Position numbers and translations under genes: made by a program. A stretch of 64,000 bases of DNA from Geobacteraceae bacterium (lineage in GTDB: Bacteria > Desulfobacterota > Desulfuromonadia > Desulfuromonadales > BM103). Under the pieces are notes generated by a model. It was not told the origin of the DNA, searched no databases, and was given only the letters and a program-made list of their open reading frames with translations. Positions 1 to 64,000 of this stretch are shown here, piece after piece. The stretch lies in NCBI GenBank assembly GCA_024641085.1, contig JAHEDT010000012.1, forward strand, positions 1 through 64,000, given 5' to 3'. The number at the start of each line of letters is the position of its first letter. The stretch's first letter is position 1.

Positions 1-2
1 AC

Positions 3-2357
3 TACCCCGGACTCGAAGAATTCACCCCGCGGGTGACGGCCTTGGCGGCAAAGGCGATTGACGCCGATCAGCAGATCACCGAAGCCGAGCAGGCCCTTGA
101 GCTCGAACCCAAGATCGCGGCCCTGCAACAGGCCCTCGACAAGCTCGAGCAGCAATTTACCCAATGGGGCCAAATCAACGACTGGCCTTTAAGCTCCATG
201 ATGGAAGCCCGCTCACGCTATACCGAGCTGCAAAGAAAACAGGTCGACCTGCAGCAGAATTTCTCCGACCCGCTGAAAACCTTCGAAGCGGTCCAGCAAG
301 CCTGGACCGCAGAAAAAGCTTTCTGGGAGGGGTGGGGACAGGCCCTGCGTGAAACCTGGCAGCAGGCCATGAAAAGTGCCCGTCTCAAGGCACCGAAAGA
401 ATCGTTTGACCGGACCCTCGCCACGATCCAGACAATCCTCGACAGGAACACCCGGGCGACCAACCGGCTGATCAAACTGCAGCAACCCTTTTCCGCCCAG
501 CAGGAGCTGGTCGCCGGGCGAGTCCAGCTGATCGAAGGGGCTATGAGCGAGCTGCGCAAAGACGTGTTCCGGCGGAATGCCCATTCGTTGTTCGCCCCCG
601 CATTCTATGCGCAATTCACCCCAGACCTGCTGAGCGAGTTCAAGGCCAACATCGACACCACCCTCCGGGTCCCCGGTGATTTCATCAGGAGCCAGGGGTG
701 GGTGGTCATGCTCCAGCTCGTGGCAGGGGGTATCATCGGTTTCCTATTGAAGCTTCGCCAGCGTCGACCGAGGCCGATTACCCAGGAGTTGCGGTTCCTC
801 TTCAGCCACCCATGGGCCGGCGCGGTTTTTCTGGCGATCGCCTTCTTTTCCGGGCTCTATATCAGCCCTCCGGCGCTCTGGCGCTGGCTGCTGATGCTGA
901 CTGGGGTGTCCTCAGCGACCCTGCTCATCGCAGCCATGTACCGCCAGGTCGTCGTCCGGCGCCTGATCCGTGTGATAGCGATCATTTTCGTCCTCGCCCA
1001 AACCGTGCAATTGATCGGTCTGCCGAGACCGCTGCAACAGGCGTACCTGATCGGTCTGTGCCTGGTCATCATCCTCACCTGTCTGGCCCTGTCCCGGCGT
1101 GAGGGGCGTGCGTCCGAGGCCACCCGCAGCGGCCTGACCATGATGCTCTACATGGGAGTCGTGGTGGGCATGATCGGCCTGCTTGCCGGAGTCGTCGGTT
1201 TTGTCTCTTTCACCGCCAACCTGGTCGAGGCCTTCATCGGCACGATCATGGTGATCCTCTGCACCAATATGGCTATTCGCCTGGCGGACGGCGGCGTGCT
1301 GGCCTTCATGAAGAAGGATTGGGTCCGCGGCCAGCGGTTTGTAAGGCGTCTCGGCATCCAGACCACCGAGCGGCTGCAGACCATTCTGCATGTAATCCTC
1401 TACAGCAATGCCATCGTTTACCTGTTCGTCGCCTGGAACATTTACGATTCGGCAAGAGAGTCCTGGAGCAGCCTGCTCGCTCTCGAGTATACGATCGGCG
1501 AGTTCACCCTCTCGCTGCAGATGGTGGTTCTGCTGGCTCTGGTCCTCTACCTGACCAACCTCTTCTCCTGGATTTTACAGGCCTTTATCGACGCCCAGTT
1601 CCTGACCCCGCGGGGCATGGCCTTCGGGGTCCGCTCGGCCTTCAAGCGCCTGCTCCACTACGGTCTGATTACTGTCGGCTTTTTCATCGCCATCAGCATG
1701 GCCGGGATCGGGCTTGAGAAGTTCGCCATCATCGCCGGCGCGCTGGGCGTCGGTATCGGTTTCGGTCTGCAGAACATCGTCAACAACTTCATCAGCGGGC
1801 TGATCCTGCTCTTCGAACGGCCGATTAAGATCGGCGACGTGATCAGTCTCGAAGGCCAGTGGGGGACGGTCACCAAGATCGGCCTGCGCTCCACCGTGGT
1901 CGAGGATTTCGACCGGGCGGAGGTCATCGTCCCCAATGCCGACCTGATAGCACAGAAGGTCACCAACTGGACCCTGACCAGCAACATATCCCGGGTCATC
2001 CTCAAGGTGGGCGTCGCCTACGGCAGCAACCTGACCAGGGTCCTGTCGATCCTCGATACGGCCGCCAGGGCCCATCCCGAGGTCCTCAGCGACCCGGAGC
2101 CCAACGCGATTTTCACCGGCTTCGGCGACAGTTCCATCGATTTCGAACTGCGTGTCTGGATCTCCGACATCAACCAGCGCCTGATCGTCAGAAGTGAACT
2201 GGGCCAGGTCATAGACAGCCATTTCCGCGAAGCCGGGATTTCCATCCCCTTCCCGCAGCGGGACTTGCATTTGCGCAGCATTGATTCTAATCTACAGTCG
2301 ATGTTTGGAGCCTCTGCGAACCATCGGTCGCCCGAACCGGACGCAAACACTGAATAA
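3..2357 (+). CDS. MscS-family mechanosensitive ion channel, large form (5' end outside window)
   Basis: Forms a tension-gated channel in the inner membrane that releases solutes during hypo-osmotic shock. The frame is open to the left edge, so the true start lies outside; the GTG at 33 is probably internal. About 200 residues of coiled-coil-rich, charged sequence (likely periplasmic) precede a series of hydrophobic segments (about bases 690-1720). The conserved MscS pore and beta domain follows at about 1730-2250, with the glycine-rich pore-lining stretch LGVGIGFGLQNIVNNF, then FERPIKIGD and VIVPNADLI. At more than 775 residues it resembles the MscK-type extended members rather than the roughly 290-residue MscS. 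The next gene starts 88 bases downstream on the same strand. The family is certain; the exact subfamily is not. Confidence 0.93.
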   Translation, partial: YPGLEEFTPRVTALAAKAIDADQQITEAEQALELEPKIAALQQALDKLEQQFTQWGQINDWPLSSMMEARSRYTELQRKQVDLQQNFSDPLKTFEAVQQAWTAEKAFWEGWGQALRETWQQAMKSARLKAPKESFDRTLATIQTILDRNTRATNRLIKLQQPFSAQQELVAGRVQLIEGAMSELRKDVFRRNAHSLFAPAFYAQFTPDLLSEFKANIDTTLRVPGDFIRSQGWVVMLQLVAGGIIGFLLKLRQRRPRPITQELRFLFSHPWAGAVFLAIAFFSGLYISPPALWRWLLMLTGVSSATLLIAAMYRQVVVRRLIRVIAIIFVLAQTVQLIGLPRPLQQAYLIGLCLVIILTCLALSRREGRASEATRSGLTMMLYMGVVVGMIGLLAGVVGFVSFTANLVEAFIGTIMVILCTNMAIRLADGGVLAFMKKDWVRGQRFVRRLGIQTTERLQTILHVILYSNAIVYLFVAWNIYDSARESWSSLLALEYTIGEFTLSLQMVVLLALVLYLTNLFSWILQAFIDAQFLTPRGMAFGVRSAFKRLLHYGLITVGFFIAISMAGIGLEKFAIIAGALGVGIGFGLQNIVNNFISGLILLFERPIKIGDVISLEGQWGTVTKIGLRSTVVEDFDRAEVIVPNADLIAQKVTNWTLTSNISRVILKVGVAYGSNLTRVLSILDTAARAHPEVLSDPEPNAIFTGFGDSSIDFELRVWISDINQRLIVRSELGQVIDSHFREAGISIPFPQRDLHLRSIDSNLQSMFGASANHRSPEPDANTE

Positions 2358-2445
2358 CCTGTGCCGAATAGTTTAAGAAGCCTGCGGCAAAATGGTCACA
2401 CCCACTTGCCGCGGCTGGACTCGCCATGACGGGACATTGGTCTTA

Positions 2446-3129
2446 ATGCGCATACTGATTATTGAAGACCAGGCGGACATTCTTCAGAATATCGCCGATT
2501 ATCTCGAGTTGAAGGGCTATCTGGTCGACTGTGCCTACGATGGGCTGGGCGGCCTGCACCTAGCGGTCACCCAAACCTTCGACCTGATCATTCTCGACCT
2601 CATGCTGCCGGGAATGGATGGGATCACCCTCTGCCAGAGATTGCGCCAGGATGCGCGGCTCGATACACCGATTATCATGCTGACGGCCCGGGACAGCGTC
2701 GACGACAAGCTGACGGGATTCCGCGCCGGTGCCGACGATTACCTCGTCAAACCGTTTTCCCTCCCGGAGTTGCACGCCCGGGTGGAGGCGGTCCTGCGCC
2801 GCGGGCAGGCCGGACGGCAAAACATGTTAACGGTCGGCGACCTGACTTACGACATGAACAGCCTGGAGGTCACCCGCCAGGGGACCCCCCTTAAGCTCAG
2901 CCCGATCGGGCTCAAGCTTCTGGAAAAGCTGATGAAGAGCAGTCCCCACCTGGTCAAACGGGAAATCCTCGAAGAATTGTTGTGGGGCGAGGACCTGCCA
3001 GGCAGCGACAGCCTGCGCAGCCACATTCACACTCTGCGCCAGACGATAGACAAACCGTTCACCCATCCTTTGCTGCACACGGTGCACGGCATCGGCTACT
3101 GCCTGAAAAACACGAAGAATGGAATTTAA
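2446..3129 (+). CDS. OmpR/PhoB-type response regulator
   Basis: DNA-binding response regulator of a two-component system. The receiver domain (residues 1-115) has the acidic pair E7-D8, phospho-acceptor D51 in the ILDLMLPG strand, T80 and K102 (the YLVKPF motif). A winged-helix effector domain follows at about 125-225, ending in the typical HTVHGIGYCL sequence. I chose the ATG at 2446 because the protein then starts MRILIIEDQ like its family; an upstream in-frame ATG at 2392 would add 18 unconserved residues. The stop overlaps the start of the kinase gene by 11 bases, so the two are translationally coupled. The regulated genes are unknown; the neighbouring MscS channel is one candidate. Confidence 0.95.
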   Translation: MRILIIEDQADILQNIADYLELKGYLVDCAYDGLGGLHLAVTQTFDLIILDLMLPGMDGITLCQRLRQDARLDTPIIMLTARDSVDDKLTGFRAGADDYLVKPFSLPELHARVEAVLRRGQAGRQNMLTVGDLTYDMNSLEVTRQGTPLKLSPIGLKLLEKLMKSSPHLVKREILEELLWGEDLPGSDSLRSHIHTLRQTIDKPFTHPLLHTVHGIGYCLKNTKNGI

Positions 3130-4378
3130 ATCTCCCCTTTCCCAGAGAATCATCATTTCTTTCGTGCTGCTGACCACGATTGTGAGCGGTCTGTTCAGCT
3201 TCGGCATCATGGCCGCGATCGACATCGTCAAGCGGGACCTCGTCACGGCCGAACTCAACAGGAAGTTTCCCAACATCCTGGTCGATTACAAGCAGGGGCA
3301 CATTCCCGATCTCGACATCGGCACCCAGTTCTACAGCGGTACGGAGGACCTGCCCTATTATCTGCGCGACCTCGAGCCGGGTTTCTACGAGGTAAAAGAC
3401 GCCAAGAGTTCTTTCCATGTCATGATGCGCAAAGACAAGGAAAGGCCTTTTTACCTGGTCCAGGAGCAACCAAGTGTCTCCAAGCATGAGAACCTGCTGG
3501 AATTCACCGTGATTGCAGGGTTCTTTCTCTGTGTCGCCACATCCCTGGTCCTCGGCATCATGATGGTCAGGAGAATCATCGCGCCCGTGCAGCGGCTGAC
3601 TCAGCAGGTCCACAACCGGGAACAACTGCTGCTCGATGCCCCGCCGATCTCCACCGATTACACCAACGATGAAGTGGGTCGGTTGGCGCAAGCCTTCGAT
3701 CGGACCCTCAGCATGCTCCAGGAATCCCTGCAGAGAGAGAGCATGTTCACCAGCGATGTCAGCCACGAGCTGCGCACTCCGCTGATGGTCATAAAAAGTT
3801 CCTGCGATCTGCTGATCGAAAAGAATCAACTCGACGACTATGCCCGCCAGAGAATCGACATCATCAGCAAGGCTGCCGGAGAAATCCAGGAACTGGTCGA
3901 CACGTTTCTGACGCTGGCCCGCGGCAAAGAGACCGAACAGAACAATGCGACCCTGACCAGCATCATCGACGGCAATCTCCGTGAGTGGCAGAACCAGGCG
4001 GCGGGCAAGGGCCTCTCGTTCACCCTGCAGGATCATACGGTCGCATCTGGTGAACAGGCTGCGCTGTTCCCTGTGCCCATGGTGCGCACCGTTCTCAACA
4101 ACCTGGTGCGCAATGCCATTCACCATACCGCCGAGGGGGGGATATCACTGGAGGTCAGGTCCACGGGCTTTACCCTCTGCGATACCGGGCCCGGCATTTC
4201 AACCTCAGAAAAGGGTTCAATTTTCAAGCCTTTCTTTCGCGGCCAATCCGGCAACCGACAAGGACTGGGCCTCGGTCTTTCCATCGTCCACAGGATTTGT
4301 CAAAAAGAGCGCTGGACGGTTGCCGTCAGTGACAACCAACCGAACGGATGCTGCTTCACCGTCACATTCAAGGCATAA
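3119..4378 (+). CDS. Sensor histidine kinase, partner of the adjacent response regulator
   Basis: Inner-membrane sensor kinase. TM1 spans about residues 10-33 and TM2 about 128-150, leaving a sensor loop of roughly 95 residues between them. A HAMP-like linker leads to the HisKA dimerisation domain with phospho-acceptor H216 in SHELRTPL. The ATPase domain carries an N-box (RNAIHH, about 330) and the G2 motif GLGLGLSIVHRI near the C-terminus. The coding sequence overlaps the regulator gene by 11 bases. The signal is not identifiable from sequence. The final 50 residues are short for the class but the ATP-lid motifs are present. Confident as a histidine kinase; ligand unknown. Confidence 0.95.
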   Translation: MEFKSPLSQRIIISFVLLTTIVSGLFSFGIMAAIDIVKRDLVTAELNRKFPNILVDYKQGHIPDLDIGTQFYSGTEDLPYYLRDLEPGFYEVKDAKSSFHVMMRKDKERPFYLVQEQPSVSKHENLLEFTVIAGFFLCVATSLVLGIMMVRRIIAPVQRLTQQVHNREQLLLDAPPISTDYTNDEVGRLAQAFDRTLSMLQESLQRESMFTSDVSHELRTPLMVIKSSCDLLIEKNQLDDYARQRIDIISKAAGEIQELVDTFLTLARGKETEQNNATLTSIIDGNLREWQNQAAGKGLSFTLQDHTVASGEQAALFPVPMVRTVLNNLVRNAIHHTAEGGISLEVRSTGFTLCDTGPGISTSEKGSIFKPFFRGQSGNRQGLGLGLSIVHRICQKERWTVAVSDNQPNGCCFTVTFKA

Positions 4379-4693
4379 TTTTTCGGACCTGCACCCCAAA
4401 CAATGGGACAACAAAGACCTAAGCTGTTTACTAACACGGAAACCTAGAGTAAAAACCAAGACCTTGATATTTCAAAGATTATCAGATTTTCCACTGCACC
4501 CTTCGCGCCTCTGCGTTAACCCTTTTCCCGGTTAACCAACCGTTATTTTTCACGTTTTTTTCACATTATTTCCACGTTCCCATCACAACCGTTCTTATAT
4601 AGTGCAATCATCCACACAGGGGAGATTCGTCATCAGCCGTTCATTGGCTGCAGGAAATTCTCACGAACCTCCCGCTCATCAAAAAGTTGCCTC

Positions 4694-4726
4694 CGGGGTC
4701 TTGAAGTCCAAAGACCCCGCTTTTTT
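4694..4726 (+). terminator. Rho-independent terminator downstream of the two-component operon
   Basis: Perfect 9-bp stem (CGGGGTCTT / AAGACCCCG) followed by GCTTTTTTG on the + strand. It lies about 315 bases after the kinase stop, so it would end the MscS/two-component transcript only after a long untranslated tail, or end a small RNA made from this gap. Confidence 0.7.
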
Positions 4727-4772
4727 GTGCAAAAAATCCCGTTTTAACGAAAAAACGCCAAGCAAAGTAAAA

Positions 4773-4815
4773 GACGCAGAGGGGATGCTTTTCATAAAAG
4801 CATCCCCTCTGCGTC
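4773..4815. repeat. Perfect 20-bp inverted repeat with a 3-base loop
   Basis: Left arm 4773-4792 and right arm 4796-4815 are exact reverse complements around the loop CAT. As RNA this is a very stable hairpin on either strand. It is not followed by a good T-run, so it is not a classical terminator; it sits between convergent genes (kinase and MFS transporter). Confidence 0.8.
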
Positions 4816-4899
4816 CTGCATTCCCCCTCAGTGCTTCCGCACCAAGAGGTTATTTGTGTTTGGGCGGCGAGCCTTGGTTCTGGCTGAATCCGGGAATCA

Positions 4900-6150
4900 T
4901 CATCCGGCCGAGTGTGGTTCGGGAAGGAATTTAGCACAAACCACTGCTACCCCGGTTAAAACTCCAGAGGCCAAGTAGCTGCCGGTGAATGTGCCGGTTG
5001 CATCGGCAACGATCCCGGCCAGTGCCGGACCAAGGGTCTGACCGATGGCGAAACAGAAGGTGATAATCGAAAAGGCCGCCGCCGCACGCGCCTTGCCGAG
5101 GTAATCACCGACCGCGGCCGCCATGATCGCCGGGATGGCAAAGACGGCGACCCCATAGAGGACCACCGAACCGAACAGCGCTAGGGTCCCCAGGCGGGAT
5201 CCAACCAGCAGGTAAGCCAGGGTCTGTACGCCGAAGACCGTCATCAGCCCGCCCTTGCGGCCAACCTTGTCGGAGAGCAGGCCGAATAACGTCCCGGAGA
5301 AGAGGCTGAAAAATCCGACCCAGGACCAGAACATCCCTGCGCTGGCTTCTGCATAGGCATACTCTTCGACCATGGTGGTGACGATGAAGGTCCCGTAGAT
5401 GACGTAGGTCGCACCGAAGATAAAGTAAAGCACGCCAAGGTGGGTCAGAATCCGCACCGACGTGAACCGGCCCCGGCTGGTCGAGGGGTCGTACTCGAGG
5501 TCCTGGGTTCGCCCGACCGGCTCGAGGCCCTTTTCGGCCGGGTCGTTGCGCACCAGCAACGCCGCAAGTCCGGCAATCAGCAGGACGATCAGACCGAGCA
5601 GCAGCCAGCTGACCCGCCAGCCGTTTTGGGTGAATCTTGCATTGAGGAAGGGGACCACGAAACCGGAGAAGATAATGGCGAAGCCGCTGCCGATCACAAT
5701 CAGTCCCGCCGCCTGGCCGCGCTTCTCCCGGCGGAACCAGTAGGACACCAGGACCATGACCGGGATATTGGCAAAACCGCTGCCAATGCCGACCATGGCA
5801 TACAATATCAGGATCAACAGATAGCTGTCACCGGCGGCAATGCCGAACATGCAGAGTGCAATCAGGAGCAGGCCGGTAGTAATCAGTTGGCGTGGGCTGC
5901 AGCGGCGCAGGAGGAAGGGGACGACGGCAACCGCCGCCAGGTACCCGGCAAAGTTGGCCGTCCCGAGAAAGCCCATGTCATCGTAAGACATGCTGAGGGC
6001 ATCGCGCATCGATGGCAGGAGCATGCCGAAGGCGAAGCGCGCCAGACCGAGGCAGGCGAAGATCGTCAACGTGCCAACCAGCACGACGACCCAGCCGTAA
6101 TGGGGCCCGCTTGCTGAAGGCAGAACGCTGGGATTAATTTTTCGCGGCAT
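4900..6150 (-). CDS. Major facilitator superfamily transporter
   Basis: A 12-helix secondary transporter of the inner membrane. N-terminal HYGWVVVLVGTLTIFACLGL is helix 1 and is typical of the OxlT/UhpC-like and YbfB-like branch. Charged loop motifs DKVGRKGG (about residue 270) and a repeated GxxxG pattern are visible. I take the start at the ATG for MPRKIN (6150), because the 14 extra residues to 6192 overlap the region opposite the divergent gene and are unlike the family. It stands alone on its strand, divergent from the deacetylase gene with about 80 bases between the starts. Substrate cannot be told; organic anion exchange or drug/sugar export are both possible. Confidence 0.85.
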   Translation of the reverse strand: MPRKINPSVLPSASGPHYGWVVVLVGTLTIFACLGLARFAFGMLLPSMRDALSMSYDDMGFLGTANFAGYLAAVAVVPFLLRRCSPRQLITTGLLLIALCMFGIAAGDSYLLILILYAMVGIGSGFANIPVMVLVSYWFRREKRGQAAGLIVIGSGFAIIFSGFVVPFLNARFTQNGWRVSWLLLGLIVLLIAGLAALLVRNDPAEKGLEPVGRTQDLEYDPSTSRGRFTSVRILTHLGVLYFIFGATYVIYGTFIVTTMVEEYAYAEASAGMFWSWVGFFSLFSGTLFGLLSDKVGRKGGLMTVFGVQTLAYLLVGSRLGTLALFGSVVLYGVAVFAIPAIMAAAVGDYLGKARAAAAFSIITFCFAIGQTLGPALAGIVADATGTFTGSYLASGVLTGVAVVCAKFLPEPHSAG

Positions 6151-6228
6151 GACTGGAGATGTTACCCTGATTGCATCATTTCGCCAAGACAATTGCCCGT
6201 AAACTCAACCTGCATTACTATACCCCCC

Positions 6229-7062
6229 ATGATTTCATTGATTATCAACGCCGACGATCTCGGCTGCAATGCGGAGCGCGACCGCGGGATCCTCAAGGCA
6301 TTCACGGATGGCATCGTCACCAGCGCCTCCCTGCTCGCCAACGGGCCATCCTTTGTCACGGCGGCCGCACAGAGCAAAGCGGCAGAGATGCCGGTCGGCG
6401 TCCACCTGAACCTGGCGGACGGCACAACCCTGACCGGCCCTATCAAGGGGCTGACAGATGAACGTGGCCAGTTACCGGGCAAACAGGAGCTGCGCCGGTG
6501 CCTTGTTGAAGGGGGGTGCGACCCTGGGGCCATGCGCAGGGAACTTGCCGCCCAGGTGGAACAACTTTTCAATGCTGGACTGCACCCCGATCATCTTGAT
6601 TGCCACCAGCATAGCCAACTCTACCCCTGCCTGACGGCGATGACGACGGACCTGGCCAGGGAATACAACATTCCCGCCATGCGCAATGCCTGCCCGGGCG
6701 AGATTGCTGAAGAGGACCCGAAGGGGGAACTGGGCAAAGAAGTGACCCTGTACCGACGGCTGGCACAGGCCGCACACGCAACGATCACCGGCGCCGGGGT
6801 CAGCACACCGCACGGTCTCTGGGGGATGCCGCTTTTAAACCGCCTCGACACCATCCGGCTCTGCCACCTCCTGGGAAGACTCCCGGAAGGAGTCTGGGAG
6901 CTGATGACACACCCTGGCTACCCCTTCGAGCAGGGCGGTCCCTTCGACGGACCGCAACGTCTCGAGGAACTGCAGGCCCTGCTCTCCGCTGAGGCTCGGG
7001 AGATCATCGTACGCCGCCGCATCCGGCTATGCAGCTTTGGAGAACTCCCATGCGCATCCTGA
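6229..7062 (+). CDS. ChbG/YdjC-family carbohydrate deacetylase
   Basis: Metal-dependent deacetylase of the YdjC/ChbG family, which removes acetyl groups from N-acetylated sugars. The N-terminal LIINADDLG supplies the catalytic/metal aspartates (D9, D10), VGVHLNL supplies one metal histidine and LDCHQHSQLYP supplies another. A TTG start at 6193 would add 12 residues; the ATG at 6229 fits the family start better, although no strong Shine-Dalgarno is visible. The 277-residue length is typical. It overlaps the following glycosyltransferase by 13 bases, so the two are probably coupled in synthesis or remodelling of a glycan. A related family member acts in hopanoid side-chain processing, so lipid-linked sugars are also possible. 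Confidence 0.88.
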   Translation: MISLIINADDLGCNAERDRGILKAFTDGIVTSASLLANGPSFVTAAAQSKAAEMPVGVHLNLADGTTLTGPIKGLTDERGQLPGKQELRRCLVEGGCDPGAMRRELAAQVEQLFNAGLHPDHLDCHQHSQLYPCLTAMTTDLAREYNIPAMRNACPGEIAEEDPKGELGKEVTLYRRLAQAAHATITGAGVSTPHGLWGMPLLNRLDTIRLCHLLGRLPEGVWELMTHPGYPFEQGGPFDGPQRLEELQALLSAEAREIIVRRRIRLCSFGELPCAS

Positions 7063-8117
7063 TCGTCGTACCGAGCCAGGACCCCATAAGCGGCAACTGG
7101 GTCACCGCACAGCGGTTTCAAAATGGCCTTGAACAGCAAGGGCACCAGGTCACCCTGCAGGGGGTCCCACTGCAACCGCAAGGGCTCTTGAGAAGGCAGG
7201 TGCAGGCGTTCGCTCCGCAGGTCGTCCTGTTGCTGCACGCCTACCGTTCGGGAAGACCATGGCTGGAGGAGGCAGGTGATTCGGGCCTCCCCTGCGTGGT
7301 GCTGCTCACCGGCACCGATGTCAACCTCGGCCTGGTCGATCCTGGGCAACGCGACCTGATCCGTACTGTTTTGCAGCGCTCGGCATGCGTGCTCGTGCAG
7401 AACCCCCTGATTGCCGACGGGCTCTCGGCCGTTCACCCGGAGCTGTCAGCCAACCTGCGCATATTGACACCGGGGATCAGCCTTGGGACAACCCCCTACG
7501 ACCTGCGTAAACAACACGCCCTGGCCAGGGAGCAGGTGATCTTCCTCTGCCCGGCCGGGCTACGTCCGGTCAAGGGGCTCGTTGAACTGCTGGAGATGTC
7601 CGGTAAGATGGCTGCGGCAAATGCCGCTTTCGTGCTGGCCTTTTGCGGGCCCTCTCTCGAGGACGGTTACAGCCGGCAGCTGCTGTCGGCCATCGCGAGC
7701 AGACCCTGGGCCAAGTACCTGGGAACGATTCCAGCGGCGGCCATGGCAAGCGCCATGCGCGGCGCCGATGTCATTGTCAACAATTCGCAATCAGAGGGGC
7801 TCGCCAATGCCCTGCTCGAAGCCGCGGCCATCGGTATCCCGATCCTGGCACGCAGGATTCCCGGCAATGCCACGGTGGTCAGGCACAATATCAATGGCCT
7901 GCTGTATGACGGCGAGGATGAATTCCAGCGCTTTGCCCTGCAACTGCTCGACCCACACAGGCGCCGACAGCTCGTCTGTCCTGAACCGGAGCGTTATCCC
8001 GCCAACCGGGAAACGGCAGAGCTGGCCGCCATTCTTCATGGGGCGATCAAGACCGGCCTGGGCGCGGCGGCTTTATGCTCCGGTCAACCAGCTCTGCAGT
8101 TGTACCCGAGCTCATAA
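7050..8117 (+). CDS. GT4-type (group 1) glycosyltransferase
   Basis: GT-B fold glycosyltransferase that moves a sugar from an activated donor to an acceptor, probably at the cytoplasmic membrane. The N-terminal strand MRILIVVPSQDP and the C-terminal domain with a donor-site pattern NSQSEGLANALLEAAAIGIP (the E-x7-E motif region) are clear. I chose the ATG at 7050, which starts directly at the first beta strand; an ATG at 7029 adds 7 residues. It overlaps the deacetylase gene by 13 bases. Deacetylase plus transferase suggests assembly of a glucosamine-containing glycoconjugate, but acceptor and donor are unknown. Confidence 0.88.
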   Translation: MRILIVVPSQDPISGNWVTAQRFQNGLEQQGHQVTLQGVPLQPQGLLRRQVQAFAPQVVLLLHAYRSGRPWLEEAGDSGLPCVVLLTGTDVNLGLVDPGQRDLIRTVLQRSACVLVQNPLIADGLSAVHPELSANLRILTPGISLGTTPYDLRKQHALAREQVIFLCPAGLRPVKGLVELLEMSGKMAAANAAFVLAFCGPSLEDGYSRQLLSAIASRPWAKYLGTIPAAAMASAMRGADVIVNNSQSEGLANALLEAAAIGIPILARRIPGNATVVRHNINGLLYDGEDEFQRFALQLLDPHRRRQLVCPEPERYPANRETAELAAILHGAIKTGLGAAALCSGQPALQLYPSS

Positions 8118-8180
8118 TCGCTTACTATTTCAGAGAGTTCCACTACTGTCCGCACGCCGTCCAACCTACAGGAGCCTGCT

Positions 8181-10346
8181 TTGCAGAACCGCCTTGGCGA
8201 AAGACTCTCCCCGGCAGTCAAATACTGGATCTTCCTGGTCGGGATCATCGCGGTCACCTTTACCGTTATTTTCGGTAGTTTTGTCGCCTCCTACCTGCAT
8301 TTGGCCGCCGACGAGCAGGCCATCTTTAAAAATCTTTTTGACAAACTGATCCCCTTCCCGTTCATCGGTGCAATCATCCTGGTAGCCTTTATCTGTACCA
8401 TGGTCAGCCTGCTGTTTCGCTACTACATCATTCCAGTCCTGCGCATGGCCGAGCAGACCCGCCTGATCACCTCGGCCAACCCGGACTTCCGCATTACCGT
8501 CGAGGGCGCCCGAGAACTGGGCATGCTTGCCAAAGTCATCAATGAATCGGCTGAGGCTTTCCAGAAATTGCAGCACGAGGTCAACGACCGGATTCACCAG
8601 TCGAACCTGGCCATCAAAGAGGAACGCAACCGGTTTGCCGCACTGATGTCGGAGCTCCCCTGCGGGGTCGTCGTCTGCAACCGGGATGGCAGAATTCTGC
8701 TTTACAACAGCCTGGCCCAGGAGATGCTGCAACCTGCCAACGAAGCCCGCGAGGCGGGGACTATCGGCCTTGGTCGATCGATATTTGGCGTTCTGGAACG
8801 GGAGGCGCTGGTCCACGCCCTGGAATTCATGAACCACGCCTTTGCCAGGGACCAGCTGAAACCGGCGCTCGGCCTGATGACCAAGCTGTTCGGCGCGCGC
8901 TTCATTCGCGTCAACATGGCACCGGTCACCTCCAGTGAGGAAACAACCCGGTTCATCTCCGGATTCGTGCTCTCCCTGGAGGACATCACCGGTGAAATCA
9001 ATGCCGACAACGAACGTGATCGGCTGCTGCAGAGGATGGTCGATGCCGTACAGAATTCGCTCGGCACGCTGCACAGAGGGATCACAAACGTCTGCGACAT
9101 TCCGTCACCTGGTGAAGAGACCTGCGCCAGCCACCGTCAGGTCATATCCCAGGTCACCGTTGATCTCGAAGAGCACCTGGCTCTGGCCAGAAAACTTTAC
9201 AGTGAGCACCATCGCGCCTATGGCAAACGGGAGAATGTCCTGGCGGACACACTCCTGGAAGTGATCGCCAAAAACCTCAACGACCGTTTTGCCATGCAGG
9301 CCGAGGCCGAGGTGGAGAAGGTCGTATGGCTGAGAATCGACAGCTATGCCGTCGTCCAGGCGGTGACCACCCTGGCGGGGATGTTGAAGGCCGAGTACGG
9401 CATCTTTGCAATGGCGCAGCAGATAAAGGACCACGACGGCCCCTTTGCCATGCTTGCGTTACGCTGGCCAGATCGAGTCGTTCCCAGAGCGGTCGCTGCC
9501 AACTGGCAGTCTTCGCCGCTTTTCATGGGCAGCGATGGCTCCGCGGATTCTCCTGCAACCATTATCAATGAACATGGCGGCAGCATCACGATTGTCGAGA
9601 CCGAGCAGAGCTATTGCAACGGGATCAACATAACCCTGCCGACCGCACTCGATGAAGACACCGCGGGGATGCAAGCCATGATCCCTCCCAGGCCGATCTC
9701 CTACGAATTCGACCTCTTTCACCAGCCCGGCCAGGAGGCCCTCGGCAAGGTCTCGCTGCGCAAGCTGACCTTCGTGGCCTTCGATACCGAAACCACCGGC
9801 CTGAACCCCACGGAGGGAGATGAGATCATCCAACTCGGTGCCGTACGCATTGTCAACGGCCGCCTGCTGCATAATGAATGCATCGACCAATTGGTCAACC
9901 CGCAGCGGCCGGTCCCGAAATCATCGGTTGAAATCCACGGCATCGATCCTGACCTGCTGCCAACCCAACCCCTGATCAGTGCTGTTCTGCCGCGCTTCCA
10001 CGGCTTTGTCGCCGATGCCGTCCTGGTTGCCCACAACGCCGCCTTCGACATGCGCTTCCTGCAATTGAAAGAGGACGCCACGGGACTGCGTTTCGACAAC
10101 CCGGTCCTCGATACCCTGCTGCTTTCCTCGGTGGTCCACCCGCACCAGGAAGGCCATTCGTTGGATGCGATTGCCGAACGCTTCAACATCAGAATCGTCG
10201 GACGCCACACTGCGCTCGGCGATGCACTGGTCACCGCCGAAATCCTGCTGAAACTGATTCCCCTGTTGGAAGCCCAGGGCATCCACACTCTTGAAGATGC
10301 TCTCACGGCTTCGATCAAGTCGCCCTTTGCCAAGATCACGTACTGA
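8181..10346 (+). CDS. Membrane sensor (HAMP-PAS, kinase-like core) fused to a DnaQ-like 3'-5' exonuclease
   Basis: A 721-residue fusion. TM helices at about residues 15-40 and 55-80 bracket a very short periplasmic loop; a HAMP-like linker, a PAS-like domain (about 150-260) and a region resembling a histidine-kinase dimerisation and ATPase core without a recognisable phospho-histidine follow (about 270-490; NEHGGSITIVE resembles the end of a kinase ATPase domain). The C-terminus (about 530-705) is a DEDDh exonuclease: D535 and E537 (FDTETTG), D623 (HNAAFDMRF), H676 and D681 (HTALGDA). The TTG start has an AGGAG eight bases upstream. This exonuclease class is known near DUF294/DUF4212/acetate-symporter genes in other proteobacteria; here those genes lie about 25 kb away. 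Biological role unknown. Confidence 0.88.
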   Translation: MQNRLGERLSPAVKYWIFLVGIIAVTFTVIFGSFVASYLHLAADEQAIFKNLFDKLIPFPFIGAIILVAFICTMVSLLFRYYIIPVLRMAEQTRLITSANPDFRITVEGARELGMLAKVINESAEAFQKLQHEVNDRIHQSNLAIKEERNRFAALMSELPCGVVVCNRDGRILLYNSLAQEMLQPANEAREAGTIGLGRSIFGVLEREALVHALEFMNHAFARDQLKPALGLMTKLFGARFIRVNMAPVTSSEETTRFISGFVLSLEDITGEINADNERDRLLQRMVDAVQNSLGTLHRGITNVCDIPSPGEETCASHRQVISQVTVDLEEHLALARKLYSEHHRAYGKRENVLADTLLEVIAKNLNDRFAMQAEAEVEKVVWLRIDSYAVVQAVTTLAGMLKAEYGIFAMAQQIKDHDGPFAMLALRWPDRVVPRAVAANWQSSPLFMGSDGSADSPATIINEHGGSITIVETEQSYCNGINITLPTALDEDTAGMQAMIPPRPISYEFDLFHQPGQEALGKVSLRKLTFVAFDTETTGLNPTEGDEIIQLGAVRIVNGRLLHNECIDQLVNPQRPVPKSSVEIHGIDPDLLPTQPLISAVLPRFHGFVADAVLVAHNAAFDMRFLQLKEDATGLRFDNPVLDTLLLSSVVHPHQEGHSLDAIAERFNIRIVGRHTALGDALVTAEILLKLIPLLEAQGIHTLEDALTASIKSPFAKITY

Positions 10347-10585
10347 GGGACATGGCATATCCGAACGTATTCAGGCTATGATCCATGAGGTGAGCGTAGA
10401 ATTAGAGCCAGGAGATTTTCTTTCTGCAGATAGCAACAAAAAAGCAACTGAGCGCTTGACAAAACGCTTATAGCCTGTTGTATTTAAATGTCTAGGATTA
10501 CAAGGTAAATAGAAATCCCCCTTGGTGACCCACATTCCGTGGCGCACAAAGCTTGATGATCATTTCAAACCCGTGGAGGAGACAG
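10347..10585. other. Intergenic region upstream of the liv operon
   Basis: No supported gene. A 31-codon frame from 10378 lacks a ribosome binding site. The stretch is more AT-rich than its surroundings and contains the candidate promoter at 10456-10486 for the branched-chain amino acid transport operon. Confidence 0.5.
10456..10486 (+). promoter_or_regulatory. Candidate sigma-70 promoter for the liv operon
   Basis: TTGACA at 10456-10461 is a perfect -35 box. Possible -10 boxes are TTGTAT (10478-10483, spacer 16) or TATTTA (10481-10486, spacer 19). The 5' untranslated leader to the livK ATG at 10586 would be about 95 bases. Confidence 0.5.
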
Positions 10586-11749
10586 ATGAAAAAAATCAGA
10601 TTGCTTGTCGTTCTATCACTGGTCGTTCTGTTCGCGACCCCTGCCCTGGCAGCCAATACCATCAAGATCGGCTTCAACATTCCGATGACCGGCGACATCC
10701 CCAAGGTCGGCGAAATGTCCAAGCAGGCGGCCGAGATGCTCAAAGCGGATATCAACGGTGCTGGCGGCCTCGATGTCGGCGGCAAGAAGTACATGCTGGA
10801 ATTCGTCTACGAGGATAACGAGGCCAAAGCCGAATCGGCGGTCACCACGGCCCTCAAACTGATCGAAAAGGACGAAGTCCTGGCCATGGTCGGCCCCAAC
10901 TCCTCGAAGCAGGCCGTCCCGGCCGGCCAGGTGGCCAATGACAATGAAACCGTCATGATCACCCCCTGGTCGACCAACCCCGCGACCACACTGGACCGCC
11001 CCTGGGTGTTCCGTGCTGCCTTCCTCGACCCCTTCCAGGGGCCGGTGGCCGTGAACTTCGCCGTCGAGACCTTCAAAGCCAAGAACGCCGCTGTACTGTA
11101 CGACCTCTCCAACGATTACTCCAAGGGCCTGGCGGAAATCTTCAAAGCCGAGTTCGAGAAGAAGATGGGAGCCGGTACCATCCTGGCTTTCGAAAGCCAC
11201 GGCACCAAGGATCAGGATTTCAGCGCCCAGCTGACCACGATCATCGCCAAAAAACCTGATTTCATCTTCGTGCCCGACAACTACAACCAGGTCGCCCTGA
11301 TCGTTCCCCAGGCCCGCAAGCTCGGTTATAAAGGTCAGTTCATGGGTTCCGACTCCTGGGGTTCTGCTGAACTGATGACCCTGTGTGGTAACGACTGCAA
11401 GGGCCTTTACTTCTCCACCCATTACGCTGCAGCCGGCGCCACCGGCGCCACCAAGGAGTTCATCGACCGTTTCAACGCCAAGTACGGCGTGACTCCGGAC
11501 GATGTCGCCGCCCTGACCTGGGACGCCACCCGCATCGTCCTCAAGGCCATCCAGGACACCAAGGGTCTCTCCGGCAAGCTCAAGCGCGACCGCAAGGCGA
11601 TCCGCGAAGCGATGGCAGCGATCCCGAGTTTCGAGGGGATCACCGGCAGCATGAAGTTCAACGAACAGGGCGACCCGATCAAGTGTGCCGTGGTCGTCAA
11701 GATCAGTGACACCGGCACTTTCGAATTCACCAAGTCGGTCTGCCCGTAA
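10586..11749 (+). CDS. livK: Branched-chain amino acid ABC transporter, periplasmic binding protein
   Basis: Captures leucine, isoleucine, valine or a related substrate in the periplasm and delivers it to the LivHMGF permease. The start at 10586 (MKKIRLLVV) follows GGAGGAGAC; the longer frame from 10553 is rejected. A Sec signal peptide of about 24 residues ends at TPALAAN. The mature protein has the periplasmic-binding-protein type I fold, with KIGFNIPMTGDIP at its start and a GPNSSKQAVPAGQVAND segment. Its length of 387 residues is normal. First gene of a five-gene operon; a strong hairpin directly after it should give it a higher expression than the membrane parts. Substrate may be other than branched-chain amino acids, since this family is broad. 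Confidence 0.92.
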   Translation: MKKIRLLVVLSLVVLFATPALAANTIKIGFNIPMTGDIPKVGEMSKQAAEMLKADINGAGGLDVGGKKYMLEFVYEDNEAKAESAVTTALKLIEKDEVLAMVGPNSSKQAVPAGQVANDNETVMITPWSTNPATTLDRPWVFRAAFLDPFQGPVAVNFAVETFKAKNAAVLYDLSNDYSKGLAEIFKAEFEKKMGAGTILAFESHGTKDQDFSAQLTTIIAKKPDFIFVPDNYNQVALIVPQARKLGYKGQFMGSDSWGSAELMTLCGNDCKGLYFSTHYAAAGATGATKEFIDRFNAKYGVTPDDVAALTWDATRIVLKAIQDTKGLSGKLKRDRKAIREAMAAIPSFEGITGSMKFNEQGDPIKCAVVVKISDTGTFEFTKSVCP

Positions 11750-11794
11750 TATGGCAATTCACCGGTTGATTAGTAGGCCGGATTGAGGTACAAC

Positions 11795-11835
11795 ATGACA
11801 GGCTGGAACTTTGTTCCAGCCTGTCATTTGTTTTG
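11795..11835 (+). terminator. Hairpin/attenuator between livK and livH
   Basis: Perfect 15-bp stem (11795-11809 with 11813-11827), loop TTT, followed by a T-rich tail. It sits 45 bases after the livK stop and 25 bases before livH. It can act as partial terminator or as a 3' end protector, a usual way to make more binding protein than permease. Confidence 0.8.
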
Positions 11836-11852
11836 CTTATGTTCAATAGGAA

Positions 11853-12773
11853 TTGATTCAAGTGCTCGCGACCATTATCCAGAACCTGATCAACGCCCTG
11901 CAGTGGGGAAGCTTCTACGCCCTGATCGCCCTCGGCTACACCCTGGTCTATGGTGTGCTGACCCTGATCAACTTCGCTCACGGCGACATTTTCATGGTCG
12001 GCGCCTACATCGCCTTCTTCGTGGCAACCTTCATGCTCAGCGCAGCCGGCCTGCCTGGCTGGGCCGCTTTGGCCCTGACCATTCCACTAACCATGATCCT
12101 GACCTCGATGGTCGGCGTCACCCTTGAACGGGTCGCCTACCGGCCGTTGCGGCGTAAAGGGGCGCACCGCCTCTATGTGGTCATCACCGCGCTGATGTGC
12201 GGCCTGATTCTCGAGCACGCCAACCTGGCCCTGCTTGGCGCCAGTCGCAAGGCCTTCCCGCCGATGATCACCGAGCACGTCTACAACATCGGCGGGGTCA
12301 GCTTCACCAACCTCAAGGTCGCGGTTATCGTCTCCGCCATTCTGGTCTTTATTCTGCTGCAGTGGATCGTCACCAAGACCAAGGTCGGCATGGCGATGCG
12401 GGCCATTTCCTATGACAAGTTCGCCGTGCCCCTGATGGGTATTCCGATGGACAACATCATCGTCGCCACCTTCGTGCTCGGCTCGGGGATGGCCGGTCTG
12501 GCGGGCATCCTGTTCGCCATGTCCTACCCGATCCTGGAACCCTACATGGGTGCCTTGATCGGCTGGAAAGCGTTCATAGCCGCCGTGGTCGGCGGCATAG
12601 GCGATATCCGCGGGGCCTTCCTCGGCGGCTTCCTGCTCGGAGCCGTTGAGATCCTGGTGGTGGCGTTTTTCCCGTCGACTTTCCGCGACCTGATCGCCTT
12701 CACGGTTTTGCTGGTGATCCTGGCCTTCCGCCCGACGGGGCTGTTCGGGGTGGCAAAGACAACCAAGATCTAA
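11853..12773 (+). CDS. livH: Branched-chain amino acid ABC transporter permease
   Basis: One of two integral membrane subunits that form the translocation path. Eight or so hydrophobic segments are visible, and the motif GLAGILFAM (about residue 210) with the adjacent EPYMGALIGWKAF is typical of LivH. The called start is TTG at 11853, with AGG immediately upstream; a GTG at 11862, ten bases after AGGA, is an equally good alternative that removes three residues. Followed by a 122-base gap containing a repeat fragment before livM. Confidence 0.93.
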   Translation: MIQVLATIIQNLINALQWGSFYALIALGYTLVYGVLTLINFAHGDIFMVGAYIAFFVATFMLSAAGLPGWAALALTIPLTMILTSMVGVTLERVAYRPLRRKGAHRLYVVITALMCGLILEHANLALLGASRKAFPPMITEHVYNIGGVSFTNLKVAVIVSAILVFILLQWIVTKTKVGMAMRAISYDKFAVPLMGIPMDNIIVATFVLGSGMAGLAGILFAMSYPILEPYMGALIGWKAFIAAVVGGIGDIRGAFLGGFLLGAVEILVVAFFPSTFRDLIAFTVLLVILAFRPTGLFGVAKTTKI

Positions 12774-12895
12774 AAGATCAAAAACCTTTGAGGGCACTGA
12801 ACACAGAGGCTATGCAGAGCAGAGCCAACCGTAACAACGGTTAAAAAACCTTTCTCTGTGCCTTCGCGTCGCCGCGTTGAGAGTTCCATTCATTT
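12774..12895. repeat. Degenerate 'ctctgtg/ctctgcg' repeat fragment between livH and livM
   Basis: The gap holds a purine-rich arm (ACACAGAGGC, about 12801) and a pyrimidine-rich arm (TCTCTGTGCCTTCGCGTC, about 12853-12870) with a small hairpin (AACCG/CGGTT) between. The second arm resembles the sequence at about 4499-4520. This is a member of a dispersed repeat seen in many environmental genomes; it interrupts an otherwise tight operon. Confidence 0.6.
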
Positions 12896-13912
12896 ATGCT
12901 GAAGCGCTATTCCATACAATTGATCCTGGTCGCCTGCGGCGGCCTGCTGACCTACGTGGCCTACGAGGAGCTCGTCAGTCTCTACCTCCTCTCGGTGCTG
13001 ATGTTCATGGGGGTCAACGTGATCCTCTCGACCAGCCTCAACCTGGTCAACGGCAACATGGGGGAATTCTCCTGCGGCCACGCCGGGTTCATGTGTGTCG
13101 GCGCCTACGTGTCGTCGGTACTTGGCGTCTGGCTGTTTGCCAAGGACAAGGTCTTCGGCCCGCCAGTACTGCCTCCCGAACTGGCCCTCTACGCCTTTCC
13201 CCTGGTGATCCTGGCGGGAGGGGTCGCTGCCGCCCTGGCCGGCCTGCTGGTGGCCATTCCCTCGTACAAGACGCGCGGAGACTATCTGGCAATTATCACC
13301 ATTGCCGCCAATTACATCATCATCAGCGCTATTGAGAACCTCGGAGTGATCGGCGGCTCACGCGGTTTCATGGGCATGAAAAGCGTGATCAGTTCCATGG
13401 AGGATGTCGCCTATCTGCCCTGGATGCCGATCTGGGTGTTCTCCTTCACCATCTTCTGCGTCTGGCTGATTCGCCGGTATGTCTCCTCGACCTTCGGCAA
13501 AGGTGTCAATGCCATCAGCCAGGATGAAGTGGCGGCCGAGATCATGAGCGTCAACACCAACAAGATCAAGACCATCACCTTCATGGTCTCTTCCGGCCTG
13601 GCCGGGATTGCCGGCGGGCTGTTTGCCTACATCCTCGGCTACGTCAACCCCGGCTCCTTCAACATCCTCAAATCCACCGAGGTGCTGGTGATGGTTTACC
13701 TGGGCGGCATGGCCTCGTTGAGCGGAGCCGTCCTGTCAGCAATTGCTTTCACCATTCTGCTCGAGTTGCTGCGGCCATTGCAGATCATCAAGTGGGTGGT
13801 GATTCCGTTGCTGCTGATCATCGTCATGCAGTTCCGCCCCGAGGGGATCATGGGCAGCCGGGAGTTGTCGGATATCTTCCCGTGGCTGAAGCGTTTTTAC
13901 AGGTTCAAATAA
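12896..13912 (+). CDS. livM: Branched-chain amino acid ABC transporter permease
   Basis: Second membrane subunit of the transporter, 338 residues with about ten hydrophobic segments. The LivM signature AIPSYKTRGDYLAIIT (about 115-130) and GGSRGFMGM are present, and GLAGIAGGLFAYILGYVNPGSF matches the family's conserved loop. A start at 12896 puts the first helix directly after MLKRYSI. The leader is the repeat-containing gap, so translation initiation may be weaker than for its neighbours. The following ATPase gene begins 21 bases later. Confidence 0.93.
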   Translation: MLKRYSIQLILVACGGLLTYVAYEELVSLYLLSVLMFMGVNVILSTSLNLVNGNMGEFSCGHAGFMCVGAYVSSVLGVWLFAKDKVFGPPVLPPELALYAFPLVILAGGVAAALAGLLVAIPSYKTRGDYLAIITIAANYIIISAIENLGVIGGSRGFMGMKSVISSMEDVAYLPWMPIWVFSFTIFCVWLIRRYVSSTFGKGVNAISQDEVAAEIMSVNTNKIKTITFMVSSGLAGIAGGLFAYILGYVNPGSFNILKSTEVLVMVYLGGMASLSGAVLSAIAFTILLELLRPLQIIKWVVIPLLLIIVMQFRPEGIMGSRELSDIFPWLKRFYRFK

Positions 13913-13933
13913 CCTCTTTTGATTTAAAGGCTC

Positions 13934-14731
13934 ATGGAAAACGCAAATTCAAAATCAGATCTCCAACCAGTCCTTGAGATCAGGAACCTCACCCAGCAGT
14001 TCGGCGGGCTGCGGGCGGTCTCCAATTTCAACGTGCGCCTGGAACCGGGCGGCCTGATCGGCCTGATCGGTCCCAACGGCGCCGGCAAGACCACGGTTTT
14101 CAACCTGGTCAGCGGCTTCTACCAGCCGACCAGCGGTGAAATTCTGATCAATGGCATCAACACGGCCGGCATGAAGCCTCACCAGGTGACCGGCCTGGGT
14201 GTGGCCCGGACGTTTCAGAACATCCGCCTTTGGAACGACATGTCGGTACTCGACAATATCCGCGTCGCCCAGCATGGCAAGCTCCAGTACGGCTTCTTCC
14301 ACGCCGTCGCCCGCAGCGGCCACTACCTGGCACGGGAACGGCAGATCGAAGACGACGCCCGCGAGTTGCTGGAAGTCTTCGACCTGCAGGATTATGCCGA
14401 AGAGTTTCCGAAAAACCTGCCCTATGGGACCCAACGCAAACTGGAGATCGCCCGGGCGCTCTCAAGCAAGCCGCAGCTGCTGCTCCTCGATGAACCGGCC
14501 GCTGGTCTCAATTCAGCGGACATTCACGAACTGATCCGCCTGGTGCGCTGGATCCACAGTCACTTTGATGTCACCATCTGGATGATCGAGCACCATATGG
14601 ATGTCATGATGGAGCTTTCTTCCTATATCAAGGTCATCGACTTCGGTGAAACCATTGCCGAGGGGACCCCGGCCGAGGTTCGCAACCACCCGGCCGTCAT
14701 CACCGCTTACCTGGGGGATGAAAAGATCTGA
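13934..14731 (+). CDS. livG: Branched-chain amino acid ABC transporter ATP-binding protein LivG
   Basis: Cytoplasmic ATPase that powers uptake. Walker A is GPNGAGKTT (residues 46-54), the signature region is YGTQRKLEIARAL, Walker B is LLLLDEPAAGL, and the switch histidine lies in WMIEHHMD. The Q-loop motif region GVARTFQNIRLW is typical of LivG. The stop codon shares one base with the start of livF (TGATG), so translation is coupled. Its 265-residue length is typical. Confidence 0.95.
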   Translation: MENANSKSDLQPVLEIRNLTQQFGGLRAVSNFNVRLEPGGLIGLIGPNGAGKTTVFNLVSGFYQPTSGEILINGINTAGMKPHQVTGLGVARTFQNIRLWNDMSVLDNIRVAQHGKLQYGFFHAVARSGHYLARERQIEDDARELLEVFDLQDYAEEFPKNLPYGTQRKLEIARALSSKPQLLLLDEPAAGLNSADIHELIRLVRWIHSHFDVTIWMIEHHMDVMMELSSYIKVIDFGETIAEGTPAEVRNHPAVITAYLGDEKI

Positions 14732-15456
14732 TGCTGCTTTCTGTCGAAAATCTTGAAGTTAAATACGGCAACATCCAGGCGCTGCATGGGATCAGCTTCC
14801 ATGTCAACGAGGGTGAAATCGTGACCCTGATCGGCGCCAACGGGGCCGGCAAGACCACCAGCCTGTACAGCATCTGCCGCCTGACACCCCCTGAGGCACC
14901 GCGGGTCATCGCCGGCGACATCAAGTTCCGCGGCGAATCCATCCTGAAGACCCGACCCAGCGACGTGGTCAAGCAGCTCAATATGGCCCTGGTCCCCGAG
15001 GGACGACGGATCTTCGGCAACCTGACTGTCATGGAGAACCTTGAACTGGCCACCTACTCTCGTGAGCGGCATGCCGATCTCAAGGATGAGTATCAAAGGG
15101 TCTTCGATCTTTTCCCGCGTCTGCATGAACGGCGCAAGCAGCGTAGCGAATCGCTCTCCGGCGGCGAACAGCAGATGCTCGCGGTCGGCCGCGCCCTCAT
15201 GACCGGGTGCAATTTCCTGCTGCTCGATGAACCGTCCATGGGACTTGCCCCCCGCCTCAAATACGAGCTCTTCAGGACCCTCAAAAAACTTAACGAAAGC
15301 GGGATGACCATCCTGCTGGTCGAACAGAATGCCAGCCTGGCACTGAACCTGGCGCACCGGGGGTATGTGCTCGACACCGGTGAACTGGCCGCGCAAGGCA
15401 CCAGTGCCGAATTGCTCGGCAATCCCGACGTCAAAAAGGCCTATCTCGGCGGCTGA
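14731..15456 (+). CDS. livF: Branched-chain amino acid ABC transporter ATP-binding protein LivF
   Basis: Second ATPase of the LivHMGF complex. Walker A GANGAGKTT (35-43), ABC signature LSGGEQQMLAVGRAL, Walker B LLLDEPSMGLAP and the switch segment LLVEQNASLAL are all present. The protein is 241 residues and ends the operon. No clear terminator follows within 150 bases, so read-through into the small CXXCH gene at 15669 is possible. Confidence 0.95.
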   Translation: MLLSVENLEVKYGNIQALHGISFHVNEGEIVTLIGANGAGKTTSLYSICRLTPPEAPRVIAGDIKFRGESILKTRPSDVVKQLNMALVPEGRRIFGNLTVMENLELATYSRERHADLKDEYQRVFDLFPRLHERRKQRSESLSGGEQQMLAVGRALMTGCNFLLLDEPSMGLAPRLKYELFRTLKKLNESGMTILLVEQNASLALNLAHRGYVLDTGELAAQGTSAELLGNPDVKKAYLGG

Positions 15457-15668
15457 GCCCGTTTGCTGCCAATCTTCAACCAACGAGTGCCCCTTCTGGA
15501 TCAAACCCGCCGGCCTGGATTCATCTCCTTTCCGCTTGTAACAAGTTGTTGTGCACGTTTGCACTCGCTTTGGCACGCGGCGGAAAAACAACTGCAAACC
15601 TTGCTATTTTAATCCCATCGGCTAGGCTTCCTGATATGTCATGGTTTGTTTATGGAAAGGAGAGCGCC

Positions 15669-15836
15669 ATGCAAAAGATCCCAACCAGGAAGATGGCAAA
15701 GCCACAACTCTCCCAAGCGGTTCCAAACTTCACGAGACCGGTCTGGGGAGATCAACCGATGTCTTGCGCAGAATGCCGCTACAACGACCAGGATATCGAC
15801 ACCTTCCCCTGCGCAAAATGCCATACGCGTCATTGA
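15669..15836 (+). CDS. Small 55-residue protein with CXXC and CXXCH motifs
   Basis: A basic N-terminal part is followed by two cysteine pairs, CAEC (residues 33-36) and CAKCH (48-52). AGGAG lies six bases before the ATG at 15669, an excellent ribosome binding site. There is no signal peptide or membrane segment, so the CXXCH is unlikely to bind c-type haem, which requires export; a four-cysteine zinc ribbon is the better reading. I do not recognise a named family. It stands between livF and the large structured repeat region. Confidence 0.55.
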   Translation: MQKIPTRKMAKPQLSQAVPNFTRPVWGDQPMSCAECRYNDQDIDTFPCAKCHTRH

Positions 15837-15965
15837 TCTGCAGTTAAGTGAGCAGGAAGAGAAAGCCCATTGCCGCCATCAGGCAAAGGGGTGGTTATTT
15901 TATGCCAGAGGACCTGGATGAAGTTCCCCGTCCTTGACGCCACACGCCACACACCTCGCGAGGTA

Positions 15966-16543
15966 AAAACCGGCGGGTCCCGTCCCGCCGGACGCCATAC
16001 TTTTGCCCGGCAGCAAAAGTATGCAAAAGTGCCGTCACCTCGCGGTGGGCATGTCTTGCGCGATCATTCTACGGATCAATCAACAACTCAGCTAATAACC
16101 GCATCCCTGCCCTTGGCAGCACTACGGGGCCCTATTTTACCGGGCCACCGGGGTCTCCGAATGTAATGGCGCCAGTGTAGTCAGCTTTTCAGCTGCTATC
16201 CAAGGACGCAAATTGAGAAACCTAAACCAGTCAGAATCGACTTTTTAATGAGGTTTTGACTTGTTTCACCTCGCACCTCGTTTTTTATAATTTCACACCC
16301 CTCGTCGCGGGTACTGCGTCTGGGCTTCTATTGAGCGACTCGCGGACCATCCGGGGGCCAAACAGAAGGGCCCCCGCCAGGGTCAACGAAGCGTAGACGG
16401 GAAGTTCTCGTGACGTAGTGGTGCTCGGTGCCAATTGATCGCGCGTAAGATATGCCAAGCGCAGCGCCAGGTCCTTTCTTTATGTGACTTTCTTTGGACC
16501 AGCAAAGAAAGTCACCCGGCTGCCGGCCGGGACCGGCGGTTTT
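15966..16543. repeat. Structured repeat, unit 1
   Basis: Begins with AAAACCGGCGGG and ends with CCGGCGGTTTT. Left-end hairpin: 10-bp stem 15996-16005 / 16014-16023. Right-end hairpin: 13-bp stem 16484-16496 / 16503-16515 with loop GACCAG. The first 215 bases or so match unit 2 nearly base for base, the middle differs, and the last 200 bases match again (GACTCGCGGACCATCCGGGG and beyond). An inner inverted pair GGGGGCC / AGGGCCCCC lies near 16350-16375. Confidence 0.8.
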
Positions 16544-16587
16544 GATTTAAATTTTACCTTCTCTCTCTTTGCGCCTAGTGTCTCACC

Positions 16588-17225
16588 ATGTTAAAACCGG
16601 CGGGTCGCGTCCCGCCGGACGCCATACTTTTGCCCGGCAGCAAAAGTATGCAAAAGTGCCATCACCTCGCGGGGGGCATGTCTTGCGCGATCATTCTGCT
16701 GATCAATCAACAACTCAGCTAATAACCGCATCCCTGCCCTTGGCAGCACTACGGGGCCCTATTTTACCGGGCCACCGGGGTCTCCGAAGGGAATGCTGCA
16801 GGTCATATCAACGGGTCTGCTGCTATCAAAGTACACAGACCGAGAAACCCAAGCCATCTAAATTGACGCTTTTGATTGGGTTGTGACTGGTTTCACCTCG
16901 CGCCTCGAACCTTGCACCTCACACCTCTCGATACTAAATTTGTGAAATGTGTAGACCTGACCCCAATCATTCCACGGCGCTCGTCGCGCGTTCCGCGTCC
17001 CGGGTTCTATCGTGCGACTCGCGGACCATCCGGGGGCCAAACAGGAGGGCCCCCGCCAGGGTGGTCGAAGCGTAGACGGTAAGTTCTCATGATGTACCGA
17101 TGCACGGTGCCAATCGATTACGCGTAAGACATGCCAAGCGCCGCGTCAGGCCTTTTTCTGCGTACTCTTTTGGGCCAGCAAAAGAGTACGGCGTCCGGCG
17201 GGACGCGACCCGCCGGTTTTAACAT
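16588..17225. repeat. Structured repeat, unit 2, bounded by perfect 36-bp inverted repeats
   Basis: Bases 16588-16623 and 17190-17225 are exact reverse complements. Just inside lie a left hairpin (16623-16632 / 16641-16650) and a right hairpin (17161-17172 / 17179-17190, loop GGCCAG). Left and right hairpin stems, and those of unit 1, differ in sequence but remain fully paired. The outer inverted repeat is itself self-complementary (CCGGCGGG ... CCCGCCGG). A REP-like fragment (GTGAAATGTGTAGACCTGAC) is embedded at about 16940-16960. No transposase frame is inside. Confidence 0.82.
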
Positions 17226-17289
17226 CGAGAGGCGGGTAGCGCGTGGCGGGTTACGCGAAGTGGGCAAGGGTATAACCTGAAACTACTAC

Positions 17290-17415
17290 CGCGGAGGGCC
17301 AACAATTGGGGACACTCTATTTTGAGTGTCCCCAGGCGAAGTTTCTGATTTTACTCACCTTGCACCTCGAACCTCTCGATACTGTTTTTGTGAAATGTGT
17401 TGACCTGACCATATT
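17290..17415. repeat. REP-like elements next to the structured repeat
   Basis: A perfect 10-bp hairpin (GGGGACACTC, 17308-17317, with 17324-17333) is followed by GTGAAATGTGTTGACCTGAC at about 17391-17410, a near copy of the piece at about 16943. The same GGGACACTCTATTTTGAGTG box recurs at 42.69 kb. Such boxes are typical of repeats mobilised by REP-associated tyrosine transposases; none is encoded here. Confidence 0.65.
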
Positions 17416-17426
17416 TAATTTTATTC

Positions 17427-17455
17427 TTGACTATTATAGTATACTTTATTATTGT
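17427..17455 (+). promoter_or_regulatory. Candidate promoter region of cysK
   Basis: TTGACT (17427-17432) with TATTGT (17450-17455) at 17-base spacing, in a markedly AT-rich stretch of about 170 bases. The GTATAC palindrome inside the spacer (within ATAGTATACTT) could be an operator. Assignment is tentative. Confidence 0.35.
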
Positions 17456-17585
17456 TTATATTGTTGAGCGATTAACTGTTGTATAAAAATTCTAAAACAC
17501 GCAAACCATTTCATAAATTTGACGTTACACATACAAAAGCTAAGTTGATTGGCATCAATCGAACTCATGCCCTAAGGAGCTTGCC

Positions 17586-18542
17586 ATGAGCCACATATAC
17601 AAGGACAACTCACTGTCGATCGGCCGCACCCCCCTGGTACAACTCAATCGCATCGTCGCTGAGGGAGGCGCCAGGGTCCTCGCCAAAATCGAGGGGCGCA
17701 ACCCGGCCTATTCGGTCAAATGCCGCATCGGTGCGTCGATGATCTGGGATGCCGAACAGAAGGGGCTGATCGGCCCCGGGCGGGAACTGGTCGAGCCGAC
17801 CAGCGGCAATACCGGCATCGCCCTCGCCTTTGTTGCCGCGGCTCGGGGCATCCCAATCACCCTGACCATGCCGGAGACGATGAGCCTGGAGCGCCGCAAG
17901 GTTCTCAAGGCTTTCGGTGCCAATCTGGTTCTGACCCCGGGTGCCAAGGGGGTGAATGGTGCCATTGCTGAAGCGGAAGCCATTGCAGCCAGCGACCCCG
18001 AGCGATACCTGCTGCTGCACCAGTTCAAGAATCCTGCGAACCCCGCGATTCACCTCAAGACCACCGGACCGGAGATCTGGGACGATACCGGTGGCGATGT
18101 CGATGTCTTCGTCTCCGGCGTCGGTACCGGCGGGACGATCACCGGGGTCACCCGCTATTTCAAGGACGTTCGCGGCAAGCAGATCACCTCGGTGGCGGTG
18201 GAACCTGTGGACAGCCCGGTGATCACCCAAAAACTTGCCGGAGAAGTCCTTCAGCCCGGCCCTCACAAGATCCAGGGCATCGGGGCCGGCTTCATCCCTG
18301 ACATTCTTGATCTCAGCCTGGTTGACCGGGTCGAGCAGGTCAGCAATGAGGAGGCCATCGAATACGCTCATCGCCTGGCCCGCGAAGAGGGGATCCTTGC
18401 CGGCATCTCATGCGGCGCCGCCGCAGCGGTTGCAGTCCGTTTGGCCGCGCTGCCGGAATTCAAGGGCAAGACCATTGCCGTGCTCCTGCCCGATTCCGGG
18501 GAACGCTATTTGTCGAGCGTTCTCTACGAGGGGATGGACTGA
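17586..18542 (+). CDS. cysK: Cysteine synthase A (O-acetylserine sulfhydrylase)
   Basis: PLP enzyme that makes cysteine from O-acetylserine and sulfide in the cytoplasm. The PLP lysine is K45 (NPAYSVKCR), the substrate loop is [10 protein letters not shown] (about 74-83) and the phosphate-binding loop is GTGGTITG (about 180). The 318-residue length and the C-terminal [11 protein letters not shown] match CysK closely. The ATG at 17586 has AAGGAG eight bases upstream. It is separated from the downstream pair of sulfur enzymes by a riboswitch, so it is probably its own transcript responding to sulfur or cysteine status. Confidence 0.95.
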
Positions 18543-18594
18543 AATCTTCAAGCCGCAGGGTGAGCAGCGGCAATGACCAATCATTACTTTTAAT

Positions 18595-18622
18595 TTGACA
18601 TTCGTTTTATGATTCTTTATTT
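18595..18622 (+). promoter_or_regulatory. Candidate promoter of the SAM-riboswitch transcript
   Basis: Perfect -35 TTGACA at 18595-18600 with a weak -10 TTTATT at 18617-18622 (spacer 16). Placement about 30 bases before the riboswitch P1 stem is right for a short leader. Confidence 0.45.
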
Positions 18623-18650
18623 CTGTTGTCACATAGTTGCTTAACAGCAG

Positions 18651-18771
18651 CGTCTTTATCAAGAGTGGTGGAGGGACAGGCCCTGCGAAGCCACAGCAAC
18701 CGATCCGCCGTCGCCAAGGGCAAAGCGGATGACAGGTGCTAAATCCTACCCCGGTTTACCGGGGAAAGATG
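18651..18771 (+). promoter_or_regulatory. SAM-I (S-box) riboswitch
   Basis: Binds S-adenosylmethionine in the nascent RNA and switches off downstream genes. Conserved S-box blocks are visible in order: TATCAAGAGTGGTGGAGGGA, then GGCCCTGCGAAGCCACAGCA with the core GCAACC, then the AAGG-containing stem and GGTGCTAAATCC. P1 closes by CGTCTTT (18651-18657) pairing with AAAGATG (18765-18771). A terminator hairpin follows at 18812, so control is by transcription termination. The regulated genes are the two trans-sulfuration or sulfhydrylation enzymes at 18875 and 20123. Confidence 0.93.
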
Positions 18772-18811
18772 GGGACGGAGCTCAGGGAACATGCCAATCA
18801 TGTCTCTCCAG

Positions 18812-18845
18812 GCCCCTTCTCAAACATCCGAGAAGGGGCTTTTTC
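18812..18845 (+). terminator. Riboswitch-controlled terminator
   Basis: Perfect 10-bp stem (GCCCCTTCTC, 18812-18821, with 18830-18839) followed by TTTTT. It lies 30 bases before the start codon at 18875 and is the expression platform of the SAM-I riboswitch. Confidence 0.92.
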
Positions 18846-18874
18846 GTTCCCTTCTCATCAACCGAGGAGGTCAG

Positions 18875-20026
18875 ATGACTGCAGCACGCGAACATTCACA
18901 GGAAACCCGGCTGGTTCAGCTGGGAGTCGGCGTCGATGAAAAGACCGGCGCGATCAGTGTACCGATTCATCCGAGTGCGACCTACCGGCATCCCGGGGTT
19001 GGCGAATCGACCGGTTACGATTACACCCGGTCCGGTAACCCCACCAGGCAGGTCCTCGAGGAAGGTCTGGCCAATCTAGAAGGAGGCGCACGCGCGCTGG
19101 CCTTCTCCTCCGGGATGGCAGCCCTGACCACGTTCTTCCTGCACTTTTCCCAGGGTGATCACCTGGTCGTCAGCGAGGACCTCTATGGTGGGACTTACCG
19201 GGTGCTCGACCAGATTTTTGCCAATTTCGGGCTGACCGTCACCTACGTCGACACCACACAGACAGCCGCCGTTGCCGCGGCCGTCACCGACCGGACCAGG
19301 GCCCTGCTGGTGGAGACCCCCGGCAACCCGCTGCTCGGCATTGCCGACCTGGCCGCCCTCGGCGAGCTCTGCCGCCAACACGACCTGCTCTTTGCCGTTG
19401 ACAACACCTTTCTGAGCCCGATCCTGCAGCGGCCCTTCGAATTCGGCGCCGACGTCGTCATCTACAGCGCCACCAAGTATCTCGGCGGCCACAACGACCT
19501 CTGTGCCGGCATCCTGGTGGCCCGCAAAGCAGACCTCGGCGAACGGCTTTATTTCCTGCAGAACTCGACCGGCGCGATCCTGCCGCCTTTCGATTGCTGG
19601 CTGCTGCTGCGCAGTCTGAAAACCCTGGCACTGCGCATCGAGCGCCATTGCCACAATGCCCACCTCGTCGCACGCTGGCTGGAGCAACACCCCAAGGTCA
19701 CCGACATCTACTATCCCGGCCTGGAAAAACATCCCGGCCATGAACTGTCATGCAGACAGGCAAGCGGTTTTGGCGGTATGCTGTCATTCCGGGTCGACAG
19801 CGATGCAACCGCGCGCACAGCGCTCAAACGACTCGCGTTGATCTCCTTTGCCGAGAGTCTCGGCGGGGTGGAGTCCCTGATGACCCTGCCGGCCGTGCAG
19901 ACCCACGGCGACATCCCGGCGGCAGAGCGCCTGCGGCTCGGCATCTGCGAGCGCCTGCTGCGCCTTTCGGTCGGGACCGAATCCGCTGAGGATATCATTG
20001 CCGATCTTGAACAGGCGTTGGCCTAG
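18875..20026 (+). CDS. Cys/Met-metabolism PLP enzyme (cystathionine gamma-synthase / O-acylhomoserine sulfhydrylase type)
   Basis: Fold-type I PLP enzyme of homocysteine synthesis. The PLP lysine is K201 (YSATKYLGGH), the substrate motif YDYTRSGNPTR is at about 48-58 and the ring-stacking tyrosine lies in EDLYGGTYR. The ATG at 18875 follows GAGGAGG; longer frames from 18791 run through the terminator hairpin and are rejected. Its 383 residues suit cystathionine gamma-synthase or gamma-lyase. It is under the SAM-I riboswitch, which says it works toward methionine. Which acyl-homoserine and which sulfur donor it uses cannot be told by eye. Confidence 0.9.
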   Translation: MTAAREHSQETRLVQLGVGVDEKTGAISVPIHPSATYRHPGVGESTGYDYTRSGNPTRQVLEEGLANLEGGARALAFSSGMAALTTFFLHFSQGDHLVVSEDLYGGTYRVLDQIFANFGLTVTYVDTTQTAAVAAAVTDRTRALLVETPGNPLLGIADLAALGELCRQHDLLFAVDNTFLSPILQRPFEFGADVVIYSATKYLGGHNDLCAGILVARKADLGERLYFLQNSTGAILPPFDCWLLLRSLKTLALRIERHCHNAHLVARWLEQHPKVTDIYYPGLEKHPGHELSCRQASGFGGMLSFRVDSDATARTALKRLALISFAESLGGVESLMTLPAVQTHGDIPAAERLRLGICERLLRLSVGTESAEDIIADLEQALA

Positions 20027-20122
20027 TCGCCGTGAGGAGCCCCACACTGACCCGCTGCGACTTTGGACTTCTTTTCATCACCGGTCCAGACAGGTCCGGC
20101 TTGTCTGACGGAGGACTCATCC

Positions 20123-21268
20123 ATGACAGAGAAACATTATCGCCCGGCCACCCTGCTGGTTCACCAGGGCAAGGACCGTGACCCGGCAACCGGCGCGGCG
20201 ACCGTGCCAATCTACCAGGCCTCGACCTACCACCATGCAGGCGGCGCTTCCGGACAGTACGATTACGCCCGCAGCGGCAACCCGAGCCGCGAGCAGGTCG
20301 AAGAGGCGATCGCCCTTCTGGAGGGCGGGGTGCGCGGCTTCGCCTTCGCCTCGGGAATGGCGGCCATCGGCAGCGCCCTGTCGCTGCTCAAGAGCGGTGA
20401 CCACCTGATCGCATCCGCCGGCCTCTACGGCGGCTCCTGGCGCTACATCACCGGTGTCCTGCCGCAGCAGGGCGTCACCGTCAGCCTGGTCGATACCACC
20501 GACACCAGCGCCGTGGCAGCGGCCATCACGCCGCAAACCCGGGCGCTCTTTCTCGAAACCCCGTCGAACCCGCTCTTCCAGATCACCGATTTAAGGGCCA
20601 TGGCCGACATTGCCAGGGGCAGCGGGCTGATCACCCTGCTCGACAACACCTTCATGACACCGCTGATGCAGCGCCCGCTCGACCTCGGCATCGATGTCAG
20701 CATCCACAGCGCCACCAAGTTCCTCGGCGGCCACAGCGACATTCTCGCCGGCCTGGTCACCACGGCGGAAGCCGCCCTGGGCAAGCGGATCAAGTATTTC
20801 CAGAATACCTTCGGGGCCGTTCTGTCACCCTTCGACTCATTTCTCCTCTCGCGCGGGATCAAGACCCTCAAGGTGCGTCTCGACGCATCACAGGCCACCG
20901 CCCAGCAGCTCGCCGAGCGCCTCGCAGCCCACCCGGCGGTGGCCCGCGTCTGGTTTCCCGGCCTGGCCGATTTTCCCGGTCGCGCCCTGCACTTTTCCCA
21001 GGCCACCGGCGCCGGGGCCGTGCTCTCTTTCGAGCTGCAGACGGAAGCGCAGGTCGCCAAGCTGTTAAATGCCGTCGAACTGCCGATCATCGCCCCCAGC
21101 CTGGGCGGCGTGGAAACCATTCTCACCCACTGCTGGTCGATGTCGCACGCGGCCATTCCGATCGAGGACAAGCTCCGGCAGGGGATTTCAAAAAAACTGC
21201 TGCGCATCTCGGTCGGGCTGGAAGATATCGAAGACCTCTGGGAAGACCTGGAGAAGGGGCTGAGCTGA
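20123..21268 (+). CDS. Cys/Met-metabolism PLP enzyme, second paralogue
   Basis: Paralogue of the preceding gene, 381 residues. PLP lysine K199 (HSATKFLGGH), substrate motif YDYARSGNPSR, and AGLYGGSWRY. The start at 20123 has GGAGGACT upstream; the in-frame start at 20063 is rejected. It lies 96 bases after its neighbour and ends in the ISVGLEDIEDLW segment typical of the family. One of the pair probably makes cystathionine and the other cleaves it (beta-lyase) to homocysteine, giving a complete transsulfuration route, or one uses sulfide directly. Same transcript as the SAM riboswitch by position. Confidence 0.9.
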   Translation: MTEKHYRPATLLVHQGKDRDPATGAATVPIYQASTYHHAGGASGQYDYARSGNPSREQVEEAIALLEGGVRGFAFASGMAAIGSALSLLKSGDHLIASAGLYGGSWRYITGVLPQQGVTVSLVDTTDTSAVAAAITPQTRALFLETPSNPLFQITDLRAMADIARGSGLITLLDNTFMTPLMQRPLDLGIDVSIHSATKFLGGHSDILAGLVTTAEAALGKRIKYFQNTFGAVLSPFDSFLLSRGIKTLKVRLDASQATAQQLAERLAAHPAVARVWFPGLADFPGRALHFSQATGAGAVLSFELQTEAQVAKLLNAVELPIIAPSLGGVETILTHCWSMSHAAIPIEDKLRQGISKKLLRISVGLEDIEDLWEDLEKGLS

Positions 21269-21316
21269 CGGTTGCCGGGTACTTTCTGTCCGGGCACGTC
21301 CGGCAGTCAAATTTCA

Positions 21317-21345
21317 TTGAAAGACCGGGGCGTTTGTGCTAAATA
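21317..21345 (+). promoter_or_regulatory. Promoter of the tRNA-Thr gene
   Basis: TTGAAA (21317-21322), spacer of 17, TAAATA (21340-21345). The tRNA begins 20 bases downstream, a usual distance for a stable-RNA promoter. Confidence 0.65.
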
Positions 21346-21365
21346 TCTGAACCTTGTCAAAATTT

Positions 21366-21441
<76 letters not shown>

Positions 21442-21452
21442 TTATGAAAACG

Positions 21453-21497
21453 GGGGCTTGCGTAATTTTAGTACGCAAGCCCCTGTTCTGTTTTTGT
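21453..21497 (+). terminator. Terminator of tRNA-Thr
   Basis: Perfect 12-bp stem (21453-21464 with 21472-21483), followed by TGTTCTGTTTTTG. Starts 12 bases after the tRNA CCA end. Confidence 0.85.
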
Positions 21498-21634
21498 ATT
21501 TTGTCCCTCGCGAGCCCCGCCTCCCAAAATCGGCAATGACAAGCTAACATTCTGGGCCAAGATAATGAGAGCGTTTCGACCGATGGAAACCAAGCGAGGA
21601 GTTGCTCTTTATGTATAGCCGTTGGAAACAAACC

Positions 21635-21667
21635 AGCGGATCGTCAGTCCTGCAGCGACGATCCGCT
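21635..21667 (-). terminator. Terminator of the ygeW operon
   Basis: Perfect 11-bp stem (AGCGGATCGTC, 21635-21645, with 21657-21667) located 27 bases past the ygeW stop on the minus strand; the minus-strand sequence after it is T-rich (GGTTTGTTTCC). Confidence 0.7.
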
Positions 21668-21693
21668 CGATCATTGATTCCAGGTTCAAAATC

Positions 21694-22890
21694 TTAAAAC
21701 ACCCTCGGCTTGTCCTGTTGCAGGAGCTGTGTCAGCTTGCCTGCCGGGTCTTTGACTTTCGCCAGGAAGATCATCGCGGCGATCACGTAGGGTTTGTAGC
21801 TGGCCTCGAAGTAGAGCGGGTCGCGATAGCGGTCGAAGACCGACGCGGCGACTTCGCCCTGCTGGCAGCTGACGCCGGTGATATCTGCCGGCAGGCAGTG
21901 CATATAGAGTGCGCGCTGGTCCCTGGTCAGCGCCATCAGTTGTTCGGTGCACTCCCAATCCTTGAAATTGGCGTTCTGGGCCAGCAGCTCCTTCTCCAGC
22001 GCCTTGATGCCGTCCATGTCGTTGTTGCCATAGAGGACGGTGCGTTTTTCCATGGCGTTGAACGGCGCCCAGCTCTTTGGATAGACGATATCCGCACCCT
22101 CGAAGGCCTCGGCCATCGACCCCGTCTTGCTGAAGGACCCGCCGGCCGCGGCCGCGTTCCTGCGCGCCACCTCTTCCACTTCCGGCATCACTTCATAGCC
22201 CTTCGGGTGAGCCAGCACCACGTCCATGCCGAAGCGGGTCATCAGGCCGATGATCCCCTGCGGCACCGACAGCGGCTTGCCGTAAGACGGGGAGTAGGCC
22301 CAGGACATGGCAATCTTTTTGCCTTTGAGGTTCTCCAGCCCGCCGAAATGCTGGATCAGGTGCATGGCATCGGCCATCGACTGAGTCGGGTGGTCGATAT
22401 CGCACTGCAGGTTCACCAGGGTCGGCCGCTGCTCGAGAATCCCTGCGGCGTAGCCCTGCGCAACCGACGCGGCCACTTCACGCATGTAGGCGTTGCCCTT
22501 GCCGATGTACATGTCGTCGCGAATGCCGATGACATCGGCCATGAACGAGACCATGTTGGCGGTTTCCCGCACGGTCTCCCCATGGGCGATCTGTGACTTG
22601 CCCTCGTCCAGGTCCTGTACCGCCAGGCCCAGCAGGTTGGCGGCGCTGGAAAAACTGAAACGGGTCCGGGTGGAATTATCCCGGAACAGGGACACGGCCA
22701 GGCCGCTGTCGAAGATCCGGGGCGAAACATTGCTCTTGCGCATCTGCATGAGGACCTCCGCCATTTTGAACACGGCGAAAATCTCATCGTCGCTGCGATC
22801 CCAGGTCAGCAGGAAATCATCCAGGTACATCCCTGCTGTATCGAGGTCGGCCAACTGCTTGATCATTTTTTCGGTAGCTCCCTTGGACAT
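21694..22890 (-). CDS. ygeW: Knotted carbamoyltransferase, YgeW type
   Basis: Aspartate/ornithine carbamoyltransferase superfamily enzyme. The carbamoyl-phosphate motif STRTR is at residues 73-77 and the second-domain HPTQSMADAMHL block is present; the long insertions and the sequence RPTLVNLQCDIDHPTQS match YgeW, whose true substrate is not settled. In enteric and gut bacteria this gene sits in clusters for anaerobic purine degradation and was earlier linked to selenium-dependent hydroxylases. I prefer the ATG at 22890 (MSKGAT), since GGAG precedes it; 22902 is an alternative. Last gene of the nine-gene operon. With the carbamate kinase here, the reaction is likely catabolic: release of carbamoyl phosphate from a carbamoylated compound. 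Confidence 0.9.
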   Translation of the reverse strand: MSKGATEKMIKQLADLDTAGMYLDDFLLTWDRSDDEIFAVFKMAEVLMQMRKSNVSPRIFDSGLAVSLFRDNSTRTRFSFSSAANLLGLAVQDLDEGKSQIAHGETVRETANMVSFMADVIGIRDDMYIGKGNAYMREVAASVAQGYAAGILEQRPTLVNLQCDIDHPTQSMADAMHLIQHFGGLENLKGKKIAMSWAYSPSYGKPLSVPQGIIGLMTRFGMDVVLAHPKGYEVMPEVEEVARRNAAAAGGSFSKTGSMAEAFEGADIVYPKSWAPFNAMEKRTVLYGNNDMDGIKALEKELLAQNANFKDWECTEQLMALTRDQRALYMHCLPADITGVSCQQGEVAASVFDRYRDPLYFEASYKPYVIAAMIFLAKVKDPAGKLTQLLQQDKPRVF

Positions 22891-22946
22891 ACATTTCTCC
22901 ATCTATGTTGTATTGATCGGTGACTGCCTGTAGGGCGTAGATCCCT

Positions 22947-24434
22947 TTACAGCAGACCGACCCGTTCGTTGAACTCGGTGATCAGGGCATCGATTTCGGT
23001 GACCTGGTCGAACATGGGGTACCAGTAGTTGTCATGGTCGTACCACTGGTCGTTCAGCTCCTGCACCTCGCGCCCCTGCTGCTCGATCCAGGTGTAGTAT
23101 TTGAGGTTGTGGATGGTCTTTTTCTGGTAATAGGAGAGCTCCTTGATGTGATCGATACCGACCGATCTGACCAGCTCGATATCCCGCTGCGCATCCGCGT
23201 CCCGATAGACGCCCCGCTCGGCCTCCAGCTCGCTGAGCCGGGACCCGTAGAGCTGCATAGAATCGGTCGCAATCGAGACCACGAAGTCGTCCTCGGTCAA
23301 TTCGTTGTACTTGGCGTATTTGATGGCTGCGACCATGTTGCCGATACCGGAGATGCCGAGCAGATCGAGCTGTTCGGCCAACCGGGCGGAGACCCCGTTG
23401 GCGATCAGGGCTTTTCGGCCCACCGGCTCGTTGAACAGACGCAGCAGGCGCATCGGCACCTCGTCGTCCACCGCAACCGCAAAATCGGTCTCCTTGCAGT
23501 TGTGCACCCAGGGAACATGCTTGTCGCCGATCCCCTCGATGCGATGGCCGCCGAAACCATTGTAAAGCAGGGTCGGACATTGCAGCGCCTCGGCAGCCAC
23601 CAGATGCGAACGGGGGAAGGCCCTTTTCAGGAAGTAGCCGGCGCCGAGAGTCCCCCCGGAGCCGGAGGAAGAGACGTAGCCGGCATAGCGCTTGCCGGGA
23701 GTCAGATAGTGCTCGAGCAGGGTCTCGACGGCATGCCCGGTCACCGAATAGTGCCACAACGGATTGCCCATTTCCTCGAACTGGTTGAAGATCTGCAGAT
23801 CCTGCCCCGACTCGCGCAGTTCCCAGCATTTGTCAAAGATCTCCTTGACGTTCGATTCGCAGCCGGGCGTGGCAATCACTTCGCCGGCGATCTCGTTGAG
23901 CCACGCAAAGCGTTCCTGCGACATCTCTTCCGGCAGGATGGCGATCGCATTGCAGGCCAGCAGTGCGGAGATGTAAGCCCCGCCACGACAATAGTTGCCG
24001 GTGGAGGGCCAGACCGCCTTGGTCTGCCGCGGGTCGAACTGACCGGTCACCAGGCGCGGCACCAGGCAGCCGAAGGTGGCCCCGACCTTGTGTGCGCCGG
24101 TGGGGAACCAGCGTCCGGTGAGCATGATGATGGTGGCCCGGCAGCCGGTCAACTCCGGTGGCAGCACGCAGTGGTTGACTCCGCCGAAGAGCCCGCCGGT
24201 CTCCTTCGGTTCGTTCTGCCAGGTGATGCGGTAGAGGTTGGCCGAATGCAGGTCCCACAGGCCGGTCTGAGCCAGCGTCTCCTTGACCTTCTGTGGCACC
24301 TTCTCCGGGTGGCGCATCATCTCGAAGGTCGGCAGGGTAATCCCCTTCTCCCGGCAATAGGCAATGTTTTTGTCCAGCGTTTGCGGTTTTATGGTGAGAT
24401 CGATCACGGGCTTATCCTTCTTATAAAATGTCAT
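22947..24434 (-). CDS. Fold-type II PLP-dependent enzyme ('subunit beta' family, cysteine-synthase-like)
   Basis: A 495-residue tryptophan-synthase-beta-like PLP protein. The likely PLP lysine is K116 in PTGAHKVGATFG, a serine/threonine-rich loop WPSTGNYCRGG follows, and a glycine-rich phosphate loop SSSGSGGTLGAG is at about 245-256. The N-terminal 100 residues and C-terminal 150 residues extend beyond the usual core. This family is annotated only as PLP-dependent protein in databases I know. Its start overlaps the threonine-synthase-like gene by 14 bases. By position it replaces the diaminopropionate ammonia-lyase YgeX of other ygeW clusters, so an ammonia-lyase role on an amino acid released by the pathway is a fair inference, not shown. 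Confidence 0.85.
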   Translation of the reverse strand: MTFYKKDKPVIDLTIKPQTLDKNIAYCREKGITLPTFEMMRHPEKVPQKVKETLAQTGLWDLHSANLYRITWQNEPKETGGLFGGVNHCVLPPELTGCRATIIMLTGRWFPTGAHKVGATFGCLVPRLVTGQFDPRQTKAVWPSTGNYCRGGAYISALLACNAIAILPEEMSQERFAWLNEIAGEVIATPGCESNVKEIFDKCWELRESGQDLQIFNQFEEMGNPLWHYSVTGHAVETLLEHYLTPGKRYAGYVSSSGSGGTLGAGYFLKRAFPRSHLVAAEALQCPTLLYNGFGGHRIEGIGDKHVPWVHNCKETDFAVAVDDEVPMRLLRLFNEPVGRKALIANGVSARLAEQLDLLGISGIGNMVAAIKYAKYNELTEDDFVVSIATDSMQLYGSRLSELEAERGVYRDADAQRDIELVRSVGIDHIKELSYYQKKTIHNLKYYTWIEQQGREVQELNDQWYDHDNYWYPMFDQVTEIDALITEFNERVGLL

Positions 24435-25596
24435 TGACTGATGAAATCAGGCTTTCGGGCATCTCAATGCCGCGCTGAGCCGTTACGCAGTCCTTCAAAC
24501 CGTTCCCGGTCGCCAGGACCACGATCGTGGCGTCCCGCTCCAACCGGGGGAAGACTTTCAGGAATCCGGCAAAGGCGGCCGCGCCCGCCGGCTCCGTGAA
24601 GAGGCCGCTGCTCGCCGACAGGCGGGCCTGGGCACGAACGATCTCTTCGTCTGACACCGTGGCCAGTTCACCCTGGAACTGCTGGAGCAGTGCCAGGGCA
24701 TGGTAGCCGTTGCGGGGCACATCGACGCAGATGGAATCGGCCAGGGTAGACGCAGGGGCGGCATCAAACGTCCCGGTTGCCATAGCCCGGCATAGGGCGT
24801 TCGAGCCTTCGGCCTGCACACCGACAATGTGCGGCATGGCACTGATCAGGCCCATTTGCAGCAGGTCGCGAAACCCCTTGTAAACCCCGGCCAGAATACA
24901 GCCATCCCCCACGGACACGAACACCACGTCCGGGGCTCGGCCAAGTTGCTGGTAGAGCTCGAGGGAAACGGTTTTCTTTCCTTCGATGGTCATGGGGTTG
25001 TACGCGGTGTTGCGATTCATCCCCCCCTTAAGGCGCGAGAACTCCAGAGAGATTCCGTAGGCCAGGTCATAGTTACCCCTGACCCGGTAGACGGTCGCAC
25101 CGTACTGCAGCGCCTGCACCAGCTTGGCCAGCGGAGCCGTCTCCGGCAGGAACAGGGTGATTATTTGCCCGGCGGCCGCACCGATCCCGGCCATCGAGGA
25201 GCCGGCATTACCAGTCGACGCGAGGGCAATGTTTTGGATGCCGCATTTTTTCGCAAAGGCCGACACCATGAAGGAGGCCCGGTCTTTGAACGAGGAAGTC
25301 GGGTTGGCACCGTCATCCTTGAGGAACAGCCGGGGGAGCCCGGTCTGCTCGCGCAGGTTGCGCGGTTCCCACAACGGCGTGCCCCCCACGGGTACGGGCG
25401 GGAAATAGGTCCGCTCGACCGGCAGCAGATCGAATGGGTCGAAGGCTCCAGTGATGCTGCCGTGCAGTTCCACCTCAAGCACGCCGCGCAGAGGTTCATC
25501 GTCGGCCTGATGGGCGGCACAAACGGGGCACACCGTCAGCTCCGGCCTGATGCCATAGATCTTGCTGCATTGACTGCAGCGGTAATTGAACGTCAT
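24421..25596 (-). CDS. Threonine-synthase-like PLP enzyme with N-terminal zinc ribbon
   Basis: A fold-type II PLP enzyme of the threonine synthase family. Cysteines C7, C10, C23 and C26 form an N-terminal zinc ribbon; PLP lysine K104 lies in NPTSSFKDR; STGNAGSSMAG and SVGDGCILAG are the substrate and phosphate loops. The ATG at 25596 follows GGGAGG, so the 7-residue longer frame is rejected. It overlaps the next gene by 14 bases. Being in a catabolic operon with a second PLP enzyme, it is more likely a beta/gamma-elimination enzyme of that pathway than the housekeeping threonine synthase. The substrate is unknown. Confidence 0.87.
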   Translation of the reverse strand: MTFNYRCSQCSKIYGIRPELTVCPVCAAHQADDEPLRGVLEVELHGSITGAFDPFDLLPVERTYFPPVPVGGTPLWEPRNLREQTGLPRLFLKDDGANPTSSFKDRASFMVSAFAKKCGIQNIALASTGNAGSSMAGIGAAAGQIITLFLPETAPLAKLVQALQYGATVYRVRGNYDLAYGISLEFSRLKGGMNRNTAYNPMTIEGKKTVSLELYQQLGRAPDVVFVSVGDGCILAGVYKGFRDLLQMGLISAMPHIVGVQAEGSNALCRAMATGTFDAAPASTLADSICVDVPRNGYHALALLQQFQGELATVSDEEIVRAQARLSASSGLFTEPAGAAAFAGFLKVFPRLERDATIVVLATGNGLKDCVTAQRGIEMPESLISSVNDIL

Positions 25597-25660
25597 TATC
25601 TGCCTCCCGGGCGCCATTGCCCAGGCTGGATCCGCGATGCTTCATGCACGAAAGGCGATC

Positions 25661-25692
25661 GGGTCTCCGGGGAGAGAACTCCCCGGAGACCC
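25661..25692 (-). other. Intercistronic hairpin after the TRAP binding-protein gene
   Basis: Perfect 13-bp stem (25661-25673 with 25680-25692) and a 6-base loop, in the 116-base gap after the dctP stop. No T-run follows on the minus strand, so it is better seen as an mRNA stabiliser or processing site that raises the binding-protein level than as a terminator. Confidence 0.65.
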
Positions 25693-25712
25693 GTTAGCGT
25701 GGTGGTCAAGCC

Positions 25713-26738
25713 TTACTGGACGGCCTTGAGGAAATCGTTCATCAGGGTCTCGCCTTCAGGACCGAATTTCTCGGCAATCAGCTTCTTGACGGCCGGCTCG
25801 GCGGCTTTCCGGAAAGCCTCTTTCTCGTCGGCGGTCAGGGCATTCACCTGCATGGTCTTGGACAACTCCACCAGGCCGCGGTCCGAAGCTTCGATGGCCC
25901 GGGCCATGCCACGGCCAGCCACGATTGCAGACTTGGCGGCATAAGTCACCACGTCTTTTTCACTATCAGTCAGGCTGTTCCAGAAATCATTGTTCATGAC
26001 CCAGACGTAGGGCGCAAACACATGGCCACTCAGGGTCAGGTATTTCTGAACTTCCTGGAACTTGGCAAAGGCGATGATCGGGATCGGGTTCATCTGGCCG
26101 TCGGCCACGCCGGTCTGCAGAGCGGTGTAGACTTCCGACCAGGAGATCGCCGCCGGCTGGCCACCCATGGCGGTGATAATCGCCTTGTGGGTATCCAGGC
26201 CCATGGTCCGGATTTTCAGGCCCTTCATGTCCGCCGGAGAGTGAATCGGGCGCTTGGAGTTGGTCAACTGGAAGAAGCCGCCGGAATCGCCGAAGCCGAG
26301 CATGTGGAGGCCGGTTTTCGCCTCGATGTTCAACGCCAGTTCCTTACCGAACGGGCCATCGAACACTTCGTAGGTCTTGCTGATATTCGGGAAGGCGAAG
26401 GGGACATCCAGAACCCCGATCAGGGGATAGATCGACGCAAACCCGCCGGTCGAATGGATACCGGCTTCAACCACTCCGGCCTTGACCTGCTGGACGACTT
26501 CACCGTCCTTGCCCAGTTGACCGCTGGGGAAGGTCTGGACCAGCACCGAGCCATTGGTACCTGATTCCACCAGGCTCTTGAACACGGTCGCCATGGCGCC
26601 GGTAGGATTGTCAAACGGTTCATCCTTGTTGAGGTGATGCAGCTTGATGGTTTTTGCGGCGAGTGAGGTGCCGGCAAACCCGGCGACGACAAACACGGCG
26701 AGCATGAGTGCAACCAACATTTTTTTTGCAGTTTTCAT
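25713..26738 (-). CDS. dctP: TRAP transporter periplasmic solute-binding protein (DctP/TeaA family)
   Basis: Captures an organic acid for a sodium-driven TRAP transporter. The start at 26738 has GGAGAAGG upstream; the 27-residue longer frame is rejected. A signal peptide of about 28 residues ends at TSLAAKT. The family arginine and asparagine positions are in the region MKGLKIRTMGLDTHKA and VADGQMNPI. The mature protein is about 314 residues, typical. It lies in an operon with carbamoyl-group enzymes and amino acid lyases, which suggests a carboxylated ureido or amino compound as ligand, but this is inference from context. Confidence 0.92.
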   Translation of the reverse strand: MKTAKKMLVALMLAVFVVAGFAGTSLAAKTIKLHHLNKDEPFDNPTGAMATVFKSLVESGTNGSVLVQTFPSGQLGKDGEVVQQVKAGVVEAGIHSTGGFASIYPLIGVLDVPFAFPNISKTYEVFDGPFGKELALNIEAKTGLHMLGFGDSGGFFQLTNSKRPIHSPADMKGLKIRTMGLDTHKAIITAMGGQPAAISWSEVYTALQTGVADGQMNPIPIIAFAKFQEVQKYLTLSGHVFAPYVWVMNNDFWNSLTDSEKDVVTYAAKSAIVAGRGMARAIEASDRGLVELSKTMQVNALTADEKEAFRKAAEPAVKKLIAEKFGPEGETLMNDFLKAVQ

Positions 26739-26831
26739 TTCCTTCTCCTCGTGTTGGGGCAACCTTGTTGCCTTTGATAAATAGACCTTCTCGTGCAGCA
26801 TGCGGTCCACGGTGAACAACGATACACAGCC

Positions 26832-28109
26832 CTACATCAGCAGGCGCGGGATGAACAGGGTCAGGTGCTCCCAGAACGCCACGACAAACAGGATGACAAC
26901 CTCGATGGCCAGGAACGGAAGCAAAGACATGCTGATCGATTCAATCCGCTCACCCGATACCGACGACATGACGAACAGACAGGCTCCAACCGGGGGTGTC
27001 ATCAGGGAGATATTCAGGGCCAGGACGATCATGATGCCGGCATGCACCGGGTCCATGCCAATATGTGTGGTCAGCGGCCCCAACACCGGCGCCAGAATGA
27101 TCAGCGCGGCGTTGATGTCCATGAACATACCAACCGCCAGCAGCAACAGCAGGATCAGGCCGATGATCACGTTCGGGTTGCTTGACAGGAACAGAAAAAA
27201 AGCCGCGATCTTCTGGGGGATCTGCATGAAAGTCATCCACCAGCTCAGAATCGAGGCGCTGGCGATGATCAGGAAGACGATCCCGGTAATCCGTGCCGTC
27301 CGGATCAGCATGTCGACGATATCGGCGAAGGTCAGGGCCCGGTAGACGACCACGCTGATAAACAGGGCATAAAAGACGGCGATCGCCGCCGCCTCGGTGG
27401 GCGTCACGATGCCGAACAGAATCCCGCCGAGAATGATCCCCGGCATCAGAATGGCCAGGAAGCTCGACTTGAAGGCCCAGAAAATCCGCAGCAGACTGAA
27501 TCGATTCTCGCTTTTCGGCAGCTTCCAGCGGCGACCGAACAGCGCGATCAGGGCCATGCAGGCGATACAGATCAGCAGCCCGGGGAGAATGCCCGCGGCG
27601 AACAGCCCGGCGATCGACACCCCCATCAACGATCCGTAAATGACCATCAGGTTGGAGGGCGGGATGGTCGGCCCGATGATTGAGCCGGCAACGGTCACAG
27701 CGCAGGAAAATGGCCGGCTGTAGCCTTCCTTGACCATGGCCGGCACCAGGGTGTTGCCGAACGCGGCCGTGTCGGCCACGGCTGCCCCGGTCATGCCGGC
27801 GAAGAGGACCGACGCAATCATGTTGGAGTGGGCCAAGCCGCCGCGCAGGTGCCCGACCAGAGCATCGGCGAACTCCGCCAGTTTCTTGGTGATCCCGGAG
27901 CGGTTCATGATTTCCCCGGCCAGAATGAAAAAGGGCATCGCCATGAAGGTGAACAGGTCGAGCCCCTCGAAAAAGCGCTTGGGAGCCATGATCAGAAAAT
28001 TTTCACCGCCGATCTGGACCAGGCCGACCACGCCGGCAATGCCCAGGGTTACGCCGATGGGCACACCCAGGAAGATAAACAGGAAAAAAATCACGATAAC
28101 CAGGGTCAT
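26832..28109 (-). CDS. dctM: TRAP transporter large permease
   Basis: The 12-helix channel subunit that takes solute from the binding protein with sodium cotransport. The sequence has MTLVIVIFFLFIFLGVPIGV as first helix, the family block MPFFILAGEIMNRSGIT and a GPTIPPSNLMVIYG scoop motif. It is 425 residues, standard for DctM. GAGGAAG lies upstream of the ATG. The gene precedes dctP with a 93-base gap. Confidence 0.94.
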   Translation of the reverse strand: MTLVIVIFFLFIFLGVPIGVTLGIAGVVGLVQIGGENFLIMAPKRFFEGLDLFTFMAMPFFILAGEIMNRSGITKKLAEFADALVGHLRGGLAHSNMIASVLFAGMTGAAVADTAAFGNTLVPAMVKEGYSRPFSCAVTVAGSIIGPTIPPSNLMVIYGSLMGVSIAGLFAAGILPGLLICIACMALIALFGRRWKLPKSENRFSLLRIFWAFKSSFLAILMPGIILGGILFGIVTPTEAAAIAVFYALFISVVVYRALTFADIVDMLIRTARITGIVFLIIASASILSWWMTFMQIPQKIAAFFLFLSSNPNVIIGLILLLLLAVGMFMDINAALIILAPVLGPLTTHIGMDPVHAGIMIVLALNISLMTPPVGACLFVMSSVSGERIESISMSLLPFLAIEVVILFVVAFWEHLTLFIPRLLM

Positions 28110-28150
28110 GGCATCTTCCTCATCCGTTTCCGCCGGGGAGCCGGCCGGTA

Positions 28151-28657
28151 CTACTGGGTATACATCTTGGCCAGGGGCTCCCGGCCGTGCAGCATGGCGG
28201 CGAAAATCTGGAAGGAGGTCAGCGCAGATGCCACCGGCACCGCCGCGAACGGGACCACCATGGTCATGCCGAAAATCGTGGCGTACTGGCTGAGACCGGC
28301 CCGGGTCATGCCGATGCCGTACCAGGCCAGGAACAGGAAGAACAGCAGACCAATCAGATCGATGACCACACCGAGGATCCGCGCCCCTTTCAAGGGCAGA
28401 AAGCGTTTGATAATGTCCAGACCGATGTGCTCACGGTAAAAGGCCCCGCAGGACACGGCCAGCAGCGCCGCCCAGATCATCACGTACCGGGAGAATTCTT
28501 CCGTCCAGGTCATGCCAAGGTGCAGGAAGTAGCGTTCCACCACACCAAACCAGATCACCACGACCATCACTCCGACCAGCAGAGCGCAGACCCGCTCGAT
28601 CACCCAGTTCAAACGGTAGGCGAATCGCTGTATCGGGGACTGTTTTGCCTCTTCCAT
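28151..28657 (-). CDS. dctQ: TRAP transporter small permease
   Basis: Four-helix small membrane subunit that pairs with DctM. WFGVVERYFLHLGMTWTEEF and the RYVMIWAALLAVSCGAFYRE block are characteristic, and 168 residues is the usual length. It is 41 bases ahead of dctM and follows carbamate kinase by 56 bases in the same operon. Confidence 0.92.
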   Translation of the reverse strand: MEEAKQSPIQRFAYRLNWVIERVCALLVGVMVVVIWFGVVERYFLHLGMTWTEEFSRYVMIWAALLAVSCGAFYREHIGLDIIKRFLPLKGARILGVVIDLIGLLFFLFLAWYGIGMTRAGLSQYATIFGMTMVVPFAAVPVASALTSFQIFAAMLHGREPLAKMYTQ

Positions 28658-28713
28658 GCTGAACCCCTTGTCTGTCTTGTGGGCATCAAGAGCCCGGCTT
28701 GCCGGTCGCTGCC

Positions 28714-29673
28714 TCAGGGCACGATATGCGTTCCTGCCCTACCCTGTACCGCGACCACGAGCTGTTCGGCCGAAGTGATGATGGCCCGCGTGCCGCCGCT
28801 GCGCAGAAAATTCATCGCCGCCCTGACTTTCGGACCCATGCTGCCGGTGGCGAAATGCCCTGCGGCCATATGCTGCTCCGCCTGGTCAACCGTGATTAAG
28901 TCCAGTTTCCGCTGCGTCGGCTGGTTAAAATCAAGGTAGACATTATCCACAGCAGTGAGAATGATCAACAGATCGGCGGCCAGTTCGCTGGCCAGCAGTG
29001 CCGAGGAGAGGTCCTTGTCGATGACCGCATTGATCCCGGACAGGTTGCCCTCTGCATCGGTAATCACCGGAATCCCGCCACCGCCAGAGGCGATCACGCA
29101 GATACCGGCATCGATCATGCTGCTTATCACATCGGCTTCGATGACCCGCTTGGGCTTTGGCGAGGGCACAACCCGGCGGTAGCCCTTGCCGTCCTGGAAA
29201 ACCAGCTGCCAATCGGGATGTTTGTCCTTGATCGCTTCGATCTTCTCCTTGGAATAGAAGACGCCGATCGGTTTGGTCGGGTTGGAGAAGGAGGGGTCGT
29301 CCGGATCCACCTCGACCATGGTCACCACTGTGGCCACACTGCGCGAGATCTTCCGTCTGCGCAGGGAATTGTACAGCGACTCCTGAAGCTGATAGCCGAT
29401 GGCCCCCTGGGTATCCGCCACACAGTTCTTCAAAGGGACAAAGTGAAGCTCGCCGGCTTCGAAGGCCAGCTCGGAGCGCCGCAGAATAAAACCAACCTGG
29501 GGGCCGTTGCCGTGCGTCAAAACAACTTCGTAACCGAGTTGGATAAAATCGGCGATCAGTTCAGCGGTCTCCTGGGCGGACCTCAGCTGATCATGGACCT
29601 CCTGGTGCCCTTCATCCTTGATCAGGGCATTTCCGCCGACGGCGACAACGACACGTTTGACAGGCAACGACAT
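28714..29673 (-). CDS. arcC: Carbamate kinase
   Basis: Transfers phosphate from carbamoyl phosphate to ADP, giving ATP, ammonia and CO2. The amino acid kinase fold is clear: VVVAVGGNALI at the N-terminus, THGNGPQVG, VIASGGGGIPV and TGSMGPKVRAA near the C-terminus. I chose the ATG at 29673 (MSLPVK), giving 319 residues as expected; the much longer frame overlaps ygeY and is false. In other bacteria an equivalent gene (yqeA) sits with ygeW and ygeY. Here it supplies the energy-yielding step of the proposed pathway. Confidence 0.94.
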   Translation of the reverse strand: MSLPVKRVVVAVGGNALIKDEGHQEVHDQLRSAQETAELIADFIQLGYEVVLTHGNGPQVGFILRRSELAFEAGELHFVPLKNCVADTQGAIGYQLQESLYNSLRRRKISRSVATVVTMVEVDPDDPSFSNPTKPIGVFYSKEKIEAIKDKHPDWQLVFQDGKGYRRVVPSPKPKRVIEADVISSMIDAGICVIASGGGGIPVITDAEGNLSGINAVIDKDLSSALLASELAADLLIILTAVDNVYLDFNQPTQRKLDLITVDQAEQHMAAGHFATGSMGPKVRAAMNFLRSGGTRAIITSAEQLVVAVQGRAGTHIVP

Positions 29674-29690
29674 GGTGCTTTTCTTCCCGA

Positions 29691-30902
29691 TCAAGAGGCG
29701 TATTGATTGACATAGATGGAGGGGATCGCCGCGTACATGGCGGCGGCCTTGACCAGTTCCTTCTTCCAGGTCACCTCGTTGGGAGCATGCGCCTGGTCCT
29801 CGTGACCGGGGCCGAAACCGATGCACGGGATATTGTAGCGTCCCATGATGGAGACGCCGTTGGTGGAGAAGGTCCACTTGTCGACCACCGGTTCGGACTT
29901 GAACAAACCTTTGTAGGCCTCGACCAGCGTTTTGCAGGCAGCGTGGTCTTCCGGCAGAACCCAGCAGGGGAAATAACACTCGGTCGGGTAGACCAGGCCG
30001 GTATACGATGGTTGCTTATAGTCGTACATGCTGACCTTGGCACCGGCCCTCTTGACCGCAGGCAGATGGCGGATCTCTTCCAGCGCACCCTCCCAGGTCT
30101 CGCCCTGGGTGAGCCGCCGGTCCACAGAAATGGCACAGCCGTCGGCCACCGCGCAGCGGGACGGCGACGTGTAGAAGATTTCCGAAACCGTCAGGGACCC
30201 TTTGCCGAGGAATGGGTCGTCTTTAAGGCGCTGGTGCAACTCCTGCAGTTCGAGCAGGATCGGCGCCATTTTGAAAATCGCATTGTCGCCGCGCTCCGGA
30301 GCCGAGCCGTGGGCACTGACTCCGTCAACATCCACGCGGATTTCCATGCGGCCTCGCTGGCCGCGATAAATGCCCAGCGAGGTGGGTTCGGTCGAGACCA
30401 CGAATTCCGGACGGATCTTGCTCTCCTCGATGATGTATTGCCAGCAGAGGCCGTCACAGTCCTCCTCCTGGACAGTACCGGCCACCAGCAGCGTGTAGTC
30501 TTTCTCCAGGCCCAGGTCCTTGATGATCCTGCCGGCATAGACCATGGCGGCCATACCGCCTTCCTGGTCGCTGGCGCCGCGCCCGAGAATAATCTCATCA
30601 TCTTCGAAACCGGTATAAGGGTCATGCTTCCAGTTGTCGCGATTGCCGATGCCGACGGTATCGATGTGGGCATCCATGGCGATCAGGTGTTTGCCGCTGC
30701 CGATATACCCCAGGATATTCCCCATCGGGTCGATTTCAACCCGATCGAAACCGACCGCCTCCATCTCCTGTTTGATCCGCAGGATGACCTGCTCTTCGCC
30801 ACAGCTCTCACTGGGGATGGCGATCATATCACGCAGGAAGGCGCTGATCCGGGGGCGGTATTTTTCAGCCTGTGCAACAATTTTTTCAAAATCGAGTGAC
30901 AT
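29691..30902 (-). CDS. ygeY: YgeY-family M20-type metallohydrolase
   Basis: Zinc-dependent amidohydrolase/peptidase of the M20 family. Metal ligands H79 and D81 are in [10 protein letters not shown], and [12 protein letters not shown] supplies the bridging aspartate. The catalytic glutamate pair is in [15 protein letters not shown] at 30902 has GGAG upstream; 30914 is an alternative start. YgeY belongs to the same linkage group as ygeW and carbamate kinase in purine-degradation and selenium-metabolism clusters, and its exact reaction is still debated. In this operon it most simply hydrolyses an amide or carbamoyl-amide bond of the imported compound. Confidence 0.91.
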
Positions 30903-30937
30903 GTGGAACTCCATTCTATCAAGGTTCAGAATACTGT

Positions 30938-31621
30938 CTAACTGTCTGCTGCAAGGCCACTGTGCACGGACTTCAAACGGTTCAAACTCCTTTGCCAGTT
31001 GTGGCGGACCATCGATTGGGTTCTCACGATATCACCCGAGCGAAGAGATTCGAGAATCTGGCTATGTTCGACCACAGAGTCGGTCGCCAGGGATGAGCCT
31101 TCGAAATAGGTGACCTCCACCCTTCGATATCTGATTTTAAGATCCTGCAGAATGCCGATCAGAAAGGGGTTGCCGGTACTTTCGATATAGATATCGTGAA
31201 ATTGTGCATCGGCCCGTGAGGCGCTGATCGGATCGCCTTGTGCGAGGGCTTGGGCCAGTTGATCGTTGGCCGCCTCCATCCGCATGAAATCCGCTTCGGT
31301 CATTTTCGGCGTGGCCTCGGCAATCGCCAGCTCCTCCAGAGTCCAGATGATCGGATAGATCATGACCGGTTCCTCCACCGAGATCCCGGCGATCTTCGTC
31401 CAGCGGTTGGCAGAGGACTCGACCAGGTTCTTGTCTTCCAGCCGCCGCAGGGCTTCGCGCACCGGAGTTCTGCTGACCCCCATTTTTTCCGCCAGCTCCT
31501 TGTCGAGCAGTTTCTCGCCGGGGCGCAGCTCGCCCTCCATGATCCACATGAGCAGGGTGTTATAGACCTCTTCCCTCATGCTGAAGCGGCTGATCGGTTT
31601 AATCTGTTCCGGGATGGGCAT
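30938..31621 (-). CDS. GntR-family regulator (FadR/FCD type)
   Basis: DNA-binding repressor or activator with an N-terminal winged helix (about 10-75; [20 protein letters not shown] is the recognition region) and an all-helical FCD ligand domain (about 85-220) with metal-binding-type histidines ([16 protein letters not shown]). It is first in the operon and lies 35 bases before ygeY, so it probably autoregulates the operon with a pathway compound as effector. Confidence 0.92.
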
Positions 31622-31668
31622 GGAAATCCCTGGGTAACGGGGTGGTGATGCTCTTTGGTGTATTGGAT

Positions 31669-31697
31669 GTAATATATCACTTGGAGGTCAAAATCAA
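31669..31697 (-). promoter_or_regulatory. Candidate promoter of the ygeY-ygeW operon
   Basis: On the minus strand TTGATT (31692-31697), spacer 17, TATTAC (31669-31674), about 50 bases ahead of the GntR start. The AT-rich segment GATGTAATATATCAC overlapping it is a plausible operator for the regulator, though not a clean palindrome. Confidence 0.4.
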
Positions 31698-32004
31698 GGG
31701 GATACATCCTTAAAATATAGATCTTGCGCATTTAAGGGAATTTCGTGAGTCGGGCTTGTGCAGACTTTCAGAAGTCAAGAACCCGGAGAATCATACGGAT
31801 CGTCATCATCGGCCAGACACCTGTTGATATGGCCAATATTTCAGGAGCGGCCGGTTGGCATTGAGAACCCGGCTCAAGAGAGCCCCTTCATACTTCCTCC
31901 CGGCGTTCAATCAAGATATCAGAACTGATTTAATGGTGGCATACATACAAAAGAGGTCCTGGCAATTACCAGGACCTCTTTTTTTAGGGGTGTTACGGTT
32001 CCGA
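31698..32004. other. Gene-free stretch between divergent/convergent units
   Basis: I see no gene. It ends in a bidirectional-looking terminator at 31951-31985. The rest is featureless moderately AT-rich sequence upstream of the GntR operon. Confidence 0.55.
31951..31985. terminator. Terminator of the glyoxalase-like gene (works on either strand)
   Basis: Perfect 12-bp stem (31951-31962 with 31969-31980), loop CAATTA. The + strand has seven T after the stem; the minus strand, where the gene ending at 32005 would use it, has four. Confidence 0.75.
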
Positions 32005-32388
32005 TCAACCAGCTCTCACCACCTCGACCAGATAGCCGTCCGGGTCGGCCAGGAAATAAAACCGCGCCCCCTGCCCCGGCAGGCCTTTGAGCGGCTTTGG
32101 CGCCAGGCCCATCTCCTCGTGTTTTTTATGTGAGCCCTCGAGGTCGACGACTGCGACCGCCAGGTGCGAGTAGCCGTTCCCCAGTACATAAGGTTCGACC
32201 TGATCGTGATTCCAGGTGAGCTCGAGTTCGAAATCACTGCCTGTGGAACGCATATAACTGAGGGTGAATTTATGCTCGGGGTGGTCTTTGCGACGGACCA
32301 CTTCGAAGCCGAGGGCATCCTGGTAGAATTTTTCCGATGTCTCCAGGTTCATGACCCGGATGCAAGAATGAATCATCTTATAAGACAT
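32005..32388 (-). CDS. Glyoxalase I-like VOC protein
   Basis: Vicinal-oxygen-chelate metalloenzyme matching lactoylglutathione lyase, which detoxifies methylglyoxal. All four expected metal ligands are visible: H7, E56, H75 and E122. Length 127 residues is standard for bacterial glyoxalase I. GGAGAAG upstream overlaps the end of the preceding gene, whose stop lies two bases before this ATG, so they are coupled. In an organism that may lack glutathione, another thiol could be the cofactor. Confidence 0.88.
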   Translation of the reverse strand: MSYKMIHSCIRVMNLETSEKFYQDALGFEVVRRKDHPEHKFTLSYMRSTGSDFELELTWNHDQVEPYVLGNGYSHLAVAVVDLEGSHKKHEEMGLAPKPLKGLPGQGARFYFLADPDGYLVEVVRAG

Positions 32389-32390
32389 GG

Positions 32391-32786
32391 TTATTTCTTC
32401 TCCTCCTTTTGCACTTTTTTTCTGCCCAGCTCAAAGGGGTGGGCCTGGCGGCTGACGATGAAATCGGCAAAGATTTTCATCCAGAGAGTCACACCGGCAA
32501 TCGAGCTCCAGGTCCGGTAGGGCGAAAAAATATTGGGCAGGCCGGCGAAGGTCAAGAGCACACCGATAATGGTGACCAGGGCCGTACCGCCAGCGGCCAA
32601 ATTGACGATCCCGGTGGCCGGGGCCCATTTCGCCGGATTGGGCGGAGCCTCGCCGCGCTTCAGTGCGACCTCGGAATAATCGCGCTTGATGAAAATCCGC
32701 CATGCCCGGCGCAGCCAGAAGAAGGCCATGGGAAAAAGTGCGAGGAACAGGATCAGTGAAACGACGATGCTGATGTCAAAAACCAT
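32391..32786 (-). CDS. Uncharacterised membrane protein
   Basis: 131 residues with one N-terminal TM helix (about 5-27), a charged basic stretch (IFIKRDYSEVALKRGEAPP), a second hydrophobic segment (about 60-85) and a lysine-rich C-terminus. I do not recognise a family. It is translated just ahead of the glyoxalase-like protein. A terminator-like hairpin (32801-32829) lies upstream. Confidence 0.7.
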   Translation of the reverse strand: MVFDISIVVSLILFLALFPMAFFWLRRAWRIFIKRDYSEVALKRGEAPPNPAKWAPATGIVNLAAGGTALVTIIGVLLTFAGLPNIFSPYRTWSSIAGVTLWMKIFADFIVSRQAHPFELGRKKVQKEEKK

Positions 32787-32800
32787 TCAAAACTCCCGAT

Positions 32801-32829
32801 GGGCCTGTCGTTACAGGCCCTTTTTTTTT
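32801..32829 (+). terminator. Terminator-like hairpin on the + strand without an obvious gene
   Basis: 8-bp perfect stem (32801-32808 with 32813-32820) and nine T on the + strand. No + strand gene lies within several kb upstream, so it would only end antisense or cryptic transcripts, or it reflects a lost gene. Confidence 0.6.
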
Positions 32830-32909
32830 GCCTTCTCTTGTACCCGAGGATCCCCGAGGAAGCAATGAAATTTTCCTGAAGCAGCGAACTCACGGCTTTG
32901 GGATTGTGT

Positions 32910-32940
32910 AAAAAAACCCCGCCAGGCTGGCTGGCGGGGT
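32910..32940 (-). terminator. Terminator of the symporter operon
   Basis: 10-bp perfect stem (32916-32925 with 32931-32940); on the minus strand it is followed by seven T. It lies 42 bases after the symporter stop. Confidence 0.88.
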
Positions 32941-32981
32941 CGAATGATCAGGCAAAAGCCGGATCAACATTGACACAGAAA

Positions 32982-34796
32982 TTAGTGTGCGTGAGAACCG
33001 TCGACAGCCTTGGCGCCGCGCGGGATACGCACGTTTTCCACCAGGTGCTGAATATGCTCTGGCGGATCGGGGGTCACCTTGCTGACCAGGTAGGCCACCA
33101 CGAAGTTCACAATGGCGCCGATGGTGCCGAAGGCGTTGGGCTCGATGCCGAGGAAGAAGTTCTCCTTGCCACCGAACAGGCCGAGGAACTCGGTCCCCTT
33201 GATAAAGAAGAGTCCCTTGTGGGCGAACACGTAGAGCATGGTCACGCCGAGGCCACAGATCATACCGGCGATCGCGCCTTCCTTGTTCATCTTCTTGTTG
33301 AAGATACCCATCATAAGGCAGGGGAAGATCGAGCTGGCGGCCAGACCGAAGGCGATGGCCACGGTACCGGCGGCGAAGCCCGGCGGGTTGAGACCGAGGT
33401 AGCCGGCCACAACGATGGAGAAGGCCATGGCGATCTTACCGGCCAGCAGTTCGCCCTTCTCGGAGAGATCGGGCATCCACATGTCCTTGAGCAGGTCATG
33501 GGAGATCGCCGAGGAGATCGCCAGCAGCAGACCGGCCGCGGTCGAGAGTGCGGCAGCCAAACCACCGGCCGCAACCAGGCCGATAACCCAGTCAGGCAGG
33601 AAGGCGATTTCCGGGTTGGCGAGAACGATGATGTCAGAGTTGACCGTGAGTTCGCTGCCTTTCCAGCCGGCGGCTTCAGCCTTGGCAAGGACATCGGCGT
33701 TCTTGGTCTTGTCATTGTAGTACTGGATGCGGCCGTCGCCGTTCTTGTCGGCAAACTTGAGCAGGCCGGTGACTTCCCAGCGCTTCATCCAGTCGGGACG
33801 CTCATCGTACTTGATGCTGGCCTCTTCTGCGAACAGGTCGCCGCCGGTGACAACAGCTTTGTTGACAGTCGCTTGCAGGTTCAGACGGGCCATGGCGGCC
33901 ACGGCCGGAGCGGTGGTGTAGAGGATGGCGATGAAGACCAGCGCCCAACCTGCCGACATACGTGCATCCTTAACCTTGGGCACGGTGAAGAAACGGATGA
34001 TAACGTGCGGCAGACCGGCGGTACCGATCATCAGCGACACGGTGTAGACGAACATGTTCAGCGTGCTGAGGCGCGTCGTTTCGGTGTACTTGCCGAAGCC
34101 TAGCTCGGTGACGACCTGGTCGAGCTTGCTGAGCAGGGTCATGTCGGTCCCGACGAAATTACCGCCGAGGCCGAGCTGCGGAATGGGGTTGCCGGTCAGA
34201 TGCATCGAAATGAAGATCGCCGGAATGGTGTAGGCGACAATCAGGACGCAGTACTGGGCGACCTGGGTGTAGGTGATCCCCTTCATGCCGCCGAACACCG
34301 CGTACATGAAAACGATCGCCATACCGACGAAGACGCCGGTTGCGTTGGAGACGCCGAGGAAGCGCGAGAAGGCAACACCGACACCGGTCATCTGGCCGAT
34401 GATATAGGTGACCGATGCAGCAATCAGGCAGATAACAGCCACTGAGCTCGCACCCTTGGAGTAGTAGCGATCACCGACGAACTGGGGCACGGTGTACTTG
34501 CCGAATTTACGCAAGTAAGGTGCCAGCAGCATGGCCAGGAGGACATAACCGCCGGTCCAGCCCATGAGGAACAGAGCGCCGCCGTAGCCCATGTTTGAGA
34601 TCAGGCCGGCCATCGAGATAAAGGATGCCGCGGACATCCAGTCGGCGCCGGTCGCCATACCGTTCAGGACGGGGTGAACACCGCTGCCAGCGACATAGAA
34701 CTCGCTGGTGCTGCCCGCACGGGCCCAGATTGCGATACCGATGTACAGAGCAAAGGTAGCGCCAACAATCAGATAAGTAACAGCTTGAAGACTCAT
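32982..34796 (-). CDS. Sodium:solute symporter, acetate-type (VC_2705-like)
   Basis: A 604-residue member of the SSS family with about 13 TM helices, the likely uptake system for acetate or a related monocarboxylate. Opening sequence YLIVGATFALYIGIAIWARA and TEFYVAGSGVHPVLNGMATG are conserved, and the loop with NGDGRIQYYND (about residues 350-365) looks like a calcium-binding-style insertion typical of this subgroup. It is preceded by its DUF4212 partner 15 bases upstream. Acetate is a principal electron donor of the Desulfuromonadia, so this may be a central nutrient transporter; substrate not proved. Confidence 0.88.
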   Translation of the reverse strand: MSLQAVTYLIVGATFALYIGIAIWARAGSTSEFYVAGSGVHPVLNGMATGADWMSAASFISMAGLISNMGYGGALFLMGWTGGYVLLAMLLAPYLRKFGKYTVPQFVGDRYYSKGASSVAVICLIAASVTYIIGQMTGVGVAFSRFLGVSNATGVFVGMAIVFMYAVFGGMKGITYTQVAQYCVLIVAYTIPAIFISMHLTGNPIPQLGLGGNFVGTDMTLLSKLDQVVTELGFGKYTETTRLSTLNMFVYTVSLMIGTAGLPHVIIRFFTVPKVKDARMSAGWALVFIAILYTTAPAVAAMARLNLQATVNKAVVTGGDLFAEEASIKYDERPDWMKRWEVTGLLKFADKNGDGRIQYYNDKTKNADVLAKAEAAGWKGSELTVNSDIIVLANPEIAFLPDWVIGLVAAGGLAAALSTAAGLLLAISSAISHDLLKDMWMPDLSEKGELLAGKIAMAFSIVVAGYLGLNPPGFAAGTVAIAFGLAASSIFPCLMMGIFNKKMNKEGAIAGMICGLGVTMLYVFAHKGLFFIKGTEFLGLFGGKENFFLGIEPNAFGTIGAIVNFVVAYLVSKVTPDPPEHIQHLVENVRIPRGAKAVDGSHAH

Positions 34797-34811
34797 TGTA
34801 TAGCTCCTCCC

Positions 34812-35066
34812 TTATTCTTCGTGGACGTCGAATTTGCGATCAATATTGCCCATAAGCTTGGCATAGATAAAGATCAATGCGACGAAGATGTACATCGAAC
34901 CCTGTTGAGCGAACCAGAAACCTAATGGATAACCGCCGAGTTTGATGCTGTTGAGCTCTGGCGCAAAGAGGATACCTGCACCGTAAGAAACGACGAACCA
35001 GACCACAAGGACCTGGGCCACCAGGGTGAGAACTGCTTTCCAGTACGCTTTTCCACTCTTGTCCAT
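34812..35066 (-). CDS. DUF4212 membrane protein, symporter partner
   Basis: 84 residues with two TM helices (VLTLVAQVLVVWFVVSYGAG and MYIFVALIFIYAKLM). DUF4212 proteins are found almost always directly before VC_2705-type symporters and are taken to be an accessory subunit. The ATG at 35066 has AAGGAGG upstream, so the longer frame to 35132 is rejected. Confidence 0.9.
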   Translation of the reverse strand: MDKSGKAYWKAVLTLVAQVLVVWFVVSYGAGILFAPELNSIKLGGYPLGFWFAQQGSMYIFVALIFIYAKLMGNIDRKFDVHEE

Positions 35067-35658
35067 AATAACCTCCTTCAGGTTAGTAAAAAAAACTCGA
35101 ACTACAACCAGACTTTTGGAACCCCGAATCACCTCCTTAACTCTGCCCGGAAGATAGTCAGAATAACATCCGATGCCGTTGGTGCCTCCCCCTGACCGCC
35201 TGTCGGCCGATCGGGAGACAAAGGTTTAATATCTAATGACAACGTTTGATACTTACCGTCTAAATCCGCTTGTAGAAGTTCTTGTCAAGAACGTTTAATA
35301 AGACTTTTTTTAGCAATATTTAACCAATGTTCTCTCGAGACAAAAAGCACAAACCCCTAGATACACAGGCTGAAGGAGAAGATAACTTGAGATCCCCAAA
35401 TGAGTCAATAAAAAAATATAACGTTGTTTCGTTTTAGCCAATCGAAGGATGGCCTGCTCGCACAAAAAGGGCTTTGGGCAGGGGTGATATCGACGCATCA
35501 CAAGTATATCAACAAAACACAAGTTTGGTAGCAAATGCAGCGTTTTGCTTTTTACCGCGGAGCTTTCAGCGCCCTCACAGCCAGTAATGAACGGTTGCAT
35601 CTATCATCAAAAGCGTGGAAAATGGCTCAGATTTCAGTGTTTTATTTGCGGAGGGCTC
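35067..35658. other. Divergent promoter region between symporter operon and DUF294 gene
   Basis: About 590 bases of mostly non-coding DNA. It holds the palindrome GTTCTTGTCAAGAAC (35278-35292) and two AACGTTTGAT/AACGTTTAAT-like repeats around 35241 and 35291. On the minus strand TTGACA lies inside the palindrome. A 96-codon minus frame here (35310-35600) has no ribosome binding site or conserved features and is not called. Confidence 0.5.
35278..35292. promoter_or_regulatory. Candidate operator palindrome for the symporter operon
   Basis: GTTCTT-GTC-AAGAAC, a 6-3-6 inverted repeat. On the minus strand TTGACA overlaps it, so a protein bound here would block or shape transcription of the DUF4212-symporter operon about 210 bases downstream. 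Confidence 0.35.
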
Positions 35659-37116
35659 ATGCCTGACAGCAATTTTTACGAAGAGAGTTTTTTCTTCCAG
35701 AAAGTCGACAGTGTCTGCCGCACCCCTGCAGTCACCTGCCCTGGCGACATCAGCGTTATTGCAGCGGCTCGCCTGATGTGCGAGCAGAACCTTGCCGGGT
35801 TGGTCGTGGTTGAGGAGGGGACCCCGATCGGCATACTCTCGGTACGGGACCTGCGCGACCTGATCGCCACCGGGGGCGACAATCTCTCGGCATACAAAGT
35901 TTGTGACATCATGCACAAAGGTGTGATTACGGTACGCAGCCAGGCTTATGTTTTCGAGGCGATTTTTAAAATGGCCAGGAACAACATCCATCGCCTGGCA
36001 GTCGTCAATCCAGAACAGAGCCTGGTTGGGGTCATCAATGCCACTGACCTGCTCAGCCAGCAGACCCGCAGCCCGATCTACCTGACACAGGAGATGGAAG
36101 CCGCAGAATCCATCAAGGAACTCCAGGAGATCAACGGCCGCATTCTCGAGATGGTGAGAAGCGCCATGTCCGCTGGTGCCGACACCAGGAGTCTCGTCCA
36201 CCTGATCGCCCATTTCAACGACGGCTTCACGCAGCGCATCATCACCCTGATGCAGCGCCTGGAGGGGATTTCACTGCCGGCCAAAGCGGCCTACCTCGCC
36301 CTTGGCAGCGAAGGCCGCGGGGAGCAGACCCTGCGCACCGACCAGGACAGCGCCATGATCTACGCCGACGACATCTCACCCGCCGATCTCGAGGCATGCG
36401 CCCGCTTCGCGGACAGGCTGGTCGAAGCCCTCGAGTTCGTCGGCATCCCCCGCTGCCCCGGCAACACCATGGCCAGCAACCCGCAGTGGCGTCACAGCCT
36501 CAGCGAGTGGCAGGGACTTCTCGAGCAGTGGATTAACGTCCCCAAGGGTGAACACATGGTCAATTTCGGCATGTTCCAGGACTTCCGCACGATCCACGGC
36601 AACCTGTCTCTGGAACACGCCCTGCACGAATTCATCTACGCAACGACGCAGGGGAACAAGCTCTTTTTCCCTTATGTCGCCAAGAACATCGTCCGGTTTC
36701 CGGCACCGCTGGGCATGTTTGGCCGCATCAAGGTCGAGCGCCGTGGAACCAACCGGGGCAAGGTCGAGCTGAAAAAGGCCGGGATCTTCGCCATTACTGA
36801 AGGCGCCAGTCTGCTGGCGCTGGAAAACAATGTTGACAAGGGGACGACCTGGGACAAACTCGAGAAACTCGGGCAGATGGGCGTGCTCTCGAGCGGAGAC
36901 GCTGAAAAGATCGGTGACGCCTTCTCCCGGCTGGTCAATCTTCGCCTGCAGCGCCAATTGAGCGACCTGGCTGCCGGAAAAGCACCCGGCAACGCCATCG
37001 ACCCGCTGCGTCTGCCGGAGAAATCGCAAAAACAGCTTCGCGAAGCCTTAAGGAGCGTCAACCAGTTCCTGCGCATCATCCGCGACCATTACCGCCTCGA
37101 ATTTATTTCCCGCTGA
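35659..37116 (+). CDS. CBS-domain, DUF294 nucleotidyltransferase-like protein
   Basis: Signal-type protein of 485 residues: two CBS modules (about 25-140) that sense adenine nucleotides, and a DUF294 nucleotidyltransferase-like domain with GSEGRGEQTLRTDQDSAM (about 212-229) resembling the GlnD uridylyltransferase catalytic motif. A C-terminal helical domain follows. The ATG at 35659 follows GGAGGG. In many proteobacteria this protein is encoded beside DUF4212, the acetate-type symporter and a DnaQ-like exonuclease; here it is divergent from the first two. It may modify or regulate the transporter, but the target is unknown. Confidence 0.88.
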   Translation: MPDSNFYEESFFFQKVDSVCRTPAVTCPGDISVIAAARLMCEQNLAGLVVVEEGTPIGILSVRDLRDLIATGGDNLSAYKVCDIMHKGVITVRSQAYVFEAIFKMARNNIHRLAVVNPEQSLVGVINATDLLSQQTRSPIYLTQEMEAAESIKELQEINGRILEMVRSAMSAGADTRSLVHLIAHFNDGFTQRIITLMQRLEGISLPAKAAYLALGSEGRGEQTLRTDQDSAMIYADDISPADLEACARFADRLVEALEFVGIPRCPGNTMASNPQWRHSLSEWQGLLEQWINVPKGEHMVNFGMFQDFRTIHGNLSLEHALHEFIYATTQGNKLFFPYVAKNIVRFPAPLGMFGRIKVERRGTNRGKVELKKAGIFAITEGASLLALENNVDKGTTWDKLEKLGQMGVLSSGDAEKIGDAFSRLVNLRLQRQLSDLAAGKAPGNAIDPLRLPEKSQKQLREALRSVNQFLRIIRDHYRLEFISR

Positions 37117-37183
37117 AGCAACACAGCGGGATGCCCTACTAAAGGCAGGGCAGGACAATTGTTTGCGGGGTCCGAATAAAAAA

Positions 37184-37205
37184 GGGCCGGCAAAACTGCC
37201 GGCCC
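37184..37205 (-). terminator. Terminator of the small lipoprotein gene
   Basis: Perfect 9-bp stem (37184-37192 with 37197-37205) with six T on the minus strand side. It may also end the DUF294 transcript from the other side. Confidence 0.75.
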
Positions 37206-37227
37206 TGGAGCACTGCATTCATATAGG

Positions 37228-37473
37228 CTACTGGCTGACGGGATCAAAGAACCAGATACTCTGCTTCTTGCGCCAGCCCCTCTCCCACATACAGCTTTCG
37301 TAACTGATCCGATCCCCTCCCGGCTGCAGCCCCTGCGAAGCACCACCGGCCATGACCTGGCAGTCCCGGTCGTCAGCATAGAATTCACCCGGCCGCTTGG
37401 TCGAATGTTCCCAGCGGGAAACACAGCCACTCATCACCAGCAAACAAAACCCCAGCACAACCCATCGCATCAT
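37228..37473 (-). CDS. Small lipoprotein
   Basis: 81 residues. A hydrophobic signal peptide ends in the lipobox VMSGC, so the mature protein is lipid-anchored from Cys17. The rest has four or so aromatic residues and a cysteine pair (DDRDCQVM, SYESCMWER). I do not recognise a family. Convergent with the DUF294 gene. The ATG could be at the second Met. Confidence 0.7.
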   Translation of the reverse strand: MMRWVVLGFCLLVMSGCVSRWEHSTKRPGEFYADDRDCQVMAGGASQGLQPGGDRISYESCMWERGWRKKQSIWFFDPVSQ

Positions 37474-37568
37474 TGCGTGACTCCCCGATCTTTAATTTGT
37501 GTACGAATTATAGCATCCCTACGCACGATTGGAAGGAGCATCGTTGGCCAGCGGTTAATAAAAAAATC

Positions 37569-37597
37569 TTGACCTGGAGGATTAAAAACAATAAATT
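37569..37597 (+). promoter_or_regulatory. Promoter of the cytochrome c7 gene
   Basis: TTGACC (37569-37574), spacer 17, TAAATT (37592-37597). The -10 lies about 43 bases before the ATG, leaving a short leader with AAGGAG. Confidence 0.6.
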
Positions 37598-37639
37598 ATC
37601 ATTTGCTTATTATTTTTAACCAACTACAAGGAGAGAGTC

Positions 37640-37909
37640 ATGAAGAAACTGGTTGTTGCCGTAATGCTCGTTGCCTTCACCATCACCCTGGCCTATGCCG
37701 CCGACACCGTGACCTATGAGAACTCGAAGGGCAAGGTGACGTTCGACCACAAGGCCCACGCCGACAAACTGGGCGACTGCAAAGCCTGCCATGCAGGTGA
37801 ACCGGCCAAAATCGCCATCGACAAAGACGCAGCTCACGGCGCCGCCTGCAAGGACTGCCACAAGGCCCAAAAAGGCCCGACCAAGTGCAACGACTGCCAC
37901 AAGAAATAA
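37640..37909 (+). CDS. Triheme cytochrome c7 (PpcA family)
   Basis: Periplasmic electron carrier of Geobacter-type extracellular electron transfer. Signal peptide of about 20 residues ends at TLAYAAD. Three haem sites CKACH (47-51), CKDCH (70-74) and CNDCH (83-87). Six histidines (37, 40, 51, 66, 74, 87) match exactly the six axial ligands of three bis-His haems, as in PpcA. Lysine-rich, 69-residue mature form. AAGGAG precedes the ATG; a terminator follows 22 bases later, so it is monocistronic. Confidence 0.95.
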   Translation: MKKLVVAVMLVAFTITLAYAADTVTYENSKGKVTFDHKAHADKLGDCKACHAGEPAKIAIDKDAAHGAACKDCHKAQKGPTKCNDCHKK

Positions 37910-37931
37910 ACCGGCCGCGCTGACATTCATA

Positions 37932-37960
37932 GCCTCCCGCCCTTGCGGGAGGCTTTTTTT
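37932..37960 (+). terminator. Terminator of cytochrome c7
   Basis: GCCTCCCGC (37932-37940) pairs with GCGGGAGGC (37945-37953), followed by TTTTTTT. A strong rho-independent terminator. Confidence 0.93.
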
Positions 37961-38207
37961 GCGGGCCGACAACCCAAACAGAGGGACAAAAACTTAAACC
38001 AATAAGCCGAGTCTTGTTTCGCTCTGCGTACGCTGCACCGCTGCGTGAACCATCTTGCCACGCCCGTTCGCTTTGCTCTCTCGAGGCGCTGGGAACGCAG
38101 GGTGAGGCATTTTCCAGAATGAAATAACATTATCCCTTATCGGAACAGAAGAATCAAAAGTCTCGCCAACTGACGCCATCAAACCTCACCTGTTGTGCCA
38201 TTAAACC

Positions 38208-38237
38208 TTGACCAGAAGACCAGCTCGGCCATAAATT
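38208..38237 (+). promoter_or_regulatory. Candidate promoter of the rubrerythrin operon
   Basis: TTGACC (38208-38213), spacer 18, TAAATT (38232-38237); same boxes as the cytochrome c7 promoter. The predicted transcript start then falls just before the operator palindrome at 38250. Confidence 0.45.
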
Positions 38238-38249
38238 GCAGGTTACCTG

Positions 38250-38262
38250 TATTATGATAATA
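38250..38262. promoter_or_regulatory. Candidate PerR/Fur-type operator
   Basis: TATTATGATAATA, a 6-1-6 palindrome with the AT-rich layout of PerR and Fur boxes. It lies about 50 bases before the rubrerythrin start codon and downstream of the candidate promoter, a repression-type position. Peroxide- or iron-responsive control of this operon would fit its function. Confidence 0.45.
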
Positions 38263-38310
38263 TTTTTGCTTAACGGGTTAGTTCCAGTATACATTCTTAA
38301 GGAGGATCCC

Positions 38311-38883
38311 ATGTCTCTCAAGGGCACCCAGACAGAGAAGAACATTCTTACGGCCTTCTGTGGCGAAAGCCAGGCCCGCAACCGCTACACCTACTTTGCC
38401 GCCCAGGCCAAAAAAGAAGGCTTCGTCCAGATCTCGGACATTTTCGAGGAAACCGCCGGCCATGAACGCGAACATGCCAAGCGTCTCTTCAAGATGCTCG
38501 AGGGCGGAGAAGTCGAGGTAACAGCCAGCTTTCCAGCCGGAGTCATCGGCAGCACCGCCGAAAACCTCAAAGAAGCAGCCGGCGGGGAGAACTACGAACA
38601 CACCACCATGTATCCCGAGTTTGCCGCCACGGCCCGCAAAGAAGGCTTCCCGCACATCGCTGATGTCTTCCTGTCGATTGCCATTGCCGAAAAATACCAT
38701 GAAGAGCGCTACCTGGCCCTGCGTGACAACATCAAGCGTGATGAGGTCTTCCAGCGTGAGCAGAAGACGGTCTGGCGCTGCCGCAATTGCGGCTACCAGC
38801 ATGACGGCACCTCGGCGCCGGACGTCTGCCCGGCCTGTGCCCACCCTCAAGCCCATTTTGAAATCAAGCCGGTTAACTACTAA
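38311..38883 (+). CDS. Rubrerythrin
   Basis: Non-haem iron peroxidase that reduces hydrogen peroxide in the cytoplasm of anaerobes. The N-terminal four-helix diiron domain has E19 (GESQARNRY), E52 and H55 (GHEREHA) and later ligand helices ([24 protein letters not shown]). The C-terminal rubredoxin-like domain has CRNC and CPAC for a single FeS4 iron. The ATG at 38311 follows AAGGAGGAT; the longer frame is rejected. It is 190 residues, and the gene for desulfoferrodoxin begins 20 bases downstream. Confidence 0.95.
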
Positions 38884-38903
38884 CCAACACAAGGAGAAAA
38901 GAG

Positions 38904-39284
38904 ATGCCTCAATTGAATGAAGTCTACAAGTGCGAGCTGTGCGGCAATATCGTCGAACTGGTTCATGGCGGCGTAGGCGCTTTGGTCTGCTGCAACCAGA
39001 AGATGGTGAGACTCACTGAGAATACCGTTGATGCCGCCAAGGAAAAGCACGTCCCGGTCATCGAGGTCTCCGCGGACAGCATCACCGTCAAGGTCGGTAG
39101 CGTTGCCCATCCCATGTTGGAGGAACATTACATCGAGTGGATCGAACTGATTGCTGACGGCAAGGTTTATCGTCAGAACCTGAAACCGGGCGGAGCACCG
39201 GAAGCGGTTTTTCCGGTTGTCGCCAAACAGTTGACTGCACGCGAATACTGCAACCTGCATGGACTCTGGGCGGCCAAAAGCTGA
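38904..39284 (+). CDS. dfx: Desulfoferrodoxin (superoxide reductase, 2Fe class)
   Basis: Reduces superoxide to peroxide, which the neighbouring rubrerythrin then removes. The desulforedoxin centre has C10, C13, C29 and C30; the catalytic square-pyramidal iron site has H49, H69, H75, C116 and H119, with EKH (47-49) supplying the catalytic glutamate and lysine. All residues needed are present, and 126 residues is the family length. Directly follows rubrerythrin in a two-gene operon closed by a terminator at 39296-39327. Confidence 0.96.
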
Positions 39285-39295
39285 CCGATTCAAGC

Positions 39296-39327
39296 AAAAA
39301 GGGCCTTCGTAATCGAGGGCCCTTTTT
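39296..39327. terminator. Terminator of the rubrerythrin-desulfoferrodoxin operon
   Basis: Stem of about 12 bp built from AAAAAGGGCC... and ...GGGCCCTTTTT with an 8-base loop; T-run on the + strand. Confidence 0.85.
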
Positions 39328-39433
39328 ACTTCCGTCCGCTGCATGACGAGCGGCGCGTCACCACCAGGTTGACCGCTTCGGCGCCAGCTGGCAAAATGAG
39401 ACTGCGGCCCAGTAACCCCGGAGACACGCCAGT

Positions 39434-40303
39434 GTGAGTAACATCAACCGTCCCGATCGATTCCCCAAACCCCAACCAAGCGGCAACCGCACACCAGCGG
39501 CCTGGCGGCTGCGGCTGCACGAAATCATCTTCGAAGCCGACACCCCAAGCGGCAAGCTCTTCGACATCCTGCTGATCCTGGCCATCATTCTGAGCGTCAT
39601 CGCCGTGATGTTTGACAGCGTCGCCGAGGTGCGCAGGGAGCATGGCCGCATGCTCTACGTCATCGAATGGTTCTTCACCCTGCTCTTCACGGCAGAATAT
39701 ATCACCAGGATCATTTCCCTCGGCCAACCGGCACGCTACATCCGCAGCTTTTACGGACTGGTCGACCTGATCGCCATCCTGCCGACCTACATCAGCCTGG
39801 TCCTCCCCGGGACCCAGTACCTGATGGTCATCAGGACTTTGCGTCTGCTGCGTATTTTCAGAATCCTCAAGCTGGCGCAGTACCTGAACGAGGCCGAGTT
39901 CCTGCTCAAAGCGATGCGCTCCAGTGTCCGCAAAATATCGGTCTTTCTCTTTGCCGTCCTGACCCTGGTGCTGATTTTCGGATCGCTCCTCTATCTCATA
40001 GAAGGTGACGAAAGTGGCTTCACCTCGATCGGCGTCTCCTGTTACTGGGCCATCACCACCCTGACGACGGTCGGCTATGGTGATATCTCACCGCAATCAC
40101 CACTTGGCAGGGCGGTCGCCAGCGTGATCATGATCATGGGCTATGGAGTGATCGCGGTGCCGACGGGGATTGTCACGGCGGAACTGGTGGCACCTATCAC
40201 GGGCAAGGTTTCAACACAGGCCTGCCCAGACTGTGGAATGGAGAAACACAGCTATGACGCCCGTTACTGCAAGCATTGCGGCGCCGAGTTGAACCCTCAC
40301 TGA
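39434..40303 (+). CDS. Voltage-gated-type potassium channel with C-terminal zinc ribbon
   Basis: Six-TM ion channel. S4-like basic helix RTLRLLRIFRILKLAQYL (about residues 133-150) gives voltage sensing, and the pore has the selectivity filter TVGYGD followed by S6. After S6 a short cytoplasmic tail carries two CxxC pairs (CPDC and CKHC), a zinc-ribbon. The start is GTG at 39434, with GGAG about a dozen bases upstream. The 289-residue length fits bacterial ion-transport-family channels, but the terminal zinc ribbon is distinctive. Single gene, convergent with the REC-PilZ gene. Confidence 0.9.
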   Translation: MSNINRPDRFPKPQPSGNRTPAAWRLRLHEIIFEADTPSGKLFDILLILAIILSVIAVMFDSVAEVRREHGRMLYVIEWFFTLLFTAEYITRIISLGQPARYIRSFYGLVDLIAILPTYISLVLPGTQYLMVIRTLRLLRIFRILKLAQYLNEAEFLLKAMRSSVRKISVFLFAVLTLVLIFGSLLYLIEGDESGFTSIGVSCYWAITTLTTVGYGDISPQSPLGRAVASVIMIMGYGVIAVPTGIVTAELVAPITGKVSTQACPDCGMEKHSYDARYCKHCGAELNPH

Positions 40304-40319
40304 CCATGCGATCGGCAAC

Positions 40320-41033
40320 TCAGTCGCTGGCCGGCAAACTGTCGATCAGCTCCTGCAGGGTGGCCATGACTACCGGCTCGGGATTTTTGAACTGCACCCC
40401 AAGGCCGCAGGGCAGAGTAGGCTTCTTGCGCCACTCCGGATGGTTGACCCAGGCAACCCGTGCGGAAATCTGCAGCGGGAGAAGTGATCCAGGCAGGGTT
40501 AATTCAAGGGTCAGGCCGGTATCGACCGGAAACAGGATATCCGTGGCGAGAAACAGCCCCCCGGAATGAAGATTGACGCAGTGGGCCGGGTGTTTTTTCT
40601 GCTTCGGGTCGACAATTACCAATGGCAGGTCGGCCGGCAAACGTCTTGCCAGACGGCGGGATATGCCAAGCAGGCCACAGGCTGCATCAAGAAAGCGTTC
40701 AGCCGCCAGGGGACGATGAACCACTGCGTCGCAACCTGCATGCCAGCAGGCGTCAGCCAGCGCTTCCGATGCCTTTTCCGGGAGCAGGAGCAACACCGGG
40801 GTCGCCGCAAGCAAAGGGTCTTGCTTGATCTCCTGGCAACATTCCAGGGCCTGATCGCCCAACAGGGCAAGGTCGAACACGGCCAGAGTCGGGGCCTCCG
40901 CCTCGACAGCCTGGAAACCGGTCTGGCCGTCCTGGACCAGAACCAAATCGAAACCATCGCGCTGAAAGAAGGAATTCTCCAGAATCTTCAGCAAAACAGC
41001 ATCATTGGAGATAACGATCTTTTTAGCCGGCAT
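40320..41033 (-). CDS. Receiver-like plus PilZ (c-di-GMP) protein
   Basis: A 237-residue cytoplasmic signalling protein. The N-terminal half is receiver-like with a possible phospho-acceptor D54, but the acidic pair is N10-D11 and the conserved lysine is replaced by arginine (HRPLAAERF), so phosphorylation is doubtful. The C-terminal half (about 130-225) is PilZ-like, with CVNLHSGGLFLATD similar to the D/NxSxxG motif and a helper arginine region. The ATG at 41033 follows GGGAG; upstream in-frame starts are rejected. It probably links c-di-GMP to motility or surface behaviour. The family is clear, the partner unknown. Confidence 0.8.
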   Translation of the reverse strand: MPAKKIVISNDAVLLKILENSFFQRDGFDLVLVQDGQTGFQAVEAEAPTLAVFDLALLGDQALECCQEIKQDPLLAATPVLLLLPEKASEALADACWHAGCDAVVHRPLAAERFLDAACGLLGISRRLARRLPADLPLVIVDPKQKKHPAHCVNLHSGGLFLATDILFPVDTGLTLELTLPGSLLPLQISARVAWVNHPEWRKKPTLPCGLGVQFKNPEPVVMATLQELIDSLPASD

Positions 41034-41231
41034 ATCATCACTCCCGGAGGCAAAAAAGTTCTGCACGTTTGCCCATGCAGAGTCCATGCCGATCAGACCC
41101 CTTGCCGAACACACGCCCGGCCTGTCTTGCCTCCCCGGCCACAATATCCGCGGGAACGGCCACTTGCCGGAGCATGCCCGTTCGGGCAAACAGCGAGGAA
41201 ACGTCCAAAAGATACAAAGTTAAAAACAAAA

Positions 41232-41253
41232 GGGCCGCCCTTGAGGGCGGCCC
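41232..41253 (-). terminator. Terminator of the FKBP operon
   Basis: GGGCCGCCC pairs perfectly with GGGCGGCCC (9 bp, loop TTGA); T-rich on the minus-strand side. Confidence 0.8.
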
Positions 41254-41272
41254 CGGCTATTTAACGATCCGT

Positions 41273-41716
41273 TCAGGCAAATCCGAGCACCTCTATTTCA
41301 AAGTGCAGTTCCTTGCCCGCCAACGGATGATTGCCATCAAGGACCACGGCTTCATCTGAAAGCTCGACGACCTGCACCTCCAATGACTGCCCGTCTTCAA
41401 GGCTGACTTCAAGCATGCTGCCAAGCACCAGTTGTTCATGGTTCGGGATCAGATGCCGCTCGACTTCCGCGACCATCTCCGGCAGATGGGCCCCGTAGCC
41501 CTCTTCGGGAGCAACCATCACCTGGCAGCTCTCACCCGGCTTGAGACCGATGACGGCCTGGTCGAACCCGGCAATCACCTGTTCGGCACCGACTGTGAAC
41601 TCGAGCGGCTCACGCCCTTCGGAGGAATCGAATACCGAACCATTGGCAAAGCGTCCGACATAGTTCACGCGAACCTGGTCTCCCGCGGCAACAGCGCGCT
41701 CAACCTGGGAACTCAT
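41273..41716 (-). CDS. FKBP-type peptidyl-prolyl isomerase, SlyD-like
   Basis: Proline isomerase and chaperone of the cytoplasm, 147 residues. FANGSVFDSSEGREPLEF and QVIAGFDQAVIGLKPGE give the FKBP domain, interrupted at about residues 75-120 by the insert-in-flap chaperone domain, and DGNHPLAGKELHFEIEVL is the conserved end. No metal-binding histidine-rich tail as in E. coli SlyD. One-base overlap with the upstream lipoprotein isomerase. Confidence 0.93.
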   Translation of the reverse strand: MSSQVERAVAAGDQVRVNYVGRFANGSVFDSSEGREPLEFTVGAEQVIAGFDQAVIGLKPGESCQVMVAPEEGYGAHLPEMVAEVERHLIPNHEQLVLGSMLEVSLEDGQSLEVQVVELSDEAVVLDGNHPLAGKELHFEIEVLGFA

Positions 41717-42432
41717 TATTTCGCCCCCTGTTCGACACTGATCAACTCGACATCGAAAAGCAGCGTCGAATTGGGGCCGATAGCCTGGCCAGCACCTCGC
41801 TCACCGTAGGCGAGGTCAGCAGGAATCACCAGCTGCCATTTCGCTCCCGGCTTCATCAGCTGCAGGGCCTCAGTCCACCCAGGGATGACACCGCCGACCG
41901 GGAAAGTTGCCGGTTGACCACGATCATAAGAGCTGTCGAACTGGGTGCCGTCGACCAGGGTCCCGCGATAATGCACGGTCACAACATCGGACGGGACCGG
42001 AGAATCCCCTTCGCCCGCTTCGAGGACCTTGTACTGCAGGCCGCTCGCAGTGACCACGACACCCTCCTTCTTGGCATTCTCAGCCAGGAAGGCCTCGCCA
42101 TCAGCCTTATTTTTTGCTGAAAGGGCTTCCATATCGGCCATCATCTTGGCCTGCATGTCCTGCTGGAACTTCTGGATCTCGCTGGCCATTTCCTCTTCCG
42201 TGAGGCGCAGCTCCTTGCCTGCCAGGCTATCCTTGATTCCCGCCAGCAGGAGATCGGCATCGACATCCATTTTCTGGGACTTGAAGTCCTGACCGATATT
42301 CACGCCGATCGTGTAGCTGATCCGGTTCTTCGGCGTGTCCAATTTAAGCTCCGGGGCGACTTTGGCCTCCTCAGCAGCGCAACCGAAAGAAAAAACCAGC
42401 AGAGACATCACGGCAAACAATCTGAGATACAT
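41716..42432 (-). CDS. FKBP-type peptidyl-prolyl isomerase lipoprotein (Mip/FkpA-like)
   Basis: Envelope folding catalyst. A signal peptide with lipobox VFSFGC leads to a lipid anchor at Cys18. A helical dimerisation arm (about 40-125) is followed by the C-terminal FKBP domain (VTVHYRGTLVDGTQFDSSYD, FPVGGVIPGWTEAL, VIPADLAYGERGAG). The layout is that of Mip and FkpA. It is the first gene of the two-gene operon with slyD. Confidence 0.93.
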   Translation of the reverse strand: MYLRLFAVMSLLVFSFGCAAEEAKVAPELKLDTPKNRISYTIGVNIGQDFKSQKMDVDADLLLAGIKDSLAGKELRLTEEEMASEIQKFQQDMQAKMMADMEALSAKNKADGEAFLAENAKKEGVVVTASGLQYKVLEAGEGDSPVPSDVVTVHYRGTLVDGTQFDSSYDRGQPATFPVGGVIPGWTEALQLMKPGAKWQLVIPADLAYGERGAGQAIGPNSTLLFDVELISVEQGAK

Positions 42433-42804
42433 AAAAAACCCTTTCTTTGGATATGGTTAGAGAAACAAACGTTTAAAATAATCTTCGGCAGGGTCAGTGT
42501 CAACAGAAACCCGCAGAGAGAGGCGACTGCTTCAGGCTGGTCCCGGTACCGGAACACGGGACGTAGCACAAGGCGAACGTAAAAGCTTTCAACTTTGACG
42601 GTCGGGTTCTTGAGTAAATTGGTTGGCCTTAGGGGTCGCGTCTACACATTTCATAAAATCGGCACCTGGAATCTGGGGACACTCAAAAGGGACACTCTAT
42701 TTTGAGTGTCCCCAGGTTCATGTGATGAGTTCTGCAGAGGATTGGTGGGAACCTATGATGTACGGCCCCGCAAAACTTCCGAGCATGGCTTGGCCTGTTA
42801 TCGC
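42433..42804. repeat. Gene-free stretch with REP-like boxes
   Basis: No gene. It contains GCGTCTACACATTTCATAAA (about 42638-42657), the reverse-complement relative of the boxes at 16.95 and 17.39 kb, then GGGGACACTC twice (42675-42684 and 42689-42697) and a hairpin whose second arm is 42704-42712. This is a second copy of the REP family found beside the structured repeat. Confidence 0.65.
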
Positions 42805-43965
42805 TTACAGTTCAGCCAACTCACGCCCCGGGGCCTGCAGGGCCGCAGCGCGCGACAGGTGGACCGCCAGCAGCAGGGCAATAACCAGCACGACGATCAG
42901 CACCGCGACAAAGCCACCCCAGCCGAAGCCACGGTATGCGTAGCCGGGCAGATAAGATCCGATCGCGCCTCCCCCGTAGTAAAACGACACATACAGGCCG
43001 TTGACCACACCTTTGGACTGCGTCATGTACCGGTTCAAGTATCCGGTTGCCGTGGCATGGGTCAAAAACGATGCCCCGCAAAGCAGGAACATGCCGCCAA
43101 CCAGAGCGCCAACCTGCGGCAGGGTCATCACCAGCAGGGCCAGGATAAAGATGGCCAGTCCGCCGATCATGACGCGCTCCGGTCCACCGCAGAGCCGGTG
43201 GATGCGCACCGCATTGAGGGAGACCGCGATCCCCATCAGGTATCCTGAATAAGCCAGGCCGATACGGAACTCGTCCGCATTGCTGCTCAGTTCTGTCAAT
43301 CGGAACGGCAGGTAATTCATCATCGCGGCAAAGACCAGGAAGAAGCAGAAGACCATCGCATAGGCGGTGCGCGCCACGGGGTCACTCAGGACCCTGGCAA
43401 CGAGGCGCTTGTCAGGACGGGCGATTTTAAGTGACCCGGCATCGGCGATGCGGCCCAGCCAGAACCAGGCAATCAGCAATCCGCCGCCAAGAAACAGGAA
43501 GCTGAAGCGCCAGTGCAGTAAGCTGGCGATCAGCCCGGACAGAGCCCGGCCGGCAAAACCACCGAGGATGGTCGCGGCAATGTACCAGGCCATAGCCCGG
43601 GCCATATCACCCTTGGCCGTAACCTGCGAGGTATAGGTCATCAGTGAGGTAAGCATCGCCGGGATCAACAGCCCCTGGATCAGGCGCAGGGCCATCAAGC
43701 CGGCAAAAGGTTCGACCACGAACATCAAGGCCTCGGAGATCGCCAGGAGCAGTACCGCCAGACGCAGCATGCGCCGCGCCGACACCGATTCGAGCAGAGC
43801 CCCGTAGAAAAGCGGGGCGAGGCTCAAGGGGATAAAAGCGATGGTCGTCAACAGAGCCGCCGTCTCCCGGGTTACACCGAATTCTGCCGAGAGGACCGGC
43901 AATAACGGCTGCGGGACGTACAACGCGGAGAGGGTCAAAATCGTGGTAAAGAGAATCGCCGCCAT
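42805..43965 (-). CDS. Major facilitator superfamily transporter
   Basis: 386-residue, 12-helix transporter resembling bacterial MFS exporters such as YnfM/CynX types. FYGALLESVSARRMLRLAVL is the conserved loop between helices 2 and 3. It lies four bases after the M48 peptidase stop on the same strand, so the two may be cotranscribed. The substrate is not recognisable. Confidence 0.85.
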   Translation of the reverse strand: MAAILFTTILTLSALYVPQPLLPVLSAEFGVTRETAALLTTIAFIPLSLAPLFYGALLESVSARRMLRLAVLLLAISEALMFVVEPFAGLMALRLIQGLLIPAMLTSLMTYTSQVTAKGDMARAMAWYIAATILGGFAGRALSGLIASLLHWRFSFLFLGGGLLIAWFWLGRIADAGSLKIARPDKRLVARVLSDPVARTAYAMVFCFFLVFAAMMNYLPFRLTELSSNADEFRIGLAYSGYLMGIAVSLNAVRIHRLCGGPERVMIGGLAIFILALLVMTLPQVGALVGGMFLLCGASFLTHATATGYLNRYMTQSKGVVNGLYVSFYYGGGAIGSYLPGYAYRGFGWGGFVAVLIVVLVIALLLAVHLSRAAALQAPGRELAEL

Positions 43966-43969
43966 ACAT

Positions 43970-45217
43970 TCAGCGTCGCTCGCTCTCGGCCGCCGAGAGC
44001 CTTGCCACCCGGGTGACCACAGGGGGGTGCGAATAATAGAACCACGCGAAGAGAGGATGGGGATGCAGGTTGCTCAGGTTTTCTCTGCAGAGCTTGGCCA
44101 GGGCCCGGGCGAGCGGGCCGGCCTGGCCGGTCAGATCCACGGCGAAGTGGTCAGCCTGCCATTCATGACGTCGCGATAGAGCACTTGAAATCGGCGTCAG
44201 GGGAAAGCCTGCAAGGCTGGCCAGGAAGCCGAGTAGCAACACCTGACCAGCAAAGCTGATCGGCTCAAGACCGAAAAGGTCAGGCAATCCGCCCCAGGCG
44301 AGCAGCCGCCAGGCCAGCCAGCAGATGGCCAGAGAGACCAGTTCCATGGTCAACAGGCGTTTCCAGATATGTCCCAGCTTCCAGTGCCCGGCCTCGTGGG
44401 CCAGGACACCGATGATTTCGTCGTCATCCATCTGTTCGAGCAGAGTATCGAACAGGACGATACGCTTGACCCGACCGATACCGGTGAAATATGCATTCGA
44501 GTGTTTACTGCGGCGCGAGGCATCCACCTGTTGCACCCGTTCTACCTGCAGTCCGGCACTGGCCATAACCGTCTTGACGCGCTCGGCCAACTGCTCGTTC
44601 AGCAACGGCTGGAACTTGAAAAAAAGAGGTTCGATGAGCACCGGCGACAGGTACATCAGCAGCAGGGTGATCACTGCGAAAAACAGCCACACCCAGAGCC
44701 ACCAACCGCTCGGGCTAGCCTGTACCAGGGCGAGCGACCCGGCGGCGAGCAAGGCGAGCAAAAGGCTGCCGATCCCGAGCGACTTGAGAAGATCGGTCAT
44801 CCAGAGGCGGGGCGTCGATGCGTTGAACTGGAAACGCTCCTCGAGGACGAAGGTCCGGTAAATGCTGAACGGCACATCCAGAAGCGCCTGGAAGAGCATC
44901 AGCCCGAGGGCAAACAGCACTCCCTGAACGATGAAAGAGTCGGTCAGGCTGGAAATCCAGCGGTCATACCATGCGAGGGGACCACCAAACAGGAAGAGTG
45001 CCAGCAGCAGGCTGCCGAACAGCGTCTCAACCAAACCGACACGGCTGTTGGCCTGGGTGTAATCTGAAGTCCTGGCCAGCAGGGGGGCATCGATCACCCC
45101 CTGGAACCCGGCCGGCACTTCGTGGCCATATCGAGCCAGATGGGCCAGGTTCAGGCGGCGCAGCCATAGGCGAGCAGCAAGAGTCAAGAGGAAGAGAAAG
45201 AGAATCAGCCATTTCAT
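43970..45217 (-). CDS. M48-family membrane metallopeptidase (Ste24-like)
   Basis: Integral membrane zinc protease. The zinc motif HEAGH lies in GVLAHEAGHWKLGHIW, and the third ligand is in the RRHEWQADHFAVDL helix. N-terminal SYTQANSRVGLVETLFG-like block and several TM helices match the CAAX-prenyl/Ste24 type. I chose the ATG at 45217 (MKWLILF); longer frames to 45268 are possible. Length 415 residues. Likely envelope protein quality control, as in HtpX/BepA relatives. Confidence 0.9.
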   Translation of the reverse strand: MKWLILFLFLLTLAARLWLRRLNLAHLARYGHEVPAGFQGVIDAPLLARTSDYTQANSRVGLVETLFGSLLLALFLFGGPLAWYDRWISSLTDSFIVQGVLFALGLMLFQALLDVPFSIYRTFVLEERFQFNASTPRLWMTDLLKSLGIGSLLLALLAAGSLALVQASPSGWWLWVWLFFAVITLLLMYLSPVLIEPLFFKFQPLLNEQLAERVKTVMASAGLQVERVQQVDASRRSKHSNAYFTGIGRVKRIVLFDTLLEQMDDDEIIGVLAHEAGHWKLGHIWKRLLTMELVSLAICWLAWRLLAWGGLPDLFGLEPISFAGQVLLLGFLASLAGFPLTPISSALSRRHEWQADHFAVDLTGQAGPLARALAKLCRENLSNLHPHPLFAWFYYSHPPVVTRVARLSAAESERR

Positions 45218-45523
45218 GATGCGAATCATAACATAAATGCATGCCGCACAAAGATCGAAACGTGCCATGCGTCAAGGTATGCGCCAACTTGTTCCGTAAA
45301 TCCTGCATGGCATATTTCCTGTCGCCAATGAACTGCCCCGCGGCAAGCCAATGGGAATCCAGCATTCAGTATCCAGCAGGCAGAAAACACCCGCGGCCCC
45401 ATCTGGCGGCAGGAACTTATTCCGGATTCCGGATTCTGGATGCTGGATTCCCTCCATAAGGCGCGAACCAAGCGGCAATCAAGCATGGCGCAGCAAGCTG
45501 CGGGTGAATTAACCTCTCGTCGA
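45218..45523. repeat. Gene-free stretch with imperfect inverted GGAATCCAGCATCC-type repeats
   Basis: No gene seen. It carries GGAATCCAGCATTCAGTATC (about 45354) and, inverted, GGATTCTGGATGCTGGATTC (about 45430), separated by 60 bases. Similar repeats are scattered in many bacterial genomes. Confidence 0.55.
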
Positions 45524-46474
45524 TTAAACGTGGTTTCTAAGCTGCAATTCGACCGGGTGTGGATTAAGATAGAACTGCTGCTGCAGATAAGGCTGGTTGT
45601 ACTTGCGCACGTAATGATTGATCAGGGTCAGCGGCACGATCAACGGCAGGGTTCCGTTTCGGTAGAGTTCGATTTGCTCGAGAGCCTCACGCTTCTCATC
45701 GGCACTTAACTGTTTCTTGAAATAGCCGAGTAGATGCTGCAGGACGTTAACCTGTTTGCGCTCACTGGTCCGCAGGCGCATTCCCTTCATCAATAGGGAT
45801 TCGTAGTCACGGAACAGCGCCGCGGCCGGAGTTTTGCCGGCAGCGGCAACCAGTTTGCCCATCTGCCGATACACCTCAGTGCTGTGGCTCAGCAGCAGCA
45901 ACTTATGACGGGTATGAAAGGCGACCAGGTTGCCTGTGGTGCGCCCCTTCGCCAGCATCTCTCGCCACCGCTTGAACGTGAAGAGGCACTCGACGAAATT
46001 CTCTCGCAGGCGCGGGTCGTGCAGCCGGCCATCCTCTTCCACCGGCAGAAGGGGGAAATGCTCCATGAAGACCCGGGCGAAGAGACCGACACCGCCCTTA
46101 TGCGGGACACCGTTGCGGTCGTAGAGCTTGACCCGTTCCATACCGCTCGAAGGCGACTTGGCCTTGAAGACGAAGCCGCAGAGGTTTTCCTGCTCCAACT
46201 GCTTAACGCGTCGGTGCGCCCAGGACAGCATCCGCTCGGTGACATCCTCTCCCGACCGCGAAAATACCAGGCGCGGACCATTTTCTTGCTCGACCAGCCG
46301 CAGCGTTTCGCGCGGCGTCGGCAGCCCCATCTCCACTTCGGGGCAGACAGGTACATACTCGACGTATTTCCCCAGGGTATCGCGCAGATAGCGGTCCAAC
46401 TGGTGCCCGCCGTCGTAACGCACCATCTCGCCGAGCAGGCAGCTGCTGACCCCCAGACGGATTTTTTCACTCAT
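45524..46474 (-). CDS. DUF523-DUF1722 protein (YbgA-like)
   Basis: 317 residues. N-terminal DUF523 (about 1-150; GVSSCLLGEMVRYDGGH with conserved cysteine, PVCPEVEMGLPTPRE) and C-terminal DUF1722 (about 190-310; GYFKKQLSADEKREAL). The start at 46474 has AAAGGATCC upstream. YbgA is encoded beside a photolyase gene in E. coli; here too a photolyase gene is adjacent, on the opposite strand, hinting at a shared DNA-repair-related role. Biochemical function unknown. Confidence 0.88.
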   Translation of the reverse strand: MSEKIRLGVSSCLLGEMVRYDGGHQLDRYLRDTLGKYVEYVPVCPEVEMGLPTPRETLRLVEQENGPRLVFSRSGEDVTERMLSWAHRRVKQLEQENLCGFVFKAKSPSSGMERVKLYDRNGVPHKGGVGLFARVFMEHFPLLPVEEDGRLHDPRLRENFVECLFTFKRWREMLAKGRTTGNLVAFHTRHKLLLLSHSTEVYRQMGKLVAAAGKTPAAALFRDYESLLMKGMRLRTSERKQVNVLQHLLGYFKKQLSADEKREALEQIELYRNGTLPLIVPLTLINHYVRKYNQPYLQQQFYLNPHPVELQLRNHV

Positions 46475-46564
46475 GACTGGATCCTTTAGGCTCAATGTCG
46501 GCGTCCGCTGGCCACCATGTATGTAGGCTTTTCATGCTTCACCTGTCGCAGTACGCGACCCGTC

Positions 46565-46573
46565 TGCTATAGT
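46565..46573 (+). promoter_or_regulatory. Extended -10 promoter of the photolyase gene
   Basis: TGCTATAGT, an extended -10 element, 34 bases before the start codon. I see no good -35 box, which is usual for extended -10 promoters. Confidence 0.4.
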
Positions 46574-46606
46574 TTAACAGGCAATTTCCTGGAGGCCATC
46601 GTCCGC

Positions 46607-48070
46607 ATGAAAGTCCCCGACATCCGCATAAGAAGTATCAATGGACGTCCGGTCAACCCGGGAGGCCGCTACGTCCTCTACTGGATGACCGCCTTCCGGC
46701 GCACGCGCTGGAATTTCGCCCTGCAGCGCGCCGTGGAACAATCCCGCAAACTCGAACGGCCACTGGTCATCCTCGAGGCCCTGCGTTGCGACTACCCCTA
46801 TTCCAGTGACCGGCTGCATCGCTTCATCCTTGACAGCATGGCCGCCAATGCCCGGGCCCTGAGCGACCTGAAGGTGACCTACCTCCCTTACGTCGAAACA
46901 TCCCGCGATGCCGGCAAAGGGCTGCTTGCCGAGCTCTCCAGAGAGGCCTGCATGGTGGTTACCGACGACTTCCCCGCTTTCTTTCTGCCACGTATGCTTA
47001 CTGCGGCTGGTCGGGATCTGCCAATAGTCCTGGAGGCGGTCGATGGCAACGGCCTCCTGCCGATGCGAGCGGCTGATCATGCCTATCCGACCGCTTACGC
47101 TTTTCGCCGTTTCCTGCAGAAAACCCTTCCGGCCCACCTGATGGACGCGCCACAGGCCGACCCGCTACAGGACGCGCAACTTCCCGATCCGACGGAATTG
47201 CCAGAGAGCCTGACCGCAAAATGGCCTGATGCCACCGCCCTGCTGCTTGAATGCGGCGGCCCCGAACTGGCCAGTCTGCCGATCGACCACCGGGTTCCTC
47301 CCTGTTCCTTACCCGGAGGGGAAGCTGCTGCCCATGAGCGCCTCGAAACTTTTCTCGACCAGCAGCTGGCCCATTATACCGAACTGCGCAATCACCCGGA
47401 CCTCGACATGACCAGCGGCCTCTCCCCCTACCTGCATTTCGGTCATATCAGCAGCCATGCAATCTTTGCCGCGATTGCCGATCGCGAGGGCTGGTCGCCG
47501 GACCGGCTGGGGCCCCGCGCCGCAGGGAAAAGGGCTGGCTGGTGGGGGCTCTCGACCAATGCTGAGGCTTTCCTCGACCAGTTGGTCACCTGGCGGGAAC
47601 TTGGCTTCAACATGTGCAGCTTCGAACCGCGACGTTACATGGAGTATGCCAGCCTGCCTGAATGGGCACGCAGGACCCTGGACGAACACCGTCGGGACCC
47701 CCGCCCGATCTGCTACAGTCTCGAAGAATTGCGTGATGCGTGTACCCACGATGCACTCTGGAACGCCGCCCAACGCCAACTGCGCAGAGACGGGATGATC
47801 CACAACTATCTGCGCATGCTCTGGGCCAAAAAAATCTTAGAATGGACTCCGACACCGCAGGACGCCCTGGAAGTCATGATCGAACTCAACGACCGCTACG
47901 CCCTCGACGGCCGCGACCCCAACTCGTACAGCGGCATTTTCTGGTGCCTCGGCCGCTACGATCGGCCATGGGGGCCGACCCGACCGATCTTTGGCAGTGT
48001 CCGCTACATGAGTTCCGGGAATACGGCTAAGAAGGTCAAGCTGAAGAGATACCTGGAGAAGTATTCGTAA
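46607..48070 (+). CDS. phr: Class II CPD photolyase
   Basis: Uses blue light and FADH- to split cyclobutane pyrimidine dimers. 487 residues with an N-terminal alpha/beta domain (RYVLYWMTAFRRTRWNFAL) and a C-terminal FAD domain (about 280-480; GLSPYLHFGHISSHAIF, then the signature region LRMLWAKKILEW and SYSGIFWCLGRYDRPWG). The order and motifs mark class II rather than class I. The ATG at 46607 has GGAGG upstream. A light-repair enzyme is unusual for a strict deep-sediment anaerobe and suggests surface exposure. Confidence 0.93.
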   Translation: MKVPDIRIRSINGRPVNPGGRYVLYWMTAFRRTRWNFALQRAVEQSRKLERPLVILEALRCDYPYSSDRLHRFILDSMAANARALSDLKVTYLPYVETSRDAGKGLLAELSREACMVVTDDFPAFFLPRMLTAAGRDLPIVLEAVDGNGLLPMRAADHAYPTAYAFRRFLQKTLPAHLMDAPQADPLQDAQLPDPTELPESLTAKWPDATALLLECGGPELASLPIDHRVPPCSLPGGEAAAHERLETFLDQQLAHYTELRNHPDLDMTSGLSPYLHFGHISSHAIFAAIADREGWSPDRLGPRAAGKRAGWWGLSTNAEAFLDQLVTWRELGFNMCSFEPRRYMEYASLPEWARRTLDEHRRDPRPICYSLEELRDACTHDALWNAAQRQLRRDGMIHNYLRMLWAKKILEWTPTPQDALEVMIELNDRYALDGRDPNSYSGIFWCLGRYDRPWGPTRPIFGSVRYMSSGNTAKKVKLKRYLEKYS

Positions 48071-48116
48071 AGAGTGCGCAAAGAACTGCCCCTCGCGCGT
48101 TTTGGCCTGGGCGTGA

Positions 48117-48902
48117 CTAGCGAAGCGTGGTGAGGAATTCAATGAGACTCTGGTTGAACGTTGCCGGTTGCTCGAGGTTCGCCATGTGCCCCGCGCCGGG
48201 GATGATATATAACTCGGACTGTGCCAGGCCAGCGGCGAGAGCCCGCGAATGCTCAAGGGGGATGGCCAGGTCCTGCTCGGCACCCATCACCAGGGACGGC
48301 AGGGCAAAGTCGGCCAGCCTGGCCAGGTAATCGTCTCGGTCGCGCATCGCCATCAGACCGCTGGCAAGGCCCTCAATCGAGGACGCCTCCATCCATTGCC
48401 GCACCTGATTGACCAACCCGGGATTTTTCTCCGGTATATCCGGAGCGAAGAGCACCCGGGCAAAAGTGTCGGCCACAATCCACCGGTTTCCCGCTCGCAC
48501 TTCTGCGGCCAGCAAGGTGCGCTTTTCCTTACCCGCGGCGTCATCAGCAGAGGCACGGGTCACCATGAACACCGCCCCCATGATGCGCTCCCGGTAACGG
48601 TCCACCAGGTTCAACAGGACATAGCCGCCCATCGACATGCCGCCGACCACCGCCCTGGCAATACCCAACTCATCGAGCAGGCCGACCACCGCATCGGCAT
48701 AGCTCGCCATGGAGGGCGGCCCGGGAGCAGGGAGGCTCTCGCCAAAACCCGGCAGGTCGGGGCAGATCACCCGGCAACCAGCATCGACCAGTGCCCCGAT
48801 CTGCGGGTGCCACATCTCGCGGTTAAGTGGGAAGCCGTGGATCAGGACAATGGGCAGGCCGTCACCCTGGTCGCTATATTGCAAACGGTGATTTTTTCGC
48901 AT
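48117..48902 (-). CDS. Alpha/beta hydrolase
   Basis: 261 residues with the alpha/beta-hydrolase fold. VLIHGFPLNREMW forms the oxyanion region, the nucleophile serine is in GGMSMGGYV, and the catalytic histidine is in PGAGHMANLEQP. The acid is probably in MGAEQDLAIP. Resembles 3-oxoadipate enol-lactonase or BioH-type esterases, but the substrate cannot be assigned. It follows the NtrC regulator gene by 75 bases on the same strand. Confidence 0.87.
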   Translation of the reverse strand: MRKNHRLQYSDQGDGLPIVLIHGFPLNREMWHPQIGALVDAGCRVICPDLPGFGESLPAPGPPSMASYADAVVGLLDELGIARAVVGGMSMGGYVLLNLVDRYRERIMGAVFMVTRASADDAAGKEKRTLLAAEVRAGNRWIVADTFARVLFAPDIPEKNPGLVNQVRQWMEASSIEGLASGLMAMRDRDDYLARLADFALPSLVMGAEQDLAIPLEHSRALAAGLAQSELYIIPGAGHMANLEQPATFNQSLIEFLTTLR

Positions 48903-48977
48903 ATTGATGATTCTACACAGTGTTCAGTTCATTCCTGCCGCGCAAGGCCTGAACGAACCCAGCCCGCAACTCGATGA

Positions 48978-50351
48978 TCACGTCAAGAAGCCGAACTTCT
49001 TCATCCGGTAACGGAAGGCGTCAATCCCGAGGTTGAGTTTTTTGGCGGCCTTGGACTGGTTGCCGTCAGCCATTTCCAGAGACTGGCGAATCAGCTCCCG
49101 CTCGACATCCTCGATGTCGATCCCTTCTGGCGGGATGCGCAAGTTCATCGGCCCCGAGGAGAAGTCGCCTGTCTTCGAGACCAGCTCGCGGGGGAGATGT
49201 TCGAGCATGAGCGTGTCCTCGCTTTCGAGAATGATGGCACGTTCGATAATATTGCGCAGCTCGCGCACATTGCCAGGCCACTCGTATTCTTCGAGGAATT
49301 TGCGTGCCATTTTGGAGACGCCGACCACGCTCTTGGCGAACTCCTTGTTGTAGTGGTGGATAAAGAACTCGACCAACGGCATGATATCGTCGCGGCGCTC
49401 ACGCAAAGGCGGCAGATAGATTGGAATCACTTGCAGACGATAGTAGAGGTCGTTGCGGAAGGTCTTCTGCTCTATCTTTTGCAATAGCTCCTGGTTGGTC
49501 GCGGAAACGATGCGCACATCGACCGGGATCTCCTTGGTGCCACCGACCCGGCGGAAAGTGCGCTCTTCGAGGACGCGCAGCAGCTTGGCTTGCATCCCCA
49601 GCTCCATATCGCCAATCTCGTCGAGGAAAATGGTACCGCCGTCGGACATTTCGAACAAACCGCGCTTCTGGACCTTGGCATCGGTGAAGGCGCCCTTTTC
49701 GTGCCCCATGAGCTCACTTTCCAGAAGGGTCTCGGGCAAGGCCGCGCAGTTGATCGCCATGAAAGGCTGGTCCTTGCGGGCGCTCTCCATATGGATGGCC
49801 CGGGCGATCAGCTCCTTGCCGGTGCCGCTCTCGCCCTGGATCAGGACTGTGCTGGCGTCGCTTTTGGCGACCTTGCGCACCATATCGAGCACCTGCTTCA
49901 TGTGGCGGCTGTCGCCGATGATGTTGTTAATCCCGAACTTGCTCTCCTGGACAGAACGCAGCTGGGCAACCTCCTTGCGCAACTGGCGATTTTCAAGGGC
50001 CTTCTTGACGATAATTGACAACTCGTCGAGGTTGAACGGCTTGTTGATATAGTCGTAGGCACCGAGACGCATTGCCTTGACCGCCGTCTCGAGGATACCG
50101 AGGGCCGTGACCATGATCACGATGATCTCGCTGTCGATCTCCTTGATCTTTTCCAGGACCGCCATCCCGTCCATGCCCGGCAGCTGGATATCGAGCAACA
50201 CCAGTTCAGGGACTTCTTCCAAGACTTGCTTGAGCGCCTCTTCGCCGCTTGCCGCAGTCATGACTTCGTAGCCCTGTTTTTTTAGTGACTGCTCCAGCGA
50301 CCAACGGATCAGGTGTTCATCATCTACAACCAGAATTCTCGCATTACGCAC
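48978..50351 (-). CDS. Sigma-54-dependent response regulator (NtrC family)
   Basis: Three domains: receiver (phospho-acceptor D54 in LVLLDIQLPG), AAA+ ATPase (Walker A GESGTGKE, sigma-54 contact loop GAFTDA instead of the classical GAFTGA) and a C-terminal FIS-like helix-turn-helix (NQSKAAKKLNLGIDAFRYR). Starts with GTG at 50351, overlapping the kinase gene by 8 bases. It activates genes from -24/-12 promoters after phosphorylation by the cytochrome-type kinase. 457 residues, standard. Confidence 0.95.
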   Translation of the reverse strand: MRNARILVVDDEHLIRWSLEQSLKKQGYEVMTAASGEEALKQVLEEVPELVLLDIQLPGMDGMAVLEKIKEIDSEIIVIMVTALGILETAVKAMRLGAYDYINKPFNLDELSIIVKKALENRQLRKEVAQLRSVQESKFGINNIIGDSRHMKQVLDMVRKVAKSDASTVLIQGESGTGKELIARAIHMESARKDQPFMAINCAALPETLLESELMGHEKGAFTDAKVQKRGLFEMSDGGTIFLDEIGDMELGMQAKLLRVLEERTFRRVGGTKEIPVDVRIVSATNQELLQKIEQKTFRNDLYYRLQVIPIYLPPLRERRDDIMPLVEFFIHHYNKEFAKSVVGVSKMARKFLEEYEWPGNVRELRNIIERAIILESEDTLMLEHLPRELVSKTGDFSSGPMNLRIPPEGIDIEDVERELIRQSLEMADGNQSKAAKKLNLGIDAFRYRMKKFGFLT

Positions 50352-51840
50352 TTTGTGCCTCGTTCGTATCCGGTTCAGACTTACTGACCGGCAGGTAGAT
50401 TAACACACGGGTTCCCTCACCAATGCGACTATTGATCTCGATCGACCCACCCTGCTGCTCCATGAGCTGCCGGCAGATGGCCAGGCCAAGACCGGTCCCC
50501 TGGGTCTTGGTGGTGAAAAATGGCGTGAAGATCTTCTCCAGGGCCTCGGGTGCAATTCCCGGCCCGGAGTCTCCGATCAGCACCCGGACCATCTCCGTGG
50601 CCTGATTTTCGACAAGCTCGGTCTGCAGCAGCAGAGTGCCACCATCCTTCATCGCCTGTATCGCATTAATGATTATATTAAAAAATACCTGTTGCAGCTG
50701 TTTGGCGTCAACCCAAACCGCAGGCAAGTTGCGGGTATATTCCTTGTTTTGGTTGACATTCTTGGCTTCAGGGTGCTGGCTGACGAAAAACATCGTCTTG
50801 TTAAGAAGATCGTTGGTGTCGACGTAGTCGAAGCTCGGCTTGCCAGGGCGACCGAAGAACAGCAGGTCGGTGGCAGCCTTGTCGAGGCGGGAAATCTGTT
50901 CAAGGATCTTGTCGACAACATCGCGACGCGGATCGTCTTTGGCAAAATCATCGGACAGGACCGTGACGGCACCACTGATAGCGGCCAGCGGATTCTTGAT
51001 CTCATGGGCGATACCGGCCGACATCTCACCAACGGAAGCCAGGCGGTCGACCCTCTCCATCTGCTGGTAGTGACATTGCTGTAGTTCGTCGTTGGTCATA
51101 CGCAGGCGGTCCACCATCGAGTTGAAACTGATCATCAGACGACTGACTTCATCACGGCTTTGCGGTTCGAGTCTGACACTCAGGTCGCCCTCTTCAACTT
51201 GGGCCATCCTGTTCGAAATGGTCTGCAGTGGCTGGCGCACAAAACGAAGAAAAATCAACGAGACCCCCCCGGTCAGCAAAAGCACGATGGCCAGCATGGT
51301 AAATCCAAAGAGCTGCGACGATTCGAGCAGTTGTGTCTCCATATCAACCAGTGAAAGATCGAGATTCAGGACACCGACCACCCTCCGGCCCGCACCATGA
51401 CAGGGCGTGCAGCTCTGTTCAGTATAGATAGGCTTGACCACGCCCAGAATCTCTTCGCCCATGGCAGTGCGATATATGTTGTGCTGCTCTCCCTGCAGAA
51501 AGGTTGCAAAACTGCGGGGATCGACATTGCGGCCGATCTCATGGGGTTCGGAAGACTTGAGGACCCGGCCATCCGGGTGGAAGATGCGGACACCGACCAA
51601 GCCAGGGTCACTGCCAACCATCTCGAGAATCGTCTGTACTTCGCGGGTATTCCCTGAACTCATCGAGCTTTTCAGGGATCGCTCGATCACTGACATCAAG
51701 AGGTCTGCGGTGCGCTGACTGGCGTTGGTGATATAGGTATGTTCACGGCGAATATGAAAGATACTTACGCTGCCGATCGCAATCAGGAAGAGCAGGAAGG
51801 AGAGTATGACTAACCGACCAATCAGACTGTTGAGAAACAT
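50344..51840 (-). CDS. Sensor histidine kinase with a periplasmic CXXCH haem motif
   Basis: 498 residues. TM1 at about 8-30, periplasmic sensor about 31-190, TM2 about 190-212, HAMP about 212-265, HisKA with phospho-acceptor histidine in [13 protein letters not shown], then an ATPase domain ([26 protein letters not shown]). The sensor contains C144-T-P-C147-H148 before [10 protein letters not shown], a haem c attachment site in a PAS/Cache-like fold. The kinase would therefore sense redox state or a gas. The start at MFLNSLIG (51840) fits TM1; the longer frame is rejected. The regulator gene overlaps by 8 bases. Confidence 0.92.
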
Positions 51841-52120
51841 TGCACCCCGTTTCTGTAGCAGCGCGTATTTCAGCGCGACGTCGCCCCAAGCTTCTCTGGT
51901 TGCGGTTTCGACTCCGACGGTGCAGCAACACACACCCCCTGGAGGCAAGAGCCACGCCCCTTCATCGACTAGAGGGTTGATTCCCCGCGGCTTGCCGCGG
52001 GGTAGTTCATTTCCTCAAGTAAATCCTGGGGCCTTGCCGCCGGGAAAGGGTCAGATGGCAGTCGCTGAACACACTGAAGACCAGCGCCATCGGAACGGTG
52101 ACCGGCTCCCGGTAATCGCA
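51841..52120. other. Intergenic stretch upstream of the kinase gene
   Basis: No gene seen. One GC-rich hairpin (CCCCGCGG/CCGCGGGG, 51983-52002) without T-run. The upstream frame in this stretch, which would extend the kinase by 36 residues, is cysteine-rich and unconserved in look. Confidence 0.5.
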
Positions 52121-52675
52121 TTACTTTTCATCCACGTCAGGAAAGAGGTAAGAAAGAATGACGTCGTCAAGGCTTTGTTTGACCTTAGGTGACGGCGATT
52201 TCGCCGTAGGAGTCTCCGGGGGGCTTGGCGGGCTAACGGCTTCCGGCCCGGGCTTCGGCTGTGGTCGCGGCACCATCGCGGGTGCGGCAGGGGCCTCCAC
52301 GGGGGATGGCGGGGCCTGGCTTGCAGTCACCGGCAACCCTGCAACCTTGGGGGCGGCTTTATGACCAGCCACGCTCTGCGTAGCCCCCTGGCGACGAGCA
52401 TGAAAACGCTCAATGACCGCATCGAATTCGCCGGCTTTGAGACAGCGTAGCATCTCCTTGTGTTGTTCCTTCATCAACTCCTCGACAACTTTATTCAGGT
52501 TGTCGACTTTGGTGATGTCGGCGTAGGAGGTTTTCTTCGAGGCGAGAATCGTGCCACCCTGGTAGAGCAAGGTGACGATATTGGGGCTTTTCAAGCCACT
52601 GTCCTCGGTCTGGATGTGGTAAACCTCGCCCTTGTAGCGAAAATTATGGTTGAAACCAACGACCATCTGGACCAT
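52121..52675 (-). CDS. Conserved small protein with a proline-rich tail
   Basis: About 184 residues from the ATG at 52675 (or 181 from 52666). The N-terminal 90 residues (VGFNHNFRYKGEVYHIQTED, TLLYQGGTILASKKTSYADI) form a compact domain that I remember as conserved in Geobacter relatives without function. The C-terminal half is a proline/alanine linker ending in a short acidic segment. It is the last gene downstream of the metH-like gene, 74 bases after its stop. No enzymatic motif seen. Confidence 0.7.
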   Translation of the reverse strand: MVQMVVGFNHNFRYKGEVYHIQTEDSGLKSPNIVTLLYQGGTILASKKTSYADITKVDNLNKVVEELMKEQHKEMLRCLKAGEFDAVIERFHARRQGATQSVAGHKAAPKVAGLPVTASQAPPSPVEAPAAPAMVPRPQPKPGPEAVSPPSPPETPTAKSPSPKVKQSLDDVILSYLFPDVDEK

Positions 52676-52749
52676 CCATTCACAGCTGATTTTATTGGAG
52701 ATTATTATCACAGCCACTGTTCAGGTGCAATAGACCGGACGGGGGCCGA

Positions 52750-54480
52750 CTAATCCGCATAATGAGCAATGTAGCCCGCGGCCCGGGCATCCTGACCGAG
52801 CAGGACCAGAGCCGAGCGGTATGCATCCATCATGCGCTCGTCCTTGGGGTTGATAATTGCGGCCTTGACGCCTGCCTCGAGAGCCATGGCGAAAAACGTG
52901 GCCGATAGGATCGGTCGCGATGGCAGGCCAAAGGAGATATTGCTCACGCCGAGGGCCGTTGCCAATCCGAGTTCCTCGCGGACCAGGCGTAGGGCCCGCA
53001 AAGATTCAAGGGTCCGCTTCTGCTCGGCCGAGACCGTCAGGGTCAGGCAGTCAATCACCAGGTCCTGCGCTGGCAACCCCACGGCAAGCGCCGCGTCAAG
53101 GATACGACGGGCAATAGCGACGCGTCCTTCAGCCGTCTCCGGAATCCCTGCTTCGTCGAATGGCAGGCCGATCACTGCCGCTCCGTAGCGGCGGGCCAGC
53201 GGCAGGACCAGGTCCAGGCTTTTGGTCTCACCGGTGACCGAGTTGATCAGGACCTTGCCGTCGGCGGCCTTTAAGGCACGTTCGAGAGCCTTCGGGTCTG
53301 AGGTATCGATCACCAGCGGCGCCGTACTGGCTCCGCTGACCGCGTAGACCGCCCGTTCCAGGGCCGCGGCCTCGTCAACTCCTGGGGCGCCGCAATTGAC
53401 ATCCAGGAGATGGGCTCCGGCGGCCACCTGAGCCGATGCTTCGCGCCGGATATAGGCGGTCTTCCCGGAATGCAGTTCTTCTGTGTACCCCTGCTTGCCG
53501 GTTGGATTGATGCGCTCACCGATCAGGACACAGGGTAAGTCGCCACCGAATTCAACCACGGCACTGCGGCTGGACAGGAAACCGTGCCGGAGTGGCGGTG
53601 TCCAATCATGGAAGCCATTGCCCAGCGCTGTGCGCATGGCCCGGATATGCTCAGTTGTCGCCCCACAGCAGCCCCCGATAACACGGGCACCAAGGGTGAC
53701 CAGGCGCTCGAGGAAGGGGGTCATTTCGGCGGGTGTGCCGGGAAAGGTCGTCCGGCCGTTTTTGAGTGTTGGCAGTCCGGCGTTGGCCTGGGCGACCAAC
53801 GGTCGCTGCGATACCTTGCGCATCTCTGCAAGGATCTCGTAAATACCGTCGATACCGAGCCCACAGTTGCTACCGATGACATCGGCCTGCAGGGCATCCA
53901 GGGTAACCGCAGCAGCCGCAGGCGATGTCCCGAGCACGGCACGTCCTCCGTCATCGAAGGTCAGCTGGGCAATGATCGGTAGATCACAGACGTCGCGACA
54001 GGCGATAATGCCGGCGCGCAGTTCACGGATATCGAGAAAGCTCTCAAAGGTGATCAGGTCGGCGCCGGCATCGGCCAGGGCCGCAATCTGCTCGGCAAAG
54101 ATGTCCACCAGCTCATCAAAGCCTGCGTCGCCGACCGGTTTGGCGAAACGCCCGGTCGGGCCGACGGCGCCGCCGACAAACTGCCGGGGACCTGCCGCCT
54201 GACGGACCAGGAGAACAGCTCGTCGGTTGAGTTCGTCAACTGCCTCCTCAAGCCCATAATGAGCCAGCTTGGCGCGATTGCCGCCAAAACTGTTGGCGAC
54301 CAGGATATCGGCCCCGGCCGCGGCATATTCAGCATGAATACCTGCCACGACCTCCGGTGCAAGACGGTTCATCTCTTCGGGACAGCCGCCCGGCGCCAGG
54401 CCGCGCTCCTGGAGCAGGGGGCCCATTGCACCATCGAGAATCAGTACCCGCTCAGTGAGCGCGGACCGGAAATCGATCAC
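52750..54480 (-). CDS. Methionine synthase module: homocysteine- and folate-binding domains, no cobalamin domain
   Basis: 576 residues. Domain 1 (about 1-290) is the zinc homocysteine-binding barrel with ligands in GSNCGLG and GGCCGATTEH; domain 2 (about 320-576) is the pterin-binding barrel (GERINPTGKQGY, DVNCGAPGVDE, NSVTGE). The B12-binding and reactivation domains of MetH are absent: the frame ends with a stop right after domain 2 and the next gene is unrelated. A separate corrinoid protein must supply the cobalamin, or the enzyme serves another methyl transfer. It overlaps the GerMN gene by 4 bases. Confidence 0.88.
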   Translation of the reverse strand: MIDFRSALTERVLILDGAMGPLLQERGLAPGGCPEEMNRLAPEVVAGIHAEYAAAGADILVANSFGGNRAKLAHYGLEEAVDELNRRAVLLVRQAAGPRQFVGGAVGPTGRFAKPVGDAGFDELVDIFAEQIAALADAGADLITFESFLDIRELRAGIIACRDVCDLPIIAQLTFDDGGRAVLGTSPAAAAVTLDALQADVIGSNCGLGIDGIYEILAEMRKVSQRPLVAQANAGLPTLKNGRTTFPGTPAEMTPFLERLVTLGARVIGGCCGATTEHIRAMRTALGNGFHDWTPPLRHGFLSSRSAVVEFGGDLPCVLIGERINPTGKQGYTEELHSGKTAYIRREASAQVAAGAHLLDVNCGAPGVDEAAALERAVYAVSGASTAPLVIDTSDPKALERALKAADGKVLINSVTGETKSLDLVLPLARRYGAAVIGLPFDEAGIPETAEGRVAIARRILDAALAVGLPAQDLVIDCLTLTVSAEQKRTLESLRALRLVREELGLATALGVSNISFGLPSRPILSATFFAMALEAGVKAAIINPKDERMMDAYRSALVLLGQDARAAGYIAHYAD

Positions 54481-55124
54481 TCGTCTCCCCCGACGGGCAG
54501 ACTGATCATTTTTCCGGTGGGAGACATCCCTTCTTGCACCAGACTGAAATCGGGGTTGACCGGCTGCCGCAGGTCGACATGCCCTTTGAGCGTCGCCACC
54601 GGGGCACCCTCCACAAGAATGCGCACCTGGCGCAGGTGAGGGAAATTGACGGACAGAGTGTTCGCCAGGCCGTAGATCGTCAGCAGTTCGCTTTGGGTGC
54701 CGCCGGGGTGCGCAGACACCAACTCCTGACTGAAATCAACATTCACCAGGCTGTCGGCAGAAAGGACGCCGCGCAGCTCAACCTGCGCCGGCAGGATAGG
54801 TACCAGGTCGGTTTGCGGACCGGCAATCAAGGCCTCAACCGTATTACGCAGGCAATCATCGTCGGTCGGGCATTCTTCGATACTGCGATTTTCGGCGATC
54901 AGGGCCTGGCCGTCGGCAGAAGCAAAGTAGAGAATCACCTCCCGGGTCGGTTGCACCGTCGTTTCCAAGGCCACCGGTTCCGTCCGGGACGGCTCGGTGG
55001 TTTTTAAATAGCCGATCACCAGGCCGATGACGAAGAGCAGCACAACCAGGGCGCCCCACAGGAACAGGCGCTTGTGCCACGGACGACGCTGCGATTTGCG
55101 TGATGCACGATAAGACTTGAGCAT
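54477..55124 (-). CDS. GerMN-domain membrane protein
   Basis: 215 residues: basic N-terminus, one TM helix (LFLWGALVVLLFVIGLVIGY, about 20-40), then an extracytoplasmic GerMN domain (about 60-190; VDFSQELVSAHPGGTQSELL). GerMN is shared by GerM of spore formers and LpqB; in non-sporulating Deltaproteobacteria its role is unsettled, probably in peptidoglycan. It is adjacent to glutamate racemase, which also supports a cell-wall link. It overlaps the metH-like gene by 4 bases. Confidence 0.85.
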   Translation of the reverse strand: MLKSYRASRKSQRRPWHKRLFLWGALVVLLFVIGLVIGYLKTTEPSRTEPVALETTVQPTREVILYFASADGQALIAENRSIEECPTDDDCLRNTVEALIAGPQTDLVPILPAQVELRGVLSADSLVNVDFSQELVSAHPGGTQSELLTIYGLANTLSVNFPHLRQVRILVEGAPVATLKGHVDLRQPVNPDFSLVQEGMSPTGKMISLPVGGDE

Positions 55125-55127
55125 GAT

Positions 55128-55937
55128 TCAGTCCAGACTGACCGTGGTCACTCCCCGCAGTTGTTCGCCGAGGAAGCTGCCGCCGACCCGTTCGAAGCGG
55201 TCGGGGATATCGGTCACAAAATAACGTGGTGGAGAAGCCAGCGTTGCATGGCTCAGCAGATGGCGCTCGGTGAGCCGGTGAGCCACAGCCTTGGCAGTCT
55301 CGCGAGCCGAGTCGACCAGCTGGACATCGGGGCCGGCAACCGACTGCAAAGTCTGCTTCAACAACGGGTAATGGGTGCACCCCAGGACCAGGGTGTCGAT
55401 CCCCTGGTCAAGCAGGGGGGCAAGATATTCTCTGGCGGCCAACCGGGCGATATCGTGGCTGGCCCAGCCTTCTTCGGCAAGGGGTACAAAGAGGGGACAG
55501 GCGGCGGCAAACACCACGACATCCTGACGGACGGCACGCAAGGCACGCTCGTAGGCTCCACTGCGAACCGTCCCTTCTGTGCCGATCACCCCGACCCGGC
55601 CGTTGCGGGTGACTTCCAGAGCCCGCCTTGCCCCCGGCTCAATCACTCCAATCACCGGCACCTGGTAGCGTTCCGCCAGGTCATCAAGGGCAACCGCGGA
55701 AGCCGTATTACATGCAACGACCAGAAGTTTGACCCGCTGGGCAAGCAGAAAGCGTGCAGCTTCGTGTGCATAGCGCAGCACGGTCGGCGGACTCTTCGTA
55801 CCATAAGGCACCCGCGCCGTATCACCCAGGTAGACCAATGATTCATCTGGAATCTGGCTGCGCAGTTCCCTCAGGACGGTCAGTCCGCCCACCCCTGAAT
55901 CAAACACGCCAATGGCTCGTTCCGGCACCGTCAACAC
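55128..55937 (-). CDS. murI: Glutamate racemase
   Basis: Makes D-glutamate for peptidoglycan. Catalytic cysteines C76 (VACNTAS) and C186 (LGCTHYPL), with GVFDSGVGGLTVL at the start and YLGDTARVPYG following. The 269-residue length is standard. First gene of the small operon murI - gerMN - methionine synthase module. Confidence 0.95.
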   Translation of the reverse strand: MLTVPERAIGVFDSGVGGLTVLRELRSQIPDESLVYLGDTARVPYGTKSPPTVLRYAHEAARFLLAQRVKLLVVACNTASAVALDDLAERYQVPVIGVIEPGARRALEVTRNGRVGVIGTEGTVRSGAYERALRAVRQDVVVFAAACPLFVPLAEEGWASHDIARLAAREYLAPLLDQGIDTLVLGCTHYPLLKQTLQSVAGPDVQLVDSARETAKAVAHRLTERHLLSHATLASPPRYFVTDIPDRFERVGGSFLGEQLRGVTTVSLD

Positions 55938-56020
55938 CCTCTTTCCCGCAGGTCCCAGCAGGGGGTTACTCTAGTGAGCAAGGCGGCAAAAGTCAAGAAT
56001 TATGGGAGTTTTTTAGCCTT

Positions 56021-56048
56021 TGTCACATCTTCAAAAAATGATAATATA
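56021..56048 (+). promoter_or_regulatory. Promoter upstream of the small membrane protein gene
   Basis: TTGTCA (56021-56026), spacer 16, TAATAT (56043-56048), about 50 bases before the GTG start at 56100. Confidence 0.5.
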
Positions 56049-56099
56049 TCGGTCCAGCAGCTTAAGCAATTAGTGAGTTAAAGACTGAAGGGGTGCCTG

Positions 56100-56435
56100 G
56101 TGGATTTTTCTTCACTCATTGAATTCCTGAAAAAATTTGAAACCGCCAAGGTTATGGCCTACATCCAGGCCATGGACCTCAAGACGGTCATGGAACACCC
56201 CTACTTCCTGACCGGCGTCGGGATCACAGCGATTATTGCCTTCCTCATGCGCTGGCGGCTGCTGCTGGTCATCGTGATGACCATTACCGGCTTCATCTAC
56301 CTGTTAAGCTACACCCTCGCTCAAGGGACGTCCCTGGAAGGCGGCATGCCGACCGATTCGCTCCTGGTGCTGGTTGGCGGCGGCTCGTTTATCGTCTTTC
56401 TCGCCATCTACCTGCTTTTTATCCGCAACGACTGA
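56100..56435 (+). CDS. Small membrane protein of unknown function
   Basis: 111 residues starting at GTG (56100). An amphipathic N-terminal part is followed by three TM segments (about 40-60, 60-78 and 88-108). I do not recognise the family, but its position directly before an anchored cytochrome suggests it takes part in the electron transfer or respiratory context. Confidence 0.7.
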   Translation: MDFSSLIEFLKKFETAKVMAYIQAMDLKTVMEHPYFLTGVGITAIIAFLMRWRLLLVIVMTITGFIYLLSYTLAQGTSLEGGMPTDSLLVLVGGGSFIVFLAIYLLFIRND

Positions 56436-56634
56436 GTTCGCAACGGCTCCAGTCCTTGTAATCAATGAAAGAAAAACCCGTGACGACGGGTAACTTTTGG
56501 GTCACGGGCGTCAGCACCACTGCAGGTTGCAGTGTCCGACAAGTGATGCTATGTTTGCCGTGTTGTTCAGGCTCTGGCTCCTGACCGACCACCGCAACCT
56601 GTACCAGCCAATCCGAACGAACATAGAGGTCCTC

Positions 56635-56904
56635 ATGGCTTTTTCTCTCAAAAAACGCGACTTCCTGCTGGTGGGGATCGCCATCGTGATCCTGGCATTC
56701 CTCTGGCAGGCACCTCCCGAGTCGACCAGCCGTGTGCCTTACGACAACGATCACCGTCAGTTCTATGATATCGTCAAGAACGATGGCAAAAAAGCCGCCG
56801 AAAAATTCTGCGAGGAGTGCCACAACAAGGACGCCGTCCCCTTCCCTGAAGGGCACCCTGCAAAATATCGCTGCCTGTTCTGCCACAAGATGCAATCCCC
56901 CTGA
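56635..56904 (+). CDS. Membrane-anchored diheme cytochrome c
   Basis: 89 residues. One N-terminal TM anchor (about 8-26) without a cleavage site, then a soluble periplasmic part with CEECH (59-63) and CLFCH (80-84) haem motifs and candidate distal ligands H40 and H74. The ATG at 56635 follows GAGGT. Similar small cytochromes are common in Geobacter, near-always with CLFCH close to the C-terminus. Likely an electron shuttle at the inner membrane. Confidence 0.88.
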   Translation: MAFSLKKRDFLLVGIAIVILAFLWQAPPESTSRVPYDNDHRQFYDIVKNDGKKAAEKFCEECHNKDAVPFPEGHPAKYRCLFCHKMQSP

Positions 56905-57129
56905 ACGGCCCTGGTGACCTCCCGCCAGAACACGTACCAAACTGGGCATTCTACCAGATTATCGCCGGGCGCCGATGCTTCCTCGGCCAGGCCATTGGAT
57001 TAAATCCAGAATTTTCAGCAATTTATGATCACAGCAGCATAAGGCTTTTTTTGGCATGGGCATTGCTTTTCCACTTTTGCTACCACAGATCATGTTTACG
57101 CCAACCAAAAGCGCACCACGGAGTTTGTT

Positions 57130-57258
57130 ATGCTGAAACCGCTCGAGAGTAGCCAGCACAGGATACAAACCAATGTCATCGATGCCCTGCTCTATCTGCT
57201 GACCGGGATCGCAATGGCTATCATCAGCGTCTCTTTCCTCCTCTGGCTGCGCTTCTGA
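57130..57258 (+). CDS. Small membrane protein of 42 residues
   Basis: A GGAG six bases before the ATG and an uninterrupted TM helix (about 20-40, YLLTGIAMAIISVSFLLWLR) make this a credible gene. Polar N-terminus, single helix, short tail. No family known to me. It lies 225 bases after the diheme cytochrome gene. Confidence 0.5.
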   Translation: MLKPLESSQHRIQTNVIDALLYLLTGIAMAIISVSFLLWLRF

Positions 57259-57626
57259 GAAGATTTTTCCAATCATCAGCAGAAAATACGTAACCAGGAC
57301 ATATCATGCGCAGAGTGGTCCAAAATACTTTTGAACCTCGAGTGGCCGAGGTGTTTGTATATGCGTCATGGACATTTATTTTATGATTACTTCTATCAGA
57401 TGCCCTGAATCTCCCCGTTAATCTCCGCTCCCCAGGGACCTGGTACGTAAAAATCAGATGCAAACGATAACCCCGATGCGGGACGACCCAAGTTGGCGTG
57501 TTCCCTTTCGTGCAGTCCCACAAGAGTAAAAACTCCCGTTCAAAACAAAATACCCTGCAATGGCTTGACACTGGCTTTGCGAAGAGGTTCAATCATGCGA
57601 CCAAATCCATCGAGAGGCATATTGCC
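57259..57626. other. Gene-free stretch upstream of the TPR gene
   Basis: I see no gene or clear promoter. AT-richer than the genes on each side. An upstream in-frame extension of the TPR protein from 57498 has no conserved look and is rejected. Confidence 0.5.
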
Positions 57627-58904
57627 ATGAGTTTTCTCAAAAAGATGTTCGGCAAGAAGGATCCTGTTGAAGAAATGCGTCAGTTCCACGCCCGGCAGGA
57701 CTGGGCAGGGGTATTGAACGTCTCGAATCGCCTTGATCGCAGCGAGCTTGACGGCCCTATCCAGGAAGAGATCACCGCCTGGGAGGTCGAGGCTGGCGAC
57801 GCACTTGCCGCCATTAACCTCGATGAGGGCGCATGGGCCCAGAAATCAGGCAACCTGCTGCGGGCCCGTGAAGATTACCAGTTGGCCGCAGAGCAGGCAC
57901 GCTCGGCACTGTTGCGCGAACGCGCCGAACAGGCCCTGGCCGCCCTGGAGTACGGCGAGCGGCCGCAACAGGTCGCCGTTGTCGATAACGGCCCAGCAAC
58001 CCACGCCAGCTGCAGCAGCAGTTGCGCGACTCACACCGACGCTGCCGCGACCATGCCGGAGATGGGTCTCGATGAGGAGGCCCGCCTCGAATTACTGCTT
58101 GCCACCATGACTCCCGAACTGGCGGAACGTTACTTGTCGGCGGGTCCCGCATTACGGAAGGCCTGGCTGGCGGTTCAGGATGGCGAGGAGGAACAGGCCC
58201 TGTCGTTGCTCCAGGAGGTTCCCGAAACGGAGCGCAACGCACTCTTTCTCTTCGAGCGTGGCGCATTGATGGCCCGCAGAGGACAGCACGAGAAGGCCTT
58301 TCAAGACCTGAAAGCCGCCTTGATTGCCGAACCGGACCTGTTCCCGGCCTTCGACGTCCTGGTTGATGTCCTGTTGGCGACCGGGCAGATCGATAAACTG
58401 GAAGAAGCTCTCAAACTGAACCTTGCCGCCGGCCGCTTCATCGGTTACTGCTGGGCACGTCTCGCCGAACTGCACGCCCAGCGCCGTGAACTGGAGCCGG
58501 CCCTGGCCGCGGGACTTAAAGCCATCGAGGAGGGGTTCATGGACCAGGGGCTGATCCTCCTCTGCGCCCAGCTGCTGGAGCAGGCCGAGCGTTTTGATGA
58601 CGCCGAAGCGCTGCTCAAACGCATGCCGGCAGGCGGCTGTGGTGGCGGAATTCACCCGATGCTGGCCGAATTCTGGTTGCGCCGCGAGCAGAATCTCGAC
58701 CAGTCGCTCGAATCCTTCAAGGGGGCTCTGCGCCAGGAGCGCGGCAACCCGCGCTGGCTGTTGCGTATCGCACAGGTCTACCAAGCCAAGGGCTGGCGCA
58801 AGGAAGCTTCAGAGCAGATCGAACGGCTGATGCGACAGGAGGACCTTCCGGATCAGTTTCGTGGAGAAGTGAAAGCCATGGCGGACCGGTTGCAGCAGGT
58901 CTGA
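57627..58904 (+). CDS. TPR-repeat protein
   Basis: 425 residues, mostly alpha-helical. Tetratricopeptide-like 34-residue helical pairs recur between about 190 and 410 (for example FLFERGALMARRGQHEKAFQ, LLRIAQVYQAKGWRKEASEQ). No signal peptide; a short glycine/cysteine-rich segment CSSSCATHTD lies near 130 and CGGGIHPML near 340. Probably a scaffold in the cytoplasm. Start at 57627 follows GAGAGG. A hairpin without T-run (58935-58960) follows. Confidence 0.8.
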   Translation: MSFLKKMFGKKDPVEEMRQFHARQDWAGVLNVSNRLDRSELDGPIQEEITAWEVEAGDALAAINLDEGAWAQKSGNLLRAREDYQLAAEQARSALLRERAEQALAALEYGERPQQVAVVDNGPATHASCSSSCATHTDAAATMPEMGLDEEARLELLLATMTPELAERYLSAGPALRKAWLAVQDGEEEQALSLLQEVPETERNALFLFERGALMARRGQHEKAFQDLKAALIAEPDLFPAFDVLVDVLLATGQIDKLEEALKLNLAAGRFIGYCWARLAELHAQRRELEPALAAGLKAIEEGFMDQGLILLCAQLLEQAERFDDAEALLKRMPAGGCGGGIHPMLAEFWLRREQNLDQSLESFKGALRQERGNPRWLLRIAQVYQAKGWRKEASEQIERLMRQEDLPDQFRGEVKAMADRLQQV

Positions 58905-59033
58905 ATCATGACCCCCTGAAAAATAGCGACAGCAAAGCCGGCACATGGATGTGCCGGCTTGCTATATCAAGCAATATCGGAAATTGTTATTCTGGCCGCC
59001 ATGCCTCTGTGGCGACAGTGGCCTGGCCCGGGG

Positions 59034-59510
59034 TTACTGGCGCACCCGCGCGGTGCCGCGGGCATCACGCAGAACCCTGACCCGGTCACCGACATTGTAG
59101 ACGGCATCCTTCTCTTGAACGATGGCCAGCAGTTCACCGTTGTCCAGTTCCACTTCCAGTTCCACCCCGGCCTTGGTCGTCACACCCTTTTCAATTGCCG
59201 AGCCGGCCAGACCGCCGACGATGGCCCCGCCAACGGTGGAAATGGCCCGGCCGGTCCCGCCACCGATCCCACTTCCCAGGACACCGCCCATGGCACCGCC
59301 CGCAAGAGTCCCCATCCCCGTATTGGTCCCCTCGATCGTCACATCGGCAACACGCAGGATCGTGCCGTAATAGACAGAATGGGACACACGAGCCTGGTCG
59401 CGGGAATAGACATCTCCGGAGCGGCTTTCCGTCATGCAGGCCGACACCAGCATGGCAGCCAGCAGCAGGGCTGAGAACAATCCGAGACGTTTCAAGCGAT
59501 CGTCGCACAT
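59034..59510 (-). CDS. Glycine-zipper outer membrane lipoprotein (SlyB/Pcp-like)
   Basis: 158 residues. Lipobox MLVSAC leads to a lipid-anchored Cys; a glycine-zipper region (about 65-105; LAGGAMGGVLGSGIGGGTGR and GGAIVGGLAGSAIEKG) can insert in a membrane, and a C-terminal beta part follows (VELDNGELLAIVQEKDAVYN). The start at 59510 has AAGGA eight bases upstream; 59519 is an alternative. Similar to SlyB, which supports outer membrane integrity. Confidence 0.87.
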   Translation of the reverse strand: MCDDRLKRLGLFSALLLAAMLVSACMTESRSGDVYSRDQARVSHSVYYGTILRVADVTIEGTNTGMGTLAGGAMGGVLGSGIGGGTGRAISTVGGAIVGGLAGSAIEKGVTTKAGVELEVELDNGELLAIVQEKDAVYNVGDRVRVLRDARGTARVRQ

Positions 59511-59683
59511 AGAGAGCATCCTTTCATAACCTGAACTGTTTTAAGTTATTTTAGCATATCATCTGCCGTCTGTCGCAAGGCACCTCCCCGGCAATCAGGG
59601 CCGGAGGATCAGTCCCGGTAATGCCGTTTTTTGAACTGCCTGCTATACTTTGAAACGAGGACAACCTGATCGAGGAGTCATGC

Positions 59684-60319
59684 ATGTGCAGAATCATTCC
59701 CTGTGGGCTGACCGTTATCCTGTTCATGAGTCTGATGTGCAGCTGCTCGCAGACGACCCTGAGCGGGTCCTGGCGAAACCCTGACTATCTGAAGACCGTC
59801 ACAAAAATCTACATCGTCGGTGTTTCCAGGCAGGAGACCCAACGACGCATCTTCGAGGATGAATTCGACCGTCAACTGCAGAGCTACGGCATCAAGACGG
59901 TTTCCAGCTACAAGGACCTGGACAACGTCGAGGACGTCGGGCAGGAATTCATCATGGAGAAAGTCAGAGCCAACGGTGCCGACGCTCTCCTGATGACCCG
60001 CATCCTGAACAAGCGTACCGAGGAAGTGGTCTATCCCGGCCGCATATACGGCTACAATTACGGCCCATGGTACTATCCGCGCCCTTACTATCGGAACTAC
60101 CGGGACTATTACGAACGCCGCTACGATATGCTGTACGAACCGGCCACGGTCTCCAGGTTCAAGGTAATCACCCTGGAAAGCAACCTCTACGATGCCGCCA
60201 CGGGAGAACTGACCTGGTCGGCCCAACTGGAAACCGTGATGGAAGGCAGCATTGAGGCGATGATCCGGGATTTCATCGAGGTGGTCACCAAGGACCTGAT
60301 AGACCAGGGAGTGATCTGA
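59684..60319 (+). CDS. Envelope lipoprotein of unknown function
   Basis: 211 residues. A signal peptide with SLMCSC at about 17-22 gives a lipid anchor. The mature protein has a mixed alpha/beta look (KIYIVGVSRQETQRRIFEDE) and a striking tyrosine-rich stretch (YGYNYGPWYYPRPYYRNYRD, about 122-141). Resembles DUF4136-like lipoproteins in layout. The tail is overlapped by an antisense frame (60187-60555). Confidence 0.75.
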   Translation: MCRIIPCGLTVILFMSLMCSCSQTTLSGSWRNPDYLKTVTKIYIVGVSRQETQRRIFEDEFDRQLQSYGIKTVSSYKDLDNVEDVGQEFIMEKVRANGADALLMTRILNKRTEEVVYPGRIYGYNYGPWYYPRPYYRNYRDYYERRYDMLYEPATVSRFKVITLESNLYDAATGELTWSAQLETVMEGSIEAMIRDFIEVVTKDLIDQGVI

Positions 60320-60555
60320 GCGGCCCCGGCATGCTCCCGGAGAGAATTCAACCCTGCCCGCAGGACTTCCATCCACGAGGCGTTCATCACGTGCACCCGC
60401 CAGAAAAGTCCACGCCTGGGACCTTCGTTCGACACGCTGAGCGCATGGATGTCACCTTTGAGCCGCTTGAGCGCCGCTGGATCGAGATGACTGTCAATCA
60501 GGGTGGGATCCGGCCTTCGTCGGACGATGCTGCTTGTAGGTTCAATTTCTTTCAT
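60187..60555 (-). CDS. Possible small gene antisense to the lipoprotein 3' end
   Basis: 122-codon frame from an ATG at 60555 preceded by GGAGGA seven bases upstream, one of the best ribosome binding sites in the window. The N-terminal 80 codons lie in non-coding DNA and read MKEIEPTSSIVRRRPDPTLI onwards, a charged soluble protein; the C-terminal 44 run opposite the lipoprotein gene. I recognise no family. It may be a real short gene whose frame extends by chance. Confidence 0.35.
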   Translation of the reverse strand: MKEIEPTSSIVRRRPDPTLIDSHLDPAALKRLKGDIHALSVSNEGPRRGLFWRVHVMNASWMEVLRAGLNSLREHAGAAQITPWSIRSLVTTSMKSRIIASMLPSITVSSWADQVSSPVAAS

Positions 60556-60603
60556 GCTAAGTTCCTCCGTCGCACAGCAAATCTTCGTATCACGGGAACA
60601 ATC

Positions 60604-61290
60604 ATGATTTTGCAAGGAACTCTCGTCAACATGGCGGCCGTCATCGCCGGCTGCCTGATCGGAAGATGGACCGGGCGCTACCTTTCCGCCAGAATGCGCC
60701 AGACCCTGATGATCGGCCTCGGTCTCGCCGTGCTGCTAATTGGTTTGCAACTCGCCCTACAGAGTCGCCAGATCATGGTCGTGATCGGTGGCCTGATTTT
60801 CGGCGGCCTGATTGGTGAAGCGCTGGGCATTGAGAAACGCCTGGAAGGGTTCGGCCTGCGTCTGCAGGAGCGATTTTCCGGCATGGGGCGTATTGCCGAA
60901 GGTTTTGTCACCGCGAGCCTGCTGTATTGTGTGGGCGCCATGGCGATCATGGGGGCCCTCCAGGACGGCATGGGAGGCACTCCAACGATCCTCTATGCCA
61001 AGGCCGCCCTGGACGGGGTCGCCTCGATCGCGTTGACTTCGACGCTCGGCATCGGCGTCATCTTTTCCATCATCCCCCTGTTGGTCTACCAGGGCGGCAT
61101 TACCCTGGCCGCCGGACTGGCCACGACCATCCTCACCGAGCCGGTCATTACCGAGATGAACGCCGTGGGTGGACTGCTGATCGTCGCCATCGCCTTTGAC
61201 CTGATGGGCATCAAACGTCTGCCGGTCGGCAACCTGCTGCCTGCTGTCTTCGTCGTTGTCGGCCTGCTCTGGGTCTTCGGTATGGCCTGA
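60604..61290 (+). CDS. DUF554 membrane protein
   Basis: 228 residues with about seven TM helices. DUF554 hallmarks are visible: GTLVNMAAVIAGCLIGRW at the start, ILYAKAALDGVASIALTSTL in the middle, and AVGGLLIVAIAFDLMGIKRL near the end. Function unknown; a transporter is likely. The ATG at 60604 lacks a strong ribosome binding site, and the upstream frame to 60331 has no conserved look. Confidence 0.88.
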   Translation: MILQGTLVNMAAVIAGCLIGRWTGRYLSARMRQTLMIGLGLAVLLIGLQLALQSRQIMVVIGGLIFGGLIGEALGIEKRLEGFGLRLQERFSGMGRIAEGFVTASLLYCVGAMAIMGALQDGMGGTPTILYAKAALDGVASIALTSTLGIGVIFSIIPLLVYQGGITLAAGLATTILTEPVITEMNAVGGLLIVAIAFDLMGIKRLPVGNLLPAVFVVVGLLWVFGMA

Positions 61291-61355
61291 GACAAAGGGA
61301 CCGAAGTAAACCGGGGATGGCAAATGGTCACCCCCGGTGAGCGGTTTGTCTCAGC

Positions 61356-63041
61356 TTATCGATCGACTATCGCGACCTTGGAGAGGCGTTTGCCAAGATA
61401 CGTGACCCCAAGCACCAGTGTCGAAGAAATCCCGATCATGATGATGCCCAGGGCGGAGAGTTTGCCCCACAAACCATCTTCGGCAAAGCGCAGGATTTGT
61501 ACGGCGAGCACCTCGGTCCCGGGGCGGGACAGAACGACGGACAGGGTCAACTCGCGCAGGAACATGGTTGCCATGAGAATCCACCCGGAAACGATGCCTG
61601 GGATCAGCAGCGGAATAACGATCCTCCGCAAAGTCTGGAACGGGCTGGCGCCGCACACCCGGGAAGATTCCTCAAGGTGACTGTGGATCTGTATGAAGGC
61701 ACTCGAGAGAGGTCGGATGCCATAGGGGAGATAAGTGGCAATGTAGCCGATCAGCAGCGCCCACATGGTCGAATACAGAGGCGTCCGCACGAAAAACCAC
61801 ATGAATCCGACGCCGATGACAATCCCCGGGAAAGAGAAGGACAGGAAGCTCAATGACTCGAGAGCCCCCGCGGCCGGAGTGCGGACCTTGACGATCACGT
61901 AGGCGATCAAAATAGCCAGCGCCACCCCGAGGGTTGCACCGAAGACGCCAAGCGTGAGGCTGTTCTTGAGGGAGAGCACCGAAATCGGGTCCTTGAGGAC
62001 ATCGGCCCAATGCCTGAAGCTCATCATGGAGAAGGCCTTGGCACTCGGCACCATCGAATAGGGGACCAGGGACGTGTAAAAAAGTACCACCACGGGCAGC
62101 ACAATGAGCACGAATGAGATTAAGCCGACCACGGCGAACAGTGGATAGCGTCTCCCTTTGAGATCGATCAGGGTCGGTTTGAAACCCCGGCTCGAGATAG
62201 TCACGAATTTGCCGCTCTCCGCAGTCAGGTAGCGATAAAGGTAGATCAACGTGATCGAGGCCGCCAGGGCGCTCATGCCCAGGGCCGCCGCCTTGCCGTA
62301 GTCGGCCGAGAACCCCGTTGAGATGCTTCGGTAAATATGGGTCGCCAGCACGTAGATCCGGCCCGGCATGCCGACCACCGATGGAACTGCGAAAGAGGCC
62401 AGGCTTCTGACAACGACCAGAATCGCCGAGGCTAAAATGGCCGGGCGCAGCACCGGCAGCGTCACCCGCATCAGGGTGCGCAGGGTCGAGGCCCCGCACA
62501 CCTTCGAGGACTCCTCAAGGGCAATATCGAAGGCGCTCATGGCCGGCGCAATGATCAGGTAGGCAATCGGCAGATCGAGCAACCCTTCAACCAGAATCAT
62601 GCCACTGAGAGAGTAGACGTTGAAGGGCGCGGCCTTCAGTTGCAAGACATCCATCAGGAGCCGGTTGAGAATCCCGTTGCTGGGATTGAGCAGGAGCACC
62701 CAACTCACCGCGAACAGGATGTGGGGAATCATCATCGGTACGATAGAGATCACCCCGAACAGGCCCTTGAAGGGGATGTTGGTGCGGGTATTCATGTACG
62801 CTAAAAAGAGTGCAAGCCCGGTGGCGAGGACCGCCGAGCCGAAAGTGAAGATGACGGTATTCCAGAGGATCTCGAAGAGCGCGGGGTCCGTGTAAGCCTC
62901 GACGTACTTGGCCGTGGTGAACGTCCCGAAAGTACCGAAGCCCTCCGAAAAACTGCCGAAGAGCAGCATGACCACAGGACAGACGGTCAAGAAGCCGACG
63001 ATGATGATCAGGGTCGTGGTCAGGGTTGGTTTCCGGATCAT
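61356..63041 (-). CDS. Two-domain ABC transporter permease (iron/phosphonate type)
   Basis: 561 residues, 12 TM helices in two fused permease halves. Each half has the EAA loop: EESSKVCGASTLRTLMRVTLP (about 170-190, quoted in part) and SRVCGASPFQTLRRIVIP (about 445-465). The layout is that of FbpB/AfuB or ThiP and of the 2-aminoethylphosphonate PhnV/U family. It is followed by its ATPase with 7 bases between. The substrate-binding protein is outside the window, so iron(III), thiamine, sulfate and aminoethylphosphonate all remain possible. Confidence 0.88.
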   Translation of the reverse strand: MIRKPTLTTTLIIIVGFLTVCPVVMLLFGSFSEGFGTFGTFTTAKYVEAYTDPALFEILWNTVIFTFGSAVLATGLALFLAYMNTRTNIPFKGLFGVISIVPMMIPHILFAVSWVLLLNPSNGILNRLLMDVLQLKAAPFNVYSLSGMILVEGLLDLPIAYLIIAPAMSAFDIALEESSKVCGASTLRTLMRVTLPVLRPAILASAILVVVRSLASFAVPSVVGMPGRIYVLATHIYRSISTGFSADYGKAAALGMSALAASITLIYLYRYLTAESGKFVTISSRGFKPTLIDLKGRRYPLFAVVGLISFVLIVLPVVVLFYTSLVPYSMVPSAKAFSMMSFRHWADVLKDPISVLSLKNSLTLGVFGATLGVALAILIAYVIVKVRTPAAGALESLSFLSFSFPGIVIGVGFMWFFVRTPLYSTMWALLIGYIATYLPYGIRPLSSAFIQIHSHLEESSRVCGASPFQTLRRIVIPLLIPGIVSGWILMATMFLRELTLSVVLSRPGTEVLAVQILRFAEDGLWGKLSALGIIMIGISSTLVLGVTYLGKRLSKVAIVDR

Positions 63042-63048
63042 GGCGAGT

Positions 63049-64000
63049 TCAACTGTCTTCGGCTACAGGAAGAAGAAAACAATGATCAGGGTTGAAGGAA
63101 ATCGACACCTCGTTTCCCTCGACAATTTGCACGGTCGGAGACACCGTCGTGGTAAACAACTGGTCGCCGACGCGAATATCCCCTTCGTAGGCTTCGCCGA
63201 TGAATACCAGGGTCTCCATCCTGCCACGGAAGATGTTGTCCCCCTCCCCGACCGGTTTGTCAGCAAGGCTGATGAACTCGGGACGTACGCACAATGCCGC
63301 AGCCGTGTCACATTCGAGCTTTTGGCTGTTCAGACCACGAATGGGGCCGATTTCCGTATCGATCACCGCATACTGCCCATTCACTGATGTGATTCGCCCC
63401 TTGATGAGGTTGGCACGTCCGATAAAGTCAGCAACGAACTGGTTGCCGGAGTTGAAATAGACCTGCTTCGGATCGCCAATCTCGACAATTCTCCCGGAGC
63501 GCATGATCGCGACCTGGTCTGAAAGCGCCAGAGCCTCGATGCGATCGTGAGTCACGTAGACCGCGGTAATCTGCAACTCGGTCAGGAAATGGCGCAGCTC
63601 TTTGCGGGTCTCCTCGCGCAGTTTGGCGTCGAGGTTGCTCAAGGGTTCGTCGAACAGGATGACCTTCGGTTCGGCAACCAGGGCCCGGGCCAGTGCGACC
63701 CGCTGCTGCTGGCCACCGCTGAGCTTGGTCGCCGGGCGGGTTTCGAACCCTTCGAGCTGTACGAACTTGAGGGCCTTGGTGACCTTGGCACGCACTTCGT
63801 CTTTGGCCAGTTTGCGAGTGGTCAGGGGGTAGGCGACGTTTTCAAAGACGTTCATGTGCGGCCAGATGGCGTAGGTCTGGAACACCATGCCGAGACCGCG
63901 ATTTTCCGGTGGGACGAAGATGTTTTTTTCCCGCGACCAGACAATTTCATCGCCGATGATGATTTCCCCTTCATCTGGCGACTCCAGGCCGACGATACAT
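63049..64000 (-). CDS. ABC transporter ATPase of the iron/phosphonate-type importer (5' end outside window)
   Basis: Runs off the right edge; codons continue in frame from 63889 to 64000 (the segment with GLESPDEGEI). Visible here: Q-loop FQTYAIWPHMNVFENVAYPL, signature LSGGQQQRVALARAL, Walker B VILFDEPLSNLD and switch VTHDRIEAL; a C-terminal TOBE-type regulatory domain follows (about the last 100 residues, NLIKGRI ... ALCVRPEFI). Walker A is outside. FbpC/PotA type. The glutamate just after the switch histidine segment is replaced by arginine (THDRIEAL instead of THDQEEA), a mild variation. Confidence 0.93.
   Translation of the reverse strand, partial: CIVGLESPDEGEIIIGDEIVWSREKNIFVPPENRGLGMVFQTYAIWPHMNVFENVAYPLTTRKLAKDEVRAKVTKALKFVQLEGFETRPATKLSGGQQQRVALARALVAEPKVILFDEPLSNLDAKLREETRKELRHFLTELQITAVYVTHDRIEALALSDQVAIMRSGRIVEIGDPKQVYFNSGNQFVADFIGRANLIKGRITSVNGQYAVIDTEIGPIRGLNSQKLECDTAAALCVRPEFISLADKPVGEGDNIFRGRMETLVFIGEAYEGDIRVGDQLFTTTVSPTVQIVEGNEVSISFNPDHCFLLPVAEDS

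Follow-up and report, generated by a model that had tools for sequence, protein, structure and literature searches.

Two tandem copies of a dispersed intergenic repeat with inverted end modules on a Geobacteraceae contig

What kind of element occupies positions 15963-17225 of this Geobacteraceae contig? The window, that is, the whole stretch of 64,000 nucleotides that was analysed, carries two similar units there, with no transposase in them and with end hairpins whose stems differ in sequence while pairing perfectly. The original prediction offered two readings of this arrangement, a non-autonomous mobile element or a large structured RNA. An Rfam scan of the window returned no match at E<=1, and sequence and topic searches of databases and literature found no name or description of the whole element, the repeat families of Geobacter and Pelobacter being compared by description only.

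Two complete units with inverted end modules

The stretch 15963-17225 consists of two complete tandem units of 583 bp (unit 1, 15963..16545) and 638 bp (unit 2, 16588..17225) separated by a 42-bp spacer (16546..16587); units and structural features are given on the + strand. The two units are related by direct repeats of 275 nt (15955-16229/16582-16856, 88 % identity) and 191 nt (16287-16477/16966-17156, 83 %), and a perfect 36-bp inverted repeat (16588-16623 and 17190-17225) closes unit 2 at both ends. Each unit carries a module of about 95 bp at either end, the two being of one kind and in inverted orientation. We aligned 123 such end modules from the source genome and its relatives. From the outside inwards a module contains AAAA, hairpin A (CCGGCGGG-TCGCGT-CCCGCCGG), ACGCC, hairpin B, an A-rich linker, a short strand, hairpin C and GGCATG. 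Read outward, the same module presents the short strand, a pyrimidine-rich linker, hairpin B with a loop predicted to pair back to the short strand as an H-type pseudoknot, GGCGTC, the GC hairpin A and a T-tract. A second type of module, recognised by the hairpin GTGACTTTCTTTG/CAAAGAAAGTCAC, forms the right end of unit 1 and recurs in family f4, where full-length units have it at their far end.

The left end of unit 1, a type-1 module, carries hairpin A at 15970..15991 (CCGGCGGG/CCCGCCGG), which reads on the - strand as a terminator-like stem and then TTTTT, hairpin B at 15996..16023 (stem CATACTTTTG) and hairpin C at 16036..16047 (CACC-TCGC-GGTG, then the conserved GGCATG). The loop of this hairpin B (CGGCA, 16008-16012) can pair with TGCCG at 16030-16034 to form the pseudoknot. 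At the right, type-2 end of unit 1, hairpin B spans 16470..16515, with its stem at 16484-16515 and a predicted pseudoknot between GGTC (16470-16473) and GACC (16497-16500), and is followed by a hairpin A (16518..16541) that is terminator-like on the + strand. Unit 2 begins with hairpin A at 16597..16618 and hairpin B at 16623..16650, again with stem CATACTTTTG, whose loop GGCA (16636-16639) is complementary to TGCC (16657-16660). It ends with hairpin B at 17149..17190 (stem CGTACTCTTTTG/CAAAAGAGTACG at 17161-17190; pseudoknot GGCC 17149-17152 with GGCC 17173-17176) and a terminator-like outward end at 17195..17220, made of hairpin A (stem part 17195-17216) and TTTT. An interior hairpin of unit 2 (16753..16773, GGGGCCC/GGGCC) is well conserved among the copies of this genome. 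Most of what the original prediction had described at this level is borne out: the two copies with common ends, the inverted repeats that bound unit 2 and the perfectly paired end hairpins with differing stems (15996-16023, 16623-16650, 16484-16515 and 17161-17190). Its estimate of about 600 bases per unit gives way to the lengths above, and its hairpin inventory had missed the pseudoknot and the outermost GC hairpin A, in both its first and its second type.

Two smaller features lie in or beside the units. A short repeat, TACTAAATTTGTGAAATGTGTAGACCTGACCCC, is nested in unit 2 (16932..16964) and recurs outside it at 17380-17410; it ends in GTGTAGACCTGACC(CC) and occurs elsewhere in the genome too, for instance close to a Y1 transposase gene of contig C116. 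Adjoining the units, a small ORF (15669-15836) ends in two CxxC motifs (MSCAECRYNDQDIDTFPCAKCHTRH) and may encode a zinc-ribbon protein.

Covariation within the end modules

Across the aligned modules the stems vary and pairing is kept. The hairpin covariation score is 0.304 compared to 0.098 for shuffled alignments, a value that none of 500 shuffles reached, and it drops to 0.04-0.10 when the partner is slid as a control. Since related sequences may beat shuffles without any structure, this slid control and an independent test of the pseudoknot carry part of the weight. A single instance illustrates the pattern: the congener G001 also has a module upstream of cysK, and its hairpin B shows the compensated change from GTGAC.../...GTCAC to GTGCC.../...GGCAC.

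The pseudoknot is predicted from the complementarity between the loop of hairpin B and the short strand beyond the linker, with pairs that include GGCA/TGCC, GGCC/GGCC, AAGCCAT/ATGGCTT, AAGCTG/CAGCTT and GGTC/GACC. In 53 distinct combinations, loop and short strand are complementary over a mean run of 3.8 nt, which falls to 2.96 nt with swapped partners (0/5000 swaps as high). The same test on independent taxa gives 4.0 versus 2.3 for seven sequences, from Caballeronia, Paraburkholderia, Variovorax, Ilyobacter and two IMG/VR contigs. The covariation in the end modules strongly supports selection for, or correction of, structure, and the covariation noted in the original prediction holds for the hairpins and extends to the pseudoknot.

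Correction is the substance of one rival explanation, according to which the perfect stems reflect arm-to-arm copying in replication (template switching in quasipalindromes) and not selection for a folded molecule. Such a process would suit the cores of hairpin A, where we counted 2 non-Watson-Crick pairs in 1722 and no wobble intermediates, in a scoring that halts at mismatches and therefore leaves terminal mismatches uncounted. However, neither the separate covarying pairing between loop and linker side nor the conservation of the module plan across a bacterial order is readily explained by it, and we judge it quite improbable.

The pyrimidine linker may engage in a further interaction. Aligned in parallel register with the purine arm of hairpin B, as in a triple helix, it gives a better match than swapped linkers (0/2000; 3/2000 in the informative subset). 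Because a reversed linker performs almost as well overall (4.94 versus 4.81), a triple helix between linker and purine arm is put forward as a hypothesis only.

The other reading in the original prediction, a large structured RNA, finds no support as a single transcript of 600 nt. The within-genome alignment is nearly without covariation (RNAalifold covariation term -1.06), the interiors of the units differ between genera, and the conserved structures are local and face outward at both ends.

Dispersal, placement and turnover

A search for further copies gave 86 BLAST matches to the query in the source genome, far above chance. Near-full copies number at least ten, mostly of 614-674 bp, and many more are cut at contig ends, so that in this draft genome the repeats probably break assemblies too. 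A covariance model detects the module, among the matches listed, in 71 of the roughly 75 genomes sampled from the order. The same model gave a weak match in 1 of about 70 genomes from other orders of the class and two weak cases in the phylum sample beyond the class. Exact pattern matches in named genomes belong to Desulfuromonadales or to Deltaproteobacteria MAGs. Relatives of the type-2 module reach further, to megaplasmids of Caballeronia, other Burkholderiales replicons and the Fusobacteriota replicon pILYOP01; one Caballeronia replicon holds seven inverted module pairs about 472 bp apart. BLAST of the whole unit against plasmids and phages returned no match.

The modules are intergenic. 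Among 109 scorable clusters, with ORFs called by length only, the flanking genes are codirectional in 56 cases, convergent in 38 and divergent in 15, and no cluster lies inside a long ORF. Tandem arrays occur in five families (f1, f4, f5, f8 and f13), with periods of about 507, 638 and 617 bp and of 308 bp. The number of units varies at one orthologous site, where G122 has one unit and G124, G125 and G126 have two; at another site the copy is absent from G126, with a diverged flank and no clean empty site. The common sequence of two units in G122 reaches hairpin A and their flanks are unrelated. As similarity stops sharply there, hairpin A marks the ends of the element.

These two G122 units also share an IS481-like insertion sequence (L247:1618-2829 and L248:2574-3785), which encodes a 403-aa rve protein and sits at one and the same place in both, in the same orientation. 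In this genome, inverted modules separated by 1.8 kb had been considered as an autonomous form of the repeat, a candidate we discarded since the gene between them is that insertion sequence. In G024, four single modules follow one another in direct orientation every 308 bp or so (L241:17686-18712); integron attC arrays are an unlikely explanation for such direct arrays, which are repeats of one sequence without cassettes. Other repeats were met along the way: a sequence of about 127 bp in G122 (L260:8633-8759) has very many matches of about 79-90 % identity across G123-G126 and represents another high-copy family, and in G099 (L221:8750-9420) a unit contains a sequence with the form of a CGTC-REP (CGTCATTCCCGCGCCGGCGGGAATCCA).

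Folding, spreading and relation to known repeats

The outer ends of the units bear a terminator-like sequence signature. In 278 modules, the outward strand past hairpin A is rich in T (0.69, 0.52, 0.65 and 0.61 at positions 3-6 versus about 0.2 farther out), a consensus scan places terminator-like sites at both outer ends of unit 1, and the GC stem with its T-tract resembles an intrinsic terminator. At its outer end hairpin A has non-standard pairs, mostly at one position, that favour wobble on the outward strand (84 versus 13). In the hairpin cores mismatches are rare and have no G-U bias toward either strand, and strand polarity was abandoned as proof of RNA, the bias being mostly at one terminal position and absent from the cores. 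Wobble and T-tract data are compatible with either RNA or single-stranded DNA as the folding molecule.

These data also bear on the possibility that the end module is itself a functional RNA, a small RNA or an mRNA 3′-end structure with a linker perhaps triple-helical with hairpin B, and that the units are its dispersed genes. The covariation of the pseudoknot in several phyla, the fit of the linker to the purine arm and the terminal wobble of hairpin A agree with this view. So does the Rfam family RF02421 (Bp1_684), which matches the Caballeronia end at 49.5 bits (threshold 44) and is named after a predicted small RNA of B. pseudomallei with RT-PCR support (PMC3521395). That support means that RNA covering part of a relative has been detected, possibly as read-through. 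Against the view, the cores lack strand bias, the triplex orientation barely exceeds its reversed control, copy number and location vary, and RF02421 overlaps just half of hairpin B, with an RT-PCR signal that read-through could produce. On balance a functional end-module RNA appears unlikely.

We consider it probable that an element of this architecture and copy number, retained across the order, with covarying hairpins and pseudoknot, intergenic placement and tandem arrays, is a dispersed non-autonomous intergenic repeat, BIME- or MITE-like, with outward-facing hairpin-pseudoknot-terminator ends. The modules would fold when single-stranded, either as RNA at the 3′ ends of transcripts leaving the unit or as single-stranded DNA, and the folded modules are predicted to act as two-way terminators or 3′-end caps. 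With such ends, an intergenic copy could do no harm or be of use. Recognition of the folded ends by a putative trans-acting enzyme might give rise to new copies, and recombination may lengthen and shorten local arrays. The mobile element of the original prediction fits the dispersal, the sharp boundaries and the lack of a transposase, but neither a target-site duplication nor a mobilising enzyme was found. The G122 pair and seven copies in Caballeronia show no visible duplication of this kind, and a non-exhaustive genome scan for autonomous relatives with matching ends saw only the IS481-like insertions inside units. The lack of duplication, of a clean empty site and of a linked enzyme counts against the favoured explanation, as do the hairpin cores without G-U bias and near-universal vertical retention, which is unusual for a mobile repeat.

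A more specific version of the mobile repeat names Y1 (RAYT/IS200-type) transposases as its movers, which would act on the hairpin ends in single-stranded form, following a proposal made for REP/BIME. The hairpin ends, the missing duplication, the CGTC beside hairpin A and the presence of Y1 transposases in 18 of 19 genomes searched are consistent with this. Yet Y1 genes are present, too, where there are few modules or none, and the published CGTC repeats are likewise without a linked transposase (PMC3733652). None of 30 Y1 loci is flanked by a module, a result that led us to reject Y1 as a linked partner and makes its role as mover doubtful.

More broadly, and tentatively, the non-autonomous repeat may belong to a widespread unnamed superfamily, spanning at least Desulfuromonadales-type bacteria, Burkholderiales and Fusobacteriota, of inverted hairpin-pseudoknot and possibly triple-helix modules, with an undescribed mechanism of spreading and with ends that would serve as two-way transcription-ending or RNA-protecting caps. 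Its ends offer a concrete structural signature for genome searches, for tests of termination and 3′-end protection and for the hunt for an end-recognising enzyme.

Several known systems resemble parts of this picture. The Bp1_684 family, now seen to cover a fragment of a relative, spans hairpin A and half of hairpin B of the Burkholderiales element; it includes neither the paired unit nor the pseudoknot and leaves the window unmatched. Genome papers on Geobacter and Pelobacter, probably related bacteria, list multicopy intergenic sequences, some in families with inverted-repeat ends (PMC2700814, PMC2996986, PMC3543383), which are similar by description only. REP and BIME sequences, including GTAG- and CGTC-tagged REPs (PMC3733652), are also intergenic, palindromic, often oppositely paired and mostly between codirectional or convergent genes. 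CGTC-tagged REPs share in addition an unpaired tag, matched here by the GGCGTC that immediately precedes hairpin A when type-1 modules are read outward, and, as in the present family, they have no linked transposase. However, their stem of 8-9 bp starts with A-T pairs and is followed by a CCA tail, with a loop of 4-5 nt (Di Nocera et al. 2013, PMC3733652), whereas hairpin A has the stem CCGGCGGG with no A-T start, a 6-nt loop and a T-tract. Like MITEs, the present units have terminal inverted repeats, no coding gene, many copies and sharp ends; they are larger, show no visible target duplication and have no parent insertion sequence that we could find. Unlike RAYT-associated REPs, the present copies flank none of the 30 Y1 loci, and they differ from REP/BIME in general by units of about 0.5-0.65 kb, three-hairpin ends with a pseudoknot and order-wide retention. 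Repeats of such kind are usually short, patchy and unexplained; in contrast, the present element is a half-kilobase unit with a covarying pseudoknot, kept across nearly a whole order and recurring in distant phyla.
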